Source: Polynucleobacter sp. MWH-Braz-FAM2G
GTDB taxonomy: Bacteria > Pseudomonadota > Gammaproteobacteria > Burkholderiales > Burkholderiaceae
Assembly (NCBI RefSeq): GCF_018687635.1
Contig: NZ_CP061300.1
Span: 806,001 to 870,000 of the forward strand
Direction: 5' to 3'
DNA length: 64,000 nucleotides
Part shown: positions 1 to 64,000 of the stretch, in pieces
Layout of the letters: the number at the start of each line of letters is the position of its first letter
Numbering within the stretch: position 1 is the stretch's first letter
The notes under the pieces: model-generated
Told to the model about the DNA's origin: nothing
Databases searched by the model: none
What the model saw: the letters and a program-made list of their open reading frames with translations, nothing else
Program-made: the position numbers and the translations under genes

Positions 1-275
1 TGCTTGATGCCCTTGTTGAGGGATATGGCGGCGGAGGCGTTCCTTTTGATTGGCAAGGAATTCCACAGACATGGGTAAGCGAAAACGCGCCTCGGGTCGT
101 TTTGAGTGGTGGGTTGAACACGCACAACGTGGGCGAGGCGATTGCACGCCTGCATCCTTGCGCGGTTGACGTCAGTAGTGGCGTAGAAAGCAGCAGGGGT
201 GTCAAAGATCCTGCGCTCATGGCTCAATTTGTTCAGGCGGTGCGCGCAGCAGATGTGAAATCATCATCCCAATAA
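1..275 (+). CDS. trpF: Phosphoribosylanthranilate isomerase, C-terminal part
   Basis: Partial gene entering from the left edge; the reading frame begins at base 3 and stops with TAA at 273-275. The readable tail contains GGGVPFDW and VVLSGGLNTHNV followed by AVDVSSGVES, the phosphate-binding end of the TIM barrel in TrpF. The enzyme converts N-(5-phosphoribosyl)anthranilate to the carboxyphenylamino-deoxyribulose phosphate in cytoplasmic tryptophan synthesis. It lies 30 bases before trpB on the same strand, consistent with a trpFBA operon. Confidence 0.93.
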   Translation, partial: LDALVEGYGGGGVPFDWQGIPQTWVSENAPRVVLSGGLNTHNVGEAIARLHPCAVDVSSGVESSRGVKDPALMAQFVQAVRAADVKSSSQ

Positions 276-305
276 TTTGCTGTAACTAAATCAAAAGAGG
301 TAGCC

Positions 306-1499
306 ATGTACGACAAGCCAGATGCACGAGGACACTTTGGTCCCTATGGTGGCGTGTTTGTGTCTGAGACATTGATGTATGCGCTTGATGAGCTCAAAGA
401 AGCCTACGCAAAATATCAACACGACCCAGAATTTATTGAAGAGTTTCATTACGAACTAAAACATTTTGTTGGTAGACCATCGCCTGTCTATCATGCAAAG
501 CGTTGGAGTGAAACGCTTGGTGGTGCGCAGATTTATCTCAAGCGTGAGGATTTAAATCACACTGGCGCCCACAAGATTAATAACGTCATTGGTCAAGCGA
601 TGTTGGCTAAGCGTATGGGCAAGCCCCGCATCATTGCTGAAACTGGCGCAGGGCAACACGGTGTTGCCACAGCGACGATCTGCGCTCGTTTTGGTTTGGA
701 TTGCACTGTGTACCAAGGCTCTGTAGACGTTGCTCGTCAAGCGCAAAACGTATTTCGTATGAAACTGCTTGGCGCAAAAGTAGTTCCTGTTGAGTCTGGT
801 ACTAAGACTTTAAAAGATGCGCTCAATGAAGCAATGCGCGATTGGGTAACCAACGTAGACAATACTTTCTACATCATTGGTACTGTTGCAGGTCCACATC
901 CTTACCCAATGATGGTGCGTGATTTTCAAAGCGTAATTGGTGAAGAGTGCAAAGTGCAAATGCCAGAAATGACCGGTCGTCAACCTGATTTTGTACTTGC
1001 TTGTGTTGGTGGTGGATCTAATGCAATGGGTATTTTTTATCCCTATATTGATTTACCTGAAGTTAAGCTTGTTGGTGTAGAGGCCGCAGGCCATGGTTTG
1101 GGAAGTGGTTTGCATTCTGCTGCCTTATGCGTAGGTAGGCCTGGTGTGTTGCACGGTAACCGCACGTACTTGTTACAAGATGAGAATGGTCAGATCTCTG
1201 AGACTCACTCGGTTTCTGCTGGCATGGATTACCCAGGTGTTGGTCCAGAGCATGCTTGGTTAAAAGATTCAGGTCGCGCAGACTACGTCGCCATTACCGA
1301 TGAGGAGGCATTGCAAGCATTTCATGATTGCTGTCGCATTGAGGGTATTATTCCTGCCCTCGAATCTTCACATGCCATTGCCTATGCGTGCAAGCTAGCT
1401 AAGACCTTGCCAAAAGACAAGACGATTTTGGTAAACCTCTCTGGTCGCGGTGACAAAGATATGCATACCGTTGCTCAGGCAACTGGTTCAGAAGGTTAA
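306..1499 (+). CDS. trpB: Tryptophan synthase beta chain
   Basis: 397 residues, the usual TrpB length. It condenses indole with L-serine using pyridoxal phosphate, as part of the alpha2beta2 complex with TrpA. The PLP-lysine segment HTGAHKINN, the loop [10 protein letters not shown] and the phosphate-binding GGGSNAMG are all present. The ATG is preceded by AAAAGAGGTAGCC, a good ribosome-binding site. It follows trpF and precedes trpA, as in other Burkholderiales. Confidence 0.98.
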
Positions 1500-1563
1500 T
1501 GAAGGTAGCAATAAAAATAAAACAGAAATAAGAATAAGCAAGAATAGAAAATAAGAATTAGCT

Positions 1564-2361
1564 ATGTCAAAAATTACCGCTCTATTTAAAGAGTTAAAAG
1601 CCTCTGGTAAAAAAGGATTGATTCCTTTTATTACCGCAGGGGATCCAGATCCAAAACTGACAGTTGAATTGATGCATGCATTGGTGCGTGGTGGTTCTAG
1701 CGTAATCGAATTGGGCGTGCCATTTTCTGATCCGATGGCAGATGGTCCTGTGATTCAACGATCCTCTGAGCGCGCCTTAACTCAGGGTGTGACCTTGCAT
1801 GGCTGTTTAGAGATGGTTAAGGAGTTTCGTAAAAAAGATGCTCATACTCCAGTTGTTCTAATGGGATACGCAAATCCCGTTGAGCAAATGGGGGCAGAGC
1901 GATTTGCTACGGAGGCGAAAGCTGCTGGTGTTGATGGTGTTTTGGTGGTTGACTATCCCCCAGAGGAGTGTGTGGATTTTGCAGCTCGTATGCGTGTTGC
2001 TGGAATTGACCCCATTTTCTTGCTGGCACCCACGTCATCTCATGAACGTATTAAAGAGGCTGCCAAAATAGCTTCTGGTTATATTTATTACGTCTCGATG
2101 CGCGGGGTTACAGGAGCATCCCACCTCAATACCCAAGATGTGGCAAGCATCATCCCAAAAATCCGCGAAGAGACCGATATTCCGATCGCAGTGGGCTTCG
2201 GTATTAGCGATGCCGCAAGCGCTAAGGCGGTCTCGGCGAGCGCTGATGCTGTGGTAATTGGCAGTCGCATTATTCGTCTTTTGGAGGATGCACCCCCAGG
2301 GCAGGCAGTACAATCACTAGAAACCTTCATTCGCGAAATTCGCGAGGCATTGGATAGCTAA
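1564..2361 (+). CDS. trpA: Tryptophan synthase alpha chain
   Basis: 265 residues, a TIM barrel that cleaves indole-3-glycerol phosphate to indole and glyceraldehyde 3-phosphate. Visible motifs are FITAGDPDP, the catalytic-Glu strand [16 protein letters not shown] with its Asp, and VGFGISDA near the phosphate site. It starts 64 bases after trpB and ends 5 bases before accD, so it is probably cotranscribed with both. Confidence 0.98.
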
Positions 2362-2366
2362 AACTG

Positions 2367-3254
2367 ATGAGCTGGATAGATAAATTACTCCCTCCCCAAA
2401 TTCAACATACTGATCCTGCAAATCGCAAATCAGTTCCAGAGGGGTTATGGGTTAAATGCCCAGGTTGTGAAACGGTTCTTTACAGCACGGATATCGAAGC
2501 CAATTTATCGGTTTGCCCCAAATGCAGTCATCATATGCGCATCGGTGCGCGTCTTCGTTTGGATAGCTTGTTGGATGAAAAAGGTCGTTACGAGATTGGT
2601 GCAGATATCTATCCAACGGATCCATTGAAATTTAAGGACTCTAAGAAGTACCCAGACCGTATTAAAGAGGCAAATGATGCCTCTGGTGAATCCGAAGCCT
2701 TAATTGTGATGGGTGGCAAGATTGAAACGATACCTGTAGTTGCCGCTTGTTTCGAGTTTCAGTACATGGGCGGTTCAATGGGTTCTGTTGTGGGTGAGCG
2801 TTTTGCTCGTGGCGTTCAAGAAGCGATTGATAAGAAGTGCGCATTCATATGTGTAACTGCTACTGGTGGCGCACGTATGCAAGAGAGCTTGCTATCACTA
2901 TTTCAGATGGCCAAAACAAATTCGATGTTGACCTTACTCTCAAAAAAAGGTTTGCCTTACATTAGCGTTCTCACCGATCCAACTATGGGCGGCATCTCTG
3001 CTAGCTTTGCCTTTATGGGTGATGTAGTCATGGCAGAGCCAAAAGCCTTAATTGGTTTTGCTGGTCCTCGTGTTATTGAGCAAACTGTACGTGAGAAGTT
3101 GCCTGAAGGTTTTCAGCGGTCTGAATTCTTAATGCAAAAGGGCGGCATTGACATGATTGTTGATCGTCGTCAAATGCGTGGTGAAATTGCCCGTTTGCTT
3201 GCTTTATTGCAAAAGCTTCCTGAACCTGCGATAGCGGGTAGCTCAGCTCTCTAA
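2367..3254 (+). CDS. accD: Acetyl-CoA carboxylase carboxyltransferase subunit beta
   Basis: 295 residues. It forms the carboxyltransferase with AccA and transfers CO2 from carboxybiotin to acetyl-CoA in fatty acid synthesis. The N-terminal zinc ribbon is visible as CPGCETVLY followed by CPKCSHHM. The crotonase-like core has GGARMQESL and [12 protein letters not shown]. It is 5 bases downstream of trpA and 4 bases upstream of folC, so translation is probably coupled across trpA-accD-folC. Confidence 0.98.
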
Positions 3255-3258
3255 GCGC

Positions 3259-4584
3259 TTGAGCTCAGCACACCAAGCCCCTATATTATTTCTCAGCCTA
3301 GAGGCTTGGCTTAGCCATCTTGAAACTGCCCACCCTGTCGGGATCGATATGGGTCTTGAGCGAATTAATCGGGTAAAAGCTGCCCTAGATCTTCATTTTG
3401 ATTGCCCAGTCATTACCGTTGCTGGCACAAATGGTAAAGGTTCAACTTGCGCTTTTTTAGAAAGCATTCTGTTGGCTTCGGGTTATCGGGTCGGTTGTCA
3501 TACATCTCCGCATTTACTCAAATTTAATGAGCGCGCTCGTATTAATGGCGAAGATGTCAATGACAACTTATTACTTGAACACTTTGCGGCTGTTGAAAAA
3601 GCGCGCGTCAGTTTGGTTGATGCACCTACATTAACTTATTTTGAATTCACCACCTTGGCGATCATGCATTTGTTTGCTAAATCCAATTTAGATGCGGTTA
3701 TCTTGGAGGTTGGAATGGGTGGACGTTTAGACGCGGTCAATATTGTGGATGCTGACTGCGCTATCGTGACTAGTATTGATATCGATCATGCTGATTTCTT
3801 GGGAGGAACCAGAGAGGCTATTGGCCTTGAAAAAGCGGGCATTTTTCGTCCAGGACACATTGCGGTATGTGGCGATCCTGTGCCACCCCAGTCATTAATC
3901 GATTACGCCGAGAAGTTAGGATGTGATCTTTGGTTGCAAGGACGTGACTACAATTTTCAGGGTGACAAACAGCAATGGGGATGGGCGGGGCGTAAAAAAC
4001 GTTTTAGTGGTCTTGGCTACCCGGCATTACGGGGCGCCAACCAAATCCTGAATGCATCTGCTGTAGTGGCTGCATTAATGGCTCTTCATCAGCGTCTGCC
4101 TGTAAGCGCCCAAGATATTCGGAATGGTTTTGCTCTAGTTGAGTTGCCTGGCCGGTTTCAGGTCTTACCAGGTCAGCCAACAGTTGTCTTGGATGTTGCT
4201 CACAACCCCCATGCGGCTGCAACATTGGCGCAGGGTCTCGATAAGATGGGTTATCACCCCTATACCTATGCCATTTTTGGTGCGATGACCGATAAGGATA
4301 TTGAGGGGGTCATTAAACCCCTTCTCAATATTGTTGATTTCTGGTTTTGCACCGATTTACCCACTTCAAGAGCTGCGAGCGCTAAGGATTTAGCAGAGAA
4401 GCTTGAATCCATGGGGGTTAAGCCAAAAAACGGGGCAGATGGTGGTATTGAATGCTTCCCAGATCCTGCTGCAGCGTATCAAAAAGCCCTTTCAAAGGCA
4501 GGTGAGGGTGATAGAATTGTGACCTTCGGATCCTTCTATACCGTTGCAGGCGTAATGACTTACCGAAACAACCAGGCCCACTGA
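3259..4584 (+). CDS. folC: Dihydrofolate synthase / folylpolyglutamate synthase
   Basis: 441 residues, starting at a TTG codon 4 bases after the accD stop. This Mur-ligase-family enzyme adds glutamate to dihydropteroate and folates using ATP. The P-loop is VAGTNGKGST, followed by the family segments GCHTSPHL and EVGMGGRLDAVN; VLDVAHNPHA lies in the C-terminal domain. The TTG is the only start with a sensible position relative to accD. Cotranscription with accD and the SPOR protein is likely. Confidence 0.95.
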   Translation: MSSAHQAPILFLSLEAWLSHLETAHPVGIDMGLERINRVKAALDLHFDCPVITVAGTNGKGSTCAFLESILLASGYRVGCHTSPHLLKFNERARINGEDVNDNLLLEHFAAVEKARVSLVDAPTLTYFEFTTLAIMHLFAKSNLDAVILEVGMGGRLDAVNIVDADCAIVTSIDIDHADFLGGTREAIGLEKAGIFRPGHIAVCGDPVPPQSLIDYAEKLGCDLWLQGRDYNFQGDKQQWGWAGRKKRFSGLGYPALRGANQILNASAVVAALMALHQRLPVSAQDIRNGFALVELPGRFQVLPGQPTVVLDVAHNPHAAATLAQGLDKMGYHPYTYAIFGAMTDKDIEGVIKPLLNIVDFWFCTDLPTSRAASAKDLAEKLESMGVKPKNGADGGIECFPDPAAAYQKALSKAGEGDRIVTFGSFYTVAGVMTYRNNQAH

Positions 4585-4587
4585 TCC

Positions 4588-5427
4588 ATGATTCGTTTAC
4601 CGAGCTTTTTTAAGCGAAAAACCCAGTCTGATGACCTTGAATTAGGTTCAAGGGGTAACCGCACCGTCAAACGAGTTGCCCCAAGAAGCTTGCAACGTTC
4701 TATTGAGGCTGAAGAGCTAGCGCTAACCGAGGATCCAGAGCAACAAAGGGCGCGTCACCGTCTTATCGGTGCGGCCGTTCTAGTCCTAATTGCCGTAATC
4801 GGTTTACCCCGTATTTTGGATAGCAAGCCAAAATCATCTCCAAACGATATTGCTATCAATATTGTGACTAGCTTGCCAATGCCAGGCGCAGAATCTAAGC
4901 CTGATGCCAAGACGGAAGTTAAATCTGAAGCAAAACCAAAAACAGATGCTGTCGTGGAAGCTCCTAAGGCAGTAGTGCCTGCCCCCGAAGTAAAGGCTGA
5001 TGCGAAGCCAGAGCCAAAACTAGAGTCTAAGCCATCAGCGCCTACTGTTAGTAAGTCAGCTACATTAGGTCTAGCAGCAGGTGAAGAGGTGGTTGCAAGC
5101 GCCAATACCAAGCCAAAAGTTGATGATGCATCTAAGGCCGTTACACCCAATAATTCAGCTACAAGTAATGCTTCCGCAAGTGGCACAGGCAAGTATGTCA
5201 TTCAGATTGGTGCATTTGCATCCGAAGAGCGCGCTAAAGGTTGGGTCGCAAAGCTAAAGGATCAAAAGATACCTTATTACACTTCAACTAAGACTGGTGC
5301 GGATGGAGTGAAGTTGTATTTGCTGCGAGCGGGTCCATATACCGATAAAGACCTCGCAGATGCAGCAGAAAAGAAAATAAAGGCGATGGGTCTTTCGCCC
5401 AAAGTAATCGAGTCTGGTAAGCAGTAA
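4588..5427 (+). CDS. SPOR-domain cell-division protein (DedD-like)
   Basis: 279 residues. There is a cytoplasmic N-terminal part, one membrane helix at about residues 52-74 (LIGAAVLVLIAVIGLP), a long Lys/Ala/Pro-rich periplasmic linker with repeated KPDA/KPEPK units, and a C-terminal SPOR domain beginning near GKYVIQIGAF. SPOR domains bind denuded peptidoglycan glycans at the septum. It starts 3 bases after folC and its stop overlaps the cvpA start, a classic folC-dedD-cvpA-purF arrangement. The low-complexity linker opens long shadow frames on the other strand. Confidence 0.93.
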   Translation: MIRLPSFFKRKTQSDDLELGSRGNRTVKRVAPRSLQRSIEAEELALTEDPEQQRARHRLIGAAVLVLIAVIGLPRILDSKPKSSPNDIAINIVTSLPMPGAESKPDAKTEVKSEAKPKTDAVVEAPKAVVPAPEVKADAKPEPKLESKPSAPTVSKSATLGLAAGEEVVASANTKPKVDDASKAVTPNNSATSNASASGTGKYVIQIGAFASEERAKGWVAKLKDQKIPYYTSTKTGADGVKLYLLRAGPYTDKDLADAAEKKIKAMGLSPKVIESGKQ

Positions 5428-5993
5428 TGGAATACTTATCCACCCTCAAGCTAACATCGGTGGATTATTTCACCCTAGTTGTACTCTTGATTTCTGCTTT
5501 AGTTGGCATCTCAAGGGGATTGTTTAAAGAGTTGCTGGCCTTAGTGTCTTGGTTTGCGGCTTCTTGGGTCGCTTACCATTACAGTAATTACTTATCTACT
5601 GAATGGCTCTCTACGTTTCATCTTGATGAAATGCTTAGCTTAGGCGCTAGCTTCATCATTCTATTTATATTGACTCTGATTATCTGTGGCCTAGTTGGCG
5701 GAGTGGTGCAAAAAATTATTTCCTCAGTGGGATTAAGTTTGGCTGATCGTTTCTTGGGTTTAACGTTTGGTTTAGTTCGCGGCGCCTTGATTGTTGTTGT
5801 GTTTGCAACTCTGGCCGTGCTCACCCCCATTCCTCAAAGTATGGCTTGGCAAAATGCAATTACGAGACCGGCTATCGATATGGCAACAGGCTTGATTAAA
5901 AGTTGGCTTCCTGCCGATTGGGCTAAACAGTTGACTGATGCATTACCAAAAGTTACCCCAACCATTAGTCCTAAAATAACAATAGGAATCTAG
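5427..5993 (+). CDS. cvpA: CvpA family membrane protein
   Basis: 188 residues with about four hydrophobic helices: DYFTLVVLLISALVGI at the N-terminus, then segments around residues 30-50, 72-95 and 105-128. It carries the family start pattern G(I)SRGLFKELLALVSW. CvpA was named for colicin V production and is an inner-membrane protein of uncertain biochemical role. It overlaps the previous gene by one base and lies 4 bases upstream of purF, as in most proteobacteria. Confidence 0.95.
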   Translation: MEYLSTLKLTSVDYFTLVVLLISALVGISRGLFKELLALVSWFAASWVAYHYSNYLSTEWLSTFHLDEMLSLGASFIILFILTLIICGLVGGVVQKIISSVGLSLADRFLGLTFGLVRGALIVVVFATLAVLTPIPQSMAWQNAITRPAIDMATGLIKSWLPADWAKQLTDALPKVTPTISPKITIGI

Positions 5994-5997
5994 AGAT

Positions 5998-7536
5998 ATG
6001 TGTGGCGTTGTCGGAACAATTTCTCATACACCAGTAAACCAACTGCTTTATGACGCTTTGTTGCTCTTGCAACATCGCGGACAGGATGCTGCTGGCATTG
6101 CGACTATGAATGGCAATTCATTCACGATGCATAAAGCCAATGGCTTGGTTAGGGATGTATTCAGAACGCGTAATATGCGCAGTTTGGTTGGTAATGCAGG
6201 TATTGGTCAGGTACGCTATCCAACAGCTGGATCGGCCAGTAGCGAAGAAGAGGCGCAACCGTTTTATGTAAGCGCCCCTTACGGAATTATTCTGGCGCAT
6301 AACGGCAATTTAACAAATGCGCCCAGCTTGCGCGTAGAGATGGCCTATCGTGATCGTCGGCATATCAATACTAGTTCTGATACTGAAGTTTTATTAAACG
6401 TACTAGCCGACGAGTTACAAAAAGAAACCAATAGCGCTGCCTTGGATGAAGGGGCAATGTTTAATGCAGTCACTGGTGTAGCAGGTCGCGTCAAAGGTTC
6501 TTATGCAGTGGTCTCACTGATTGCTGGTTATGGTTTATTGGCTTTCCGTGATCCATTTGGTATTCGTCCGTTATGTATAGGTCGTATCGATACACCTCAA
6601 GGCCCTGAGTGGATGATTGCTTCTGAATCTGTGGCGCTAGAAGGCCTTGGATTTACATTTGTTCGCGATGTTCATCCTGGTGAAGCAATTTACATTGACT
6701 TGGATGGCAATTTTTATTCACGTCAGTGCGTACCAAATGCTGTTCTCACGCCTTGTATTTTTGAATATGTTTATATGGCAAGGCCAGACTCTACGATTGA
6801 TGGAGTGACTGTCTATAACGTCCGCATGCGAATGGGTGATTATTTGGCTGAGAAGATTCGCAAAGAAACAAACGTAGCGGAGATAGACGTAGTGATGCCT
6901 ATTCCGGACTCTAGTCGACCTGCGGCAATGCAGGTGGCAAAGAACTTAGGCGTTGACTATCGCGAAGGTTTCTTTAAGAACCGTTATATTGGTCGCACCT
7001 TCATCATGCCAGGACAGGCTGTGCGCAAGAAGTCCGTTCGCCAGAAATTAAATGCGATGCGCATTGAATTTAAAGATAAGACTGTATTGATTGTGGATGA
7101 CTCGATTGTTCGTGGAACCACTTCTTTCGAGATTGTGCAGATGGCTCGCGAATCTGGTGCTAAAAAAGTGATCTTCGCATCTGCGGCGCCTCCAGTTCGT
7201 TTCCCGAATGTTTACGGTATCGATATGCCTACTCGTAGCGAATTGGTGGCCTATGGTCGCACCGATGAAGAAATCAATAAGATGATCGGCGCAGATCAAT
7301 TGATCTACCAAAGCGTTGAAGACATGAAGCAAGCGGTGAGGGACATTAATCCGGATATTCAGAATTTTGAAGCCTCTTGCTTTGATGGCAACTATATTAC
7401 GGGTGATATTACCGAGTCCTATTTGGATGCATTAGAAGCTTCCAGAAATACCTCAGCAGCGAAGGCGGATCGCCAAAAGGATTCCAGTGACTTTGCTCGT
7501 TCGCAACTCCATTTGCACTTGGCAACCGAAGACTAA
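5998..7536 (+). CDS. purF: Amidophosphoribosyltransferase
   Basis: 512 residues. It performs the first step of purine synthesis, moving the glutamine amide onto PRPP. The mature protein begins with the nucleophile Cys2 (MCGVVG), so it lacks the propeptide of the Bacillus type. The glutaminase domain shows HRGQDAAGIAT and HNGNLTNA. The phosphoribosyltransferase domain has the PRPP loop VLIVDDSIVRGTTS. It is the last gene of the folC-dedD-cvpA-purF run. Confidence 0.98.
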   Translation: MCGVVGTISHTPVNQLLYDALLLLQHRGQDAAGIATMNGNSFTMHKANGLVRDVFRTRNMRSLVGNAGIGQVRYPTAGSASSEEEAQPFYVSAPYGIILAHNGNLTNAPSLRVEMAYRDRRHINTSSDTEVLLNVLADELQKETNSAALDEGAMFNAVTGVAGRVKGSYAVVSLIAGYGLLAFRDPFGIRPLCIGRIDTPQGPEWMIASESVALEGLGFTFVRDVHPGEAIYIDLDGNFYSRQCVPNAVLTPCIFEYVYMARPDSTIDGVTVYNVRMRMGDYLAEKIRKETNVAEIDVVMPIPDSSRPAAMQVAKNLGVDYREGFFKNRYIGRTFIMPGQAVRKKSVRQKLNAMRIEFKDKTVLIVDDSIVRGTTSFEIVQMARESGAKKVIFASAAPPVRFPNVYGIDMPTRSELVAYGRTDEEINKMIGADQLIYQSVEDMKQAVRDINPDIQNFEASCFDGNYITGDITESYLDALEASRNTSAAKADRQKDSSDFARSQLHLHLATED

Positions 7537-7596
7537 AAAGCGACAGGAATTTGCATTGAAAAAGGCAAATCTGCAATTCGGTGTCAAAATAGCAGA

Positions 7597-8805
7597 ATGA
7601 AGAGCAAAACTACACGCCAAAAACCTGATTTTTCTAAGTTAGCACTCGAGACCTTGGCGGTCCGAGCAGGCACTCGTCGCACTGCCGAGTATCAAGAGCA
7701 TTCCGAAGCAATGTTTTTGACCTCTAGTTTTTGTTTTGATAGTGCAGAGTTGGCAGCAGATGGCTTTGCGCACGCTGATCAAGGTTTTATTTATTCCCGT
7801 TTTACAAATCCAACTGTCAGCATGTTTCAGGATCGATTGGCTGCACTAGAGGGTGGCGAAGCATGTATAGCTACAGCCTCTGGAATGTCGGCCATTCTCA
7901 CAATGGCGATGGCTCATCTTCAAGCCGGTGACCATGTTGTTTGTTCGCGCTCAGTATTTGGAGCAACGATTCAGTTATTCACCAACATCTTAGGGCGATT
8001 TGGCATCACGACGACTTATGTTGATTTGACGGATATCAAGTCATGGCAAGCTGCTGTCCAGCCAAACACTAAACTCTTTTATTTGGAAACACCCTCTAAT
8101 CCATTAACCGAGATTGCAGACATAAAAGCAATTTCTAAGATTGCCAAAAAAGCGGGCGCGCTATTGGCTGTTGATAACTGCTTCTGTACACCAGCTTTAC
8201 AAAAGCCATTGTCCTTGGGTGCCGATGTCGTAATTCATTCAGCAACTAAATATTTGGATGGTCAAGGTAGGGTGGTTGGCGGTGCGATTGTGGGTAGTCA
8301 TGATTTCATTATGGGGAAAGTATTCCCCTATGTGCGCACAGCAGGTCCAACACTTTCTGCATTTAATGCTTGGGTATTTCTCAAAGGGCTCGAGACTTTA
8401 GAGCTTCGTATGAAGCAACAGAGTCAGAATGCATTGGCATTAGCGCAATGGCTTGAAAAGCAGCCTGGTGTAGAGCGCGTCTACCACCCAGGTCTAAAGT
8501 CACATCCTCAGCATGCTTTGGCAAAACGCCAGCAAAAAGAGGGTGGGGCAATTCTGTCATTCACACTTAAGGGCGGTAAGAAGGCGGCTTTCAAGTTAAT
8601 CAATCAAACCAAGCTTTGTTCAATTACGGCAAACTTGGGTGATACTCGTACGACTATTACGCATCCCGCTACGACCACCCATTGTCGCGTGACCCCTGAG
8701 GCTAGAAAGGCTGCTGGTATATCGGACGGCTTGGTGCGGATTGCTGTTGGCTTAGAAAACATCAACGATTTAAAGAATGATCTAGCTGGTGGACTCAAAA
8801 AATAA
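7597..8805 (+). CDS. metZ: O-succinylhomoserine sulfhydrylase
   Basis: 402 residues of the Cys/Met-metabolism PLP enzyme family. The PLP lysine lies in HSATKYLDGQGRVVGG. The sequence LFYLETPSNPLTEIADI and C-terminal TTTHCRVTPEARKAAGI fit the MetZ branch more than MetB or MetC. It makes homocysteine directly from O-succinylhomoserine and sulfide, which ties sulfide to methionine. A gene immediately after purF is the usual Burkholderiales position. The 60-base gap upstream holds only a weak inverted repeat (ATTTGC...GCAAAT). Confidence 0.93.
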   Translation: MKSKTTRQKPDFSKLALETLAVRAGTRRTAEYQEHSEAMFLTSSFCFDSAELAADGFAHADQGFIYSRFTNPTVSMFQDRLAALEGGEACIATASGMSAILTMAMAHLQAGDHVVCSRSVFGATIQLFTNILGRFGITTTYVDLTDIKSWQAAVQPNTKLFYLETPSNPLTEIADIKAISKIAKKAGALLAVDNCFCTPALQKPLSLGADVVIHSATKYLDGQGRVVGGAIVGSHDFIMGKVFPYVRTAGPTLSAFNAWVFLKGLETLELRMKQQSQNALALAQWLEKQPGVERVYHPGLKSHPQHALAKRQQKEGGAILSFTLKGGKKAAFKLINQTKLCSITANLGDTRTTITHPATTTHCRVTPEARKAAGISDGLVRIAVGLENINDLKNDLAGGLKK

Positions 8806-8827
8806 AGAAGTGCATCAGGATAAGGCC

Positions 8828-9445
8828 ATGGGGTTTTCTGATGCTACTCAATTTTGGAATGAGCGCTTCGATAAAGAAGAGTTCATTTTTGGCAAGGAGC
8901 CAAATGAGTACCTGGTCGAGAAATCGCAGCAATATCTAAAGCCCAAAGATAAAGTACTTTGTATTGCTGACGGCGAGGGGCGAAACGGTGTTTGGCTTGC
9001 AAAACAAGGCATGCAAGTTGTTGGCTTTGATGCTTCTGATATTGCGCTTAATAAGGCCAGACAATTTGCTAAAGAGAATCAAGTTGAAGTCGAATACACA
9101 TTCTCAGATACGGATAGCTATGACTGGCCAAAAAATACTTATGATGCAGTCATAGGAATTTTTATTCAGTTCGCTGATCCAGCAATGCGGGCAAGAATAT
9201 TTGAGCAGACATATAAATCATTAAAGACAGGCGGCATTTTTATTCTGCAAGGCTACACACCAAAACAATTGGAATATAAAACAGGTGGTCCCTCATTGAT
9301 TGAGCACCTCTACACAGAAGAACTCATTCGAGATCTTTGCAAAGAATTTCAGATAGTCGAACTTGTTTCTTATGAAAAAGCGCTGTCTGAGGGTCCTAGA
9401 CATACAGGGATGTCAGCGCTGCTTGGTTTGGTGGCTAAAAAATAA
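8828..9445 (+). CDS. Class I SAM-dependent methyltransferase (TehB-like)
   Basis: About 205 residues. The Rossmann motif I is VLCIADGEGRNGVWLA, followed by VVGFDASDIALNKA (motif for the ribose) and YDAVIGIFIQFADP. The substrate is not visible; TehB-type enzymes act on small molecules, including chalcogen compounds. I chose the ATG at 8828 because AGGATAAGG sits just upstream. A GTG at 8789 would extend the protein by 13 residues and overlap metZ by 17 bases. Confidence 0.85.
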   Translation: MGFSDATQFWNERFDKEEFIFGKEPNEYLVEKSQQYLKPKDKVLCIADGEGRNGVWLAKQGMQVVGFDASDIALNKARQFAKENQVEVEYTFSDTDSYDWPKNTYDAVIGIFIQFADPAMRARIFEQTYKSLKTGGIFILQGYTPKQLEYKTGGPSLIEHLYTEELIRDLCKEFQIVELVSYEKALSEGPRHTGMSALLGLVAKK

Positions 9446-9452
9446 ATTTAAA

Positions 9453-9485
9453 AAAAGACTGCGAGGTATTACTACGCAGTCTTTT
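9453..9485. terminator. Rho-independent terminator, bidirectional
   Basis: Perfect 11-bp inverted repeat AAAAGACTGCG / CGCAGTCTTTT around an 11-base loop. The A/T-rich stem ends give U-runs in both directions. It separates the plus-strand methyltransferase from the minus-strand HiPIP gene. Confidence 0.85.
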
Positions 9486-9544
9486 CTATTCCTGAAGCAC
9501 TTGATCGCGCTTCCGTTTTAAAACTAAGAAGCTTAGTTATTTAC

Positions 9545-9853
9545 TTATGCTTTTTTAGCGTAAGCAGAGCACCAGCCTTTGCCAGATACTTGCTTACCAG
9601 CAAACAAAGAGCAGCCGCCAGAGGCAGAACCAGGCTTACCTTGGTACAAAGCACAGTTATCGCATTGCTGACCAGCAGCATACTTTGCATATTTTGCTTT
9701 ATCTACCTTGGAAGCATCGGCTTTGTAACCCAAGGCGGCAGCTTGTGGATCAGTTTCTGCAACCATTGCTTGCGCTTGAACCTTGCCGTTCAATGCCAGA
9801 GTACAGGCACCAGCAGCAGACAAAATCATAAATTGGCGACGACTATTCTTCAT
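9545..9853 (-). CDS. High-potential iron-sulfur protein (HiPIP)
   Basis: 102 residues from the ATG at 9853. A Tat signal SRRQFMILSAAGA runs to a cleavage site near AQA-MV, so the folded protein acts in the periplasm. The four [4Fe-4S] ligands are C64, C67, C81 and C95 (CX2C, X13, C, X13, C), the HiPIP spacing, in the usual tail ...GGCSLF...GWCSAYAKKA. HiPIPs are soluble one-electron carriers linking a bc1 complex or periplasmic oxidoreductases to an oxidase. Longer upstream starts exist but would bury the Tat signal. It is divergent from a rhodanese gene. Confidence 0.95.
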   Translation of the reverse strand: MKNSRRQFMILSAAGACTLALNGKVQAQAMVAETDPQAAALGYKADASKVDKAKYAKYAAGQQCDNCALYQGKPGSASGGCSLFAGKQVSGKGWCSAYAKKA

Positions 9854-9975
9854 GGATTCTCCAGTATTTGAGTAAATAAAAAATTTGAAACTATCTTTTG
9901 ATGATCTTAAAGGTGTTGCTACCTTCAACAATAGGGGTTTCTCAGTATTAAGTTTGCTGTAAATTGAGATCACAC

Positions 9976-9995
9976 TGCATAAATATGCATAAATA
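9976..9995 (+). repeat. Tandem 10-bp direct repeat in divergent promoter region
   Basis: TGCATAAATA occurs twice back to back, one helical turn apart, and runs into the palindrome ATACGTAT at 9993-10000. The block lies between the HiPIP start (9853) and the rhodanese start (10052), so it is a candidate regulator-binding site. Assignment to an ArsR-type regulator encoded nearby is inference. Confidence 0.5.
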
Positions 9996-10051
9996 CGTAT
10001 ATAAGCATTTAAATCGTGGTTTCGGCGCACAAAAAATAATTGAGGGGTGAT

Positions 10052-10627
10052 ATGAAAAAGTTTTTAATTTTGGGTTTAGTGTTGTTTTCTGGTTTGGTGG
10101 CTGCTCAGCCTTCTTCGCCTGAGCTATTGCAAATTATTGATAAATCAACCAACTTTGTGGTGAATACCCCAAAGGGTCCAATCGAGATTACTCGCGTCAT
10201 GACACCATGCGCTAAAAATAAAGGTTGGTTGCAGCCATTAATTCCTATTAAGGGTGTGGTACCAGTTGATGAGATTGATGTGCTGAATGCTTTAAACGAC
10301 AAAGATTCCTTGGTTGTAGATATGCGCGTTGTGGATGACCGAGTAAAAGGTACGATCCCTGGATCCATTGGCATCCCGTATACCGAGGTTGCTATGCGAA
10401 TGGATGAATTAGGGTGTAAAAAACCCACTACAGGTTCATCTAAGTGGGATTGTTCTAAGGCCAAAAAGGTTTATGCGTTTTGCAATGGTCCCGTTTGCCC
10501 ACAAAGTCCAATGGCTATGGCTGCAATGACGCGTGATGGCTTCCCAGCAACTAAGATTTATTACTATCGTGGGGGCATGTTGGATTGGGATGCTTTGGGT
10601 CTTACAACAGTGAAGGGTGAGTTTTGA
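10052..10627 (+). CDS. Exported rhodanese-domain protein, cysteine-rich
   Basis: 191 residues. Signal peptide MKKFLILGLVLFSGLVAA, then one rhodanese-like domain containing SLVVDMRVVDDRVKGTIPGSIGIPY. The active loop is YAFCNGPVCPQSPMAM, with C144 as probable persulfide-carrying residue and C149 close by; further cysteines occur at TPC, LGCKK and WDC. It would transfer sulfane sulfur in the periplasm. The ATG at 10052 follows GAGGGG; a TTG at 10040 is less likely. It is divergently arranged with the HiPIP gene. Confidence 0.85.
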   Translation: MKKFLILGLVLFSGLVAAQPSSPELLQIIDKSTNFVVNTPKGPIEITRVMTPCAKNKGWLQPLIPIKGVVPVDEIDVLNALNDKDSLVVDMRVVDDRVKGTIPGSIGIPYTEVAMRMDELGCKKPTTGSSKWDCSKAKKVYAFCNGPVCPQSPMAMAAMTRDGFPATKIYYYRGGMLDWDALGLTTVKGEF

Positions 10628-10800
10628 ATAATCTCATCCAAAGTTATCTGATGGATGACAGGGGGCTGATTGCACCCCCCAAAATCCTTGTCAGACTCAT
10701 CTTTATCAGTCTTAGGTGGTGATTGGAGCTTTTTAGTAAAAGGTCAATTTCTCGGAGTTGACTCTTAACGGCTCTAGATATTGCAAATTAATGTATTCTA

Positions 10801-10822
10801 TAATATACTTATTTATATATTA
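10801..10822. promoter_or_regulatory. AT-rich operator-like inverted repeat
   Basis: TAATATA and TATATTA arms, extendable by one base pair, are separated by 8 bases and end 28 bases before the start of the first YeeE/YedE gene. AT-rich palindromes of this kind are the operators of BigR-type ArsR repressors, and such a regulator is encoded in the downstream operon. The rest of the 222-base gap (10628-10849) shows only a G5/C5 hairpin near 10661-10679, without a plus-strand U-run. Confidence 0.45.
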
Positions 10823-10849
10823 TTTAAATCTTAAATGAGATTATGAAAG

Positions 10850-11377
10850 ATGATTGATAAAGAGGCGCAACCCAAGTCCACGACTTATATGAATCCCTTA
10901 TTAGCAGGGCTTCTTCTTGGTATGGTGTTACTGGCGACTTTTGTATTTACAGGCCATGGGCTTGGGGCAACAGGATTCACAACTCGCTTAACTGCATGGA
11001 TTGGAATGTATGTTGCTCCGGTTGCCACTAATGCAAACGATTACCTCGGCGGAATGGTTGAGGAGGGAAGACCACTCAATGCCTGGATAACTTGGCAGGT
11101 GATAGGTGTTGCTATCGGTGCATTGTTGTCAGCATTTGTTGCCAAGAGAATTCACATTCAATTGGATGGAAAAAAGTTTCTCGGCGGATCTAAGCGCCCT
11201 TTGACTGCTTTGTTTGGCGGTATTTTGGCAGGCTTTGGGGCAAGGGTAGCTGCGGGTTGCACTAGCGGTCTTGGATTGTCTGGCGCAGCGGTTCTCAGTT
11301 TGGCAGGCTTTACTTTTCTTGCAACCTTCTTTGGGGTGGGTTTGTTGGTAAGTCGTATGTTGAAAGAGGAGAAATAA
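10850..11377 (+). CDS. YeeE/YedE family sulfur-transport protein, first half
   Basis: 175 residues, a membrane protein with about four to five helices. The family signature is AGFGARVAAGCTSGLGLSG, with the Cys believed to handle thiosulfate or other sulfur compounds in YeeE (TsuA)-type transporters. It carries only one half of the two-lobed YeeE fold; the next gene supplies the other half, 1 base downstream. Similar split pairs are found with BigR-type regulators and rhodaneses. It is the first gene of a seven-gene operon ending at 14350. Confidence 0.88.
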   Translation: MIDKEAQPKSTTYMNPLLAGLLLGMVLLATFVFTGHGLGATGFTTRLTAWIGMYVAPVATNANDYLGGMVEEGRPLNAWITWQVIGVAIGALLSAFVAKRIHIQLDGKKFLGGSKRPLTALFGGILAGFGARVAAGCTSGLGLSGAAVLSLAGFTFLATFFGVGLLVSRMLKEEK

Positions 11378-11378
11378 G

Positions 11379-11945
11379 ATGAGCGAGATTCTTTCAGGCC
11401 TTCTTTTGGGCGCTGGCTTTGGTTTTGTCTTGGAGCGAGCTGGCTTTGGAAATCCAAATAAGTTAACTGGTCAATTTCGTTTAACTGATTGGTCAGTTTT
11501 CAAGGTGATGTTTACTGCAATTGTGTTTGCAGCTGTAGGGCTCTTGATTTTGGAGAAATTTGGTTATGTAGATGCGGATAATTTATTTGTGCCGCCAGCA
11601 TTTTTAGGGGCTGCCGCCTTGGGTGGTGCACTTGTGGGTGCAGGTTTTGCAATTGGTGGCTATTGTCCTGGAACCTCTGTGGTCGGACTGATGTCTGGCC
11701 GTATTGATGCGGCGATATTTTTATTTGGATTAATTTTAGGAACGGTATTGTTTGCTGGTATTTATCCAAGTATCGAGTTCTTAACATCCATGGGCGAGTA
11801 CACAAAAGCGGATACGTTATCTAATGCCTTCAATATCTCTAATCTATCTATTGATATTGGGATGATTGTTGCTGCAGTTGGTGTTTTTGCTTTAGGAACT
11901 TGGATGGAAAAGAAATTGCAGGGCCCAATTAATTCTCAAACTTAA
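11379..11945 (+). CDS. YeeE/YedE family sulfur-transport protein, second half
   Basis: 188 residues with about five helices. The half-signature GGYCPGTSVVGLMSGR carries the conserved Cys in the membrane, and the N-terminus LLLGAGFGFVLERAGFGNP is typical of the DUF6691-type half. It presumably pairs with the preceding protein to build one transporter for reduced sulfur. The start follows the stop of its partner by 1 base, so the two are translationally coupled. Confidence 0.87.
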   Translation: MSEILSGLLLGAGFGFVLERAGFGNPNKLTGQFRLTDWSVFKVMFTAIVFAAVGLLILEKFGYVDADNLFVPPAFLGAAALGGALVGAGFAIGGYCPGTSVVGLMSGRIDAAIFLFGLILGTVLFAGIYPSIEFLTSMGEYTKADTLSNAFNISNLSIDIGMIVAAVGVFALGTWMEKKLQGPINSQT

Positions 11946-11963
11946 TTTTTCAAAAGGAAAGAC

Positions 11964-12197
11964 ATGTCTAAAAAATCAACTGTAGCTGCATTGGCACTTG
12001 CTTTGGCTGGTTTATCCGCGGCTCCACTAGCGCATTCGGCGGACGCACCTGCGAACCCAACAAGCGCAGAACAAAAAAACCCATGTGGTCCCAAAAAAGA
12101 TACGTCAAACCCATGTGGTCCCGCAAAGAAAAAAGCCGCTAACCCATGTGGCCCCGCTAATCCTTGTGGCCCAAAAAAGCGTAAAGCTGCAGAATAA
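11964..12197 (+). CDS. Small exported protein with four NPCGP motifs
   Basis: 77 residues, not recognised as a named family. A signal peptide (residues 1-26, MSKKSTVAALALALAG...AHSA) is followed by a short mature region of about 50 residues, rich in Lys, Ala and Pro. It has NPCGP at 39-43, 49-53, 60-64 and 66-70, so four cysteines in identical context and no other cysteine. The mature part looks unfolded. Plausible roles are binding of copper or another soft metal, or carrying sulfane sulfur on cysteine; neither can be shown here. An AAAGGAAAG ribosome-binding site precedes the ATG. It sits 18 bases after a sulfur transporter and 5 bases before an uncharacterised gene. Confidence 0.8.
   Translation: MSKKSTVAALALALAGLSAAPLAHSADAPANPTSAEQKNPCGPKKDTSNPCGPAKKKAANPCGPANPCGPKKRKAAE
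12069..12174 (+). repeat. Imperfect DNA repeats encoding NPCGP
   Basis: Three copies of AACCCATGTGG(T/C)CCC and one diverged copy (AATCCTTGTGGCCC) lie within the small exported-protein gene, spaced by 30, 33 and 18 bases. The near-identity at DNA level suggests recent repeat expansion, and copy number may differ between strains. Confidence 0.7.
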
Positions 12198-12202
12198 CCT
12201 AC

Positions 12203-12829
12203 ATGCTCACTCAATCTAATCTCTGGTTGGCTGCCCAAGAGCTTGCAAGCATTCAGATGCGATATGCAGGTGCAGGCCGAACCTTAAGTGAGGCTGCTTT
12301 AGGTGGTGCTAGGGATTTTGTTGAATGGCGACATTATCCAAACAATGACTTGGTCGACAAGGAGAGCGGCTATGAGTTTTATTACCATGCCCATCCTAAA
12401 GACGATATGCCAAAAGGAGAGCATGGTCATTTTCATGTAATTAAACGGGATGGAGAGCGTTTTCATCATCTCATTGGTATCGCGCTAGATCAAATGGGTC
12501 TGCCAACCAGATTGTTCACAACAAATCAGTGGGTTACTGGCGAAAACATGCTGAACGCGAAAATGGTAATGAAGTCCGTTAAAGGGTTTGAAATGTCCAC
12601 TAAAGGACGCGTGGCCCCAGTTTGTAAATGGATCAGCTCTCTAATTCAATTATTTTCATTAGAAATTGAGCAATTAATGTTGGAGCGTGATCAAAAGATA
12701 GCTCGATTAGTTGATGAATATGGAAATCGTGATCTTGTATTGAATTTAAGAGAGCATCATGTCTTAACGGAGTGCAAAATAGATTTAATGGGTCGCCTTT
12801 CAGATAATTTGTTGGTTGTAAATTCATAA
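12203..12829 (+). CDS. Uncharacterised cytosolic protein (possibly DUF6969)
   Basis: 208 residues without signal peptide or membrane helix. The middle is rich in aromatic and histidine residues: VEWRHYPNNDL, GYEFYYHAHP and GEHGHFHVI, then FHHLIGIALDQMGLP and TNQWVTGENM. The second half is helical. The HAH and HGHFH motifs could bind metal. I believe this matches DUF6969 but cannot verify it. The gene starts 5 bases after the NPCGP protein, which makes a functional pair likely. It has no similarity that I recognise to known RiPP-modifying enzymes. Confidence 0.75.
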   Translation: MLTQSNLWLAAQELASIQMRYAGAGRTLSEAALGGARDFVEWRHYPNNDLVDKESGYEFYYHAHPKDDMPKGEHGHFHVIKRDGERFHHLIGIALDQMGLPTRLFTTNQWVTGENMLNAKMVMKSVKGFEMSTKGRVAPVCKWISSLIQLFSLEIEQLMLERDQKIARLVDEYGNRDLVLNLREHHVLTECKIDLMGRLSDNLLVVNS

Positions 12830-12839
12830 GGGAGTAAAA

Positions 12840-13817
12840 ATGAAAAAGATTCAATGGTTATTAGCCTTCGTTCTAGCGAGTTGCATAAGCCTAGCTCAAG
12901 CAATTACATTGCCTGGTCCAGTTGTCAGCGCAGACTGGCTGGCAAATAATCTATCTGAGGTTCAGGTAATTGAAGTGAGAACGGATTTGGATAGCTATCT
13001 TAGAAACCCGGAATTTGACACTGATAAAAAAACTGGCAAGAAATTCTTGGTCGAGGTAGGTGGTCACATTACCAATTCAAGCTTGCTAGACTTTAAGAAG
13101 GTGCGAGCTGAGCGTTTGGTTGATGGTAAAAAAATTAAATTCCTAATCCCTGAAAAGGCCGACTTTGAAAAGCTGGTTCAATCATTGGGTATTAATTCAG
13201 ATAAGCCGATCATTCTTGTGCCAATTGGCCAAGATATGTCTGATATCGATGAGGCATTACGTACCTATTGGTCATTCAAGGTTTATGGCGAAGATCAGGT
13301 TGCTGTATTGGACGGTGGAATTGCTGGTTGGTTAAGTGAAGGTCGTGAGTACACAACTGCCAATACTCCAAAAACGACTGGTAATTGGTCTTCTAAAGCA
13401 GAGCGCAAGGAATTGATCGCTAGTTCAGATGATGTGGCGGCTGCTTCAAAAAGTGGCAAACCACAATTGTTGGATGCTCGTCAGCCTGCTCAATACTTGG
13501 GTCTTGCAAAACGCCCAGACGTAATGACATTTGGCCATATTGCCGGCTCTAAAGAATTGGCCCCTGAGTTGTTGGCAAAATCTAGTAATGGCGCTTTATA
13601 TTTCTGGTCGAAGAATACCTATGACGCATTGATGGCGGCTAATGGTTTAAATATTAAAGGCCCAACGATCGCTTATTGCAATACTGGTCACTTAGCAGCT
13701 GGCGGTTGGTTTGTAATGTCTGAGCTGGTGGGAAATAAATCAACTAAGCTATACGATGGATCTTTGTATCTTTGGACTTTAGAGGGTCGCCCATTAGTTG
13801 GTGTGCCGCTTAATTAA
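12840..13817 (+). CDS. Exported two-domain rhodanese (thiosulfate sulfurtransferase)
   Basis: 325 residues. Signal peptide MKKIQWLLAFVLASCISLAQA, then two rhodanese domains. The first has EVRTDLDSYLRNP and a catalytically empty loop. The second has LLDARQPAQYLG and the active loop IAYCNTGHLAAGGW with catalytic C280. It would move sulfane sulfur in the periplasm, from thiosulfate or persulfide to an acceptor. It lies 10 bases after the uncharacterised gene and 11 bases before the ArsR gene, inside the same operon. Confidence 0.9.
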   Translation: MKKIQWLLAFVLASCISLAQAITLPGPVVSADWLANNLSEVQVIEVRTDLDSYLRNPEFDTDKKTGKKFLVEVGGHITNSSLLDFKKVRAERLVDGKKIKFLIPEKADFEKLVQSLGINSDKPIILVPIGQDMSDIDEALRTYWSFKVYGEDQVAVLDGGIAGWLSEGREYTTANTPKTTGNWSSKAERKELIASSDDVAAASKSGKPQLLDARQPAQYLGLAKRPDVMTFGHIAGSKELAPELLAKSSNGALYFWSKNTYDALMAANGLNIKGPTIAYCNTGHLAAGGWFVMSELVGNKSTKLYDGSLYLWTLEGRPLVGVPLN

Positions 13818-13828
13818 GAGTATTTAAC

Positions 13829-14146
13829 ATGCCAATCGTAAAAACAAACGTAAGTCTAAAAAAGATGCAGTCTTCAGCAGATAAGGCTTGCCGCTTGATG
13901 AAGGTTCTTGCAAATAGGGATCGTATGTTGCTACTTTGTCAAATTAGTCAAGGCGAAATGTGTGTTAGCGAGCTTGAGGAATGTCTTGATATTCATCAGC
14001 CGACATTGTCGCAACAGCTTACGGTTTTGAGAAACGAGGAATTAGTCCAAACTAGAAGAGAGGGTAAGCAAATTTATTATTCGCTCTCTAACGAGGCAGT
14101 CATGGATGTAATGAATGTGCTTTATGAAAATTACTGTAGTAAATAA
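13829..14146 (+). CDS. ArsR-family persulfide-responsive repressor (BigR/SqrR-like)
   Basis: 105 residues, a winged helix: MCVSELEECLDIHQPTLSQQLTVLRNEELVQTRREGKQIYYSL. C37 (LLLCQISQGE) and C103 (ENYC) fall where BigR and SqrR keep the cysteine pair that forms a disulfide or polysulfide bridge and releases DNA; C45 and C52 are extra. It probably represses its own operon through the AT-rich palindrome at 10801-10822. Family role is established knowledge; the target site is inference. Confidence 0.9.
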   Translation: MPIVKTNVSLKKMQSSADKACRLMKVLANRDRMLLLCQISQGEMCVSELEECLDIHQPTLSQQLTVLRNEELVQTRREGKQIYYSLSNEAVMDVMNVLYENYCSK

Positions 14147-14164
14147 TCAAAAAGGGAGTTCGAT

Positions 14165-14350
14165 ATGAAAAGCAATGTTGGTGGTATGGATCGTATGTTA
14201 CGTATATTGGTTGGCCTAGTACTAATTGGTCTAGCTGCAACTGGAACCGTCGGGGTCTGGGGTTGGATTGGCGTTGTTCCTCTTGCAACAGGTCTATTTA
14301 AATTTTGTCCCGCCTATACCGTTTTAGGGATAAATAGCTGTAGCAAATAA
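14165..14350 (+). CDS. DUF2892 (YgaP-like) small membrane protein
   Basis: 61 residues: N-terminal KSNVGGMDRMLRILVGL, two membrane helices, and C-terminal FCPAYTVLGINSCSK. This is the DUF2892 domain, which in E. coli YgaP is fused to a membrane rhodanese. Here it stands alone behind a rhodanese and an ArsR regulator, so it may anchor or serve the same sulfur-transfer system. It closes the operon and is followed directly by a terminator. Confidence 0.88.
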   Translation: MKSNVGGMDRMLRILVGLVLIGLAATGTVGVWGWIGVVPLATGLFKFCPAYTVLGINSCSK

Positions 14351-14362
14351 TTGTGTTCTAGC

Positions 14363-14398
14363 TTAATTAAAAACCACCTACGGGTGGTTTTTAATTAA
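14363..14398 (+). terminator. Rho-independent terminator
   Basis: Perfect 16-bp arms around the tetraloop TACG, with an ACCACC/GGTGGT core and A/T-rich base that gives U-runs on both strands. It ends the YeeE-rhodanese-ArsR-DUF2892 operon and also faces the minus-strand thioredoxin gene. The same core hairpin recurs at 16793-16814. Confidence 0.88.
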
Positions 14399-14419
14399 AT
14401 ACACATAATTCAGACCAAT

Positions 14420-14848
14420 CTATAGACTTGATAGGTGCGTGGAGATGAGTTTTTCTAACTGTGCTGGAGGCAGCGCTCCGGATATTCGTTCAACTTCAGC
14501 TCCATCTTTAAAAATGGCTAAGGTCGGGATGGAGCGGATATTAAATTTTTGACCTATAGAAGGGTTTGCTTCCGTATCTAGTTTCACATACAACAGCTTT
14601 TCACCATTTATTTTGGCGCTTGCTGCAAATGTAGGTGCGAACATTTTGCAAGGCCCGCACCAGGGTGCCCAAAAATCAACAATCACCGGCAGTTTGCTTG
14701 CCTTCAAAATTTCTTGAAAACTCACTTGATCTGCATCTATGGGTGAAGTCAGTAAGCTTTCTTTGCAAGCTCCACAAACTGGTTTTTCGCTCAGGCGATC
14801 AAGGGGTAGGCGATTAAATTTATGACAGCGAGGACACTTAACTAGCAT
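14420..14848 (-). CDS. trxC: Thioredoxin 2
   Basis: 142 residues. An N-terminal zinc-finger region with C5-C8 and C25-C28 (CPRC, CGAC) precedes a thioredoxin fold with active site WAPWCGPC (C64, C67) and the cis-Pro segment IRSIPTL. This domain order defines the TrxC/Trx2 type, a cytoplasmic disulfide reductase linked to oxidative stress. Here it lies inside the sulfur region and may reduce persulfidated proteins, which is inference. Confidence 0.95.
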   Translation of the reverse strand: MLVKCPRCHKFNRLPLDRLSEKPVCGACKESLLTSPIDADQVSFQEILKASKLPVIVDFWAPWCGPCKMFAPTFAASAKINGEKLLYVKLDTEANPSIGQKFNIRSIPTLAIFKDGAEVERISGALPPAQLEKLISTHLSSL

Positions 14849-14925
14849 GAAATTTGCTCCGATCTAAGCTCTTATTTTTTTAACTATATTATGCTCTTTC
14901 GCCTAAAAATCGTAGATTCGAGTTC

Positions 14926-14937
14926 CGATAATTATCG
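14926..14937. promoter_or_regulatory. 12-bp perfect palindrome in divergent region
   Basis: CGATAATTATCG lies between trxC (minus) and a small exported-protein gene (plus), 22 bases before the latter start. It may be an operator; no regulator can be assigned. Confidence 0.3.
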
Positions 14938-14958
14938 ATTTGAGTATAGAATCACCGT

Positions 14959-15309
14959 ATGCGCTCACGCAATAGATTCCTAGTAATTCTGATTTGCCTC
15001 TTTTTGACTTCATTCAAAGTGGCGGCGGGTAGTGTTTTTGTTGATGCGGCTATTGAGCGGGCTCAAATGCACCAAAATTCAATTGCTGGCACTTCTCTTG
15101 AACAAAGTCATGCCGGCAAAGAAGTTGTTGGTGAGCAGCAATCCCACTCATTATTTCTAATGAGTCACGTCACTGCAAATATCAGTGAGATTGGGATTGT
15201 TGTTATTGATCCGCCATTGATCTCTCTTAAGTCTATCAACGCAAAAAAACTGTCGTTTACACAGAATTTCCCTGATTCAGCATTTAAGCCTCCCAAAGGT
15301 CAAGCCTAA
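14959..15309 (+). CDS. Hypothetical exported protein
   Basis: 116 residues. It has a signal peptide (MRSRNRFLVILICLFLTSFKVAAG) and a mature part containing several His residues (QMHQNS, QSHAGKE, QSHSLFLMSHVT) and ending in FKPPKGQA. It is not recognised. The size and layout (signal, His-containing middle, Pro-rich tail) resemble small periplasmic proteins of metal-efflux loci, but no efflux gene is adjacent. The start lies close to a divergent promoter region; no clear ribosome-binding site is seen. Confidence 0.6.
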   Translation: MRSRNRFLVILICLFLTSFKVAAGSVFVDAAIERAQMHQNSIAGTSLEQSHAGKEVVGEQQSHSLFLMSHVTANISEIGIVVIDPPLISLKSINAKKLSFTQNFPDSAFKPPKGQA

Positions 15310-15390
15310 TTCTTCTAGGTAGGGCATGTCGAATCGATATGCCTCATTTCTAATTGGCTAGATGCACATAGCCATTCTGGGAAATACATC

Positions 15391-15882
15391 ATGTCTAAAT
15401 TTTTGAAGGTACTGCCTTTGGCATTACTGGTTTTATTTGTATCGGCTTGTAGCGGTGTTAAGTTAGGCGATGCTAATAGTGTTGCCACAGTCAATGCTGG
15501 TGATTCAATGACCTATGATCCCATTAGCGATCCTAAGTCCAGTGTGTATGGGAAGCGTTCCATTTACTTTGAGTTTGATAGCTACAGTATTGACCCAAAA
15601 TATGTTTCAACCATTTCGGCACATGCAGCATATTTAAAGGCATTTCAAAAGCAAAAAGCGTCAATCATCATTCAGGGCAATACGGATGATCGAGGTACAG
15701 CTGAGTACAACCTAGCCCTCGGCCAAAGACGATCCGAAGCCGTTAAGAAGGCATTGCTTGCTCAAGGGGTCAGCGAATCTCAGTTAGAGGCTGTGAGTTT
15801 TGGGAAAGAAAAGCCGGTCAATCGAGATCAAACAGAAGCAGCATTTAAGGAAAATCGCCGCGCTGATTTTGTTTACCAATAG
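15391..15882 (+). CDS. OmpA-family (Pal-like) peptidoglycan-associated lipoprotein
   Basis: 163 residues. A lipoprotein signal ends in the lipobox VSAC-S. The C-terminal OmpA domain has SIYFEFDSYSIDP, IIIQGNTDDRGTAEYNLALGQRRSEAV and FGKEKP, which bind diaminopimelate of peptidoglycan. It resembles Pal closely, but no tol genes are nearby, so it is more likely a Pal paralogue than the Tol-Pal protein itself. It is followed 12 bases later by a second lipoprotein. Confidence 0.88.
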   Translation: MSKFLKVLPLALLVLFVSACSGVKLGDANSVATVNAGDSMTYDPISDPKSSVYGKRSIYFEFDSYSIDPKYVSTISAHAAYLKAFQKQKASIIIQGNTDDRGTAEYNLALGQRRSEAVKKALLAQGVSESQLEAVSFGKEKPVNRDQTEAAFKENRRADFVYQ

Positions 15883-15894
15883 ATTAAATGGAAT

Positions 15895-16422
15895 ATGGAT
15901 ATGAAAAATATATACAAATTAGGTGTAATGGGCATTATTTTTTTAAGTGGATGCGCTACAAATGTGGCGCCTAAGGATTCTGTAAAAGATGCAAAAACCT
16001 CGGCAATCACCCCCGCAAAACCGTCAGTTCAATCGAGCGCAGTAGTAAGGCGACTTAATGATTGCATTATTAAAAGCAATCAAAGTGCTGACGCATTATT
16101 AGTTGACAGTCAAATCATAGCTGTTACAAGAAACAATCCGCACGCAAAAGCTCTTTTTGCATCCCCAGATAAATTGACTGATCAACAAGCTGTAGCTCTG
16201 ACAAACTATTTGGCTGAAGCAAATACTTGTAGGCCTATTGCCATTGAAGGCTTGAGCCCAGAAATGGTGACAATTTACGAAGATTTTTTTAAAAAAATTG
16301 ATCAAGTATATGCAGATCTTATTGCTAAAAAAATCACTATCGGAGTTGCCAATCAAGAGCGTCAGTTACTAATACAAGATGCTCATTTGAAGCGACTGGC
16401 TATTCAATCTAAAAAGAGCTGA
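15895..16422 (+). CDS. Hypothetical lipoprotein
   Basis: 175 residues, with an alternative start two codons in (15901). The signal MKNIYKLGVMGIIFLSGC ends in a lipobox (LSGC). The mature part has a basic Ser/Ala/Pro linker followed by a mostly helical domain (CIIKSNQSADALL, TDQQAVALTNYLAEANTC, DLIAKKITIGVANQERQLLI). The family is not recognised. It lies directly behind the Pal-like gene, so both may act at the outer membrane. Confidence 0.75.
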   Translation: MDMKNIYKLGVMGIIFLSGCATNVAPKDSVKDAKTSAITPAKPSVQSSAVVRRLNDCIIKSNQSADALLVDSQIIAVTRNNPHAKALFASPDKLTDQQAVALTNYLAEANTCRPIAIEGLSPEMVTIYEDFFKKIDQVYADLIAKKITIGVANQERQLLIQDAHLKRLAIQSKKS

Positions 16423-16434
16423 TAGGAAAGATTT

Positions 16435-16740
16435 ATGGCTAGATATAAATTTGTATGCCGTTCCTGTAACTTTGAGTGTATTAGTGGAATTGGTAAAGAG
16501 GTCGGTTTGCAATCTTCAAAGATAGTGATGGTTTGCAAAGCCTGTTCGACAATAGGGTCATATACCGTTGCCCATTCTAGTAGCGCGAATGTTGACATTG
16601 ACTTTATTCCCTCTTGTATTAATTGCCACTCTAGTAATCATCTGGTGCAGTGGGATGGACTTACTTGCCCGCATTGCAACAAGAATATGAGAGCATTGGG
16701 TGGGGATGTGGATGCGGAAAGGCCTTTTAAATATTGGTAG
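16435..16740 (+). CDS. Small zinc-ribbon protein
   Basis: 101 residues with four CXXC knuckles: CRSC, CKAC, CINC and CPHC, so probably two zinc ribbons, and no membrane helix. The N-terminus ARYKFVCRSCNFECISGIG resembles zinc-ribbon domains of uncharacterised proteins. Function is unknown. It is 12 bases after the lipoprotein gene and is followed by a terminator. Confidence 0.75.
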   Translation: MARYKFVCRSCNFECISGIGKEVGLQSSKIVMVCKACSTIGSYTVAHSSSANVDIDFIPSCINCHSSNHLVQWDGLTCPHCNKNMRALGGDVDAERPFKYW

Positions 16741-16792
16741 TCAGATGTCTAAAAATTCTAGGCACAAATAATAAATTGTTGGAGGAGACATT

Positions 16793-16814
16793 AAAACCAC
16801 CTACGGGTGGTTTT
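16793..16814 (+). terminator. Rho-independent terminator
   Basis: Arms AAAACCACC / GGTGGTTTT around a TACG tetraloop, followed by three more T residues. It has the same hairpin core as the terminator at 14363-14398 and closes the Pal-like/lipoprotein/zinc-ribbon cluster. Confidence 0.85.
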
Positions 16815-16860
16815 TTTCACATATATGAGCGTTGAAAAATCCTTATCGACGCCATGTGAA

Positions 16861-17760
16861 TCAGTCTAAAAGCATCCCAATGAATAAAAGAAGCGTATAT
16901 AAATGAATAGAAACTAAATTAAGAATAATCAACTTCTTAGTTTGATCTCTTTGCTTTTTTGCCATTCTGATAGTTTTTGCGCAATGTACAAAAATAGGCA
17001 ATAGTAAAACTGTCAATAGAGTTCCTATCGATGCAGAAAAATAGTGGACACCTATCAGTTGAAAGATGTATGCAGCAATGATGATTCCTAGGTACCAGTT
17101 GCTTAATTCGTTCCCGTTCGTTCGGGTAGCTAGTGTTAATTTTCGAGCGGTACGATCTGCCTCGATATCGGGAATCTGATTTACAAGCAGGATATTCGAT
17201 ACCATTAATCCATACGCAAGTCCCATGGGAATTGCTTGATAGACAAAGCTCGCTGTTTGTATGCTAGCAAACCCAATCACTACCAAAGACCAGGCAATAG
17301 CTATCGATAACTCACCGAGAATACCTCTCGACATTAATTGGAGCGGGGGAGCAGAATAAGCCCATCCAAAGATAACCCCAGTAATTCCGAGAGGAATTAG
17401 GAGCCACGTTGTTTGTTTGCAAAAATACAAACCAATTGCAGTGCTAAGAATGATCAAAGCTACGCCAAGATGAAATATTTGAGTGGGTTTTAGTAGCTGG
17501 TCTTGTATAAAACGACTGCCGCCAGTAAATGGTGAAATGCGGTTGTGATTATTTTGATCGCTGCCATTTAGGTGGTCGTAGTAATCATTGATTACATTTG
17601 CTGCTGCATGCACAAGGATAACTAATGCAAAAGTAAGCAGATTGATAACGATGGATTGTTTGCTAGGGCTTGGAACCGTCAGCCCAATGAGGCACCCCAA
17701 TAATGTGATTGTGAGGAATGCCGGTCGAGTCGCTAAGAATAAATTTAATGCAGCATGCAT
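16861..17760 (-). CDS. UbiA-family prenyltransferase (MenA-like)
   Basis: 299 residues with about eight to nine membrane helices. The two prenyl-diphosphate/Mg sites are visible: NDYYDHLNGSDQ (N58-D62) and the second Asp motif NQIPDIEADRTARK. The pattern is closer to 1,4-dihydroxy-2-naphthoate prenyltransferase (MenA) than to UbiA or heme O synthase, but no other menaquinone gene is in the window. It lies downstream of modC with 14 bases between, apparently in one operon. The aromatic acceptor is unknown. Confidence 0.8.
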   Translation of the reverse strand: MHAALNLFLATRPAFLTITLLGCLIGLTVPSPSKQSIVINLLTFALVILVHAAANVINDYYDHLNGSDQNNHNRISPFTGGSRFIQDQLLKPTQIFHLGVALIILSTAIGLYFCKQTTWLLIPLGITGVIFGWAYSAPPLQLMSRGILGELSIAIAWSLVVIGFASIQTASFVYQAIPMGLAYGLMVSNILLVNQIPDIEADRTARKLTLATRTNGNELSNWYLGIIIAAYIFQLIGVHYFSASIGTLLTVLLLPIFVHCAKTIRMAKKQRDQTKKLIILNLVSIHLYTLLLFIGMLLD

Positions 17761-17774
17761 GACGCTGTTTTTAA

Positions 17775-18884
17775 TTAGTTCCCAACAAATCGTCTGGGAT
17801 CATTGATTGGGCGGAGGGGCATGATGTGGATCTGATTTGGATCTAGATCTAGATGTATATGACTGCCAACCCCTATATTCATGCGTTTAATTTCAGATGA
17901 AGAAGCAACCCACTCAATTTTGTGATCGCTATTTTGAATCTGTAGCTGAAGTACTGCAATTTGTCCTAAGCTACTAATTTCTGCAGCGGTTGCTGGAATG
18001 CTGGTGGGGGTAGGTAAGTTATGAATACGTAAGCCGTCTTGAGGAATAACCCAGGCAACTTGCGCATTGGGCGGTATTTTCCCCTTGTCGATTACTGAAA
18101 ATATCTTTTCGCAACCATCCCAGGTGAGATTGCCAGAGTTAAATTTACCGTGAAACATATTGCTGATACCTACTAGCTCGGCAACGCGTGAGTTTCTGGG
18201 CTTTTGAAAAATCACTTGTGGTGGAGCGGTTTGCAAGCTTATGCCATTATCAATTACGGTAATACGATCTGCCAGCAGATCCGCTTCGCGTAAATCGTGC
18301 GTAACTAACAGAATTGGAATGTTTAAATCTTTGCGTAAATCTGCGAGTGTTTTGTAAAGACTTTGTCTGGTAGGTGCATCCACTGCTGAGAATGGCTCAT
18401 CTAATAACAGGATTTTGGGTTTTCGTGCCAGCGCTCTAGCGAGAGCAACACGTTGTTGTTGGCCGCCAGAAAGTTGATGCGGTAATCGTTGTGCAAGTTC
18501 TGGAATTCCCATATGACCTAACCACTCGAGTGCGATCACTTTCCGCTCATGGACGCTGTAAGTGGAATTTTGTAACGGAATCAGGACATTTTCTAACGCA
18601 GAAAGATGCGGAAAGAGGGCGTATTGCTGAAATAAAAACCCGCAGGATCGTTGAGTGGGGTCTAGGTTTTGAATTACTCCCGATAATTCGTTAGCTTCAA
18701 ACCAAGTTTCTCCGCCGCACTCAATCTTGCCGATTTTGGCTTGACTGAGGCCAGCTATAACTCTCAATGTGCTTGTTTTACCGCTGCCTGATGGCCCTAC
18801 GAGCGCATGCAATTGACCGGCCGCACACTCCAGTGTGATTTGCAATGGATTTGGAGAGGTTTGGCTGATCTTCAGTTTTAGCAT
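17775..18884 (-). CDS. modC: Molybdate ABC transporter ATP-binding protein
   Basis: 369 residues from the ATG that overlaps the modB stop (TAATG at 18886-18882). Walker A GPSGSGKTS, signature LSGGQQQRVALARAL, Walker B ILLLDEPFSAVD and the H-loop VTHDL are intact. A C-terminal TOBE-like extension (about residues 265-365) is typical of ModC. It would energise molybdate uptake through ModB. An upstream ATG at 18896 would add four residues. The neighbouring soxC product needs molybdopterin, which explains the location. Confidence 0.9.
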   Translation of the reverse strand: MLKLKISQTSPNPLQITLECAAGQLHALVGPSGSGKTSTLRVIAGLSQAKIGKIECGGETWFEANELSGVIQNLDPTQRSCGFLFQQYALFPHLSALENVLIPLQNSTYSVHERKVIALEWLGHMGIPELAQRLPHQLSGGQQQRVALARALARKPKILLLDEPFSAVDAPTRQSLYKTLADLRKDLNIPILLVTHDLREADLLADRITVIDNGISLQTAPPQVIFQKPRNSRVAELVGISNMFHGKFNSGNLTWDGCEKIFSVIDKGKIPPNAQVAWVIPQDGLRIHNLPTPTSIPATAAEISSLGQIAVLQLQIQNSDHKIEWVASSSEIKRMNIGVGSHIHLDLDPNQIHIMPLRPINDPRRFVGN

Positions 18885-19537
18885 TAGCTTCCCCATCTGC
18901 GCTGGTCAGAGGCAGTTTTCCCGAAAATACCGTATGAGAGTGCAATTGCAATGAGCGAAATTCCTAATAAAAGTAAAGCAAGCACTCCAGCCCCAGAAGT
19001 GTCAAAACCTTGCACTTTGTCGTAGATTGCAATGGATACCGTTTTGGTTTCCCCGGGAATAGCGCCACCAACCATTAGCACTACTCCAAACTCGCCTAAA
19101 GTGTGGGCAAAAGCCAGCACTGCAGCGCTGGTGATCCCGCGCCATGCAAGGGGTAGTTCAATTAATCGAAATATTTGCCAATTGGATAGTCCGCTTACCT
19201 GGGCGGCTTCACGAATTTCCGGGTTTATTGCTTCAAAAGCGCGTTGTATGGGTTGAATGGCAAAAGGGAGATTCACTATTAGTGAGGCTATTAGGATCCC
19301 TGTAAAAGAGAATGTCAGCGGAATACCCAAGATGGATTTGCCTCCTAAGCCGACAAGGAGGTAGTAGCCTAAAACCGTTGGCGGCAGAACGAGTGGAAGT
19401 GCTAGGGCGGCCTCTACCCAAGGCTTGCTTTTATTTAGCCTTAAAAGGCTATGTGCCGCCCATACCCCAAAAGGGATGATCAGGGCTAAAGTCCACAGCG
19501 CTAGTTTCAGCGAGAGAAGAATTGCTTCCATATCCAT
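18884..19537 (-). CDS. modB: Molybdate ABC transporter permease
   Basis: About 217 residues with five to six membrane helices. The permease EAA-type loop is EAAQVSGLSNWQIFRLIELPLAWRGI, and VLPPTVLGYYLL and FAHTLGEFGVVLMVGG are characteristic of ModB. I chose the ATG at 19537 (MDMEAILLSLKLALW); a GTG at 19576 would add 13 residues. The substrate-binding protein ModA is not encoded nearby. It is transcribed away from the soxR-like gene. Confidence 0.9.
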   Translation of the reverse strand: MDMEAILLSLKLALWTLALIIPFGVWAAHSLLRLNKSKPWVEAALALPLVLPPTVLGYYLLVGLGGKSILGIPLTFSFTGILIASLIVNLPFAIQPIQRAFEAINPEIREAAQVSGLSNWQIFRLIELPLAWRGITSAAVLAFAHTLGEFGVVLMVGGAIPGETKTVSIAIYDKVQGFDTSGAGVLALLLLGISLIAIALSYGIFGKTASDQRRWGS

Positions 19538-19608
19538 TGGCTTAATTGTATTGCTAAGCAATATAGGGTATCTCACTATATCGATTTAGTTGCTACAGGG
19601 GTCAAATA

Positions 19609-19630
19609 TATGCGTATATATGCATATATA
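19609..19630. promoter_or_regulatory. AT-rich palindromic operator between modB and soxR-like gene
   Basis: A perfect 16-bp palindrome TATATATGCATATATA occupies 19615-19630. TATGCGTA at 19609 and TATGCATA at 19619 repeat with 10-base spacing. It lies 18 bases before the TTG start of the ArsR-type gene and about 78 bases before modB, in the shared promoter region. ArsR-family dimers bind such sites; assignment to the adjacent regulator is inference. Confidence 0.6.
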
Positions 19631-19647
19631 GAAGAAGGTTCGCAAAA

Positions 19648-19983
19648 TTGAAATCTAGAGTTCAAAAGGCAACAAAGAATTTATCCCCCAAGCAAATGGA
19701 GAAAGTGTTTTCTCAAGTTGCGGCGTATTTCAATGTTCTCTCTGAGCCAGCTCGGTTGCGCATTATGTATGCAGTTTGTTCTGGCGAAAAATCTGTAACT
19801 GAAGTGGTTGAGATGTGTGGTTCAAGTCAAGCTAATGTTTCAAGACACCTATTGGCATTACACAAGGCTGGAATATTGCTCAGACGAAAGGAAGGTGTCA
19901 CGGTGTATTACTCAATTGCAGATAGTGCAACCGTAGAGATGTGTCAGACAGTCTGTGCCAAGATTGCTGAAGGTATCCACTAA
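19648..19983 (+). CDS. soxR: ArsR-family regulator of sulfur oxidation (SoxR-like)
   Basis: 111 residues starting at TTG. Winged helix: YFNVLSEPARLRIMYAVCSGEKSVTEVVEMCGSSQANVSRHLLALHKAGILLRRKEGVTVYYSI. The cysteines are C44, C57, C99 and C103; the C-terminal CQTVC resembles the thiol sensor of SoxR repressors in sox operons, which respond to persulfide or thiosulfate-derived sulfur. This is not the redox [2Fe-2S] SoxR of the MerR family. It lies 36 bases before soxC and probably controls it and the divergent modBC. Confidence 0.85.
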   Translation: MKSRVQKATKNLSPKQMEKVFSQVAAYFNVLSEPARLRIMYAVCSGEKSVTEVVEMCGSSQANVSRHLLALHKAGILLRRKEGVTVYYSIADSATVEMCQTVCAKIAEGIH

Positions 19984-20019
19984 ATTTTTGCAGTAAATCA
20001 ATTGTTAAATAGAGGTCAA

Positions 20020-21420
20020 ATGACTAAGAAGCAAATTGAATTAAATGTGGAAGATGTCTCGGCTATTGAGAAGCCTGCAAATAGAGCTCGTTTAGTTAAA
20101 GCTCCAGAACACTTTATCTCTCAAGAGTTGATTGCCGACATCAATACCAATGGTCTTGATGAAACGCGTCGCGGCTTCTTGCGCAAAGGATTTATGTCCG
20201 CAGTTGGTGGAGCCGCAGCTAGCTTGGCTGCGCCACTAGCTTTTGCTGCTGGTGAAGGTGATCCAGCGATTCTTGAGAAACAAGAATGGCAAACCACATT
20301 GGGTAAAAACGTTGCCACAATGCCCTATGGGGTGCCCTCAATCTATGAGGCCAATTTAATTCGCCGTGAATCCCCAGGCTTAACGCGTGTATCAGCCGCT
20401 TCTGTTGCGTTTACTCCTTTGCAAGGATTGTTTGGAACGATTACTCCTAATGGCTTGCATTTCGAACGTCATCACCAGGGTTGGTATAACTTAAATCCAG
20501 AAACCCATCGATTGATGGTAAATGGTCTGGTGAAAAATGCTCGCGTGTTTACCATGAATGACTTAATGAGATTGCCTTCCGTCTCTCGTACACACTTTAT
20601 TGAGTGCGGTGCGAATACTGGTCTTGAGTGGGGTAACGTTGCCGTGCCAACCGTGCAGTACACCCACGGCATGTTGTCTTGCTGTGAATTTACAGGAGTA
20701 CCTCTCAAGGTGTTGCTTGAAGAGTGCGGCGCAGATCTGAAAAAAGGTAAGTTTCTGCTTGCCGAAGGTGGTGATGGCTCAGGTATGACTCGTACCATCA
20801 ATTTAGAAAGCTGCTTGGACGATACGATTGTTGCTTGGAGCATGAACGGTGAGATGCTGCGCCCAGAAAATGGCTTTCCATTGCGCCTAGTGGTTCCAGG
20901 GGTGCAGGGGGTTAGTTGGGTGAAATGGTTGCGCCGCCTTGAAGTGGGCGATATGCCTTGGAATGCTAAAGATGAGGCTGTTCATTACATTGAGCTCATG
21001 CCTGATGGAATGCATCGCCAATATGCCTCCATTCAAGAATGTAAGTCTGTTATCACGACACCTTCTGGTGGACAGCAATTATTAGATAAGGGCTTCTATA
21101 ACGTAAGCGGCATGGCTTGGTCAGGGCGTGGCAAGATAAAGCGCGTTGATGTTTCTTTTGACGGTGGTAATAACTGGCGTACTGCACGACTTGAGACACC
21201 AATCCTAACTAAATCCATTACTCGTTTCAATATTGATTGGGTGTGGGATGGTTCACCTGCAATTCTGCAATCTAGAGCAGTGGATGACACTGGCTATATT
21301 CAGCCATCCATTAAGGTTTTGCGTGATTTGCGTGGCAATCGTTCCATCTATCACAACAATGCAATTCAATCTTGGAAGTTAGATTCAAATGGAGAGGTGA
21401 GCAATGTTCAAGTTGGTTAA
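20020..21420 (+). CDS. soxC: Sulfur dehydrogenase molybdenum subunit SoxC
   Basis: 466 residues from the ATG at 20020, preceded by AGAGG. A Tat signal (RRGFLRKGFMSAVGGAAASLAAPLAFAA) exports the folded molybdoenzyme. The sulfite-oxidase-type fold has THFIECGANTG with the molybdenum-ligating Cys (C196), and a dimerisation domain (VSGMAWSGRGKIKRVDVSFDGG). With SoxD it oxidises the SoxY-bound sulfane sulfur by six electrons. Its last 17 bases overlap soxD. Confidence 0.96.
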   Translation: MTKKQIELNVEDVSAIEKPANRARLVKAPEHFISQELIADINTNGLDETRRGFLRKGFMSAVGGAAASLAAPLAFAAGEGDPAILEKQEWQTTLGKNVATMPYGVPSIYEANLIRRESPGLTRVSAASVAFTPLQGLFGTITPNGLHFERHHQGWYNLNPETHRLMVNGLVKNARVFTMNDLMRLPSVSRTHFIECGANTGLEWGNVAVPTVQYTHGMLSCCEFTGVPLKVLLEECGADLKKGKFLLAEGGDGSGMTRTINLESCLDDTIVAWSMNGEMLRPENGFPLRLVVPGVQGVSWVKWLRRLEVGDMPWNAKDEAVHYIELMPDGMHRQYASIQECKSVITTPSGGQQLLDKGFYNVSGMAWSGRGKIKRVDVSFDGGNNWRTARLETPILTKSITRFNIDWVWDGSPAILQSRAVDDTGYIQPSIKVLRDLRGNRSIYHNNAIQSWKLDSNGEVSNVQVG

Positions 21421-22501
21421 TTTGATTGCTCGTTTGAGTTTAGTGAGTGCTCTAGCGCTCACTGCTCAGTTATCAATCGCACAAAGTACACAGGGTACAC
21501 AGGGTTCAACAAAGTTCCCTGGTATAGGGCGTAATGCAACCCCTGCTGAAGTAATTGCATGGGATATAGATGTGCGTCCTGACTTTAAAGGTTTGCCTAA
21601 AGGATCTGGATCGGTAGAGCAGGGCCAAGCGATTTGGGAGTCTAAGTGCGCTAGTTGCCATGGTGTCTTTGGAGAGTCTAATGAAATCTTTACACCTATT
21701 GCTGGCGGAACTACTGCTGATGATATAAAAACTGGAAGAGTTGCTTCATTAGCGGATCGAAAGCAACCGCAACGGACCACCTTAATGAAGGTGCCAACTG
21801 TGTCCACTTTGTGGGATTACATTTATCGGGCTATGCCTTGGAATGCGCCAAGATCATTAACACCGAATGATACCTATGCACTGGTGGCGTTTATTTTGAG
21901 CCTAGGCGAAATTGTTCCGGATGATTTTGTATTAAGTGACGCCAATATTGCTGAAGTACAAAAAAAGATGCCAAACCGAAATGGTATGACTCGTAATCAT
22001 GGTTTCTGGAGTGTGAATGGCAAACCAGATGTTAATGGCTCTTCTTGCATGACTAATTGCGTGAAGTTTGTACAAATTGGCTCTACTCTTCCGGATTTTG
22101 CAAGAAATGCTCATGGCAATATTGCAGAGCAAAATCGACTGTATGGTCCTTATCGCGGATCGGATTCAACAAAACCTCCATTAGCCAAACTACCTGGCTC
22201 ATCAGGCGAAGGCCTCGCTCATGCTGCTGATACTCATGCTGCCTCGACTAAAGGTCCGGCTGCGTTATTTAAAAATGAAAATTGTTCAGCATGTCATGCG
22301 CCTAATGCCAAATTAGTAGGGCCATCTATTGCGGACATTGCTGCCAAATACAAGGGGCAGAGTGGCGCTCAAGAAAAGCTCATGGCAAAGGTTAAAAATG
22401 GGGGCTCAGGAGTGTGGGGGGCAATACCAATGCCACCGCAGTCACAGTTATCAGATGAGGATAGAGCGACTCTAGTGCGCTGGGTTCTTACTGGGCAATA
22501 G
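21404..22501 (+). CDS. soxD: Sulfur dehydrogenase cytochrome subunit SoxD
   Basis: 365 residues with a signal peptide (cleavage near LSIAQS). There are two c-type heme sites: C82-A-S-C85-H86 and C294-S-A-C297-H298, so it is a diheme SoxD. A linker with SGEGLAHAADTHAAS separates the heme domains. It accepts electrons from SoxC in the periplasm. Presence of both soxC and soxD predicts complete oxidation of thiosulfate to sulfate rather than sulfur-globule formation. The start is inside soxC with GGAGAGG upstream. Confidence 0.95.
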   Translation: MFKLVNLIARLSLVSALALTAQLSIAQSTQGTQGSTKFPGIGRNATPAEVIAWDIDVRPDFKGLPKGSGSVEQGQAIWESKCASCHGVFGESNEIFTPIAGGTTADDIKTGRVASLADRKQPQRTTLMKVPTVSTLWDYIYRAMPWNAPRSLTPNDTYALVAFILSLGEIVPDDFVLSDANIAEVQKKMPNRNGMTRNHGFWSVNGKPDVNGSSCMTNCVKFVQIGSTLPDFARNAHGNIAEQNRLYGPYRGSDSTKPPLAKLPGSSGEGLAHAADTHAASTKGPAALFKNENCSACHAPNAKLVGPSIADIAAKYKGQSGAQEKLMAKVKNGGSGVWGAIPMPPQSQLSDEDRATLVRWVLTGQ

Positions 22502-22568
22502 ATTTACAGAAGATTTTTTGAAATACCGCTATATTTGATACTAAGAGTAGATTATTAAAGGAGTTTTT

Positions 22569-23021
22569 ATGAATCAGCAGCGACGCAGTTTATTGAAATA
22601 TTCAGCTGTTTTTGGCTTGATGGCATCCGCAGGTCTTATTAGCGTAGCCCAGGCTCAAGAGTGGAACAAAGCCGCTTTTGAGGGCAAGAGTTTAGATGAT
22701 GTTTTTAAAATTCTAGGCGCAGGCAGTCCTGACAAGTCTGGCGCAGTAACTTTGAATGCACCAGATATTGCTGAAAACGGTGCAGTGGTTCCAGTTGGTA
22801 TTACAACCACTCTTAAAGCAGAGCAAATGGCAATCTTGGTTGAGAAAAATCCAAGCGCCTTAGCTGCGCAATTCTTTATTCCTGCTGGTACAGAGCCTTT
22901 TGTCACTACTCGTATCAAGATGGGTCAAACATCCAATGTGTACGCCTTGGTTAAAGCGGATGGAAAGTGGAGCATGGCTGTAAAAGAGGTGAAGGTCACT
23001 TTAGGTGGCTGTGGCGGTTAA
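22569..23021 (+). CDS. soxY: Sulfur carrier protein SoxY
   Basis: 150 residues. Tat-type signal (QQRRSLLKYSAVFGLMASAGLISVAQA) and the diagnostic flexible tail GGCGG, whose C148 carries sulfur intermediates during the Sox cycle. It is exported with SoxZ. It follows soxD by 67 bases with AAAGGAG before the ATG. Confidence 0.97.
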   Translation: MNQQRRSLLKYSAVFGLMASAGLISVAQAQEWNKAAFEGKSLDDVFKILGAGSPDKSGAVTLNAPDIAENGAVVPVGITTTLKAEQMAILVEKNPSALAAQFFIPAGTEPFVTTRIKMGQTSNVYALVKADGKWSMAVKEVKVTLGGCGG

Positions 23022-23079
23022 TTGCCTATCCGAATTTAACTAAACACTATTAATTAATTACTAGATACAAGAGGAAAAC

Positions 23080-23388
23080 ATGGCTGATCCAATGCGCGTT
23101 AGAGCTGCTGAAAACGGTGGAATTGTGGATGTAAAGATTTTGATGAAGCACGATATGGAATCTGGTCAGCGTAAAGATGCTGCTGGTAAAACAATTCCTG
23201 CATGGTTCATCAGCACTATCAATGTCAAAGCTAATGGCAAAGATGTATTAAATGGTCAGTTTGGTCCAGCAGTTTCCAAGGATCCATTCTTGAACTTCAA
23301 ATACAAAGGCGCCAAGGGTGACAAGATTGTGGTGAGCTGGGTGGATAGTAAAGGTGACAAGCGTACTGATGAAGCGACTGCTTCTTAA
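23080..23388 (+). CDS. soxZ: Sulfur compound chelating protein SoxZ
   Basis: 102 residues, beta-sandwich partner of SoxY: VDVKILMKHDMESGQRKDAAGKTIPAWFI and NGQFGPAVSKDPFLNFKYKG are typical. It has no signal peptide and is exported with SoxY by the Tat system. AAGAGGAAA precedes the ATG. Confidence 0.97.
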   Translation: MADPMRVRAAENGGIVDVKILMKHDMESGQRKDAAGKTIPAWFISTINVKANGKDVLNGQFGPAVSKDPFLNFKYKGAKGDKIVVSWVDSKGDKRTDEATAS

Positions 23389-23443
23389 TTGCTAGTTGAA
23401 TTCATAAATCTTTACCATCTCATGGGTTTTGAAAGGGTTGCAA

Positions 23444-24259
23444 ATGCAGCGTAAATTTACATTAGGGCTAGCTTCAGGATTAGTGGCTACCTTACTAGCA
23501 GTATCGTCGTCAGTCACGGCACAAAATAGTGCTACAGACGATATCGCGAAATATCGCGAGATGATTGCTGATGGAAACCCTTCAGAACTTTATGAGGCAG
23601 CTGGCGAAGATTTGTGGAAAAAGCCTGCTGGCCCAAAGAACGCCACTCTAGAAAAGTGTGATTTAGGCTTAGGGCCCGGGGTAGTAAAGGGTGCTGCAGC
23701 ACAGTTGCCGCGCTATTTCAAAGATACCAATAAGGTTCAAGATCTTGAATCCCGTTTGATAACCTGTATGCAACAGTTGCAAGGGCGTGATCCACAAGAG
23801 ATGATTGATGCACCGTTTCAAAAGGGCCCCAAGAAAGATATGGAGGCTATTGTTGCTTATGTGGTCACCTTATCTAAAGGTGAAAAAATTAAAGTCAGCA
23901 CAGCACATCCAAAAGAAAAAGAAATGTATGAGCTTGGTAAGCGTGCATTCTTTTTCCAAGGCGGCCCTATGGATTTCTCATGTGCTTCATGCCATGGCGA
24001 AGATGGTAAGCGTATTCGTCTGCAGGATTTGCCGAATATTACAACTCAAAAAGGCGCTGCTCTAGGTTGGGGTTATTGGCCTGCATATCGCGTATCCAGT
24101 GGGCAATTCTGGACGATGCAGCAACGTTTGAATGATTGCTACCGTCAACAGCGCTTCCCATTCCCTATTTATACCTCTGATGTCACGATTGCTTTATCTA
24201 TGTATATGGCGAAGAACGCCAATGGCGGTACCGTTGAAACACCTGGTTTAAAGCGTTAA
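23444..24259 (+). CDS. soxA: L-cysteine S-thiosulfotransferase subunit SoxA
   Basis: 271 residues from the ATG at 23444 (GAAAGGG upstream), with a signal peptide. One CXXCH heme site is present at C180-ASC183-H184, and the Cys ligand that becomes persulfide-modified is C232 in NDCYRQQRFPF. The N-terminal lobe has C72 (KCDLG) and C108 (ITCMQQ) in place of the second heme, as in mono-heme SoxA proteins. With SoxX it couples thiosulfate to SoxY. Confidence 0.95.
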   Translation: MQRKFTLGLASGLVATLLAVSSSVTAQNSATDDIAKYREMIADGNPSELYEAAGEDLWKKPAGPKNATLEKCDLGLGPGVVKGAAAQLPRYFKDTNKVQDLESRLITCMQQLQGRDPQEMIDAPFQKGPKKDMEAIVAYVVTLSKGEKIKVSTAHPKEKEMYELGKRAFFFQGGPMDFSCASCHGEDGKRIRLQDLPNITTQKGAALGWGYWPAYRVSSGQFWTMQQRLNDCYRQQRFPFPIYTSDVTIALSMYMAKNANGGTVETPGLKR

Positions 24260-24278
24260 TGGATAAGAGGCAGAGAAT

Positions 24279-24917
24279 ATGAACATGAAGAATATTAAAT
24301 CCCTCTTAGCCCTTGGTAGTTTTGCCTTGGTCGCAGCAATGATGCATGGCAATGCAGTTGCACAACAAGCTAATGATCCTAAATTTAACAAAATGATGAA
24401 GGATGGTTTTCGGGCTGACGGTATTGCTGGTCTAGACCGTATTGTCCAAGATGAAACTCAAAAGTTTTGTTCCGATCCTGTTTTTGCAAACAGTAAGAAG
24501 GGCGAAAAGATGCGTGACAAGATTCAGAAAATGAATATGGAAAGCATCAAGCAACCGTCTGATGGTAAATACATCGGTGATTGGAAGAAGGGTGAGGCGA
24601 TTGCACAGAGCGGTCGTGGTGCCACTTGGTCTGATAAGGCTGATACTGTTATTGGAGGTGGTTGCTACAACTGTCACCAGATCGATCCTAAAGAAATTTC
24701 CTATGGAAATATTGGCCCATCATTAACGGGCTATGGAAAGTTGCGTGGTTATTCGCAGGAAGTGGTTACCTATACCTGGAATCGTATTAACAATTCCAAG
24801 GCATATAACGCATGCAGCAATATGCCACGGTTCGCACACTTTAAGCTCTTAAATGAGCAGCAAATTCAGGACGTCATGGCTTTACTGCTTGATCCTAATT
24901 CGCCAGTTAATCAATAA
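24279..24917 (+). CDS. soxX: Sulfur oxidation c-type cytochrome SoxX
   Basis: 212 residues with a signal peptide (cleavage near AVAQQ). One heme site, C129-YNC132-H133, is followed by IGPSLTGYGKLRG and the C-terminal CSNMPRFAHFKLLNEQQI with a Met ligand. It is longer than the shortest SoxX forms because of an N-terminal helical segment of about 90 residues. It forms the SoxXA thiosulfotransferase with the preceding gene. Confidence 0.95.
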   Translation: MNMKNIKSLLALGSFALVAAMMHGNAVAQQANDPKFNKMMKDGFRADGIAGLDRIVQDETQKFCSDPVFANSKKGEKMRDKIQKMNMESIKQPSDGKYIGDWKKGEAIAQSGRGATWSDKADTVIGGGCYNCHQIDPKEISYGNIGPSLTGYGKLRGYSQEVVTYTWNRINNSKAYNACSNMPRFAHFKLLNEQQIQDVMALLLDPNSPVNQ

Positions 24918-24927
24918 AGAATAAAAG

Positions 24928-24947
24928 AACAGGCCGAGAGGCCTGTT
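24928..24947 (+). terminator. Hairpin between soxX and soxB
   Basis: Arms AACAGGCC / GGCCTGTT around GAGA, followed by TTA rather than a long T-run. It may be a weak terminator or an mRNA-processing or attenuation site that lowers soxB relative to the upstream genes. Confidence 0.55.
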
Positions 24948-24965
24948 TTACTAAGGGGAAATAAT

Positions 24966-26696
24966 ATGTCTTTAAGTCGTCGCGATTTTTTGCAAGCCCT
25001 CGCTATAGCCTCAGCTGGTGGCATGAGTTTGCAATCGAATTTTGTTAATGCACAAACTACCGCGCAAAAGTTTTATGACTTACCAAAATTCGGGAACGTC
25101 CATTTTCTGCACTTTACCGATTGTCACGCACAGTTGTTGCCAATCTATTTTCGTGAGCCCAATGTCAATCTTGGTATTGGTAGTCAAGAAGGCAAGACAC
25201 CTCACTTGGTTGGAGAATATTTTTTAAAAGCAAATGGGATAGCTCCAGGTACCCGTGATGCTCATGCTTTTACCTACTTGGATTATGTTGCTGCGGCTCA
25301 AAATTACGGCAAGATGGGTGGCTTTGCGCATATGGCCACGTTGATTAAGCAAGTGAAAGCCAATCGTCCGGGGGCATTGTTACTTGATGGTGGCGATACA
25401 TGGCAGGGCTCGGGAACTGCTCTTTGGACCAATGGTCAAGATATGGTCGATGCAGCATTGGCATTGGGAGTAGATGTCATGACGCCCCATTGGGAAATGA
25501 CTCTTGGCGAAAAGCGGGTTATGGAAATCGTCAATGGGGATTTCAAGGGAAAAGTTTCATTTATTGCACAAAACATTAAGACATCTGATTTTGGCGATAT
25601 CGTTTTTAACCCTTATGTCATGAAAGTCCAGAATGGTATTCAAGTTGCCATTATTGGACAGGCCTTCCCTTATACACCGATTGCAAATCCCCGTTATTTC
25701 ACCCCCGACTGGACTTTTGGTATTCAGGAAGAGAATATGCAAAAGACTATCGATGAGGTGAGATCCAAAGGAGCTAAGGTAGTGGTGCTTCTATCTCACA
25801 ATGGTATGGATGTGGATTTAAAGATGGCTTCTCGAGTGCGCGGTTTAGATGCGATTTTAGGTGGCCACACTCATGATGGTGTACCCATTCCAGTCAAAGT
25901 AAAAAATGCTGGTGGAATAACTTTAGTTACTAATGCTGGTTCGAATAGTAAATTCTTGGGCGTACTCGATTTCGATGTGAAAGGCGGTAAGCCAGTAGAT
26001 TTTCGTTACAAACTGCTGCCAATCTTCTCAAATATGATTCCTGCAGACCCAACTATGAGTAAGCTCATTACAAAAGTCAGGGCTCCATATGAGGCAAAGT
26101 TGAATGAGAAGCTAGCCACTACTGAAGGTCTTTTATATCGTCGCGGTAATTTCAATGGAAGCTTTGATCAACTGATTCTGGATGGATTAATGACCCAGAA
26201 GAACGCTGAAATTGCATTCTCACCTGGTTTCCGCTGGGGAACTAGTCTATTGCCTGGTCAGGCAATCACTCGTGAGAATTTGTTGGATCAAACTGCGATT
26301 ACTTATCCATACACTACCGTTACCAATATGAGTGGTGAAACCATTAAAACCATTCTTGAGGATGTAGCGGATAACTTGTTTAACCCTGATCCGTATTATC
26401 AGCAGGGCGGAGACATGGTGCGGGTTGGAGGTATGCAATACACCATCGATCCTGCACAGACTGCAGGCAAAAGAATCACAGATATGCGTTTAAATGGCAA
26501 ACCCATTGAGGCCGGCAAGACTTATAAAGTCGCTGGCTGGGCTCCAGTTAGCGAAGAGGCAAAAAATGCTGGGGGTGAAGCAATTTGGGATGTGATGGAG
26601 CGCCACTTACAAGATGTAAAGGTAGTTAAAGCGGTTAAGCTAAACGAACCAATCATTAAGGGGGTTGCTAACAATCCTGGAATGGCCCCCATTTAA
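24966..26696 (+). CDS. soxB: Thiosulfohydrolase SoxB
   Basis: 576 residues. A Tat signal (SRRDFLQALAIASAGG) is followed by a dimanganese 5'-nucleotidase-type hydrolase. Visible metal-site motifs are HFTDCHAQLLP, LLLDGGDTWQGSG, LLSHNGMDVD and LGGHTHDG. It removes sulfate from SoxY-bound thiosulfate. An AAGGGGAAAT ribosome-binding region precedes the ATG. Confidence 0.97.
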   Translation: MSLSRRDFLQALAIASAGGMSLQSNFVNAQTTAQKFYDLPKFGNVHFLHFTDCHAQLLPIYFREPNVNLGIGSQEGKTPHLVGEYFLKANGIAPGTRDAHAFTYLDYVAAAQNYGKMGGFAHMATLIKQVKANRPGALLLDGGDTWQGSGTALWTNGQDMVDAALALGVDVMTPHWEMTLGEKRVMEIVNGDFKGKVSFIAQNIKTSDFGDIVFNPYVMKVQNGIQVAIIGQAFPYTPIANPRYFTPDWTFGIQEENMQKTIDEVRSKGAKVVVLLSHNGMDVDLKMASRVRGLDAILGGHTHDGVPIPVKVKNAGGITLVTNAGSNSKFLGVLDFDVKGGKPVDFRYKLLPIFSNMIPADPTMSKLITKVRAPYEAKLNEKLATTEGLLYRRGNFNGSFDQLILDGLMTQKNAEIAFSPGFRWGTSLLPGQAITRENLLDQTAITYPYTTVTNMSGETIKTILEDVADNLFNPDPYYQQGGDMVRVGGMQYTIDPAQTAGKRITDMRLNGKPIEAGKTYKVAGWAPVSEEAKNAGGEAIWDVMERHLQDVKVVKAVKLNEPIIKGVANNPGMAPI

Positions 26697-26717
26697 TTGA
26701 TTTCAGAGGATATCTAA

Positions 26718-27155
26718 ATGAAAAAGCTGCTTTCTATCATTATCGGCATGGCACTTGCCTTAGGATTTTGTTCAATTACTGTAGCCCAATCTACGGGCTC
26801 TACAAAAGTGGTTTATCACATTGATGATGCGCAGGCGCAAGGTTTGAAAGGTTTGCGTAATATCCGTAATCACTTGGATATCTCGCCACAAACTACCATC
26901 ATTGTTGTCACTCATGCAAACGGTGTGGATTTATTGATGGAAGGCGCTAAGGACCAGAAAAGTAATACCGATTACGCGCCATTAGTCGGCGCTTTAAAGT
27001 CTCGGGGCGTGAAATTTGAGGTCTGCGAGATTACTTTAAAAAATCGCAACCTTAAGAAAGACCAGTTCACGCTGGACGCAGACTTTACCCCCTCGGGTGT
27101 AGTGCGTGTTGCCGACTTGCAATACAAAGATGGGTTTGCCTACATTAAGCCTTGA
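26718..27155 (+). CDS. Exported DsrE/DsrF-like family protein
   Basis: 145 residues. A signal peptide (MKKLLSIIIGMALALGFCSITVAQ) precedes a DsrE-like fold: KVVYHIDDAQAQGLKGLRNIRNHL, TIIVVTHANGVDLLMEG and LKSRGVKFEVCEITLKNRNL. The Cys in EVCEITL is at the place where DsrE-family proteins may carry sulfur. Unlike the cytoplasmic DsrEFH proteins it is exported, so it would act with the periplasmic Sox proteins. It sits 21 bases behind soxB. Confidence 0.85.
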   Translation: MKKLLSIIIGMALALGFCSITVAQSTGSTKVVYHIDDAQAQGLKGLRNIRNHLDISPQTTIIVVTHANGVDLLMEGAKDQKSNTDYAPLVGALKSRGVKFEVCEITLKNRNLKKDQFTLDADFTPSGVVRVADLQYKDGFAYIKP

Positions 27156-27165
27156 GTAAATCAAA

Positions 27166-28140
27166 ATGAAAGGCAATCAAAACTGGATTTATTTTGTGAA
27201 GTGTTTGACGGGGATCCTTGTGGGATCCCTTTTTTCATTTAGCGTGATCTTTGCTCAAAGCAAATCTTTAGATACGTTGACTCTTAAGCCTGTTCAGGTG
27301 GCGCCCCATACTTATTTTGTGCAAGGCCTTCCTGAAATGGGCAGTAGTGCTAATCAAAACTTTATCTCTAACGCTGGTTTTGTTGTAACCCCGAGTGGAG
27401 TTGTGGTGGTTGATGCCTTAGGCTCTCCTATTCTTGCGCAAAAGTTAATCGCTGAAATAAAGAAGATCACTCCTCAAAAAATAGTGGCCGTCATTGTGAG
27501 TCACTATCACGCAGATCATATTTATGGATTGCAAGAATTTAAAAAAGTTGGCGCAAAGATTTATGCCCAAGGCGAAGGAAGAAATTATCTTTCTTCAGAA
27601 ACAGCGAAACAACGTCTTATTGCATCTAAGATTGATTTCGCTCCTTGGGTGAATGAGAATACAAAACTGATTTCTGCCGATATCTGGATTGATCAAAAAA
27701 TGAAGTTAACGATTGACGGAGTGGATTTTGATATCAGCAGGGTGGGGCCTGCACATGCTCCTGAGGACTTAATGGTTTATGTACCATCAGAAAAAGTGCT
27801 CTTTGCCGGAGATCTCGTGTTTAGAGGCCGCATTCCATTTGTGGGTAACGCTGATAGCAAAGGATGGCTGGTGGCTTTAGATGAGATTGAAAAGTTAAAT
27901 CCCACTATTGTGATTCCGGGTCACGGTAATTATTCAGTGAAGCCGGCAGAAGATATTGCTTTTACCAGGGAATACCTAAAGTATTTAAGGCAGTCGATGA
28001 CCAAAGCCGCCATTAATCTTGATCCATTCGAGGATGCTTATAAACAGGCAGATTGGTCAGAATACGAGGGAATGCCTTTGTTTAGAGCTGCCAACCGTAT
28101 GAATGCCTACAACGTTTACCTGTCTATTCAGGCTGAATAG
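27166..28140 (+). CDS. Exported metallo-beta-lactamase-fold hydrolase (SoxH-like)
   Basis: 324 residues. An N-terminal hydrophobic segment (CLTGILVGSLFSFSVIFAQ) serves as signal. The metal site is SHYHADH (H113, H115, D117, H118), with LFAGDLVFRGRIP and PGHGNYS completing it. The protein belongs to the quinoprotein-relay/SoxH-type group often found in sox and methylotrophy clusters. Its substrate is unknown; hydrolysis of glutathione or sulfur thioesters is only a guess. The gap to the DsrE-like gene is 10 bases. Confidence 0.85.
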   Translation: MKGNQNWIYFVKCLTGILVGSLFSFSVIFAQSKSLDTLTLKPVQVAPHTYFVQGLPEMGSSANQNFISNAGFVVTPSGVVVVDALGSPILAQKLIAEIKKITPQKIVAVIVSHYHADHIYGLQEFKKVGAKIYAQGEGRNYLSSETAKQRLIASKIDFAPWVNENTKLISADIWIDQKMKLTIDGVDFDISRVGPAHAPEDLMVYVPSEKVLFAGDLVFRGRIPFVGNADSKGWLVALDEIEKLNPTIVIPGHGNYSVKPAEDIAFTREYLKYLRQSMTKAAINLDPFEDAYKQADWSEYEGMPLFRAANRMNAYNVYLSIQAE

Positions 28141-28198
28141 GGCATATAAAGCCGATGGGCCTTAAAATAGAGGATTAATGCTAAATCCTTGATTTGTA

Positions 28199-28516
28199 AT
28201 GAAAATGACTTTTCTTCGTTGTATTGCTGCATTCTCATTTAGCGCGCTGGTCGTTACGTCTGCGTATGCCAATCCGGATTTGGCTAATGGCAAGACAATT
28301 GATAAGCAAAAGTGCTATGCCTGCCATGCCAAGAAAAGTGGCTTTGGCAATGGCGACATGATTTATACCCGCACTGACGGCAAAGTTAAATCAATGGCTG
28401 ATTTGAAAAAAATGGTCAGCCTATGCAATACCGAGTTACGTCTAGATTTATTCCCCGAGGATGAAGCAGACGTTATCGCTTTTTTAAACCAACAGTTTTA
28501 TAAATTTAAACCTTAA
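28199..28516 (+). CDS. Small periplasmic c-type cytochrome
   Basis: 105 residues with a signal peptide (cleavage near AYANP). A single heme site C39-YAC42-H43 is followed by KKSGFGNGDMIYTRTDGKVKSMADLKKMVSLCNTELRLDLFPEDE, with no obvious Met in the standard position. It could accept electrons from SoxXA or SoxCD. The extra Cys in SLCNTEL is conserved-looking but its role is unknown. It lies 58 bases after the hydrolase gene. Confidence 0.85.
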   Translation: MKMTFLRCIAAFSFSALVVTSAYANPDLANGKTIDKQKCYACHAKKSGFGNGDMIYTRTDGKVKSMADLKKMVSLCNTELRLDLFPEDEADVIAFLNQQFYKFKP

Positions 28517-28535
28517 TTTTTAAGATATTTTTACC

Positions 28536-29657
28536 ATGGATGTTGTCGATATTAGCTCCATAAGTAAGTCAGTTCTCTGGGCAACATTTGCCATTACTTT
28601 TTTGCTTGGGGCGGTTATGCAAAAGACGGGTTTCTGCAGCATGGGTGCAGTCTCCGATGTTTTCATCATGTCAAGTTGGGATCGTTTAAGACAATGGTTC
28701 TTGGCGATTGGTGTGGCAATCATTGGTTTTGCCTTGATGTCTTATATTGGTTTGATTGACCCGCTGAAAAGTTTTTATACCTCCAGTAAATTTCTATGGC
28801 TTTCTACAATAGTAGGAAGTGTGCTGTTTGGCTTTGGTATGGTTTTGGCTTCAGGCTGTGGCAGCAAAACATTAATACGAATCGGCGGCGGGAATTTAAA
28901 GTCCATCATCGTGTTTATGGTTTTAGGTTTAACCGCTTATATGACGATGCGTGGTTTCTTGGGTGTCATTCGAATTAATACGCTCGATACTTTTTTTATA
29001 GCGTTGAATACCCCACAAGATTTGCCCAGTCTTTTGAGTGCACCTCTCGGCATTGCTCGTCCCACACTTCATTTAATTTTGGGGCTCATTATTGGCTTTG
29101 CATTTATTACTTTTGCTTTAGCTAACAAGGCATTTTGGACGGCCGAGAATTTACTCGCTGGCATTGCTGTTGGATTGGCAATCTGTGCTGTATGGTGGGT
29201 ATCTGGTAATTTGGGTTATGTCGCTGAAGACCCCAATACACTGGAAGAGGTATTTTTAGTTACGAACTCGGGGCGTATGGAAAGTCTATCCTTTGTGGCG
29301 CCTTATGCATACTCACTGGACTGGCTAATGATGTATAGCGACACCTCTAAAGTATTAACGGTGGGTATCGTCGCTGTTTTGGGGATGATTCTGGGTTCTG
29401 GTGCCGTTTCTGTTGTCACCAAATCCTTCCGTTGGGAATCCTTTCGCAATTCTGAGGACACTGCCAATCATTTGGTGGGCGCTGCTTTGATGGGCTTTGG
29501 TGGTGTTACTGCTTTGGGTTGTACCGTGGGGCAGGGCTTAAGCGGCATCTCTACATTGGCGATAGGTTCGCTTATAGCTTTACCTGGATTTATATTTGGT
29601 GCGTATTTAGGTTTGCGCTACTTGCAGTTGCGTCTTGCGCCTAACCCTTGCAGTTAA
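28536..29657 (+). CDS. YeeE/YedE family sulfur transporter, full length
   Basis: 373 residues with about nine to ten membrane helices and both half-signatures in one chain: VLASGCGSKTLIRIGGGN in the first lobe and TALGCTVGQGLSGISTLAIG in the second. This is the architecture of the thiosulfate importer YeeE/TsuA and of SoxT proteins in sox clusters. It is 19 bases behind the cytochrome gene and 23 bases before another, split YeeE/YedE pair. Confidence 0.88.
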   Translation: MDVVDISSISKSVLWATFAITFLLGAVMQKTGFCSMGAVSDVFIMSSWDRLRQWFLAIGVAIIGFALMSYIGLIDPLKSFYTSSKFLWLSTIVGSVLFGFGMVLASGCGSKTLIRIGGGNLKSIIVFMVLGLTAYMTMRGFLGVIRINTLDTFFIALNTPQDLPSLLSAPLGIARPTLHLILGLIIGFAFITFALANKAFWTAENLLAGIAVGLAICAVWWVSGNLGYVAEDPNTLEEVFLVTNSGRMESLSFVAPYAYSLDWLMMYSDTSKVLTVGIVAVLGMILGSGAVSVVTKSFRWESFRNSEDTANHLVGAALMGFGGVTALGCTVGQGLSGISTLAIGSLIALPGFIFGAYLGLRYLQLRLAPNPCS

Positions 29658-29680
29658 TTTTCAAATTACGGAAATAGATA

Positions 29681-30118
29681 ATGCAAATTGATTGGATATC
29701 TTTTACGCCAGTTCCATCCTTGCTAGGAGGAATGATTCTGGGTGTTGCAGCAGCACTTTACGTTTTGTTGCATGGTCGCATCCTTGGCATCAGCGGTATT
29801 GTTTCTGGCTTACTGCATCCAAAACGGAGTGATTCTGCTTGGCGAGTGAGTTTGGTATTGGGTCTGCTTACCTCACCATTTCTGGCTGCTTTATTCTTTG
29901 GAATGTTCCCCATTGTTGAAATTGAGGCAGATTGGATTGCCATTGTAATTGCTGGCCTTCTAGTGGGCTTTGGTGCTCAATATGGCTCTGGTTGTACAAG
30001 TGGGCATGGTATTTGCGGGCTCTCTCGTTTATCGCCCAGATCCCTTGTTGCCACAATCTCTTTTATGACTGCAGGATTCATCACGGTCTATGTTTTGCGT
30101 CATTGGATCGGAATCTAA
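29681..30118 (+). CDS. YeeE/YedE family protein, first half (second split pair)
   Basis: 145 residues, about four helices. It has the half-signature VGFGAQYGSGCTSGHGICGLSRLSPRS, which is the form seen in PmpA-type halves, and the N-terminal GMILGVAAALYVLLHGRILGISGI. It would pair with the product of the next gene, which begins 1 base after its stop. Confidence 0.9.
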   Translation: MQIDWISFTPVPSLLGGMILGVAAALYVLLHGRILGISGIVSGLLHPKRSDSAWRVSLVLGLLTSPFLAALFFGMFPIVEIEADWIAIVIAGLLVGFGAQYGSGCTSGHGICGLSRLSPRSLVATISFMTAGFITVYVLRHWIGI

Positions 30119-30119
30119 G

Positions 30120-30566
30120 ATGAAAAAGCATTTTGGTCTTTTGAGTCAGTACGCCATTGGTGTGTTGTTTGGATGGGGTTTGATCATCTCAGGGATGAGC
30201 AATCCACAGAAAATATTAGGATTTCTAGATTTGACAGGTCTTTGGGATCCTTCATTAATATTTGTGATGTTGGGGGCGGTAATCGTTGGTCTGGGCGGTT
30301 TTTATGTTGTTAGCAAAAGATCAGAAGCCTTTTTTGGCGGTGCTTTGCACATTCCGAAACGTCGAGATATTACGAAGCCACTCATTGTAGGTAGCTTGAT
30401 ATTTGGGGCGGGGTGGGGAATTGCTGGTTTTTGTCCTGGCCCAGCCTTAGTGGCTCTGGGTGCTGGACATCTGAAGGCATTGGTATTTGTGCTTGCGATG
30501 CTTGTTGGCATGGAAGTCTGTGAGCGTTTCTTCTCTGCGCACAAAAAGAAGCCTGTTCAAAGCTAA
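30120..30566 (+). CDS. YeeE/YedE family protein, second half (second split pair)
   Basis: 148 residues from the ATG at 30120, 1 base after the preceding stop; an in-frame ATG at 30090 inside the previous gene is less likely. The half-signature is AGWGIAGFCPGPALVALGAG and the N-terminus VLFGWGLIISGMSNPQKILGFLD is typical of DUF6691-like PmpB halves. About four helices. Together with its partner it makes the third YeeE-type transporter unit of this region. Confidence 0.9.
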   Translation: MKKHFGLLSQYAIGVLFGWGLIISGMSNPQKILGFLDLTGLWDPSLIFVMLGAVIVGLGGFYVVSKRSEAFFGGALHIPKRRDITKPLIVGSLIFGAGWGIAGFCPGPALVALGAGHLKALVFVLAMLVGMEVCERFFSAHKKKPVQS

Positions 30567-30581
30567 ATCAGGCTGATTTAG
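30563..30581. promoter_or_regulatory. Perfect 9-bp inverted repeat
   Basis: CTAAATCAG and CTGATTTAG flank a single G. The left arm contains the stop codon of the preceding gene and the repeat lies 39 bases before the DUF442 gene. It could be an operator or, as RNA, part of a terminator; the 1-base centre favours a protein-binding site. Confidence 0.4.
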
Positions 30582-30619
30582 AATCATCCTGTTCTGTATT
30601 TATTCATGTAGAGGGTCTT

Positions 30620-30964
30620 ATGAGTCTTCCTATTTCTTGCCATAGCGCTCAGTTTGGCACCTTGGGTCAAATTGATCCCAGTCATTTAGCTGAAATTGCT
30701 AAACAGGGCTATAAGAGCGTGATTAACAACCGTCCTGATGGTGAGGGTGGTCCAGATCAACCTACAAATGCCTCTATTCAGGCTGAAGCAGAAAAACTAG
30801 GCTTGAACTATGTTTACTTGCCAGTTGTTCCTGGAGCATTTACACCAGCACAAGTTCAAGAAATGGCTCGTCTATTAAAAACACTGCCAGGCCCTGTTTT
30901 GGCGTTTTGCCGCTCGGGTGCTCGCTCAACCAATTTATATCAGCTTGCATTACAGCTTGGTTAA
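30620..30964 (+). CDS. DUF442 / TIGR01244-family sulfur-transferase-like protein (Blh-like)
   Basis: 114 residues with a tyrosine-phosphatase-like fold: YKSVINNRPDGEGGPDQP and the catalytic-type loop VLAFCRSGARSTNLY, with C97 as likely nucleophile. In BigR-regulated operons the same domain is fused to a sulfur dioxygenase (Blh). Here it is free-standing, in a sulfur region, and without a visible dioxygenase partner. Transfer of sulfane sulfur or phosphatase activity are both possible. Confidence 0.85.
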   Translation: MSLPISCHSAQFGTLGQIDPSHLAEIAKQGYKSVINNRPDGEGGPDQPTNASIQAEAEKLGLNYVYLPVVPGAFTPAQVQEMARLLKTLPGPVLAFCRSGARSTNLYQLALQLG

Positions 30965-30982
30965 TAGAGTAACGACTTCAAT

Positions 30983-31402
30983 ATGCGTATCGCAATCCCC
31001 GAGGAAAGAAAACTTGTTCATGAAATGATCATGCCGATTCGTTGGGGTGATATGGATGCTTATGGACATGTGAACAACACTGTTTACTTTCGTTACATGG
31101 AGCAAGCACGCTGTGAGTGGATCACTGCGATGGGTTATGAAGTCGCTCCTGGTCGTGAGTCAATGTTGATGTTAAATGGATTCTGTAATTTTTATCAGCA
31201 ACTTTCTTTCCCGGGCGAATTAATCTTAAAGACCTCAATTGGCGCTATTGGGAGAACGAGTTTAGATCTCTATACCAGTATGGCATTAACCACGTCACCT
31301 GATGTGGAGGCGGCCATTGGTGGTGCGACGATGGTCTGGGTAGATCTCACTACGAATAAATCAGCCCCTTGGCCTGAGCATATTTTGCAAAAGTTGCGAT
31401 AG
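30983..31402 (+). CDS. Acyl-CoA thioesterase (4HBT hot-dog family)
   Basis: 139 residues. The 4-hydroxybenzoyl-CoA-thioesterase pattern MPIRWGDMDAYGHVNNTVYFRYMEQARCEW contains the catalytic Asp. The expected hot-dog helix and strands follow. It would hydrolyse an acyl-CoA in the cytoplasm; the chain length cannot be read. It starts 18 bases after the DUF442 gene and ends 6 bases before selU. Confidence 0.9.
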   Translation: MRIAIPEERKLVHEMIMPIRWGDMDAYGHVNNTVYFRYMEQARCEWITAMGYEVAPGRESMLMLNGFCNFYQQLSFPGELILKTSIGAIGRTSLDLYTSMALTTSPDVEAAIGGATMVWVDLTTNKSAPWPEHILQKLR

Positions 31403-31408
31403 TTCATC

Positions 31409-32488
31409 GTGCAACCCAGCAATCCACACATCTTAAGATCCGAACAATTTTTAACTGAGTTAGATCAGTTCGATATCGTTATTGATGTGAGATCTCCTGC
31501 CGAGTATGCATTGGACCACATACCAGGCGCCGTAAATTATCCAGTTCTAAATAATGAAGAGCGTGCCAAAATCGGAACTCTCTACAAACAAGAATCTCCG
31601 TTTGTTGCCAAAAAACTAGGCGCGGCTTTGGTATCAAAGAATATTGCCGCTCATATTGAAAACCATTTGTTAGAATTACCACGCGAGTGGCGACCCTTAA
31701 TTTATTGTTGGCGCGGCGGCGAGAGAAGTGGTGCGTTTACACATATCCTAAATCGCATTGGCTGGAAAGCTAAACAACTTGAAGGCGGTTATCAAGGATT
31801 TCGCCGTACAGTAATTGATAGCTTGAATCAGTATGCCAATCAATTTTCTTTCCAAGTAATTTGTGGCATGACTGGTAGTGGGAAGACAAGAGTCCTGCAA
31901 GAGATTGGAAGGTTAGGCGCTCAGATCCTCGATTTGGAGAGCTTGGCTATACATCGTGGCTCAGTTTTAGGTAATGAGCCGCATATTGATCAGCCATCAC
32001 AAAAGGGATTTGAAACGGCCCTGTGGAATGCGCTGAGATCGCTTGATCCCGCCAGGCCTGTATTTGTAGAGTCTGAAAGCAAGAAGGTTGGTGGATTGCA
32101 TATTCCTGATGCCTTAATGGAAAAAATTCGCAATGGAATATGTGTGGAATTGAGGTCTAGCACTCAAACGAGAGTCTCTTGGTTAATTCGTGAATACCAT
32201 CACTTCTTATCTGATACCAATAATTTCAAGCGTAAGTTAGCATTGCTGACTTCTCATTATGGAAAAGTACAGATTGCCAAATGGAATGAGGCGATTGATG
32301 CTGGTCAATTTCCACAGTTAGTCGAGGAATTGCTCGTAAAGCATTACGATCCATCCTATCAATCTTCCATTGTGCGTAATTTTCCCCAATATAAGGCGGA
32401 AAACTTTGTGCAATTAGGGGATGATAGCGATCTCGCTTTTTCTAATGCTGCTAAAGCGATTCTTAATACGAAGGCATGTCATTCATGA
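31409..32488 (+). CDS. selU: tRNA 2-selenouridine synthase
   Basis: 359 residues starting at GTG. The N-terminal rhodanese domain has IDVRSPAEYALDHIPGAVNYPVL and the loop LIYCWRGGERSG with C100. The P-loop is GMTGSGKT (residues 153-160), the hallmark of SelU (MnmH). The enzyme converts 2-thiouridine at tRNA position 34 to geranyl-thiouridine and then to selenouridine, using selenophosphate. It overlaps the next gene. A functional pathway also needs SelD, which is not in this window. Confidence 0.95.
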   Translation: MQPSNPHILRSEQFLTELDQFDIVIDVRSPAEYALDHIPGAVNYPVLNNEERAKIGTLYKQESPFVAKKLGAALVSKNIAAHIENHLLELPREWRPLIYCWRGGERSGAFTHILNRIGWKAKQLEGGYQGFRRTVIDSLNQYANQFSFQVICGMTGSGKTRVLQEIGRLGAQILDLESLAIHRGSVLGNEPHIDQPSQKGFETALWNALRSLDPARPVFVESESKKVGGLHIPDALMEKIRNGICVELRSSTQTRVSWLIREYHHFLSDTNNFKRKLALLTSHYGKVQIAKWNEAIDAGQFPQLVEELLVKHYDPSYQSSIVRNFPQYKAENFVQLGDDSDLAFSNAAKAILNTKACHS

Positions 32489-33519
32489 ATCCATATTCAG
32501 ATCATCATCGCGGACATGTGGTTGCTGGGATAGCAGGCTTTGGAACATACACGCCAACAGCCCGGGTCAGTGCTGAGGAGCTTGCTAGGCAGGCCAACAT
32601 ACCCGTTGAAAGATTGACTCAGGGAATTGGTTTTACTCATATACACAAAGCAAATGATGATGAACATCCTTTTACGATGGGTTTAGCGGCAGCAAAAGAT
32701 GCTTTGCACGATGCCGGGATGAGTGGTGATGATGTGGATCTAGTGATTTTTGTTTCCGCTGGAGATTACGACTATCGATTTTGGTGTCCCTCAAGTGCGG
32801 TAGTGCGTGAGTTGGGTTGTCGCCATGCATATTCATTTGAAGTGCGCAATGGTTGTGCTGGTGGAAATTTAGCTTGCAATATTGCCATGGGGTTGATGGA
32901 TCGTGACTCATCGGTAAAGACTGCGTTGATCATTTGCTCAGATACGCTTTCTAGGGTAATTAATCCTCAGATTCCGGAATGCCATCCTTTGCTTTATTTT
33001 GGAGATGGTGCCGCTGCTGTGGTACTAAAGAGGAATCATCCGCGCTATCAATTGCTCAGTTTTGCTGAGCATACTGATGGTGATCTTGGCGATTTGCTGA
33101 GGGTGGATGCTGGTGGAACTCGCATGCCAATTGGTAAAGACTTTCAAGACTGGACCAAAACATATTCAAAAGTGGATGTTGCGGCATTTGCAAATCTGAT
33201 AGATAAGGTTTATCTCAAAAAGTACTTGGCAGTCATTAACAAGGCACTTGAACGCTCGGGACATGCAGTCTCTGAAATTGATTTTGTCCTCATGAATCAA
33301 ATTAAAAGTTCTTTGCGTGACCATATTATGGAAGGTATTGGGATACCTCAAGATCACACCTACATCACCATGGATGAATTTGGACATATCGGTCCAGCAG
33401 ATGCCTTTTTTACAATGGCAAAGGCGCATCGCGAGGGATTGTTATCTGAAGGTAAATTAGCAATTCTGGCCTCAAGTGGCTTAGGTTTCTCATGGGCCGC
33501 TAGCATTATTCGTTGCTAG
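32485..33519 (+). CDS. 3-oxoacyl-ACP synthase III-like enzyme with altered active site
   Basis: 344 residues from the ATG at 32485; an ATG at 32476 overlaps selU further. The KAS III (FabH) fold is clear, with a nucleophile Cys in EVRNGCAGGNLAC (C124). In place of the canonical HQAN and GNTS motifs it reads MNQIKSS (N271) and FGHIGPAD (H301), so the His and Asn of the triad seem exchanged. This argues for a specialised KAS III-like condensing or acyl-transfer enzyme rather than housekeeping FabH. Its substrate is unknown. Confidence 0.85.
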   Translation: MNPYSDHHRGHVVAGIAGFGTYTPTARVSAEELARQANIPVERLTQGIGFTHIHKANDDEHPFTMGLAAAKDALHDAGMSGDDVDLVIFVSAGDYDYRFWCPSSAVVRELGCRHAYSFEVRNGCAGGNLACNIAMGLMDRDSSVKTALIICSDTLSRVINPQIPECHPLLYFGDGAAAVVLKRNHPRYQLLSFAEHTDGDLGDLLRVDAGGTRMPIGKDFQDWTKTYSKVDVAAFANLIDKVYLKKYLAVINKALERSGHAVSEIDFVLMNQIKSSLRDHIMEGIGIPQDHTYITMDEFGHIGPADAFFTMAKAHREGLLSEGKLAILASSGLGFSWAASIIRC

Positions 33520-33556
33520 AAATTAAATGAATTTGCTTTAAATAGTCCTGATAAAA

Positions 33557-33580
33557 AAAGCCCCGCAGAAACGGGGCTTT
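33557..33580. terminator. Rho-independent terminator, bidirectional
   Basis: Arms AAAGCCCCG / CGGGGCTTT around CAGAAA, preceded by an A-run. The A-run acts as U-run for the convergent minus-strand gene; on the plus strand the stem ends in TTT only. It lies between the KAS III-like gene and gcdH. Confidence 0.85.
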
Positions 33581-33600
33581 GTATTGAATAGCATTAGGAA

Positions 33601-34779
33601 TTAGCTAAATGCCTGGATGCCAGTCTGTGCGCGACCCAGTATCAGAGCATGAATATCGTGAGTGCCTTCATAGGTATTTACAACTTCCAAGTTCAACATA
33701 TGTCGAACAACACCGTATTCATCTGAGATGCCGTTTCCACCGTGCATATCACGTGCCATACGGGCAATCTCTAAGGACTTGCCACAGGAATTACGTTTCA
33801 TGATGGAGGTAATTTCAGGGGCGGCAATTCCTTCATCCTTCATGCGGCCTAAGCGCAGGCAGCCTTGAAGTCCAAGTGTGATTTCGGTTTGCATATCCGC
33901 TAATTTTTTTTGAATTAACTGATTGGCTGCCAAAGGCTTGCCAAATTGTTTACGATCCATGGTGTATTGGCGGGCGGCATACCAGCACCACTCGGCCGCT
34001 CCAAGCGCACCCCAGGCAATGCCATAACGCGCAGAGTTCAGGCAGGTGAAGGGGCCTTTAAGACCTTCAATTTCAGGAAACTCATTTTCCTGGGGAACAA
34101 ATACTTCATCCATCACGATCTCACCAGTGATCGAGGCGCGCAATCCCATCTTGCCGCTGATTTTCGGAGCAGTGAGCCCCTTCATTCCTTTTTCTAGAAT
34201 ATAGCCGCGGATAATGCCCGCATCATTTTTTGCCCAGACTACAAATACATCTGCAATTGGAGAGTTTGAAATCCACATCTTTGAGCCGGTTAAAGAAAAG
34301 CCGCCAGGTACTTTTTTGGCTCGAGTAATCATGCCTCCAGCATCAGATCCATAGTTGGGCTCAGTTAATCCAAAGCAACCTATCCATTCGCCGCTAGCTA
34401 ATTTTGGCAAGTACTTTTGCTTTTGTGCTTCGCTACCAAATTCATTGATAGGAACCATTACTAAAGAAGATTGAACACTCATCATGGAGCGATAACCTGA
34501 GTCCACGCGTTCGATCTCGCGAGCAATCAAACCATATGAGACATAGTTCAAATTGGCGCCACCATACTGCTCAGGAATGGTGATGCCCAATAGACCCAGT
34601 TCTCCCATTTCGCGAAAGATAGCAGGGTCGGTGGTCTCATTACGATAGGCATCATGAATACGGGGCATGAGGCGGCCTTGTGCATATTCGGCTGCTGCAT
34701 CTCTTGCCATACGCTCTTCTTCAGTAAGTTGCGTATCGAGAAGGAGTGGGTCTGCCCAATTAAAAGTCGCTTTACTCAT
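33601..34779 (-). CDS. gcdH: Glutaryl-CoA dehydrogenase
   Basis: 392 residues of the acyl-CoA dehydrogenase family. The FAD/substrate segments [16 protein letters not shown] and [12 protein letters not shown] and the catalytic-Glu region [20 protein letters not shown] match the glutaryl-CoA branch, which oxidises and decarboxylates glutaryl-CoA to crotonyl-CoA in lysine and aromatic breakdown. It stands alone, convergent with the KAS III-like gene. Electrons would pass to ETF and then the ETF-quinone oxidoreductase encoded at 39230-40900. Confidence 0.92.
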
Positions 34780-34883
34780 TACCTTGCCATCCTCTATGCG
34801 GTTTTATTTACATTTTTGCCTGCACTCTGCGAAGTTTCGGGAATGCAGATATTCTTCTTTCTATTATCCATTTTTCTGAGCTT

Positions 34884-35594
34884 ATGGACCGCCCTAGACC
34901 TCACCATCGCTATTACGATCTGATCTTGACTGCTTTTGTGGTTGTTTTGGTGTGCTCAAACTTTATTGGCGCAGGAAAAGCGGCGGTAATTGATTTGCCT
35001 TACTTGGGAAGTGTTCCATTTGGTGGCGGAATATTATTTTTCCCAATAGCGTATTTTTTCGGCGACATCCTTACTGAAGTATATGGATATGCCTATGATC
35101 GTAGGGCTGTTTGGGCTGGTTTCACAGCCCTTGCGTTTGCTGCAATCATGGCTCAGATTGTGATTGCTCTCCCAGTAGCTCCAGGCGCATATATGGCCAA
35201 CTATCAGCATGGCCTAGAAACGGTATTTGGTAATTCTTGGCGCATAGCGTTAGCTTCTATGTTTGCATTCTGGTGCGGTAGTTTTGCTAATAGCTATGTT
35301 TTGGCGAAGATGAAAATCTGGACTCAGGGACGCTTTCTTTGGATGCGTACGATTGGCTCGACTGCTGTAGGTGAGTTGGTTGACTCATCCTTTTTCTATG
35401 TTCTGGCTTTTTATGGAATTTGGCCAACCGATGAAGTGATTCAGGTGGCGCTTGCGCAATATGTGCTCAAAACTTCTTGGGAGGTTTTAGCTACGCCCTT
35501 GACTTATTGGGTCGTTAACTTCCTCAAACGGAAAGAAAACGAGGATTTCTACGATATTCATACCAATTTCACCCCATTTAGGGTCAAAGTCTGA
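34884..35594 (+). CDS. yhhQ: Queuosine precursor transporter (VUT family)
   Basis: 236 residues with about six membrane helices. Family features: ILTAFVVVLVCSNFIGAGKAA, FFPIAYFFGDILTEVYGY and VGELVDSSFFYVLAFYG. YhhQ imports preQ0 or preQ1 for queuosine synthesis. The gap upstream shows no convincing preQ1 riboswitch. It is monocistronic as far as can be seen. Confidence 0.93.
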   Translation: MDRPRPHHRYYDLILTAFVVVLVCSNFIGAGKAAVIDLPYLGSVPFGGGILFFPIAYFFGDILTEVYGYAYDRRAVWAGFTALAFAAIMAQIVIALPVAPGAYMANYQHGLETVFGNSWRIALASMFAFWCGSFANSYVLAKMKIWTQGRFLWMRTIGSTAVGELVDSSFFYVLAFYGIWPTDEVIQVALAQYVLKTSWEVLATPLTYWVVNFLKRKENEDFYDIHTNFTPFRVKV

Positions 35595-35700
35595 GCGAGA
35601 GATAGGCTTCCTGCCAACAAAGACCCCTAAGCCGTTAAAATAATGGTCTTTGCCCCCAATTCGGGGGTAACTATTGAATTTCAGAAAGCTAGAAACATCC

Positions 35701-37308
35701 GTGCTGTCAGCATCCAATATCACTATGCAGTTTGGGGCAAAACCCCTGTTTGAAAACATTTCCGTAAAGTTTGGCGGTGGCAATCGTTATGGCCTGATTG
35801 GTGCGAACGGTTGTGGAAAGTCGACCTTCATGAAAATATTGGGCGGCGAACTCGAGCCTACTAGTGGCAATGTGAGTTTGGATCCTGGCATTCGTTTGGG
35901 TAAATTGCGTCAGGATCAGTTCGCTTACGAAGATGTGCGAGTGCTCGACGTAGTCATGATGGGTCATGAGGAAATGTGGAGGGCTGCTGCGGAACGCGAT
36001 GCCATCTATGCCAATCCTGATGCTACTGATGAAGATTACATGAAGGCTGCTGAGCTTGAAGGTAAATACGCCGAATACGGTGGATATACCGCAGAAGCAA
36101 AAGCAGGGGAGTTGTTGTTAGGTATCGGGATTCCGATTGAGCAACATAACGGCCCCATGAGCAATGTAGCGCCAGGTTGGAAGCTACGTGTATTGCTTGC
36201 ACAAGCATTATTCTCTGATCCAGATGTGTTGTTGTTGGATGAGCCAACCAATAACTTGGATATTCATTCTATTCATTGGCTTGAAGACATTCTTAATCAG
36301 ATTAAGAGCACCATCGTCATTATTTCCCATGATCGTCACTTCTTGAATGAAGTTTGCACGCATATGGCGGACATGGACTATGGAACCCTGAAGGTTTATC
36401 CAGGGAACTATGATTCTTATATGCTGGCATCTGTTCAGGCGCGCACACAACAACTCAGCAATAACGCGAAGGCTAAAGAAAAAATTGCTGAATTGGCGGC
36501 TTTCGTGGCCCGCTTCTCTGCAAATGCATCTAAGGCGCGTCAAGCGACTTCACGTCAGAGACAGTTGGAGAAAATTGAAATTGTTGAAGTAAAGCCTTCT
36601 TCGCGTCAGAACCCATTTATTCGTTTTGATACCGAGAAAAAACTTCACAATATGGCGGTTGAATGCAATGCACTCACCAAAGCCTATGACCGTGTTATTT
36701 TTAAAAACTTTAAGTTAGGTGTGCGCGCTGGTGAAAAGATTGCCATTATTGGTCAAAACGGCGCTGGTAAGACAACCTTGCTTAAAACCATTTTGAGTAA
36801 GCGTTTTGAAGGCATTGCCGCTGATAGTGGCGATGTGAAATGGGCTGAAAACGCTAATGTTGGTGTCATGCCCCAAGACAATACTGAAATGTTTGCCAAA
36901 GATGAGTTACTCATGGATTGGATGAACAACTGGCGTAATACTGGCGATGACGATCAAGTCATTCGTGGCACATTAGGTCGCTTGTTATTCTCCGGTGATG
37001 ATATTGGTAAGTCTGTGAAAGTTCTCTCCGGTGGCGAAAAAGGCAGAATGATTTGGGGCAAACTGATGCTTCAAAAATATAACGTTCTCGCCATGGATGA
37101 GCCAACCAATCACATGGATATGGAATCAATTGAAAGTTTGCAAATTGCTCTTGAGAAGTTTGACGGCACATTGATATTCGTTTCTCATGATCGTGAGTTT
37201 GTGTCTGCTCTAGCCAATCGCATCTTGGAGGTGAAGATGGACGGTACCGTAGTGGATTATTCAGGAACTTACGAAGAATATTTGCGTAGCCAATCTCTAG
37301 AAGGCTAA
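35701..37308 (+). CDS. ybiT: ABC-F family ATPase (YbiT type)
   Basis: 535 residues from a GTG at 35701, chosen because the family starts MLxxxNITMQFG; a TTG at 35674 is the alternative. Two ATP-binding domains with Walker [10 protein letters not shown] and GQNGAGKTT, signature LSGGEKGRM and Walker [13 protein letters not shown]. No membrane helix. ABC-F proteins act on ribosomes; YbiT is among the least characterised of the E. coli set. A terminator follows. Confidence 0.93.
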
Positions 37309-37313
37309 GCCCC

Positions 37314-37339
37314 AAATAAGCCCTTAAGCGGGCTTATTT
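37314..37339. terminator. Rho-independent terminator, bidirectional
   Basis: Arms AAATAAGCCC / GGGCTTATTT around TTAAGC. It serves ybiT on the plus strand and overlaps the stop codon of the convergent DUF1289 gene. Confidence 0.85.
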
Positions 37340-37596
37340 TCTTTAGGTTGACGTTGAAATCGGGTTGCAGTGCCTTCTTCCCGAATACGCTTCCATACAG
37401 AGTCTTTTTCTTCTTGCGAGAAGAAAACCCAGTTACTGACTTCATTTAAGGTTCGACCACAGCCTTGGCAGATTTCATCGTAGAGGGTGGTGCATACGCC
37501 AATGCATGGGGAGTCAGATTCATCATCTCCAGTAGATAAGGAGTGTGATCCATCTTGTATGGCTAGTTTAGGGTCGTCATTGCTTCCAGAATTCAT
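37324..37596 (-). CDS. DUF1289 family protein
   Basis: 90 residues. The DUF1289 cysteine pattern is DSPCIGVCTTLYDEICQGCGRTLNEVSNW, four Cys likely to bind a metal, followed by FFSQEEKDSVWKRI. Function unknown. Its ATG overlaps the stop of the upstream GNAT gene (ATGA), so translation is coupled. Confidence 0.92.
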   Translation of the reverse strand: MNSGSNDDPKLAIQDGSHSLSTGDDESDSPCIGVCTTLYDEICQGCGRTLNEVSNWVFFSQEEKDSVWKRIREEGTATRFQRQPKENKPA

Positions 37597-38765
37597 GACT
37601 GTACTTTAGACGATTTCAGGGGGCTGTGCTCAGAGAGCTCATCCACATAAGCGCCAATGCCTTGATGTTCACGGTCCAAGAAATGTTGAACTGCTCTGGC
37701 AAACTGTGTATCAGCAATGTAGTGGGCGGATTGAATGGTCGTTGGTAAGAAACCGCGTGCCATCTTATGCTCTCCCTGAGCGCCTCCCTCGAAGGTTTGA
37801 ATGTTGTTAGTAATACAGTATTCAATCGCTTGATAGTAGGCAGTTTCAAAATGAAGGCACGGTATATGTTCGATTGCGCCCCAGTATCTTCCGTAAGCCT
37901 TAGAGCTTATGGGATCAACAACAATGAGTGATGCAGCTATCGGGGTGCTATTGCGTTCCGCAAGAATCAGATGTAAGTTTTCAGGCATATATTTAGCCCA
38001 CATCTTAAAAAACGCCTCATTTAGGTAGGGGCTCGAATGATGTTCGATATAGGTATTTTGATAGCAGCGATAAAAAAATTCCCAGTCGGCATTGGTAGAT
38101 GCTGCTCCCGAAATATGTCTGAAGTGAATGCGTTCACGCGCCACTTGCTCTCGTTCACGTCGAATATTTTTACGACGTTTCATTGTTAGAGCAGATAAAA
38201 AATGTTCGAAATTTTGAAAATTTTGGTTATGCCAATGAAACTGCACAGAGTCCCGCAACATAAAACCCTGACACTTAAACTCAATTGCTTCTGATGCGTG
38301 AGGAAATAGAACGTGTGCTGAAGAAAGTCCATTTTGAATTGCTAGATTTTTCAATTGCCCAACCAGTTTTGTTCTCACGGTAGAGATATCCATTTGTGGG
38401 GCAATTAAGATGCGTGAGCCTTGAACAGGTGTAAACGGCACAGCACATAGTGCCTTAGGAAAATATTGCATTCCTTGTTGCTCATAGGCTTGCGCCCAAG
38501 ACCAATCAAATACAAACTCCCCATACGAGTGTTGTTTGATATATAGAGGTAATGCGCCAACTAATCGCTTTTTATCGCGCATGACAAGATGAGCTACTTG
38601 CCACCCAGTATTGCCACCAACACAGCCAGTTTCTTCTAATGCGTTAAGAAACTCATGTCGTAGAAAAGGGCCAGCGTCTAATGAAAGTAGTGCGTTCCAT
38701 TGGTTCGCAGGAATGTCGCTTAGACGATCAAGGATTTCAAATTGAAAAGTATCGGGCTCAGCCAC
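37593..38765 (-). CDS. GNAT-family N-acetyltransferase (COG3146)
   Basis: 390 residues. A peptidogalycan-biosynthesis-type double GNAT protein: EILDRLSDIPANQWNALL at the N-terminus, LTMKRRKNIRREREQVAR in the middle, and FEGGAQGEHKMARGFLP near the end are typical of this family. Substrate unknown. It is 2 bases downstream of gloA and coupled to the DUF1289 gene. Confidence 0.9.
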   Translation of the reverse strand: MAEPDTFQFEILDRLSDIPANQWNALLSLDAGPFLRHEFLNALEETGCVGGNTGWQVAHLVMRDKKRLVGALPLYIKQHSYGEFVFDWSWAQAYEQQGMQYFPKALCAVPFTPVQGSRILIAPQMDISTVRTKLVGQLKNLAIQNGLSSAHVLFPHASEAIEFKCQGFMLRDSVQFHWHNQNFQNFEHFLSALTMKRRKNIRREREQVARERIHFRHISGAASTNADWEFFYRCYQNTYIEHHSSPYLNEAFFKMWAKYMPENLHLILAERNSTPIAASLIVVDPISSKAYGRYWGAIEHIPCLHFETAYYQAIEYCITNNIQTFEGGAQGEHKMARGFLPTTIQSAHYIADTQFARAVQHFLDREHQGIGAYVDELSEHSPLKSSKVQS

Positions 38766-38767
38766 GA

Positions 38768-39154
38768 TTAACGCTGAATAAGCTCTATTTTGTAACCATC
38801 AGGATCGGTAACAAAAGCAATCACGGTATCGCCCCCAGCAACTGGGCCAGCCTCACGAGTCACATTACCTCCAGCGGACTTGATATTGGCACAAGCTTCA
38901 TATGCATCTTTAACGCCGATGGCGATATGCCCATAAGCTGTTCCCATCTCATAAGAATGAACGCCATGGTTATAGGTTAGCTCGATCTCTGCATGCCCAT
39001 CAGCATTGCCTTTGCCGTAACCTACAAAAGCTAAAGAATATTTTTGCTCTGGGCGCTCCGTGGTGCGGAGTAAATTCATTCCCAAAACCTTGGTATAGAA
39101 GTCAATTGAGCGATTGAGATCGCCAACTCTGAGCATGGTGTGAAGAATCATCAT
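38768..39154 (-). CDS. gloA: Lactoylglutathione lyase (glyoxalase I)
   Basis: 128 residues. Two glyoxalase repeats with metal ligands in MILHTMLRV (His), AEIELTYN (Glu), YGHIAIGV (His) and YKIELIQ (Glu). It converts the hemithioacetal of methylglyoxal and glutathione to S-lactoylglutathione. Two adjacent ATG codons could both serve as start. First gene of gloA-GNAT-DUF1289. Confidence 0.95.
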
Positions 39155-39201
39155 GTAGATAAATATAACGCTATTTAATTATTTTTGTTTTGCAAGAAAA
39201 A

Positions 39202-39220
39202 CCCCGGCATATAGCCGGGG
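39202..39220 (-). terminator. Rho-independent terminator of the ETF-QO gene
   Basis: Arms CCCCGGC / GCCGGGG around ATATA, followed on the minus strand by a run of five T residues. It lies just past the minus-strand ETF-quinone oxidoreductase gene. Confidence 0.85.
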
Positions 39221-39229
39221 ATGGATTTT

Positions 39230-40900
39230 TTACATTGAGCCGTAGTTGGGGCCACCACCACCTTCAGGTGTTACCCAAACAATATTTTGGCTTGGGTCTT
39301 TAATGTCGCAGGTTTTGCAATGCACGCAGTTTTGCGAATTGATTTGCAAGCGTGGCTTGCTATCTGTTTCAACGTATTCATAAACGCCAGCCGGGCAGTA
39401 GCGTTGCTCTGGACCTGCATAAGTTTTTAAATTGAGACTTACCGGAACCGAATCATCTTTCAGTGTCAAATGAATGGGTTGATTCTCCGCGTGATTGGTA
39501 TTGGAGATAAATACTGAGGATAGTCGATCAAATGTAAGTTTGCCATCCGGTTTTGGATAGTCAATTGGTTTGTGTTGGGCTGCAGGCTCTAAGCATTCAT
39601 GATCGGCATGTTTTAAATGAACAGTCCATGGCATATTGCCACCAAGAACCTTTTGCTCTAAACCTACCATTAAGGTGCCTAAGTAGAGCCCTTTTGACAT
39701 CCAAGCTTTGAAGTTGCGAGCTTGATTCAGCTCGGTATGTAGCCAGCTATTTTGGAATGCTGTTGGATAAGCAGACAATACATCTGCAGAACGATTTTCA
39801 TTGATGGCTGCAACAGCGGCCTCGGCAGCAAGCATGCCCGTTTTAATTGCTGCATGACTACCTTTGATACGTGATGCATTGAGGAAGCCAGCATCACAAC
39901 CAATCAAAGCCCCGCCAGGGAACACGGTTTGCGGAAGGCTATTTAAGCCTCCTGCCGTCAATGCGCGGGCACCATAGGCAATGCGTTTTCCGCCTTCAAA
40001 AGTTTCACGAATTTTTGGGTGCAACTTATAACGTTGAAATTCTTCAAAAGGAGAGAGATAGGGGTTTTTATAAGAAAGACCAACCACCAAGCCAACAGCC
40101 ACTTTGTTGTCACCCAAGTGATATAGGAAAGAGCCACCATAGGTGTCACTTTCAAGTGGCCAGCCCGCAGTGTGAACTACTAGACCTGGCTTACTCTTTG
40201 AGGGCTCAACTTCCCAGAGTTCTTTAATTCCAATACCGTAGCTCTGAGGATCGGCATCTTTATCTAAAGCGAACTTTGCTATGAGTTGTTTGCCAAGGTG
40301 TCCGCGCGCACCTTCAGCAAAGAGGGTGTATTTGCCGCGCAATTCCATGCCGAGCTGAAACTGATCGGTGGGATTACCTTCTTTATCTAAGCCCATTGAT
40401 CCGGTGATGACACCGCATACCGCACCTTGTTCGTTATACAAAATGTCTGCCGCAGGAAAGCCCGGAAAAATTTCAACGCCAAGATTTTCTGCTTGCTGTC
40501 CTAGCCAGCGAGTGACGTTGGCAAGACTCACAATGTAGTTGCCTTCATTCTTAAAACAATGTGGCAACATCCAATTAGGAACTTGGTATGACTTATCTGT
40601 TGTTAAGAATAAAAACTGATCTTCGGAAACTGGGGTATCGAGTGGGGCGCCTAGTTCTTTCCAATCGGGGAAAAGTTCAGTCAGTGCCTTAGGATCCATC
40701 ACGGCGCCTGAAAGAATATGGGCGCCGATTTCTGAACCTTTTTCAAGCACGCATACGCTAAGCTCTTTTCCGGAGGCATTTGCTAATTGCTTTGCTTTGA
40801 TTGCGGCAGATAAGCCAGCTGGACCACCCCCAACAATGACAAGGTCGTAATCCATTGAGTCTCTGGGTCCAAATTGCTCTACCAGTTCTGCAGCATTCAT
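39230..40900 (-). CDS. Electron transfer flavoprotein-ubiquinone oxidoreductase
   Basis: 556 residues from the ATG at 40900, preceded by GGAGAAATCGC; upstream in-frame starts lack such a site. FAD motif [16 protein letters not shown], membrane-surface region, and a C-terminal [4Fe-4S] domain with CPAGVYEY and [32 protein letters not shown]. It passes electrons from ETF to ubiquinone, serving acyl-CoA dehydrogenases such as GcdH here. Divergent from scoA. Confidence 0.96.
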
Positions 40901-41057
40901 GCGATTTCTCCGAAAATTCTTAAAAATGGGGCATTTAAGCCCTAATAGTTTAGTTCTAACTGCAAAAAACCCATTTGGTGCCAGGACCACCTGCCAAAGC
41001 TGCCTAAGGCGTTATGATTACTTTTTTACCCATTTTGGCAATATTAGGACAAAAGTT

Positions 41058-41759
41058 ATGAATAAAACTTACCCATCGGCAGTTGATGCCCTGCGGGATA
41101 TCTTAAAAGACGGACAAAAATTAGCTGTTGGCGGTTTTGGTCTCTGCGGCATTCCTGAGGCTTTGATCCAAGCGGTTAAAGATTTGGGTGCTCAAAATTT
41201 GACCGCTATTGCCAATAATGCTGGCGTAGATGGTTTTGGCTTGGGCTTGTTGCTCAATTCTCGCCAAGTGAAGAAAATGGTTGCTTCCTACGTGGGTGAG
41301 AATAAGGAGTTTGAACGCCAATACCTTGCTGGTGAATTGGAGTTGGAATTTACCCCACAAGGCACTCTGGCTGAAAAATTACGCGCGGGCGGTTGTGGTA
41401 TCCCAGCCTTTTACACCAAGACAGGTGTAGGCACTTTAGTTGCTGAAGGCAAAGAAGAGAAAGAATTTGATGGCGAGAGATACATCATGGAACGTTCAAT
41501 CATTTCAGATATCTCTCTAGTGAAGGCCTGGAAAGCAGATAAATCAGGCAACTTGGTTTATCGCTACACAGCCCGCAACTTCAATCCAGTTGTGGCTATG
41601 GCTGGCAAGATTACTGTGGCTGAAGTAGAAGAGATTGTTGAGAATGGCCAATTAGATCCTGATCAGATTCATACCCCTGGCATTTATGTGCATCGCCTAG
41701 TTGTCAACGCCAACCCAGAGAAGCGGATTGAGCAGCGCACATTGACGCCAAAAGCTTAA
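41058..41759 (+). CDS. scoA: 3-oxoacid CoA-transferase subunit A
   Basis: 233 residues from the ATG at 41058 (AGGA upstream). The CoA-transferase family I alpha pattern is [19 protein letters not shown], then [32 protein letters not shown] and [18 protein letters not shown]. With ScoB it moves CoA between succinyl-CoA and 3-oxoacids such as acetoacetate. scoB follows after 32 bases. Confidence 0.95.
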
Positions 41760-41791
41760 TTACACAGAACAGAATATTTAGGAAGATTGAT

Positions 41792-42442
41792 ATGCCTTGG
41801 ACTAGAGATGAAATGGCGGCACGTGCTGCTAAAGAACTAAAAGACGGTTACTACGTAAATTTAGGCATTGGTATGCCTACCTTGGTGGCCAACCATGTTC
41901 CAAAAGATATGGAGGTATGGCTGCAGTCAGAGAATGGGTTGTTAGGAATTGGACCATTCCCGACTGAAGAGACTATTGATGCAGATTTAATCAATGCCGG
42001 CAAACAAACCGTAACCACTTTGCCTGGTTCTTCAATTTTTTCTTCTGCTGATTCCTTTGGAATGATTCGTGGCGGCAAAATCAATATTGCGATTTTGGGT
42101 GCTATGCAGGTAAGCGAGCACGGCGATTTGGCTAACTGGATGATTCCAGGAAAAATGGTCAAAGGCATGGGTGGTGCTATGGACTTAGTTGCTGGAGTCA
42201 AGCATGTAGTTGTCTTGATGGAGCACGTGGCCAAAAAGAAAGATGGCACAGAAGAGCTCAAGATTTTGCCTAAATGCACATTGCCACTAACAGGTGTGGG
42301 TGTGATTAGCCAAATTATTACGGATCTGTGTGTTTTAGATATCACCCGCGCTGGCTTGAACTTGGTTGAATTGGCTCCTGGCGTGACTAAAGAGGAAGTT
42401 ATCGCCAAAACTGGTGCCCCTGTTGATACATCAGGTTTCTGA
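41792..42442 (+). CDS. scoB: 3-oxoacid CoA-transferase subunit B
   Basis: 216 residues. [17 protein letters not shown] and the catalytic Glu in [14 protein letters not shown] (E47) are present, as is [19 protein letters not shown]. It forms the CoA-thioester intermediate on E47. Second gene of scoAB. A full-length open frame lies antisense to it but looks like a shadow. Confidence 0.96.
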
Positions 42443-42477
42443 TTAGCGTCATTATTTAATGGAATAATGGGTTCACT

Positions 42478-44319
42478 ATGTCGGGTTCCCATCATTTCCA
42501 TTTTCAGTCGCCAAAGGCAAAGACTCAGTCTGAGTTAGATCCGTCTCTACACGCTCACAAAAAAGGGGATGCACGGCATTCCCATAGCAAGCAAGTCTCC
42601 AATCAAAACTTGCTTTTAATCGCACTTGTTTTAACGCTTGGTTTTTCTGGGGTTGAAGGTGCTGCCGCCTATTTTGCTAACTCACTAGCTTTGATATCGG
42701 ATGCTGGCCATATGGTCACCGATGCAGCAGCTTTAGGTCTTGCTCTGTTAGCACAAATCATTTCACGTCGGCCCCCATCTCCTAAACATTCGTTTGGTTT
42801 TGGGCGCGCCGAAGCATTAGCTGCTTTTGTAAATAGTATTGTGATGCTTGGTTTAGTAGTGTGGATTGTGGTTGAGGCGATCAGTCGTTTTTATGATCCA
42901 CATAAAGTCGATGGCTTAACAGTCACAGTAGTTGCGGCCATTGGTTTGGTAATGAATATCGTGGTTGCATGGGTGCTATCACGCGATAAAAAGAGTGTTA
43001 ATACTCGCGCTGCCCTAGTGCATGTAATGGGCGATTTACTCGGATCGGTCGCGGCCTTGGTTGCCGGTGTTGTTATTCAGTTGACTGGTTGGATGCCAAT
43101 TGATGCGATCCTTTCAATTTTAGTTTCGCTTCTCATTCTAAAGTCCACGATCTCTATTCTTCATGAGTCGTACCACTTCCTCATGGAAGGTGTTCCTTTG
43201 CACATTGATTACTTGCAAGTGGGGAATGATTTAAAAAATGTTCCAGGGGTTGTCGCAGTACATGATTTACACGTTTGGGAAATGACCCCTAGCTTTCCGG
43301 CGTTAATTGGGCATATTGAAATTACTAATATGCAAGAGTGGCCAGAGATCATGTCCAGAATTAATACAATGCTTTTGGATAAGCATGGTATTGATCATGT
43401 GACATTGCAACCTGAAGAAGTGGGGGATGATCAAAATCATGAAACTCAGTTGGAAAATATCTTTCATGACGGCGAAACTTTTTATGTCGATTGCTTAAGC
43501 GGTGATGAAAAGCATCGCATGGCCTATCACGTTTGGGGAAATCCCAATAACAAGGTATTACTTTGCGTACATGGCCTCACAAGACGTGGTAGTGACTTTA
43601 AGACGCTTGCTCAAGCAATGTGCAAAGAGTATTACGTTGTATGTCCAGATATCGTTGGTAGGGGTGAATCAGATCGATTATCTAATCCAATGTTGTACGC
43701 CGTTCCGCAGTACGTTTCTGATATTGCGACTCTGGTAAAGAAATTGGGTGTATCTCAGGTAGATTGGTTTGGTACGTCTATGGGTGGCTTGATTGGCATG
43801 GTTTATGCATCAATGCCAAATTCGCCTATACGTCGCATGCTCATTAACGATGTGGGTCCACGAATCGAGCCAGAAGCAATTAAGCGTTTGGGTTCTTATG
43901 TAGGTCAACCATTTGCTTTTGCTGATCGTGCTGATGCGCTCAATCGCTTAAATGAAATTTGTGCCAGCTTCGGCGAACACACTCCGCAGGAGTGGGAAAT
44001 TTATAACGGTCCTATGTTGGTTCAGAAGGATGGCAAATGGATCATGCATTACGACCCCAATATTTCAGTACCGTTTGCTTCAGTCAACCCCATCATGGCC
44101 AAAGCAGGTGAGATGGCTATGTGGCATGCATTTAAACAAATTCATATTCCGATGCTGATTGTGCGCGGTGGCGACTCTGACCTCTTGTCAGCTGCAACCG
44201 TTGCTGAAATGTGCAAAGTGAACCCCTATGCTCGCAGTATTGAGATTCCTCATGTGGGTCATGCGCCTGCATTTGTAAAGCAGGAACAAATTGCTTTAGC
44301 AAAAGAGTTCTTCAGCTAA
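42478..44319 (+). CDS. Cation diffusion facilitator transporter fused to an alpha/beta hydrolase
   Basis: 613 residues in one uninterrupted frame. Residues 1-40 are His-rich (HHFHF, HAHKK, HSHSK). Residues 45-235 hold six helices of a CzcD-type CDF exporter, with metal sites H78/D82 (SDAGHMVTD) and H182/D186 (HVMGD). A cytoplasmic CDF domain (VHDLHVWEM) runs to about 315. From about 345 an alpha/beta hydrolase begins (VLLCVHGLTRRGSDF), with nucleophile S434 (GTSMGG), an acid near D566 and H595 (HVGHAPAF). Both halves look intact. The fusion would place the hydrolase on the cytoplasmic side of the membrane. The substrate is unknown. Confidence 0.9.
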   Translation: MSGSHHFHFQSPKAKTQSELDPSLHAHKKGDARHSHSKQVSNQNLLLIALVLTLGFSGVEGAAAYFANSLALISDAGHMVTDAAALGLALLAQIISRRPPSPKHSFGFGRAEALAAFVNSIVMLGLVVWIVVEAISRFYDPHKVDGLTVTVVAAIGLVMNIVVAWVLSRDKKSVNTRAALVHVMGDLLGSVAALVAGVVIQLTGWMPIDAILSILVSLLILKSTISILHESYHFLMEGVPLHIDYLQVGNDLKNVPGVVAVHDLHVWEMTPSFPALIGHIEITNMQEWPEIMSRINTMLLDKHGIDHVTLQPEEVGDDQNHETQLENIFHDGETFYVDCLSGDEKHRMAYHVWGNPNNKVLLCVHGLTRRGSDFKTLAQAMCKEYYVVCPDIVGRGESDRLSNPMLYAVPQYVSDIATLVKKLGVSQVDWFGTSMGGLIGMVYASMPNSPIRRMLINDVGPRIEPEAIKRLGSYVGQPFAFADRADALNRLNEICASFGEHTPQEWEIYNGPMLVQKDGKWIMHYDPNISVPFASVNPIMAKAGEMAMWHAFKQIHIPMLIVRGGDSDLLSAATVAEMCKVNPYARSIEIPHVGHAPAFVKQEQIALAKEFFS

Positions 44320-44346
44320 TTATTGATTACACATTTCTAGTTGCCT

Positions 44347-46374
44347 ATGGCAAACGTTCCTAGCGATTCGACGAAAGCCCCTCTATTTGTTGATGCTTGG
44401 TATGGCGAGCCGGCAGAGCACCATGCTGTTGGTGTAAATCAAATCTTGCAGTCTCTTAATTTGGATGAGGCAACACTCACTGCTGCTATCAATATCGCCC
44501 GCACTCACGGCAAAGAAGCGCTTGTAAAACTAATTGGGGATGAACCTGCTAAGTTGCTCATCGGCTACCGAGGATTGCGTCAAGCACACGCAAAGTTGGT
44601 GCGGGTTGATGGTGGTTTAAGTGTCGCAGGCCAAGAAGAGATGCTTCGTAAGATGCTATTGGCATTTGGAGATGATTTACGAGTTGTATTAATTTATCTT
44701 GCCTCTCGTTTGCAAACTTTGCGCTGGGTGACTCAAGAAAAGATGGAGATGCCCTCCGCCTGGGCTCAAGAACTTCTCAATATAGATGCTTCATTGGCTA
44801 ATCGTTTAGGTATATGGCAAATGAAATGGGAGATGGAAGACTTAGCCTTCAGGGCTTTGTCACCACAGACTTATCGCGATATTGCCAAGATGTTGGATGC
44901 GAAACGAATTGAGCGCCAATCATTTATCGATCAAATTGTTTTGCAACTTGAACAAGAATTAAAGACGGCTCACATTGAAGGTGAAGTTCTTGGAAGGCCT
45001 AAGCATATCTACAGTATTTGGAAAAAGATGCAAGGCAAGTCTTTAGATTTCGCTGATCTTTATGACGTTCGTGCATTCCGTGTCTTGGTGGATGATGTGA
45101 AGTCTTGCTACGCCGTTTTAGGAATTGTCCATAACGTCTGGCAACCGGTTCCGCGTGAGTTCGATGATTACATTGCAAGGCCAAAACCCAATGGCTATCA
45201 ATCCTTGCATACAGTAGTTATGAATGATGATGGTGTTGCGTTTGAGATTCAGGTTCGAACTCGGGATATGCATCAGCAGGCTGAGTATGGTCTAGCTGCG
45301 CACTGGCGATATAAGGAGGGCGCTTATGCAGGCATGGCCACGCCTCCAAATCCCACAAAAGCCAATAAGCCCAATATTAACCATCAGCCGGGAACGCATA
45401 GCGCTGAAGTGGCGTATGAAAGGCAAATTGCATGGGCTCGACAATTAATTTCTTGGAAAGAGGATGCTTGGGAGCAACTGAAACATCATGAAATTGATGA
45501 CCACATTTATGTCCTCACCCCTTTGGGTAAGGTGATCTCCCTAGAAAAGGGCTCCACACCTATTGATTTTGCTTACGCCGTCCACAGCAATCTTGGTCAT
45601 CGTTGTCGGGGTGCGCGTGTGGATGGCGCTATGGTTCCTTTGGAAACCGCCCTCAAGAATGGGCAAACTGTAGAGATTATCGCGGTCAAGCACGGTGGCC
45701 CATCACGTGATTGGATCAGTCCAGACAAACACTATTTACGATCTCAAAGAGCACGCCAGCGTGTGCGCGCTTGGTTCAATGCGCTTGATGATGAAGAGGC
45801 TGGGCAGGCTAGCAAGTCAGCGGAAGCTAAAGTAGATGCAAGTGCTGAGGCAAAAATTCCCACGCCTGAAATTGTGTTGCGCAACAGTGGTCGTAAGAGC
45901 GGTCAGAGTGGCGACGTATTGGTAGTAGGGGTTGATTCTTTGCTGACGCAACTGGCGCGTTGTTGCCGTCCAGTGCCTCCAGATGCTATAGCTGGGTTTG
46001 TGACGCAGGGGAGAGGTGTTTCTATTCATCGTCGCTCCTGCAAAACATTTAGAGGTCTGTTAGAGCGCGCGCCAGAGCGAGTGATTCAAACGGCCTGGAC
46101 CGCTTCGGCTGCTGATCCAGTAGCGAATCAAGAGCAAAAACGGGTATTTCCGGCTGATCTAGTGGTTTCCGGCTTAGATCGTCCTGAGTTAATGCGTGAG
46201 TTGTTTGAGATTCTTACTAGACAAGGGGTCCACGTGATTGATCTGCGTAAATCCGCAAAAAAAGGTGTAGCGCAGATCCTTTTGACGGTTGAAGTGAAGG
46301 ACTCAGAGGTCTTGAGGGCGGTTCAAAATAGTCTTGAAGAGGTCAAAGGGGTCACCCAAGTGCGCCGCCGGTGA
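44347..46374 (+). CDS. relA: GTP pyrophosphokinase (RelA type)
   Basis: About 675 residues from the ATG at 44347; a TTG at 44341 adds two. The N-terminal HD region lacks the HD metal motif of SpoT (it reads DLRVVLIYLASRLQTLR), so hydrolase activity is not expected. The synthetase domain is intact (DLYDVRAFRVLVDDV, RPKPNGYQSLHTVV), followed by TGS (VLTPLGKVISLEKGSTPIDFAYAVH) and a C-terminal ACT domain. It makes (p)ppGpp on stalled ribosomes. It begins 27 bases after the fusion gene. Confidence 0.94.
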   Translation: MANVPSDSTKAPLFVDAWYGEPAEHHAVGVNQILQSLNLDEATLTAAINIARTHGKEALVKLIGDEPAKLLIGYRGLRQAHAKLVRVDGGLSVAGQEEMLRKMLLAFGDDLRVVLIYLASRLQTLRWVTQEKMEMPSAWAQELLNIDASLANRLGIWQMKWEMEDLAFRALSPQTYRDIAKMLDAKRIERQSFIDQIVLQLEQELKTAHIEGEVLGRPKHIYSIWKKMQGKSLDFADLYDVRAFRVLVDDVKSCYAVLGIVHNVWQPVPREFDDYIARPKPNGYQSLHTVVMNDDGVAFEIQVRTRDMHQQAEYGLAAHWRYKEGAYAGMATPPNPTKANKPNINHQPGTHSAEVAYERQIAWARQLISWKEDAWEQLKHHEIDDHIYVLTPLGKVISLEKGSTPIDFAYAVHSNLGHRCRGARVDGAMVPLETALKNGQTVEIIAVKHGGPSRDWISPDKHYLRSQRARQRVRAWFNALDDEEAGQASKSAEAKVDASAEAKIPTPEIVLRNSGRKSGQSGDVLVVGVDSLLTQLARCCRPVPPDAIAGFVTQGRGVSIHRRSCKTFRGLLERAPERVIQTAWTASAADPVANQEQKRVFPADLVVSGLDRPELMRELFEILTRQGVHVIDLRKSAKKGVAQILLTVEVKDSEVLRAVQNSLEEVKGVTQVRRR

Positions 46375-46392
46375 TAAACTCTAGGGCTGTAT

Positions 46393-46469
46393 AGGCTCGT
46401 AGCTCAGCTGGTTAGAGCACCACCTTGACATGGTGGGGGTCGTTGGTTCGAGTCCAATCGAGCCTACCA
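46393..46469 (+). tRNA. tRNA-Val (GAC)
   Basis: 77-base cloverleaf with encoded CCA. Acceptor AGGCTCG / CGAGCCT, D arm GCTC...GAGC, anticodon stem CCACC / GGTGG with loop TTGACAT (anticodon GAC), variable GGGTC, T arm with TTCGAGT. Confidence 0.95.
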
Positions 46470-46507
46470 ACGAATAAGACCCAAAAAGGACCTTCATTTA
46501 GAGGTTC

Positions 46508-46548
46508 AAAGAGGCGCGGATGCCACAAAGCTACCGCGCTTTCTTTTT
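46508..46548 (+). terminator. Terminator after tRNA-Val / thrS leader hairpin
   Basis: GCGCGG and CCGCGC arms, extended by G-T and A-T pairs, enclose a 14-base loop and are followed by TTTCTTTTT. It ends the tRNA transcript, or acts as an attenuator in the 125-base leader of thrS. Confidence 0.7.
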
Positions 46549-46594
46549 GGGAAAGATGTCATGTATGTAGTTCAGTAAATAAGATGGGGTCATC

Positions 46595-48517
46595 ATGCCT
46601 GTAGTTACTCTGCCCGATGGATCAAAACGTGAGTTTGAGGCACCAGTTCGTGTTGCGGATGTTGCTCAAAGCATTGGTAGCGGACTTGCAAAGGCTGCTC
46701 TTGGTGGAATAGTAGATGGCAAGATGGTTGATACAAGCTTTGTAATTGATAAAGATAGTCAGCTAGCCATCATTACCGACAAGAGTCCTGAAGCCTTGGA
46801 AATAGTGCGTCACTCTACAGCACATCTATTGGCATATGCCGTTAAAGAATTATTCCCAGATGCGCAAGTCACTATAGGCCCTGTGATAGAAAATGGTTTT
46901 TACTATGACTTCTCTTATCACCGTCCGTTTACACCAGATGATTTAGTTGCTCTCGAAAAGAAAATGACTGAGCTCGCTAAAAAGGATGAGCCAGTAACCC
47001 GCACCGTAATGCCACGCGATGAAGCTGTTGAGTTCTTCAAAAAGCAAGGTGAAAACTACAAAGCAGAATTGATTGCTAGCATTCCACAGGGTGAAGATGT
47101 TTCGCTATATGCTGAAGGTAAGTTCACTGATTTATGCCGCGGCCCCCATGTGCCATCAACTGGAAAGCTGAAAGTATTTAAGTTGATGAAGCTTGCTGGT
47201 GCTTACTGGCGAGGTGATAGCAAGAATGAGATGTTGCAGCGTATCTACGGCACTGCTTGGTTGCGTAAAGAAGATCAAGATGACTACTTGCATATGCTGG
47301 AAGAGTCTGAGAAACGTGATCATCGTCGCCTCGGTAAGCAACTTGATTTATTTCATTTTCAGGAAGAAGCACCAGGATTGATTTTCTGGCATCCAAAGGG
47401 TTGGTCTATTTGGCAAGAGGTAGAGCAATACATGCGCCGCGTGTATCAACAAGAGGGCTACCAAGAAGTAAAAGCGCCGCAAATTTTAGATCGTGGTCTT
47501 TGGGAAAAATCTGGCCACTGGGAAAACTATAAAGAGAACATGTTCACTACCGAGTCGGAGAATCGTGCTTATGCATTAAAGCCGATGAACTGTCCTGGTC
47601 ACGTACAAATTTATAACTCTGGCTTGCATAGTTATCGTGAACTGCCATTGCGTTTTGGTGAGTTTGGCCAATGTCACCGCAATGAACCATCTGGGGCCTT
47701 GCACGGTTTAATGCGTGTGCGTGGTTTTACACAGGATGATGGTCACATCTTCTGTACAGAAGATCAGATTCAGTCAGAGGTTGCTGCCTTCGATAAGGCT
47801 GTGCGCGCTGTTTATCGAGATTTTGGCTTTACTGAGGTGGCTGTGAAGCTGGCTTTGCGCCCAGCTAAGCGAGTTGGTGATGATGCTATTTGGGATAAAG
47901 CCGAAGAAGCTCTTCGCGGGGCTTTGAAGGCTTCTGGTCAAGAGTGGGAAGAATTGCCAGGTGAGGGTGCTTTTTATGGTCCCAAAATCGAATATCACTT
48001 AAAGGACTCTATTGGCCGTACTTGGCAGTGCGGCACGATTCAGGTGGACTTTTCGATGCCGGCGCGTTTAGGTGCTGAGTATGTGGCGGAAGACAATAGT
48101 CGCAAGACGCCAGTAATGCTCCATAGGGCAATTGTGGGCTCTTTAGAGCGTTTTATCGGCATTTTGATCGAAAATCACGCTGGAAACATGCCAGTTTGGC
48201 TGGCTCCGACTCAGGCGGTAGTCCTCAATATCTCCGGAAATTCTGCTGCATATGCACAACAAGTGCAGCAATTGCTGAAAAAACAAGGGTTTAGAGTCGA
48301 ATCGGATTTGCGGAACGAGAAAATTACGTATAAAATACGCGAGCACGCATTACAGAAGATCCCATTTTTGCTTGTTGTAGGGGATAAGGAATCAGAAAGT
48401 AATTCGGTGGCCGTTCGTGCCCGTGGCGGAGTGGATTTGGGTGTAATGCCTATTGATGCCTTCGTTGCCCGACTCCAGCAGGATATATCCCAGAAAGTCG
48501 GACCCGAGCCTAGCTAG
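46595..48517 (+). CDS. thrS: Threonine-tRNA ligase
   Basis: 640 residues, full length. TGS domain at the N-terminus ([17 protein letters not shown]), editing domain with [11 protein letters not shown] and [11 protein letters not shown], class II catalytic core with [12 protein letters not shown] and [15 protein letters not shown], and the C-terminal anticodon domain. It is the first gene of the thrS-infC-rpmI-rplT-pheST-ihfA block. Confidence 0.98.
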
Positions 48518-48560
48518 GGTTGGAACGGTTTTTATTGTTTTTTTTAAAGGAATTAAGAAG

Positions 48561-49085
48561 ATCGCTACTGAAAAATTGCAGCGCATTAACCGGGAAATTA
48601 CTGCTCCTGAAGTGCGTTTGATTGGAATTGATGGGGAGCCCATCGGTGTAGTTAAGTTGAGTGAAGCCTTGGCTGCGGCAGAAGAGAAAGAGACCGATTT
48701 GGTTGAAATTGCTCCGACGGCTGTGCCACCAGTGGTCCGCATCATGGACTTTGGCAAATTCAAGTACCAAGAAGCCAAGCGACAGCATGAAGCAAAGCTG
48801 AAGCAAAAGGTCATTCAGGTGAAGGAAGTGAAGTTCCGCCCTGGTACCGATGATGGTGACTATGGTGTAAAGCTGCGCAACCTAATCCGCTTTTTGGAAG
48901 ATGGCGATAAGACAAAGATTACGCTGCGGTTTCGGGGTCGTGAAATGGCCCATCAAGAAATCGGAGCAAGAATGTTGGAACGTTTGAAGTTGGACTTGCA
49001 AGAGTATGGCCAAGTTGAGCAGTTTCCAAAAATGGAGGGTCGCCAGATGGTGATGGTGTTAGCCCCCATTCGTAAGGCTAAGTAA
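48561..49085 (+). CDS. infC: Translation initiation factor IF-3, ATC start codon
   Basis: 174 residues if started at the ATC at 48561 ([23 protein letters not shown]). AAAGGA ends 9 bases before it, and no ATG, GTG or TTG lies at a suitable distance. The rare AUU/AUC start is the known device by which IF-3 limits its own translation. Both IF-3 domains are complete ([42 protein letters not shown]). An upstream ATG at 48453 would lie inside thrS. Confidence 0.93.
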
Positions 49086-49232
49086 CTGGGGATTTAATCA
49101 GACCTGGTTCTTATGTAGGGAGGCATCAGCAGTGAATAACTGAAGGTGCTGGTAGTTTGAAGTGCTTCTGGGTACAGGAAGAGTAACCGTCGGTTGCCAC
49201 CTATGTTGCACAAGTAATTGAAGGGGTGCTTT

Positions 49233-49430
49233 ATGCCCAAGATGAAGAGTAAGAGTAGTGCTAAAAAGCGCTTCACGGTCCGCGCAGGCGGAACGATCAA
49301 ACGAGGTCAGGCCTTCAAACGCCACATCCTCACCAAGAAGACCACTAAGAACAAGCGTCATTTACGTGGTTCCGCTGAAGTTGCGAAATCTGACATTAAG
49401 TCAATTCGCTCCATGCTTCCATACGCTTAA
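49233..49430 (+). CDS. rpmI: Large ribosomal subunit protein bL35
   Basis: 65 residues from the ATG at 49233 (GAAGGGG upstream): [31 protein letters not shown]. Typical basic bL35 with the C-terminal SIRSMLPYA. The 147 bases between infC and rpmI are untranslated and may hold the mRNA site through which L20 represses rpmI-rplT, though I cannot identify that structure. Confidence 0.97.
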
Positions 49431-49455
49431 CCTCAGACTAGATTAGGAGAATTCA

Positions 49456-49821
49456 ATGCCAAGAGTCAAACGTGGGGTTACTGCAAGAGCCCGTCATAAG
49501 AAAATTACCGATGCAGCTACAGGTTACCGTGGCCGTCGTAAGAACGTATTCCGTATTGCTAAGCAAGCGGTTATGCGTGCTGGTCAATATGCATACCGTG
49601 ACCGTCGTAACAAGAAACGTGTTTTCCGCGCTTTGTGGATTGCTCGTATCAATGCGGCGGTTCGTCAACATGACATGACCTATAGCGTATTCATGAATGG
49701 TATGAAGAAAGCTGCGATCGAACTCGACCGCAAAGTTCTTTCTGATATGGCCATTGCTGACAAAGCTGCATTTGCCGCTTTGGTTACTCGGATCAAGTCC
49801 GTAGTAAACGCTACAGCTTAA
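49456..49821 (+). CDS. rplT: Large ribosomal subunit protein bL20
   Basis: 121 residues, [39 protein letters not shown] at the N-terminus and [19 protein letters not shown] at the C-terminus. It is an early 23S rRNA-binding assembly protein. GGAGAATTCA precedes the ATG. 25 bases follow before rpmI's partner pheS begins. Confidence 0.98.
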
Positions 49822-49846
49822 TTCTTAGTTTCTAAACTAAGCTGCA

Positions 49847-50893
49847 ATGGTTTCTCTCGACCACATTGTCGAGGATGCTAAACGTGATTTCCTCGGGGCT
49901 GCCGATGCGGCGGCTCTTGAGGACGCGAAAGCCAAGTATCTCGGTAAGTCAGGTGTTCTCACTGAGCGTTTAAAAGCGCTTGGTGGAATGTCGCCTGATG
50001 AGCGCAAGAGTGCTGGCGCCCAAATTAATCAAATCAAAACCCAAGTAGAAGCTGCATTACAAGAGCGTCGCCAGGCATTGGCTGATGCCGTATTGATGCA
50101 GCGTTTGGCGGCTGAGTCTATTGACGTTTCTTTGCCTGGTCGTGGCCAAGCAGTAGGTAGCTTGCATCCAGTGATGCGCACCTGGGAACGCGTTGAAGAG
50201 ATCTTTCGTTCGATTGGTTTTGATGTAGCGGACGGTCCTGAAATTGAAACCGATTGGTTTAATTTCACTGCATTAAATAGTCCCGAAAATCATCCTGCGC
50301 GTTCGATGCAGGATACTTTTTATATCGATGGCAAGGATGCTCATGAGAAGCCCTTGTTGCTCCGTACGCATACCAGCCCCATTCAAGTGCGTTATGCGAG
50401 TGAGCACGTAAAGAAGTACGCCAACGCCGATGTCATGCCACCGATTAAAGTGATTGCGCCTGGCAGAACCTATCGCGTAGACAGTGACGCTACCCATTCG
50501 CCTATGTTTCATCAGGTCGAGGGATTGTGGATTGCTGAATCTGTTTCGTTTGCAGATCTCAAAGGTGTCTATACCGATTTTTTGAGAACTTTCTTTGAAA
50601 CAAACGAGCTGCAAGTTCGTTTTCGCCCATCTTATTTCCCATTCACTGAGCCATCAGCAGAAATAGATATGGCCTTTGGTAGCGGTAAGCTTGCTGGCCG
50701 TTGGTTAGAAATTTCCGGAGCAGGTCAAGTGCATCCAAATGTATTGCGTAATATGGGCATTGATCCAGAACGCTATACAGGCTTTGCTTTTGGTTCTGGT
50801 TTAGAACGCTTAACGATGTTGCGCTATGGCGTCGATGATTTACGTCTCTTCTTTGAAAACGATTTACGTTTCTTAGCGCAGTTTCCTGCATAA
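49847..50893 (+). CDS. pheS: Phenylalanine-tRNA ligase alpha subunit
   Basis: 348 residues. N-terminal coiled coil, class II catalytic core with [35 protein letters not shown] and [17 protein letters not shown], and [22 protein letters not shown] at the C-terminus. It forms the heterotetramer with PheT. Confidence 0.98.
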
Positions 50894-50926
50894 CAACATC
50901 AACATTACTGAATTTTAGATCGCGCT

Positions 50927-53383
50927 ATGCAATTTTCTGAATCTTGGCTACGTCAATATGTAAATCCATCGCTTGATAGTAATGCGCTTGGTCATGCCAT
51001 GACAATGGCTGGCCTAGAAGTTGAAGAGCAACATTCTGTTGCGCCAGCATTTACGAAGATTGTGATTGCGCAGATTCTGTCTGCCGAACAACATCCTGAT
51101 GCAGATCGATTAAGAGTCTGTAAGGTTGATGCTGGCACTGGTCAAGAATTACAAATTGTATGTGGTGCGCCTAATGCGCGTGCTGGCATTAAGATTCCTT
51201 GCGCTATGGTTGGCGCTGAATTACCCCCAGCGGAAGCGGGTGGCAAGCCATTCATAATTAAGGTAGGCAAACTACGCGGCGTTGAAAGTCAAGGCATGTT
51301 GTGCTCTGGACGTGAGTTGGGCTTAGGCGATGATCACGAAGGCATCTTAGAGTTGCCTGCAGATGCGCCTGTGGGGAAAGATATTCGTGAGTATCTAGAT
51401 TTGGATGATCAAATCTTTGTAATTAAATTAACCCCGAATAAAGCCGATTGCCTTTCATTAATGGGTATGGCGCGAGAAGTTTCCGCTATCACCGGTGCTG
51501 CTCTTTGTGCTCCAAAGTGGACTCCTCCAGCGGTAACAATAGAAGATAAACGTAAAGTGAACGTAGAGAGCAAAGAGCTGTGCGGGCGCTTTGCTGGTCG
51601 GGTCATTCGTGGAGTGAATCCAAAAGCCAAAACGCCTGAATGGATTGTGCAGCGCTTAAATCGAGCAGGTCAAAGAAGTATTTCTGCCTTGGTGGATCTC
51701 TCGAATTATGTGATGTTAGAGATGGGGCAGCCAACCCATGTGTTTGACATCGATAAATTAAATGGTGAAATTACTGTTCGTTGGGCTAAATCAGGCGAAA
51801 CACTTGAGCTTTTAAATGGTCAAACAGTCACTTTGCAAGGGCCAGATTCCGCAGGCAAATTACAAGATGCTGGGGTGGTTGCAGATCAGAATGGTCCAGT
51901 AGCACTCGCAGGCATTATGGGCGGCAATCATTGCGCAGTATCTGACGATACTAAAAATATCTATGTTGAAGCTGCTTACTGGTTACCATCTGCGATTCAG
52001 GGTCGTGCCCGTCGCTTTAACTTTAGTACTGATGCTGCTCACCGATTTGAGCGTGGTGTTGATCCGCAGAACACGGTTAATTGCCTCGAATATCTTTCCG
52101 CCTTAATTCTGGAAGTGTGTGGCGGTCAAGCTGGTCCAGTAGATGACCAGATTCTGAATATTCCAGAGCGTAAGCCAGTAAAAATGCGCTTAAGTAGGGC
52201 GGAAAAAGTCATTGGAATTCCATTGACTAGTGAAATTGTTGCAGATGTATTCAAACGCCTAGGGTTTGACTTCAAACAAGAGGGTGATGCTTTTGTTGTG
52301 ACTCCCCCGAGTTATCGTTTTGATATCGAGATCGAAGAAGATTTGATTGAAGAAGTCGCTCGGATGTACGGCTTTGAAAATATTCCCGATCAGCCACCAG
52401 TAGCATCTTTAAAGATGAGTGCTAAAGCGGAAGCGAAACGTGGGATTCATTTAATTCGTCAGCGCTTGGCATTACAAGGCTATCAAGAAGCCGTAAACTT
52501 TGGTTTTACTGATCTTGAGAGTGAGCAACGCCTTGCTGGCGCCCAAGAGCAAGATCTGATTAAGGTTCTAAATCCGATTGCAAGTCAATATGGCGTCATG
52601 CGCAGCACTCTATGGGGTGGTTTGTTGGGTAACCTCAAGGCGAATTTGAATCGCGGAGCAGGGCGTGTTCGTCTATTTGAGACTGGACGTGTATTTAAGC
52701 GTGATGCCGCTGCGCAGGAAGCGGATGGAAAAGTTGCTGGATTTCATCAACCGCAAAAGATTGGTGGCTTAGCCTATGGATCTTTTGTGCCAGAGCAATG
52801 GGCTAATGCAAGTAGAGCAGTGGATTTCTTTGATGTAAAGGGTGATCTTGAGCGCGTACTTGATCCACTTCATTTTGTAACTGAGGCCGCACAACATCCT
52901 GCTTTACATCCAGGCCGCTCAGCTCAGGTCTTGCTTAAATCTGGAAAAAATACTGTTGCCATTGGTTGGGTTGGTGAATTGCATCCAGGCTTACAGCAAG
53001 CATATGAACTGCCACAGGCGCCAGTTTTATTTGAATTGGATTTGGAGCCAATTCGTCAATTGGGTCTACCAGTTCCTGAAGAGCTCAGTAAGTTTCCTGC
53101 AGTTCAACGTGATTTAGCGTTAGTGGTGAAGCAAAGTGTTTCTGCACAATCTTTACTAGATGCAATGGCTGCAAGTAAACAAAATTTTGTACGCAATATT
53201 GAGCTCTTTGATGAGTTCAAACCTAAGGCCGGCTCTAGTAGCATGGCGGATGATGAAAAGAGCTTGGCATTTAGAGTAACCCTGTTGAATCCTCAGGAAA
53301 CTTTACAAGAACCTCAAATAGATGCAGTAATGGCTGCTTTATTGAGTGCCGTTGAAAAAAAATGCGCAGCACGCTTGCGCTAG
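50927..53383 (+). CDS. pheT: Phenylalanine-tRNA ligase beta subunit
   Basis: 818 residues. N-terminal EMAP-like tRNA-binding domain (QHPDADRLRVCKVDAG), B3/B4 editing domain, B5 domain, core-like domain and C-terminal FDX-ACB anticodon-binding domain (KFPAVQRDLALVV). It contributes editing and tRNA binding to the PheST enzyme. Confidence 0.98.
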   Translation: MQFSESWLRQYVNPSLDSNALGHAMTMAGLEVEEQHSVAPAFTKIVIAQILSAEQHPDADRLRVCKVDAGTGQELQIVCGAPNARAGIKIPCAMVGAELPPAEAGGKPFIIKVGKLRGVESQGMLCSGRELGLGDDHEGILELPADAPVGKDIREYLDLDDQIFVIKLTPNKADCLSLMGMAREVSAITGAALCAPKWTPPAVTIEDKRKVNVESKELCGRFAGRVIRGVNPKAKTPEWIVQRLNRAGQRSISALVDLSNYVMLEMGQPTHVFDIDKLNGEITVRWAKSGETLELLNGQTVTLQGPDSAGKLQDAGVVADQNGPVALAGIMGGNHCAVSDDTKNIYVEAAYWLPSAIQGRARRFNFSTDAAHRFERGVDPQNTVNCLEYLSALILEVCGGQAGPVDDQILNIPERKPVKMRLSRAEKVIGIPLTSEIVADVFKRLGFDFKQEGDAFVVTPPSYRFDIEIEEDLIEEVARMYGFENIPDQPPVASLKMSAKAEAKRGIHLIRQRLALQGYQEAVNFGFTDLESEQRLAGAQEQDLIKVLNPIASQYGVMRSTLWGGLLGNLKANLNRGAGRVRLFETGRVFKRDAAAQEADGKVAGFHQPQKIGGLAYGSFVPEQWANASRAVDFFDVKGDLERVLDPLHFVTEAAQHPALHPGRSAQVLLKSGKNTVAIGWVGELHPGLQQAYELPQAPVLFELDLEPIRQLGLPVPEELSKFPAVQRDLALVVKQSVSAQSLLDAMAASKQNFVRNIELFDEFKPKAGSSSMADDEKSLAFRVTLLNPQETLQEPQIDAVMAALLSAVEKKCAARLR

Positions 53384-53432
53384 GTTTAGTATTAGATATA
53401 AATCAAATAAATAGTTACAAAAGAGACTGGCG

Positions 53433-53756
53433 ATGACTGAATTGATTTCTAACGACACCGTTACAAAAAATGAGCTTTCTGAAGCGCTATTTGATCAGGT
53501 AGGTTTGAATAAGCGTGAAGCAAAAGATATGATCGATGCGTTTTTTGATCGTATTGGCGAATCGCTTGAAGCTGGCGTGGAAGTGAAAATCTCTGGTTTC
53601 GGCAACTTTCAGTTACGCAATAAATCGGCTCGTCCTGGCCGAAACCCAAAGACAGGTCAGATGATTCCGATTGCTGCTAGACGCGTAGTTACTTTTCACG
53701 CAAGTCAAAAGCTTAAAGATGTAGTGGAGTCACATGCTCGAGAAAACCGAGTTTGA
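53433..53756 (+). CDS. ihfA: Integration host factor subunit alpha
   Basis: 107 residues. HU/IHF fold with the DNA-intercalating loop [12 protein letters not shown] and [24 protein letters not shown]. It bends DNA with IhfB. The C-terminal end overlaps the start of the MerR-type gene by 23 bases, as in other Burkholderiales. Confidence 0.97.
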
Positions 53757-54084
53757 AGCATGCTCAGCACTGCTGAGCTCTCAACTTCCTCCCATACCTT
53801 CTAAACGCTACTTCACTATCGGTGAGGTGGCTGATTTGTGCGGCGTTCGTTCTCATGTATTGCGCTATTGGGAGCAGGAGTTTTCTCAGTTAAGTCCTCA
53901 AAAGCGCCGTGGTAATCGTCGCTATTATCAACACCACGAGGTGGTTTTAATTAGAAAGATTCGTTCCCTTCTTTATGAGGAGGGCTTTACTATCAGCGGT
54001 GCGCGTAATCGACTTGAAGAGGCTCGTGGGGATCTTCGTCTACGCGAAGAATTGCAAGCTGTCCTGCAGATTCTCTCCAAATAG
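53734..54084 (+). CDS. MerR-family transcriptional regulator
   Basis: 116 residues. MerR winged-helix head [53 protein letters not shown], then a short helix and no effector domain or cysteine cluster. This is the conserved MerR protein downstream of ihfA; its targets are unknown. Its start lies inside ihfA. Confidence 0.92.
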
Positions 54085-54109
54085 TTACTGCTACAATTTT
54101 GTCTTTCGT

Positions 54110-54187
<78 letters not shown>

Positions 54188-54218
54188 TTCAATTCCTCCT
54201 ACCTCTAAAAACTTTTCT

Positions 54219-54632
54219 ATGGCAAGCACTGATAAATCTGTTGAATATTTTGGTCTCAAGATTCCATTTTTGGCGCATCTAGGTGTGGTTCCTGAGTACG
54301 CAAAAGATGGCAAGTCACGTATTAGTCTAGAAATTAAGCCGGAATACGAAAATAGCTTCGGAATTGCCCATGGAGGTGTAATCATGACCCTACTTGATTT
54401 TGCTATGGGGGCAGCGGCCAGAAGCACTACCGATATTCCTTTGGGGGCTATGACCATTGATATGACAGTCAGTTTCCTACGCCCCAGTATTGGCAAAATC
54501 GTGGTTGAGGGCAGTATTTTGAAGCCAGGAAAAACGATTAACTATTGTGAGGCTATTGTTTTAAACGAAGACGGTGAAATTACCGCTAAATCTAGTGGCA
54601 CTTTTATGCTCAGAAAATCAAAAACACCTTAA
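54219..54632 (+). CDS. PaaI-family (hot-dog) thioesterase
   Basis: 137 residues from the ATG at 54219; in-frame starts further left lie inside tRNA-Pro. The active-site pattern is SFGIAHGGVIMTLLDFAMGAAA with the catalytic Asp, followed by DMTVSFLRPSIG. It would hydrolyse an acyl- or aryl-CoA. Follows tRNA-Pro closely. Confidence 0.88.
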   Translation: MASTDKSVEYFGLKIPFLAHLGVVPEYAKDGKSRISLEIKPEYENSFGIAHGGVIMTLLDFAMGAAARSTTDIPLGAMTIDMTVSFLRPSIGKIVVEGSILKPGKTINYCEAIVLNEDGEITAKSSGTFMLRKSKTP

Positions 54633-54813
54633 ATAAATATAAAATTTATAATGATTATGTATTTTAATTAATATAAATCTTATATCACTAATAACTTAAG
54701 GTTAATATCTACGATATAAATTCCTTAATTAGAAAATTTATATATAATATTATGGCGTTATTAATTTTTAATAACCTTAATAAATAAACCATTATTCGGA
54801 GAGATAAATTAAT
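54633..54813 (+). promoter_or_regulatory. Very AT-rich upstream region of the H-NS-family gene
   Basis: 181 bases with long A/T tracts and many TATA-like steps, far richer in A+T than the flanking genes. Such DNA is a natural H-NS-binding and promoter region, so autoregulation of the following gene is likely. GGAGAG lies 9 bases before the ATG. Confidence 0.45.
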
Positions 54814-55098
54814 ATGCCTTCTTATAAAGAGCTTTTAGCCCAACGCGAACAGTTGGATAAACAGATTAAAGAAGCTATTGCCCTTGAAAAGGCAGATGGT
54901 ATTGCAAAGGCAAAAGCGATTATTGAGCAGTACAACCTCACTGCAGGCGATCTATTTAGTCGAAAAGCAGGAGCCAAAAGCGCTGGCGCTAAGGTAGCCC
55001 CCAAGTACCGCAATCCTTCTACGGGCGAAACTTGGACTGGTCGTGGTAAGGCTCCAAAATGGATTGAGGGCAGGGATCGTAGTAGCTACTTAATCTAA
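54814..55098 (+). CDS. H-NS family nucleoid-associated protein
   Basis: 94 residues. An N-terminal coiled coil (YKELLAQREQLDKQIKEAIALEKADGIAKAKAII) and the C-terminal AT-hook-like DNA-binding motif KYRNPSTGETWTGRGKAPKWI. It is shorter than E. coli H-NS but typical of the small betaproteobacterial H-NS proteins. It would silence AT-rich DNA. A strong terminator follows. Confidence 0.93.
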   Translation: MPSYKELLAQREQLDKQIKEAIALEKADGIAKAKAIIEQYNLTAGDLFSRKAGAKSAGAKVAPKYRNPSTGETWTGRGKAPKWIEGRDRSSYLI

Positions 55099-55123
55099 GT
55101 AATTGTTTTAAATAGATTTAATA

Positions 55124-55149
55124 AAAAGGCCGCGAATAAGCGGCCTTTT
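55124..55149. terminator. Rho-independent terminator, bidirectional
   Basis: Perfect 10-bp arms AAAAGGCCGC / GCGGCCTTTT around GAATAA. It separates the H-NS gene from the convergent HTH/receiver-like gene. Confidence 0.9.
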
Positions 55150-55175
55150 ACTTTGAGATATTTTGCGCGTGATTT

Positions 55176-55874
55176 TTAGGCACATTTTCTGGCTAGTGCC
55201 TCAAGGAATAGTGGCTCAAGTAACTCGTGTCTACTCCCATAGGGCCAGCTTTCCGCAGACTCTGGGTTGGTCGCAGGGTAGCCAATAATCAGAGGATTTT
55301 GTTCAATTAAGCCGTTTTCAAGCTCTTTTTGGATGCTTTCACTAAATGGGTGATTACTTCCTGAGTTCTCGTCGGCAAGCGCCACTACTCCCGGGTGAAG
55401 CTTTATAAAACCTTCATCAACTAGGATAGGTATTCGCTGTGTGTCCTTGTTTTTACTTAAATAATGAATTAAATGAACCTGTTCGACAGGAGGGATTAGG
55501 GCGTCCAAAAAGATCAAATCGGGCGCGATAGATACAGCCTTCATGAGACCCTCTAAGCTATCTACCGCCATCTCCATATCCACCTTCAATTGCCAGTCAG
55601 CTATAGATTCTAGGAGCTCTTGACCATTTTCCGATCTGCGAAAGATTCCCATTGCTACACAGTTTTGAGTGGTTTTCTGTCTCATCGCTCTTTTTCTGCG
55701 CTGTAATTGCTGTTCAAGGGAGCTAGCTAATATTCGCCTATGTCCGCCACGAGTTTTCCAGGCAATTAATTCTCCTAATTCAACCATTTTCTGGACAGTG
55801 CCTAAAGATACTTGCAAAATCTTGGCGCTTTGTCTTGTGCTGAGATATTCCATTTCTGGGGTAATTGCTTTCAT
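55176..55874 (-). CDS. Excisionase-type HTH protein with receiver-like domain
   Basis: 232 residues. Residues 8-60 form a MerR/excisionase-type HTH (YLSTRQSAKILQVSLGTVQKMVELGELIAWKTRGGHRRI). Residues 72-190 look like a response-regulator receiver, with D124 (DLIFLDALIPP) in the phospho-acceptor position. This order, HTH first and receiver second, is the reverse of ordinary response regulators. No histidine kinase is nearby. The C-terminal 40 residues are not recognised. Targets unknown. Confidence 0.85.
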   Translation of the reverse strand: MKAITPEMEYLSTRQSAKILQVSLGTVQKMVELGELIAWKTRGGHRRILASSLEQQLQRRKRAMRQKTTQNCVAMGIFRRSENGQELLESIADWQLKVDMEMAVDSLEGLMKAVSIAPDLIFLDALIPPVEQVHLIHYLSKNKDTQRIPILVDEGFIKLHPGVVALADENSGSNHPFSESIQKELENGLIEQNPLIIGYPATNPESAESWPYGSRHELLEPLFLEALARKCA

Positions 55875-56059
55875 ATTTCCCTTAATTTCATTTATCTGTT
55901 TGAAGATTTAGAGAATAAAAATCAAAGTCATTTGAATCTGTCGGGAATGTTTTAAACCAAGGTAGGAAAGTTCTTATTAATTCATGCTTAATAGGGAGAT
56001 ACCCCGAATTGCCTAAAAATCAGGGAAAGCCCTTTATGTGCCAATGGGCATTCGTGTTA

Positions 56060-56174
56060 AATTACTGTCGTAGTACCAGTATTTGCACAGATCAATTCGT
56101 GAGACGGTACAGCCGTTAAGCGGATGGTTATAACCACAGTTTTTATTCGGGAAACCCGATGAAAGGTGAGCATC
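56060..56174 (+). ncRNA. Structured sucA leader (candidate sucA RNA motif)
   Basis: The 300 bases between the HTH gene and sucA contain no gene. The last part can fold as small hairpins: ACGG-TACAG-CCGT (56104-56116), TGGT-TATA-ACCA (56125-56136) and TCGGG-AAA-CCCGA just before the AAAGG ribosome-binding site. The sucA RNA motif is a known cis-regulatory element in front of sucA in Burkholderiales. The match here is by position and general structure only. Confidence 0.5.
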
Positions 56175-59030
56175 ATGATGCAGGACCAAAGAGATAATTC
56201 GTATCTCTTCGGCGGAAACGCCCCATATGTAGAGGAACTCTACGAATCCTACTTGCACGATCCAGCTTCTGTAGCTGATCATTGGCGAGATTATTTTGAT
56301 AACGTGAAACAGGTTCCAGCGGTCGACGGTTCATCTCGAACTGACATTGCTCATGGACCTATTGTTGCTTCTTTTGCTGAGCGCGCAAAGCAAGGTCCAA
56401 TCAGAACTATTTCTGATTCGGCTGACTCAGAAATGGGCCGCAAACGCGTTGCTGTTCAGCAATTAATTGCCGCGTATCGTAACGTCGGTAATCGCTGGGC
56501 AAATTTAGATCCATTAAAGCGGACAGAGCGCCAGGATATTCCTGAGTTAGATCCCGCTTTCTATGGCTTTACTGATGGCGATATGGATATCGTCTTCAAT
56601 ACAAGTAATACATTCTTCGGTAGAAACGAAATGTCTTTGCGCGATTTGCTGCAGGCATTGCGTGAGACATACTGCGGCACGATCGGTGTCGAGTTCATGT
56701 TTATCGCCGACCAGAAGATTAAGAAGTGGTGGCAAGAAAAATTAGAATCCATTCGTTCAACACCACAGTTCAATGTGGATGAGAAGCGTCAGATTTTGGA
56801 TCGAGTTACAGCCGCTGAAGGTCTAGAACGTTACCTCCAAGCCAAGTATGTTGGTCAGAAGCGTTTTTCTCTTGAAGGTGGAGAGAGTTTCATCGCTTGT
56901 ATGGATGAATTGATTCGCGATGCAGGCAACAAAGGCGTTCAAGAAATTGTTATTGGTATGGCCCACCGCGGTCGTCTCAATGTGTTGGTAAACACTCTAG
57001 GCAAGATGCCAAAAGATTTGTTTGCTGAGTTTGAGCACAAAGGACCAGAAACATTACCAGCTGGTGACGTGAAGTATCACCAAGGTTTCTCAAGTGATAT
57101 TTCTACTCCTGGTGGACCCGTTCACTTATCTTTAGCATTTAACCCCTCCCATCTTGAAATCGTGAACCCAGTAGTAGAGGGTTCTGCACGTGCTCGTATG
57201 GAGCGTCGTGGTGATATGTTGGGCGAGCAAGTGATGCCAGTATTGGTGCACGGTGATGCTGCGATTGCAGGCCAAGGAGTCATGCAAGAAACTTTGGCGA
57301 TGTCTGAAGTGCGCGGATATTCCACCGGCGGCACAGTACATATTGTGATTAATAACCAGATTGGTTTCACAACATCAGATCCGCGCGATTTGCGCTCTAG
57401 CTTGTACTGTACTGACATTATGAAGGTAGTGGATGCTCCAGTTCTGCATGTGAATGGTGATGATCCTGAAGCGGTGGTATTGGCAACCAAGTTGGCTGTT
57501 GAGTTCCGCATGAAATTCCACAAAGATGTGGCAATTGACATCATCTGCTTCCGTAAGCTTGGTCACAACGAGCAAGATACGCCTGCGATGACTCAGCCAT
57601 TGATGTACAAAATTATTGCCGCACATCCTGGTACTCGAAAGGTCTATGCCGATAAGTTAGAGGCTCAAGGTGTATTGCCTGCCGGCACTGGCGATTTGAT
57701 GGTGAAAGAGTATCGCGCTGCCATGGATGAAGGTAAGCAGACATCTGATCCAGTATTAAGCAACTTCAAGGGTAAGTTTGCCGTGGATTGGTCTCCATTC
57801 TTGAACAAGAAGTGGACTGATGAGGCAGATACTGCAATTCCATTAACAGAGTGGAAGCGTTTGGCTGAGAAGATCTCGACCATTCCTGAAGGTTTCAAAG
57901 CCCATCCATTGGTTGAGAAGGTCTATAAGGACCGCGCCGCTATGGGTAAAGGTGAAATCAATGTTGACTGGGGTATGGGTGAGCACATGGCTTTCGCATC
58001 CTTGGTTGCAAGTGGTTACCCAGTCCGCTTATCTGGCGAGGACAGTGGACGCGGTACTTTTACCCACCGTCATGCGGTATTGCATGAGCAAAATCGTGAG
58101 AAGTGGGATACCGGCACGTACATAGCGCTTCAACATGTAACCAAAGATCAAGCGCCGTTTGTGGTGATCGACTCGATCCTTTCTGAAGAGGCGGTACTAG
58201 GTTTTGAATATGGTTATGCTGCTGCCGAACCAAATACTTTAACGATTTGGGAAGCTCAGTTCGGTGACTTTGCTAACGGTGCTCAAGTAGTTATCGACCA
58301 GTTCATCGCCTCTGGTGAAGTGAAGTGGGGTCGTGCAAACGGCTTGGTAATGATGTTGCCGCATGGTTATGAAGGTCAAGGCCCAGAGCATTCTTCTGCA
58401 CGTCTTGAGCGTTTCATGCAGTTATGTGCCGATACAAATATGCAAGTGATTCAGCCTACAACTGCATCGCAAATCTTCCATGTATTGCGTCGTCAGATGA
58501 TTCGTCAGTTCCGCAAGCCGCTGATTTTGATGACTCCAAAATCATTGTTACGCAATAAGGAAGCTGCTTCACCTTTATCTGAATTTACTAAAGGTGGATT
58601 CCAAACAGTTATTGGTGAGCGTGATGAGTCAATCGATGCCAAGCAGGTCAATCGTTTAGTGATGTGCTCAGGTAAGGTTTATTACGATTTGGTGAAACAA
58701 CGTGCCGAGAAGAAGATTGGTGATGTTGCCATTATTCGTTTGGAGCAGTTATATCCATTCCCGCATAAAGCATTGACTGCTGAATTGAAGAAGTATCCTA
58801 AGCTAGAAGAGGTTGTATGGTGTCAGGACGAGCCACAAAACCAAGGTGCTTGGTTCTTTGTTCAGCACAATATCTTGGAAAATATGTCTGATGGCATGAA
58901 GTTGGGCTATGCAGGTCGTCCTGCATCTGCATCTCCAGCTTGTGGCTACGCTCATCTCCACCAAGAACAGCAAAAGTCTTTACTCAATGCGGCATTTGCC
59001 AAATTAAAAGGTTACGTGATCACGAAGTAA
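56175..59030 (+). CDS. sucA: 2-oxoglutarate dehydrogenase E1 component
   Basis: 951 residues from the ATG at 56175, 8 bases after GAAAGG; a GTG at 56166 would add three. N-terminal E2-binding segment (SYLFGGNAPYVEELYESYLHDP), thiamine-diphosphate core with IGMAHRGRLNVLVNTLGKMP and HVNGDDPEAVV, and the transketolase-like C-terminal half. It decarboxylates 2-oxoglutarate and passes succinyl to E2. First gene of sucA-sucB-lpdA. Confidence 0.98.
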   Translation: MMQDQRDNSYLFGGNAPYVEELYESYLHDPASVADHWRDYFDNVKQVPAVDGSSRTDIAHGPIVASFAERAKQGPIRTISDSADSEMGRKRVAVQQLIAAYRNVGNRWANLDPLKRTERQDIPELDPAFYGFTDGDMDIVFNTSNTFFGRNEMSLRDLLQALRETYCGTIGVEFMFIADQKIKKWWQEKLESIRSTPQFNVDEKRQILDRVTAAEGLERYLQAKYVGQKRFSLEGGESFIACMDELIRDAGNKGVQEIVIGMAHRGRLNVLVNTLGKMPKDLFAEFEHKGPETLPAGDVKYHQGFSSDISTPGGPVHLSLAFNPSHLEIVNPVVEGSARARMERRGDMLGEQVMPVLVHGDAAIAGQGVMQETLAMSEVRGYSTGGTVHIVINNQIGFTTSDPRDLRSSLYCTDIMKVVDAPVLHVNGDDPEAVVLATKLAVEFRMKFHKDVAIDIICFRKLGHNEQDTPAMTQPLMYKIIAAHPGTRKVYADKLEAQGVLPAGTGDLMVKEYRAAMDEGKQTSDPVLSNFKGKFAVDWSPFLNKKWTDEADTAIPLTEWKRLAEKISTIPEGFKAHPLVEKVYKDRAAMGKGEINVDWGMGEHMAFASLVASGYPVRLSGEDSGRGTFTHRHAVLHEQNREKWDTGTYIALQHVTKDQAPFVVIDSILSEEAVLGFEYGYAAAEPNTLTIWEAQFGDFANGAQVVIDQFIASGEVKWGRANGLVMMLPHGYEGQGPEHSSARLERFMQLCADTNMQVIQPTTASQIFHVLRRQMIRQFRKPLILMTPKSLLRNKEAASPLSEFTKGGFQTVIGERDESIDAKQVNRLVMCSGKVYYDLVKQRAEKKIGDVAIIRLEQLYPFPHKALTAELKKYPKLEEVVWCQDEPQNQGAWFFVQHNILENMSDGMKLGYAGRPASASPACGYAHLHQEQQKSLLNAAFAKLKGYVITK

Positions 59031-59074
59031 TCGTCTTCATAACTAAACATACACATATATAAATAGGATTAATC

Positions 59075-60280
59075 ATGGCTATTTTCGAAGTTAAAGTTCC
59101 TCAACTCTCTGAGTCAGTTGCTGAAGCAACTTTGTTGCAATGGAAAAAGAAGGTTGGCGACGCTGTTGGTCAAGACGAGATTTTGATCGAAATCGAAACA
59201 GATAAGGTGGTTCTTGAGGTTCCAGCCCCTTCAGCTGGCGTGTTGACAGAAATCATCGTTGCTGATGGTGGCACCGTAGTTGCTGAACAGTTAATCGCAA
59301 AGATTGACAGTACTGCTGTTGCAGCGGCTGCTCCAGCTGCTGCTGCGCCTGCTCCAGCAGCCGCTCCTGCTGCAGCCCCAGCTACTGCTCCTGCCGCTAA
59401 AGCTTCAAGCGCAGCCGCAGCTCCTTCTGCGGCAAAAATTTTGGCAGAGAAAAACATTGATGCCGGCCAAGTTGCTGGTTCAGGACGCGATGGCCGTATC
59501 ACCAAAGGCGATGCATTGAATGCTACTGCTGGTGGTGCTAAGTCTGCTGCATTGCCAAGCGCGCCAATTCCGACTGGTGATCGCCCAGAAGAGCGTGTAC
59601 CAATGAGCCGTTTACGTGCTCGTATTGCTGAGCGTTTGCTCGAGTCTCAAGCAAACAACGCAATTTTGACTACATTTAATGAAGTCAATATGGGTCCAGT
59701 AATTGCATTGCGTAACAAATATAAAGACCAATTTGAAAAGACTCATGGCGTGAAACTAGGTTTCATGTCTTTCTTTGTTAAAGCTGCTACCCATGCTTTG
59801 AAGAAATTCCCTTTACTCAACGCTTCTGTTGATGGCAATGACATTGTTTACCACGGCTACTTTGATATTGGTATCGCTGTGAGCTCACCACGTGGTTTGG
59901 TAGTTCCGATCCTGCGTGACGTTGATCAAATGAATTTAGCGGACATCGAGAAGAAGATTGCTGAGTTCGGCGTTAAAGCTCGCGAAGGTAAGTTATCTAT
60001 TGAAGAGTTGACTGGCGGTACATTCTCCATTTCTAACGGTGGTGTATTTGGTTCCATGCTTTCCACTCCAATTATTAACCCACCACAATCCGCTATCTTG
60101 GGTATTCATGCTACTAAGGACCGCGCTGTTGTTGAAAATGGTCAAGTAGTAGTTCGTCCAATTAACTACCTAGCATTGTCATATGACCACCGCATCATTG
60201 ACGGCCGTGAGGCTGTGCTTGGATTGGTTGCTATGAAGGATGCGTTGGAAGATCCTTCACGTCTTCTCCTTGATTTGTAA
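59075..60280 (+). CDS. sucB: Dihydrolipoyllysine succinyltransferase (E2)
   Basis: 401 residues. Lipoyl domain with the lipoylated Lys in [12 protein letters not shown], an Ala/Pro-rich linker of about residues 80-118, the E3-binding domain ([29 protein letters not shown]), and a catalytic domain ending in [12 protein letters not shown] with the catalytic His. It transfers the succinyl group to CoA. Confidence 0.98.
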
Positions 60281-60292
60281 GAAGGGAAGATC

Positions 60293-61729
60293 ATGAGCCA
60301 AGCTTTTGATGTACTCGTAATCGGTGGTGGTCCTGGTGGCTACATTGCCGCTATTCGCGCAGCGCAACTTGGATTTAAAGTGGCTTGTGCTGAGTCGAAT
60401 GCCTATGACGATCCTAAAGGTGAGCCACGTTTGGGCGGTACTTGCTTAAACGTGGGTTGTATTCCTTCTAAAGCATTGTTAGCCTCTTCTGAAGAGTTTG
60501 AGAAGATTAGTCATCACGCTGCCGATCATGGGATTAAAGTAGGTGCTGTGAGCATCGACTCTAAAAAGATGATTGCTCGTAAAGATGACATCGTTACCAA
60601 GATGACTGGCGGTATTCAGTATTTATTCCGCAAGAACAAAGTAACCTTGTTAAAAGGCCATGCGTCTTTTGAGGGTAAGGGCGCTGAAGGCTACCAAATC
60701 AAGATTGACGGTAAAGATAAAGAAACTGTTACAGCAAAAAACGTCATCATTGCAACAGGCTCTAAAGCCCGTCATCTTCCAGGTATCACAGTTGATAACG
60801 TATTAATCTGCGATAACGAAGGTGCTCTCAAGTTTGATTCTGCTCCTAAGAAATTAGGCGTAATCGGTGCTGGTGTTATTGGTTTGGAATTGGGTTCCGT
60901 ATGGCGCCGTCTTGGTGCTGAAGTAACCGTTCTTGAGGCAATGCCTTCATTCTTGGCTGCTTGCGATTTAAGCATTGCTAAAGAAGCGCAAAAATTATTT
61001 GCTAAGCAGGGTTTGAGTATTAATACTGGCGTAAAAATTGGTGATGTAAAAGCCGATAAGAAAGGTGTTGTTGTTAATTACACTGATAGCGCTGGCAAAA
61101 CTGCTAAGTTGGAATGTGATCGCTTAATTGTTTCTGTGGGTCGCGTACCAAATACAGACAAATTAGGTTTAGACAAGATTGGTCTCAAAGTCGATGAACG
61201 CGGCTTCATTCCAATTGATGACCATACCTGTGCAACTTCAGCGCCTGGCGTATATGCGGTGGGTGATGTAGTGCGCGGCCCAATGTTGGCTCATAAAGCG
61301 GAGGACGAAGGTGTCCTCGTGGCTGAAGTCATCGCTGGTCAAAAACCACATATCGATTACAACTGCATTCCTTGGGTTATCTACACTGATCCTGAGATTG
61401 CTTGGGTTGGCAAAACAGAGCAGGCACTTAAGGAAGCTGGCGTTGCTTATAAAGCAGGTCAATTCCCATTTGCTGCAAATGGACGTGCATTGGGCATGGG
61501 CCGTGCTGATGGTTTCATCAAAGTTTTGGCGGATGCGAAGACCGATGAAATCCTAGGCGTACATATCATTGGCGCTAATGCATCAGACCTCATTGCTGAA
61601 GCAGCGGTTGCAATGGAATTTAAGGCAGCAGCAGAAGATATTGCTCGTATCTGTCATGCACATCCAAGTTTGTCAGAAGTGATGCGTGAAGCAGCATTGG
61701 CGACAGACTCGCGTGCATTAAATATGTAA
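60293..61729 (+). CDS. lpdA: Dihydrolipoyl dehydrogenase (E3)
   Basis: 478 residues. FAD motif VIGGGPGGYIAAIRAAQLG, redox disulfide GGTCLNVGCIPSKALL, NAD motif GVIGAGVIGLELGSVWRRLG and C-terminal HAHPSLSEVMREA with the catalytic His. Starts 12 bases after sucB and completes the 2-oxoglutarate dehydrogenase complex. Confidence 0.98.
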   Translation: MSQAFDVLVIGGGPGGYIAAIRAAQLGFKVACAESNAYDDPKGEPRLGGTCLNVGCIPSKALLASSEEFEKISHHAADHGIKVGAVSIDSKKMIARKDDIVTKMTGGIQYLFRKNKVTLLKGHASFEGKGAEGYQIKIDGKDKETVTAKNVIIATGSKARHLPGITVDNVLICDNEGALKFDSAPKKLGVIGAGVIGLELGSVWRRLGAEVTVLEAMPSFLAACDLSIAKEAQKLFAKQGLSINTGVKIGDVKADKKGVVVNYTDSAGKTAKLECDRLIVSVGRVPNTDKLGLDKIGLKVDERGFIPIDDHTCATSAPGVYAVGDVVRGPMLAHKAEDEGVLVAEVIAGQKPHIDYNCIPWVIYTDPEIAWVGKTEQALKEAGVAYKAGQFPFAANGRALGMGRADGFIKVLADAKTDEILGVHIIGANASDLIAEAAVAMEFKAAAEDIARICHAHPSLSEVMREAALATDSRALNM

Positions 61730-62833
61730 TTGAAAACCATTGAGTTTTACCAACAAGAGTTAAAAGCGCGCGGGTATCAAAGCGATCCCGCGCAGCTTCG
61801 TGCTGTTGAACGCTTGCAGAAATGCGAAGACGAATGGATTGCTTACAAAGAGATCCGCAGCAACAATTTAAAAAAGAAACTCTTTAAACCAACACTTCCT
61901 CGTGGCCTATATCTGTGGGGCGGGGTAGGGCGTGGCAAATCATTCTTGATGGACTGCTTTTATGCAGCTTCCCCGCTAGAAAAAAAGATTCGCATTCATT
62001 TTCATGAATTCATGCGTGAAGTGCATCGTGAATTGCATGAACTTTCTGGCTTATCCGATCCTTTAGATGAGTTATCCAAGAGAATTGCCAATCGCTATCG
62101 CTTAATTTGCTTTGATGAATTTCACATCAACGATATCGCTGATGCCATGATTCTCTATCGCTTGCTGAGCGCACTCTTTGCAGATCGTGTGCAGTTTGTA
62201 ATGACCTCTAACTATCGTCCAGATCAACTGTACCCCAATGGTTTGCATCGGGATAGGTTATTGCCAGCCATTAAGTTGCTCGAAGAAAAATTAGATGTTC
62301 TCAATGTGGATGCCGGCAATGATTACCGTCGTGTTCAAATGGCCCAAGTCGAGGCTTATCTCACGCCAGTGAATGCAGAAACTCAAGCCATCTTAGGTCA
62401 AATGTTTCAAACATTGATTGGTAATCAAAAAGAAGCTCGTAATCCAGTGCTGCATATCGAATCTCGTGAGTTGCGTCCTCTGCATATGGCCGATGGCGTA
62501 GTGTGGTTTGATTTCAAAACCCTCTGTTGTGGCCCTCGTTCACAAAATGATTACTTAGAGATCGCTAACCAGTTCCATACGGTAATTCTTTCAGGGGTTC
62601 CTTATATGCCCCCTAGAATGACAAACGAGGCGCGACGGTTTATTTGGTTAATCGACGTTTTATACGACCATAAAATCAAATTGATCATATCGGCAGAGGT
62701 TCCTGCTCCTGATTTGTACACCGAGGGTCAAATTACCGCGGAATTCTCCAGAACCGTGTCGCGCTTGATCGAGATGCAGTCCCGTGACTACTTAGACGCT
62801 CCGCGCCGAGTAATTGACACCAGCTTGACCTAA
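61730..62833 (+). CDS. zapE: Cell division protein ZapE (AFG1-like ATPase)
   Basis: 367 residues, starting at TTG immediately after the lpdA stop. P-loop WGGVGRGKSFLMD, Walker B LICFDEFHINDIADAM and sensor VMTSNYRPDQLYPNGL. ZapE binds FtsZ and acts in late division; the AFG1 family is also linked to respiratory-complex quality control. Zero spacing to lpdA suggests coupling. Confidence 0.93.
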   Translation: MKTIEFYQQELKARGYQSDPAQLRAVERLQKCEDEWIAYKEIRSNNLKKKLFKPTLPRGLYLWGGVGRGKSFLMDCFYAASPLEKKIRIHFHEFMREVHRELHELSGLSDPLDELSKRIANRYRLICFDEFHINDIADAMILYRLLSALFADRVQFVMTSNYRPDQLYPNGLHRDRLLPAIKLLEEKLDVLNVDAGNDYRRVQMAQVEAYLTPVNAETQAILGQMFQTLIGNQKEARNPVLHIESRELRPLHMADGVVWFDFKTLCCGPRSQNDYLEIANQFHTVILSGVPYMPPRMTNEARRFIWLIDVLYDHKIKLIISAEVPAPDLYTEGQITAEFSRTVSRLIEMQSRDYLDAPRRVIDTSLT

Positions 62834-62842
62834 AATAGGGAA

Positions 62843-63694
62843 ATGAGCAGCTTTTCCCCCTTTAACGCCGACTTGCATTGCCATTCAGTGATCTCTGATG
62901 GCACCTTAACGCCTGAAGAATTGGCCGAACGAGCAAAGGCGAATGGAGTTCATTTATGGGCACTGACCGATCATGATGAATTAGGTGGGCAACAGCGCGC
63001 CCGAGAAGCAGCTAAAGCATTAAAAATCGACTATCTAGCAGGTGTAGAAATTTCTGTTACCTACATGGGCGAGACTATTCATATTGTTGGTCTCGGAATT
63101 GACCCACAACACCTAGGAATCATTGAGGGCTTGCGTCGCACACGTGAAGGTCGTGGTAATCGTGCGCATCTTATGGCTGAGCAATTGCTCAAAGTTGGCA
63201 TTCCTGGAGCATATGAGGGCGCACTCCATTTTGCTGGTAATCATGATTTGATTTCCAGGACACACTTTGCGCGTTTTCTTGTAGAGCAGGGCGTCTGCAA
63301 AGATACCGAACATGTATTTAAAAATTATTTAATTGAAGGTAAGCCAGGTTATGTGCCTCATCAGTGGGCTAGCCTAGATGATGCTGTTAAATGGATAAAG
63401 GCGGCAGGGGGTGTTGCGGTAATTGCTCACCCTGGCCGTTACAGTAGGCTCAATGCCATGCAGATGGATGAACTTTACAAGCACTTTAAAGATATTGGGG
63501 GGCTGGCAATTGAGGTGATTACCGGCAGTCACAGCCCTGATCAATATAAAACCTTTGCTAAGATTGCTCAGCAATACGGATTCTTAGCCTCGCGCGGTTC
63601 TGATTTTCATGACCCTAACGAGAGTCATATTGATTTGGGTAATCTGCCACATTTACCTGACCACCTTACACCGGTATGGTCTGCTTTTCATTAA
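62843..63694 (+). CDS. PHP-domain phosphoesterase (YciV / RNase AM type)
   Basis: 283 residues. PHP metal motifs ADLHCHSVISDGTLTPEELAERA, WALTDHDELGG, GVEISVTYMG, VAVIAHPGRYSRL and the final SRGSDFHDP. Relatives hydrolyse 3',5'-nucleotide bisphosphates and mature 5' ends of rRNA. It often lies before trpS in proteobacteria, as here. Confidence 0.92.
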   Translation: MSSFSPFNADLHCHSVISDGTLTPEELAERAKANGVHLWALTDHDELGGQQRAREAAKALKIDYLAGVEISVTYMGETIHIVGLGIDPQHLGIIEGLRRTREGRGNRAHLMAEQLLKVGIPGAYEGALHFAGNHDLISRTHFARFLVEQGVCKDTEHVFKNYLIEGKPGYVPHQWASLDDAVKWIKAAGGVAVIAHPGRYSRLNAMQMDELYKHFKDIGGLAIEVITGSHSPDQYKTFAKIAQQYGFLASRGSDFHDPNESHIDLGNLPHLPDHLTPVWSAFH

Positions 63695-63721
63695 ACGATT
63701 CATTACATAGAAAAAATACAG

Positions 63722-64000
63722 ATGTTTGCTGAACGTGTTCTCTCTGGCATGCGACCTACCGGTAGCTTGCATCTCGGTCATTACCACGGTGTTTTGAAGA
63801 ACTGGGTTCGCCTGCAGTCCGAATATCCCTGCTTCTTTTTTGTGGCAGATTGGCACGCCTTAACTACCCATTACGAAACACCGGATGTGATCGAGCAATC
63901 TGTGTGGGATATGGTGATTGATTGGTTGGCAACTGGTGTTGATCCAAACCAAGCTACCTTATTTATTCAAAGTAAAGTTCCAGAGCATGCCGAACTTTTC
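63722..64000 (+). CDS. trpS: Tryptophan-tRNA ligase, N-terminal part
   Basis: First 93 residues only; the gene runs off the right edge. MFAERVLSGMRPTGSLHLGHYHGVLKNW contains the class I GHY (HIGH-like) motif, then FFVADWHALTTHYETPDV. It starts 27 bases after the PHP gene. Confidence 0.95.
   Translation, partial: MFAERVLSGMRPTGSLHLGHYHGVLKNWVRLQSEYPCFFFVADWHALTTHYETPDVIEQSVWDMVIDWLATGVDPNQATLFIQSKVPEHAELF

Follow-up and report, generated by a model that had tools for sequence, protein, structure and literature searches.

What does a small, probably exported peptide do when all of its cysteines lie in one repeated motif, and its gene adjoins that of a histidine-rich protein among sulfur genes? 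The question arises from a 64,000-nucleotide stretch (here, the window; all coordinates without a locus label refer to it) of Polynucleobacter sp. MWH-Braz-FAM2G (RefSeq GCF_018687635.1, contig NZ_CP061300.1, positions 806,001 to 870,000), whose genome is a single contig of 2.17 Mb. Here, we report that the two genes form a recurrent unit, and we propose a role for it in periplasmic sulfur handling.

The peptide gene (11964..12197, + strand) encodes a 77-amino-acid precursor with exactly four cysteines, all inside NPCGP, and a signal-peptide-like N terminus (judged by eye and with a simple rule) that would suit export via Sec. Five bases separate its stop codon (12197) from the ATG (12203) of the partner gene (12203..12829, + strand), which encodes 208 amino acids containing YYHAHP and EHGHFH. 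Translation and coordinates thus agree with the initial annotation on the length of the peptide, on its cysteines, and on its spacing to a 208-residue protein with HAH and HGHFH motifs. That annotation also called the partner uncharacterized; it belongs to a named family, Pfam DUF6969 (PF22308; E value, 1.3e-52; 178.8 bits against a cut-off of 27; model positions 3 to 201 of 201), the function of which is indeed unknown. The closest relatives among the matches listed were from Polynucleobacter.

The pair lies within a run of seven same-strand genes in the order YeeE half A, YeeE half B, peptide, DUF6969, tandem rhodanese, ArsR regulator, and YgaP-type membrane protein, and the gaps of 1, 18, 5, 10, 11, and 18 bases suggest one operon. 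Upstream of the pair, the initial annotation placed one sulfur transporter; we found two half-proteins of the YeeE/YedE type, one (10850..11377) matching Pfam Sulf_transp at model positions 174 to 306 of 310 (3.5e-18) and the other (11379..11945) at positions 2 to 159 (3.4e-15). The rhodanese that it placed downstream is there: a tandem protein of the mercaptopyruvate/thiosulfate sulfurtransferase type with a signal-peptide-like start (12840..13817; Pfam Rhodanese, 1.9e-15; PDB rhodanese 1rhd, 8.6e-22). The ArsR-family regulator (13829..14146) is of the SqrR/BigR type, its C37 and C103 aligning with the two cysteines of PDB 13ct/6o8l (we take 6o8l to be SqrR) and of BigR 3pqj; it scored 108.8 bits (1.1e-31) against the cut-off of 155 of the NCBIfam BigR equivalog NF040642 and so falls outside that narrower class. 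By these cysteines, it is a probable persulfide sensor. The last gene (14165..14350) encodes a YgaP-like transmembrane protein (Pfam YgaP-like_TM, 2.3e-23). A further rhodanese-like protein with an exported-looking N terminus (10052..10627, + strand; Pfam Rhodanese, 3.3e-8) is a possible accessory upstream of the cassette; by tblastn, 5 of 98 loci have a protein of its type no farther than 4.5 kb from DUF6969. On the opposite strand, immediately ahead of the sulfur genes, lies a gene for a HIPIP high-potential iron-sulfur protein (9545 to 9856; 8.6e-27).

About 8 to 14 kb from the cassette is a sox cluster (20020..26696, + strand), in which Pfam identified SoxY (9.9e-33), SoxZ (8.2e-34), and SoxA (SoxA-TsdA_cyt-c, 1.1e-33); the other genes matched general families only, and we presume from their position and from known sox clusters that they are SoxC/D-like, SoxX-like, and SoxB-like. 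The true SoxY is encoded at 22569 to 23021, and the peptide did not match the SoxY Pfam profile at E values up to 1. All 30 Polynucleobacter genomes searched for SoxY have it, including 14 that lack DUF6969, which makes the pair an accessory that Sox does not require; among the 16 that do have DUF6969, SoxY and DUF6969 lie within about 11 kb of each other in 10. Just past the sox genes (28536 to 30964) is a second sulfur transporter set within 20 kb, comprising a full-length Sulf_transp protein, a Sulf_transp half-protein with a further membrane protein, and a BLH_phosphatase (DUF442) protein.

The peptide matched no family above the cut-off in Pfam and NCBIfam and none at an E value of 0.1 in PHROGs, so at these thresholds the prospect that it belongs to a named family with another function was looked for and rejected. 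Among 19 distinct copies of the 77-amino-acid gene, the four cysteines were invariant with both Cys codons in use, and uncorrected pN/pS was 0.029 at motif codons, compared with 0.15 in the signal region, 0.18 in the linker, and 0.12 in the rest of the core. Purifying selection in the gene is thus strongest on the motifs. This pattern, together with the control windows described below, speaks against a motif that arose by chance, and we rejected that explanation.

Recurrence of the pair was examined in the genus, across the phylum, and around individual DUF6969 genes. Among 121 Polynucleobacter genomes, DUF6969 occurred in 39, the pattern NPCxxxNPC in 38, and both in 36, where the distance between the pattern and the DUF6969 match was always 63 to 110 bases. 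A search for the same pattern in the 82 genomes that lack DUF6969 yielded two matches, both spurious (one with in-frame stops; the other in a Lys/Ala-rich gene, in a different frame). Each of the three DUF6969 genomes lacking the pattern has an adjacent Cys peptide of another kind, with KSPCGP (G516), KCGAK-type (G511), or KCAPK-type (G518) motifs. In G516 (locus L186, upstream of position 4260), the peptide is down to one KSPCGP while DUF6969 and rhodanese are retained, which reflects either decay or the sufficiency of one motif. The phylum sample contained DUF6969 in 20 of 398 genomes, and NPCxxxNPC occurred in 14 of these 20, compared with 39 of the 378 others, 27 of which had a single match. 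Among the 14, the NPC gene is far from DUF6969 in G076 and on another contig in G141; the six DUF6969 genomes without the pattern include four with an adjacent Cys-rich peptide (G300, G386, G431, and G447) and two with none (G147 and G221).

In a strict scan, 63 of 101 DUF6969 loci had, no more than 3 kb away, a Cys-repeat open reading frame whose start resembles a signal peptide, as opposed to 2 of 102 control windows (centered 7 kb away and present only where the locus was long enough); the repeat finder was designed after the first loci had been viewed, and the export rule was crude. The remaining 38 loci include 7 that are cut close to the gene, and the scan missed L119, L121, and L143, where NPC genes are present, as well as L140 (partly masked) and L186 (single motif). 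Close relatives are present in both this set and the 98-locus set used for neighbor counts, and one genome is counted twice (L065 and L132). One species-level genome set contains at least 564 stretches that encode DUF6969. DUF6969 and a Cys-repeat peptide therefore form a recurrent two-gene unit, far beyond chance, and the expectation that the two genes co-occur elsewhere was borne out in the genus (36 of 39) and across loci.

The association is not one to one. No Cys-repeat gene was found near the DUF6969 genes of G147, G221, and Azospirillum. Of 24 genomes without a near repeat, nine contained a pattern match, eight of them plausible by the matched letters; matches were inspected further in G534 and in the G076/G542 genome only. 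Conversely, eight genomes of one family, f57, encode NPC-repeat proteins but gave no DUF6969 match (L190 to L197, some genomes incomplete), so DUF6969 is not universally needed. A strict one-to-one relation was rejected on these two grounds. In several of these loci, the NPC repeats, possibly a second, DUF6969-independent version, are joined to a SoxA-like cytochrome part (L190, 5033 to 5668; L194, 4636 to 5349; L195, 1759 to 2370; L196, 4608 to 5243; L197, 2972 to 3595), which Pfam confirmed in L196 only. Beside the NPC-repeat gene are genes for a multihaem cytochrome and an FGE-sulfatase in L196 and for a radical-SAM/DUF3641 protein and a methyltransferase in L194.

The peptides beside DUF6969 vary in motif (NPCGP/NPCAP, NPCAAK, NPCAAN, KPCAAK, KCAPK, KCGAK, CAAC, and APCAA), and DUF6969 is the most constant partner of these diverse Cys-repeat peptides. 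Five of them (L076, L139, L205, L207, and L208) share an N-terminal RN[TI]LLFG, which could be a recognition element. Repeats are also fused to larger domains, namely SoxA-TsdA cytochromes (L069, 5.8e-7; L071, 6.1e-10; L187, 2.5e-7), cytochrome P460 (L151, 3.4e-6; L066, 1.8e-4, below the cut-off), and a Blh-type phosphatase-like (BLH_phosphatase) domain (L131, 5.6e-8). The Blh domain (DUF442) was shown experimentally to be a sulfurtransferase in Xylella, in the work described in PMC5823870.

In an alignment of 67 DUF6969 sequences, P46, D52, H62, H64, G75, H76, F77, H78, H89, F105, N108, W110, V111, T112, W143, R162, and D163 were invariant and E73 nearly so. AlphaFold2 models of two DUF6969 proteins had pLDDT values of 95.8 (the partner in the window) and 94.8; in the first, predicted beta strands contain H62, H76, H78, and H89, and H64 immediately follows one such strand. 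Neither model had a Foldseek match at an E value of 0.001 or below, the best VIA-align Z score of the first was only 3.5, and the profile of the 67 sequences found no relative in the PDB below an E value of 0.7. No mention of DUF6969 was found among the terms and papers searched, and literature matches to the motif strings were unrelated by title. The protein has no evident signal peptide and so should act in the cytosol, before export. The initial annotation had remarked that no peptide-modifying enzyme is adjacent; as written this is unsupported, since the adjoining DUF6969 protein is itself the best candidate for an enzyme that modifies or handles the peptide.

A short precursor with repeated Cys motifs and a dedicated adjoining partner gene, here with a putative signal peptide, is also the mark of bufferins and other MNIO-dependent Cys peptides that bear signal peptides; bufferins are described in PMC12452194 as MNIO-modified, copper-chelating peptides that contain cysteines and a signal peptide. 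Unlike them, the pair stands in a sulfur-related cassette, with no DUF2063 in the flanking genes scanned and no MNIO (PF05114) match at an E value of 0.001 or below in the whole window genome, so an MNIO enzyme acting from elsewhere in that genome was rejected. No MNIO was found in 17 other DUF6969-bearing Polynucleobacter genomes; the same search did find it in G300 and G417, and G300 has a peptide-DUF6969-rhodanese run with two MNIO genes elsewhere in the genome. Within 4.5 kb of DUF6969, MNIO was found in 1 of 98 loci (L079, 5646 to 9161), where DUF6969 lies in an MNIO-DUF2063-DoxX bufferin-like operon with a CGAKCGAK peptide, so that both partner types share one cluster; in L073 and L145, MNIO is farther from DUF6969. 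The pair resembles Cys peptides of the bufferin kind in its working but falls outside the bufferin system, since no MNIO enzyme was found. In PMC12452194, which surveys the MNIO landscape, a word search of the main text found no rhodanese, SoxA, P460, or NPC.

Three sulfur systems offer further comparisons. As in SoxYZ and SoxAX, a periplasmic protein cysteine would carry a sulfur intermediate, the role proposed for the peptide, and repeats elsewhere are fused to SoxA/TsdA-type domains; unlike SoxYZ, the peptide does not match SoxY, has several cysteines per chain and its own partner, and is encoded in a genome that has SoxY and SoxZ too. The bigR operon (BigR, Blh, and a TauE-related transporter, as given in PMC5823870) likewise brings together a regulator of the SqrR/BigR type, a sulfurtransferase, and a sulfur transporter, and in L131 repeats are fused to a Blh-type domain; the passages of PMC5823870 on that operon mention neither a Cys-repeat peptide nor DUF6969. 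The cassette transporters are Sulf_transp family membrane proteins, as are the YeeE/TsuA thiosulfate transporters, but they are split into two half-proteins, are joined to the peptide pair, and score far below the NCBIfam TsuA cut-off.

Neighbors of DUF6969 elsewhere were labeled by tblastn over 4.5 kb with single seed proteins, those of the window for the cassette genes (the open reading frame caller being poor in GC-rich DNA), so diverged members were missed. By this measure, 39 of 98 loci had a rhodanese, 34 YeeE half A, 35 half B, and 34 both rhodanese and YeeE; every one of these last 34 also encodes a Cys-repeat peptide, which the strict scan detected in 31 and which was recognized otherwise in L119, L121, and L143. 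Among the 34 are Polynucleobacter, Tibeticola, Thiomonas, Hydrogenophaga, a Gallionellaceae metagenome-assembled genome, Arenimonas, and Guyparkeria, and YeeE and rhodanese beside DUF6969 recur in Beta-, Gamma-, and Alphaproteobacteria. A BigR-like regulator was found in only 11 of the 98, mostly Polynucleobacter. Of the company suggested by the initial annotation, rhodanese is thus common and BigR largely confined to the genus. In Sinorhizobium medicae, the existing annotation reads sulfurtransferase, YeeE/YedE, and then a hypothetical protein that is DUF6969; YeeE in Sinorhizobium went undetected by our seeds. In S. medicae, S. meliloti 1021, and Ciceribacter thiooxidans, a Cys peptide that lacks annotation is encoded directly ahead of DUF6969. 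Sinorhizobium and Ciceribacter have the same set of genes, and in S. meliloti 1021, a standard laboratory strain, the cassette is on pSymB. DUF6969 occurs on plasmid records of Sinorhizobium (104 to 108), Burkholderia (47), and Azospirillum (13), with L207 as an example, so the system is partly plasmid-borne.

On a quick tree of 76 rows, the DUF6969 proteins of sulfur contexts require 5 label changes, against a shuffled mean of 25.5; a single clade of them was rejected (p-AU, 0.005), in a test made after a first tree had been seen. For the two quick trees, 11 and 20 rows, either near-copies or awkward sequences, were taken out manually; of the loci fetched, some stand outside the trees (L068, L070, L081, L185, and L186, for example). 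In Thalassospira and part of Rhodospirillales, DUF6969 is accompanied not by sulfur genes but by FGE-type, UspA, and TRAP genes (in 16, 15, and 16 of 98 loci, respectively, by tblastn), with the Cys peptide about 2 kb off or elsewhere in the genome. The 16 loci with an FGE-sulfatase-family gene within 4.5 kb are L067 (9335 to 10198), L068, L070, L129, L140, L141, L146, L149, L150, L153, L154, L158, L159, L160, L162, and L164. FGE enzymes act on cysteine and may be further modifiers of the same Cys peptides.

We consider the best explanation of the whole to be that DUF6969 readies the peptide cysteines in the cytosol and that the exported peptide handles periplasmic sulfane sulfur, and we give this reading a probability of about 0.5. 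The peptide would be exported by Sec, its working part being the run of Cys motifs. DUF6969, probably a metal-dependent enzyme with a His/Glu-bound metal, would modify, protect, or load the cysteines beforehand. Once in the periplasm, the finished peptide would cooperate with the rhodanese, itself exported, and with the two YeeE halves, its own cysteines accepting sulfane sulfur (from thiosulfate or persulfide) and either buffering it or handing it on for uptake. A persulfide-sensing repressor would control the cassette, beside the Sox pathway. The initial annotation had offered sulfane sulfur or a soft metal as the cargo; the former gains from the SoxA/TsdA and Blh-type fusions, the nearby sox cluster, and the conserved regulator cysteines, and the latter becomes a rival.

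In that main rival, the peptide would chelate copper or some other soft metal in the periplasm much as a bufferin does, DUF6969 would take the place of MNIO in its maturation, and sulfur genes would adjoin it as sulfide and soft metals are handled together. The composition of L079, where DUF6969 sits beside MNIO, DUF2063, DoxX, and a CGAKCGAK peptide, points to metals, as do the MNIO genes elsewhere in L073 and L145, sigma-factor genes within 4.5 kb of DUF6969 in 4 of 98 loci, and the bufferin precedent itself. We nevertheless find metal buffering rather unlikely here: MNIO proximity is confined to that one locus in 98 and the window genome yielded none, the cassette consists of sulfur transport, rhodanese, and SqrR/BigR-type regulator genes with no metal pump among those scanned in the window, and repeats elsewhere are fused to SoxA/TsdA and Blh-type domains.

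Alternatively, DUF6969 might have no enzymatic activity and serve in the cytosol to chaperone or escort the peptide, binding it in reduced form, perhaps via a metal, and keeping it export competent with its cysteines unmodified. Pairing with motifs as different as NPCGP, NPCAAK, KPCAAK, KCGAK, and CAAC would suit such loose binding of Cys segments, and the RN[TI]LLFG leader could be where DUF6969 grips; yet the invariant H62, H64, H76, H78, H89, N108, and W110 and the near-invariant E73, on or next to predicted strands, would suit a catalytic or metal site better than a groove for a peptide, and we hold the chaperone role to be improbable. Still harder to credit is general thiol or redox protection, in which the peptide would be a periplasmic thiol buffer or electron relay and carry neither sulfur nor metal as a specific cargo: YeeE and rhodanese, the partners that recur, are sulfur specific, which outweighs for us the fusions to c-type cytochrome and P460 domains and the multihaem cytochrome gene beside the DUF6969-free version in L196. 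For the main reading itself, the strongest counterevidence is the repeats without DUF6969 (L190 to L197), the Azospirillum DUF6969 genes without nearby repeats, and the one metal-type operon.

The pair is real, widespread, and, within the literature searched, undescribed. A bolder reading, which we would sooner bet against but which leaves a new enzyme class a realistic chance, is that DUF6969 is the first of a new class of enzymes that mature ribosomal peptides, with a fold of its own and a metal site made of several histidines. In many Pseudomonadota, it would charge or convert the cysteines of exported proteins with Cys repeats, and the products would be multisite periplasmic sulfane-sulfur carriers that feed YeeE and SoxA-like cytochromes. 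The anonymous family DUF6969 is now tied to Cys-repeat proteins and, for a large share of its loci, to sulfur transport and rhodanese genes, which turns it into a testable peptide-maturation system. If the proposal is true, it would add a second, MNIO-independent way of making exported Cys peptides and would represent a new way of moving sulfane sulfur there.
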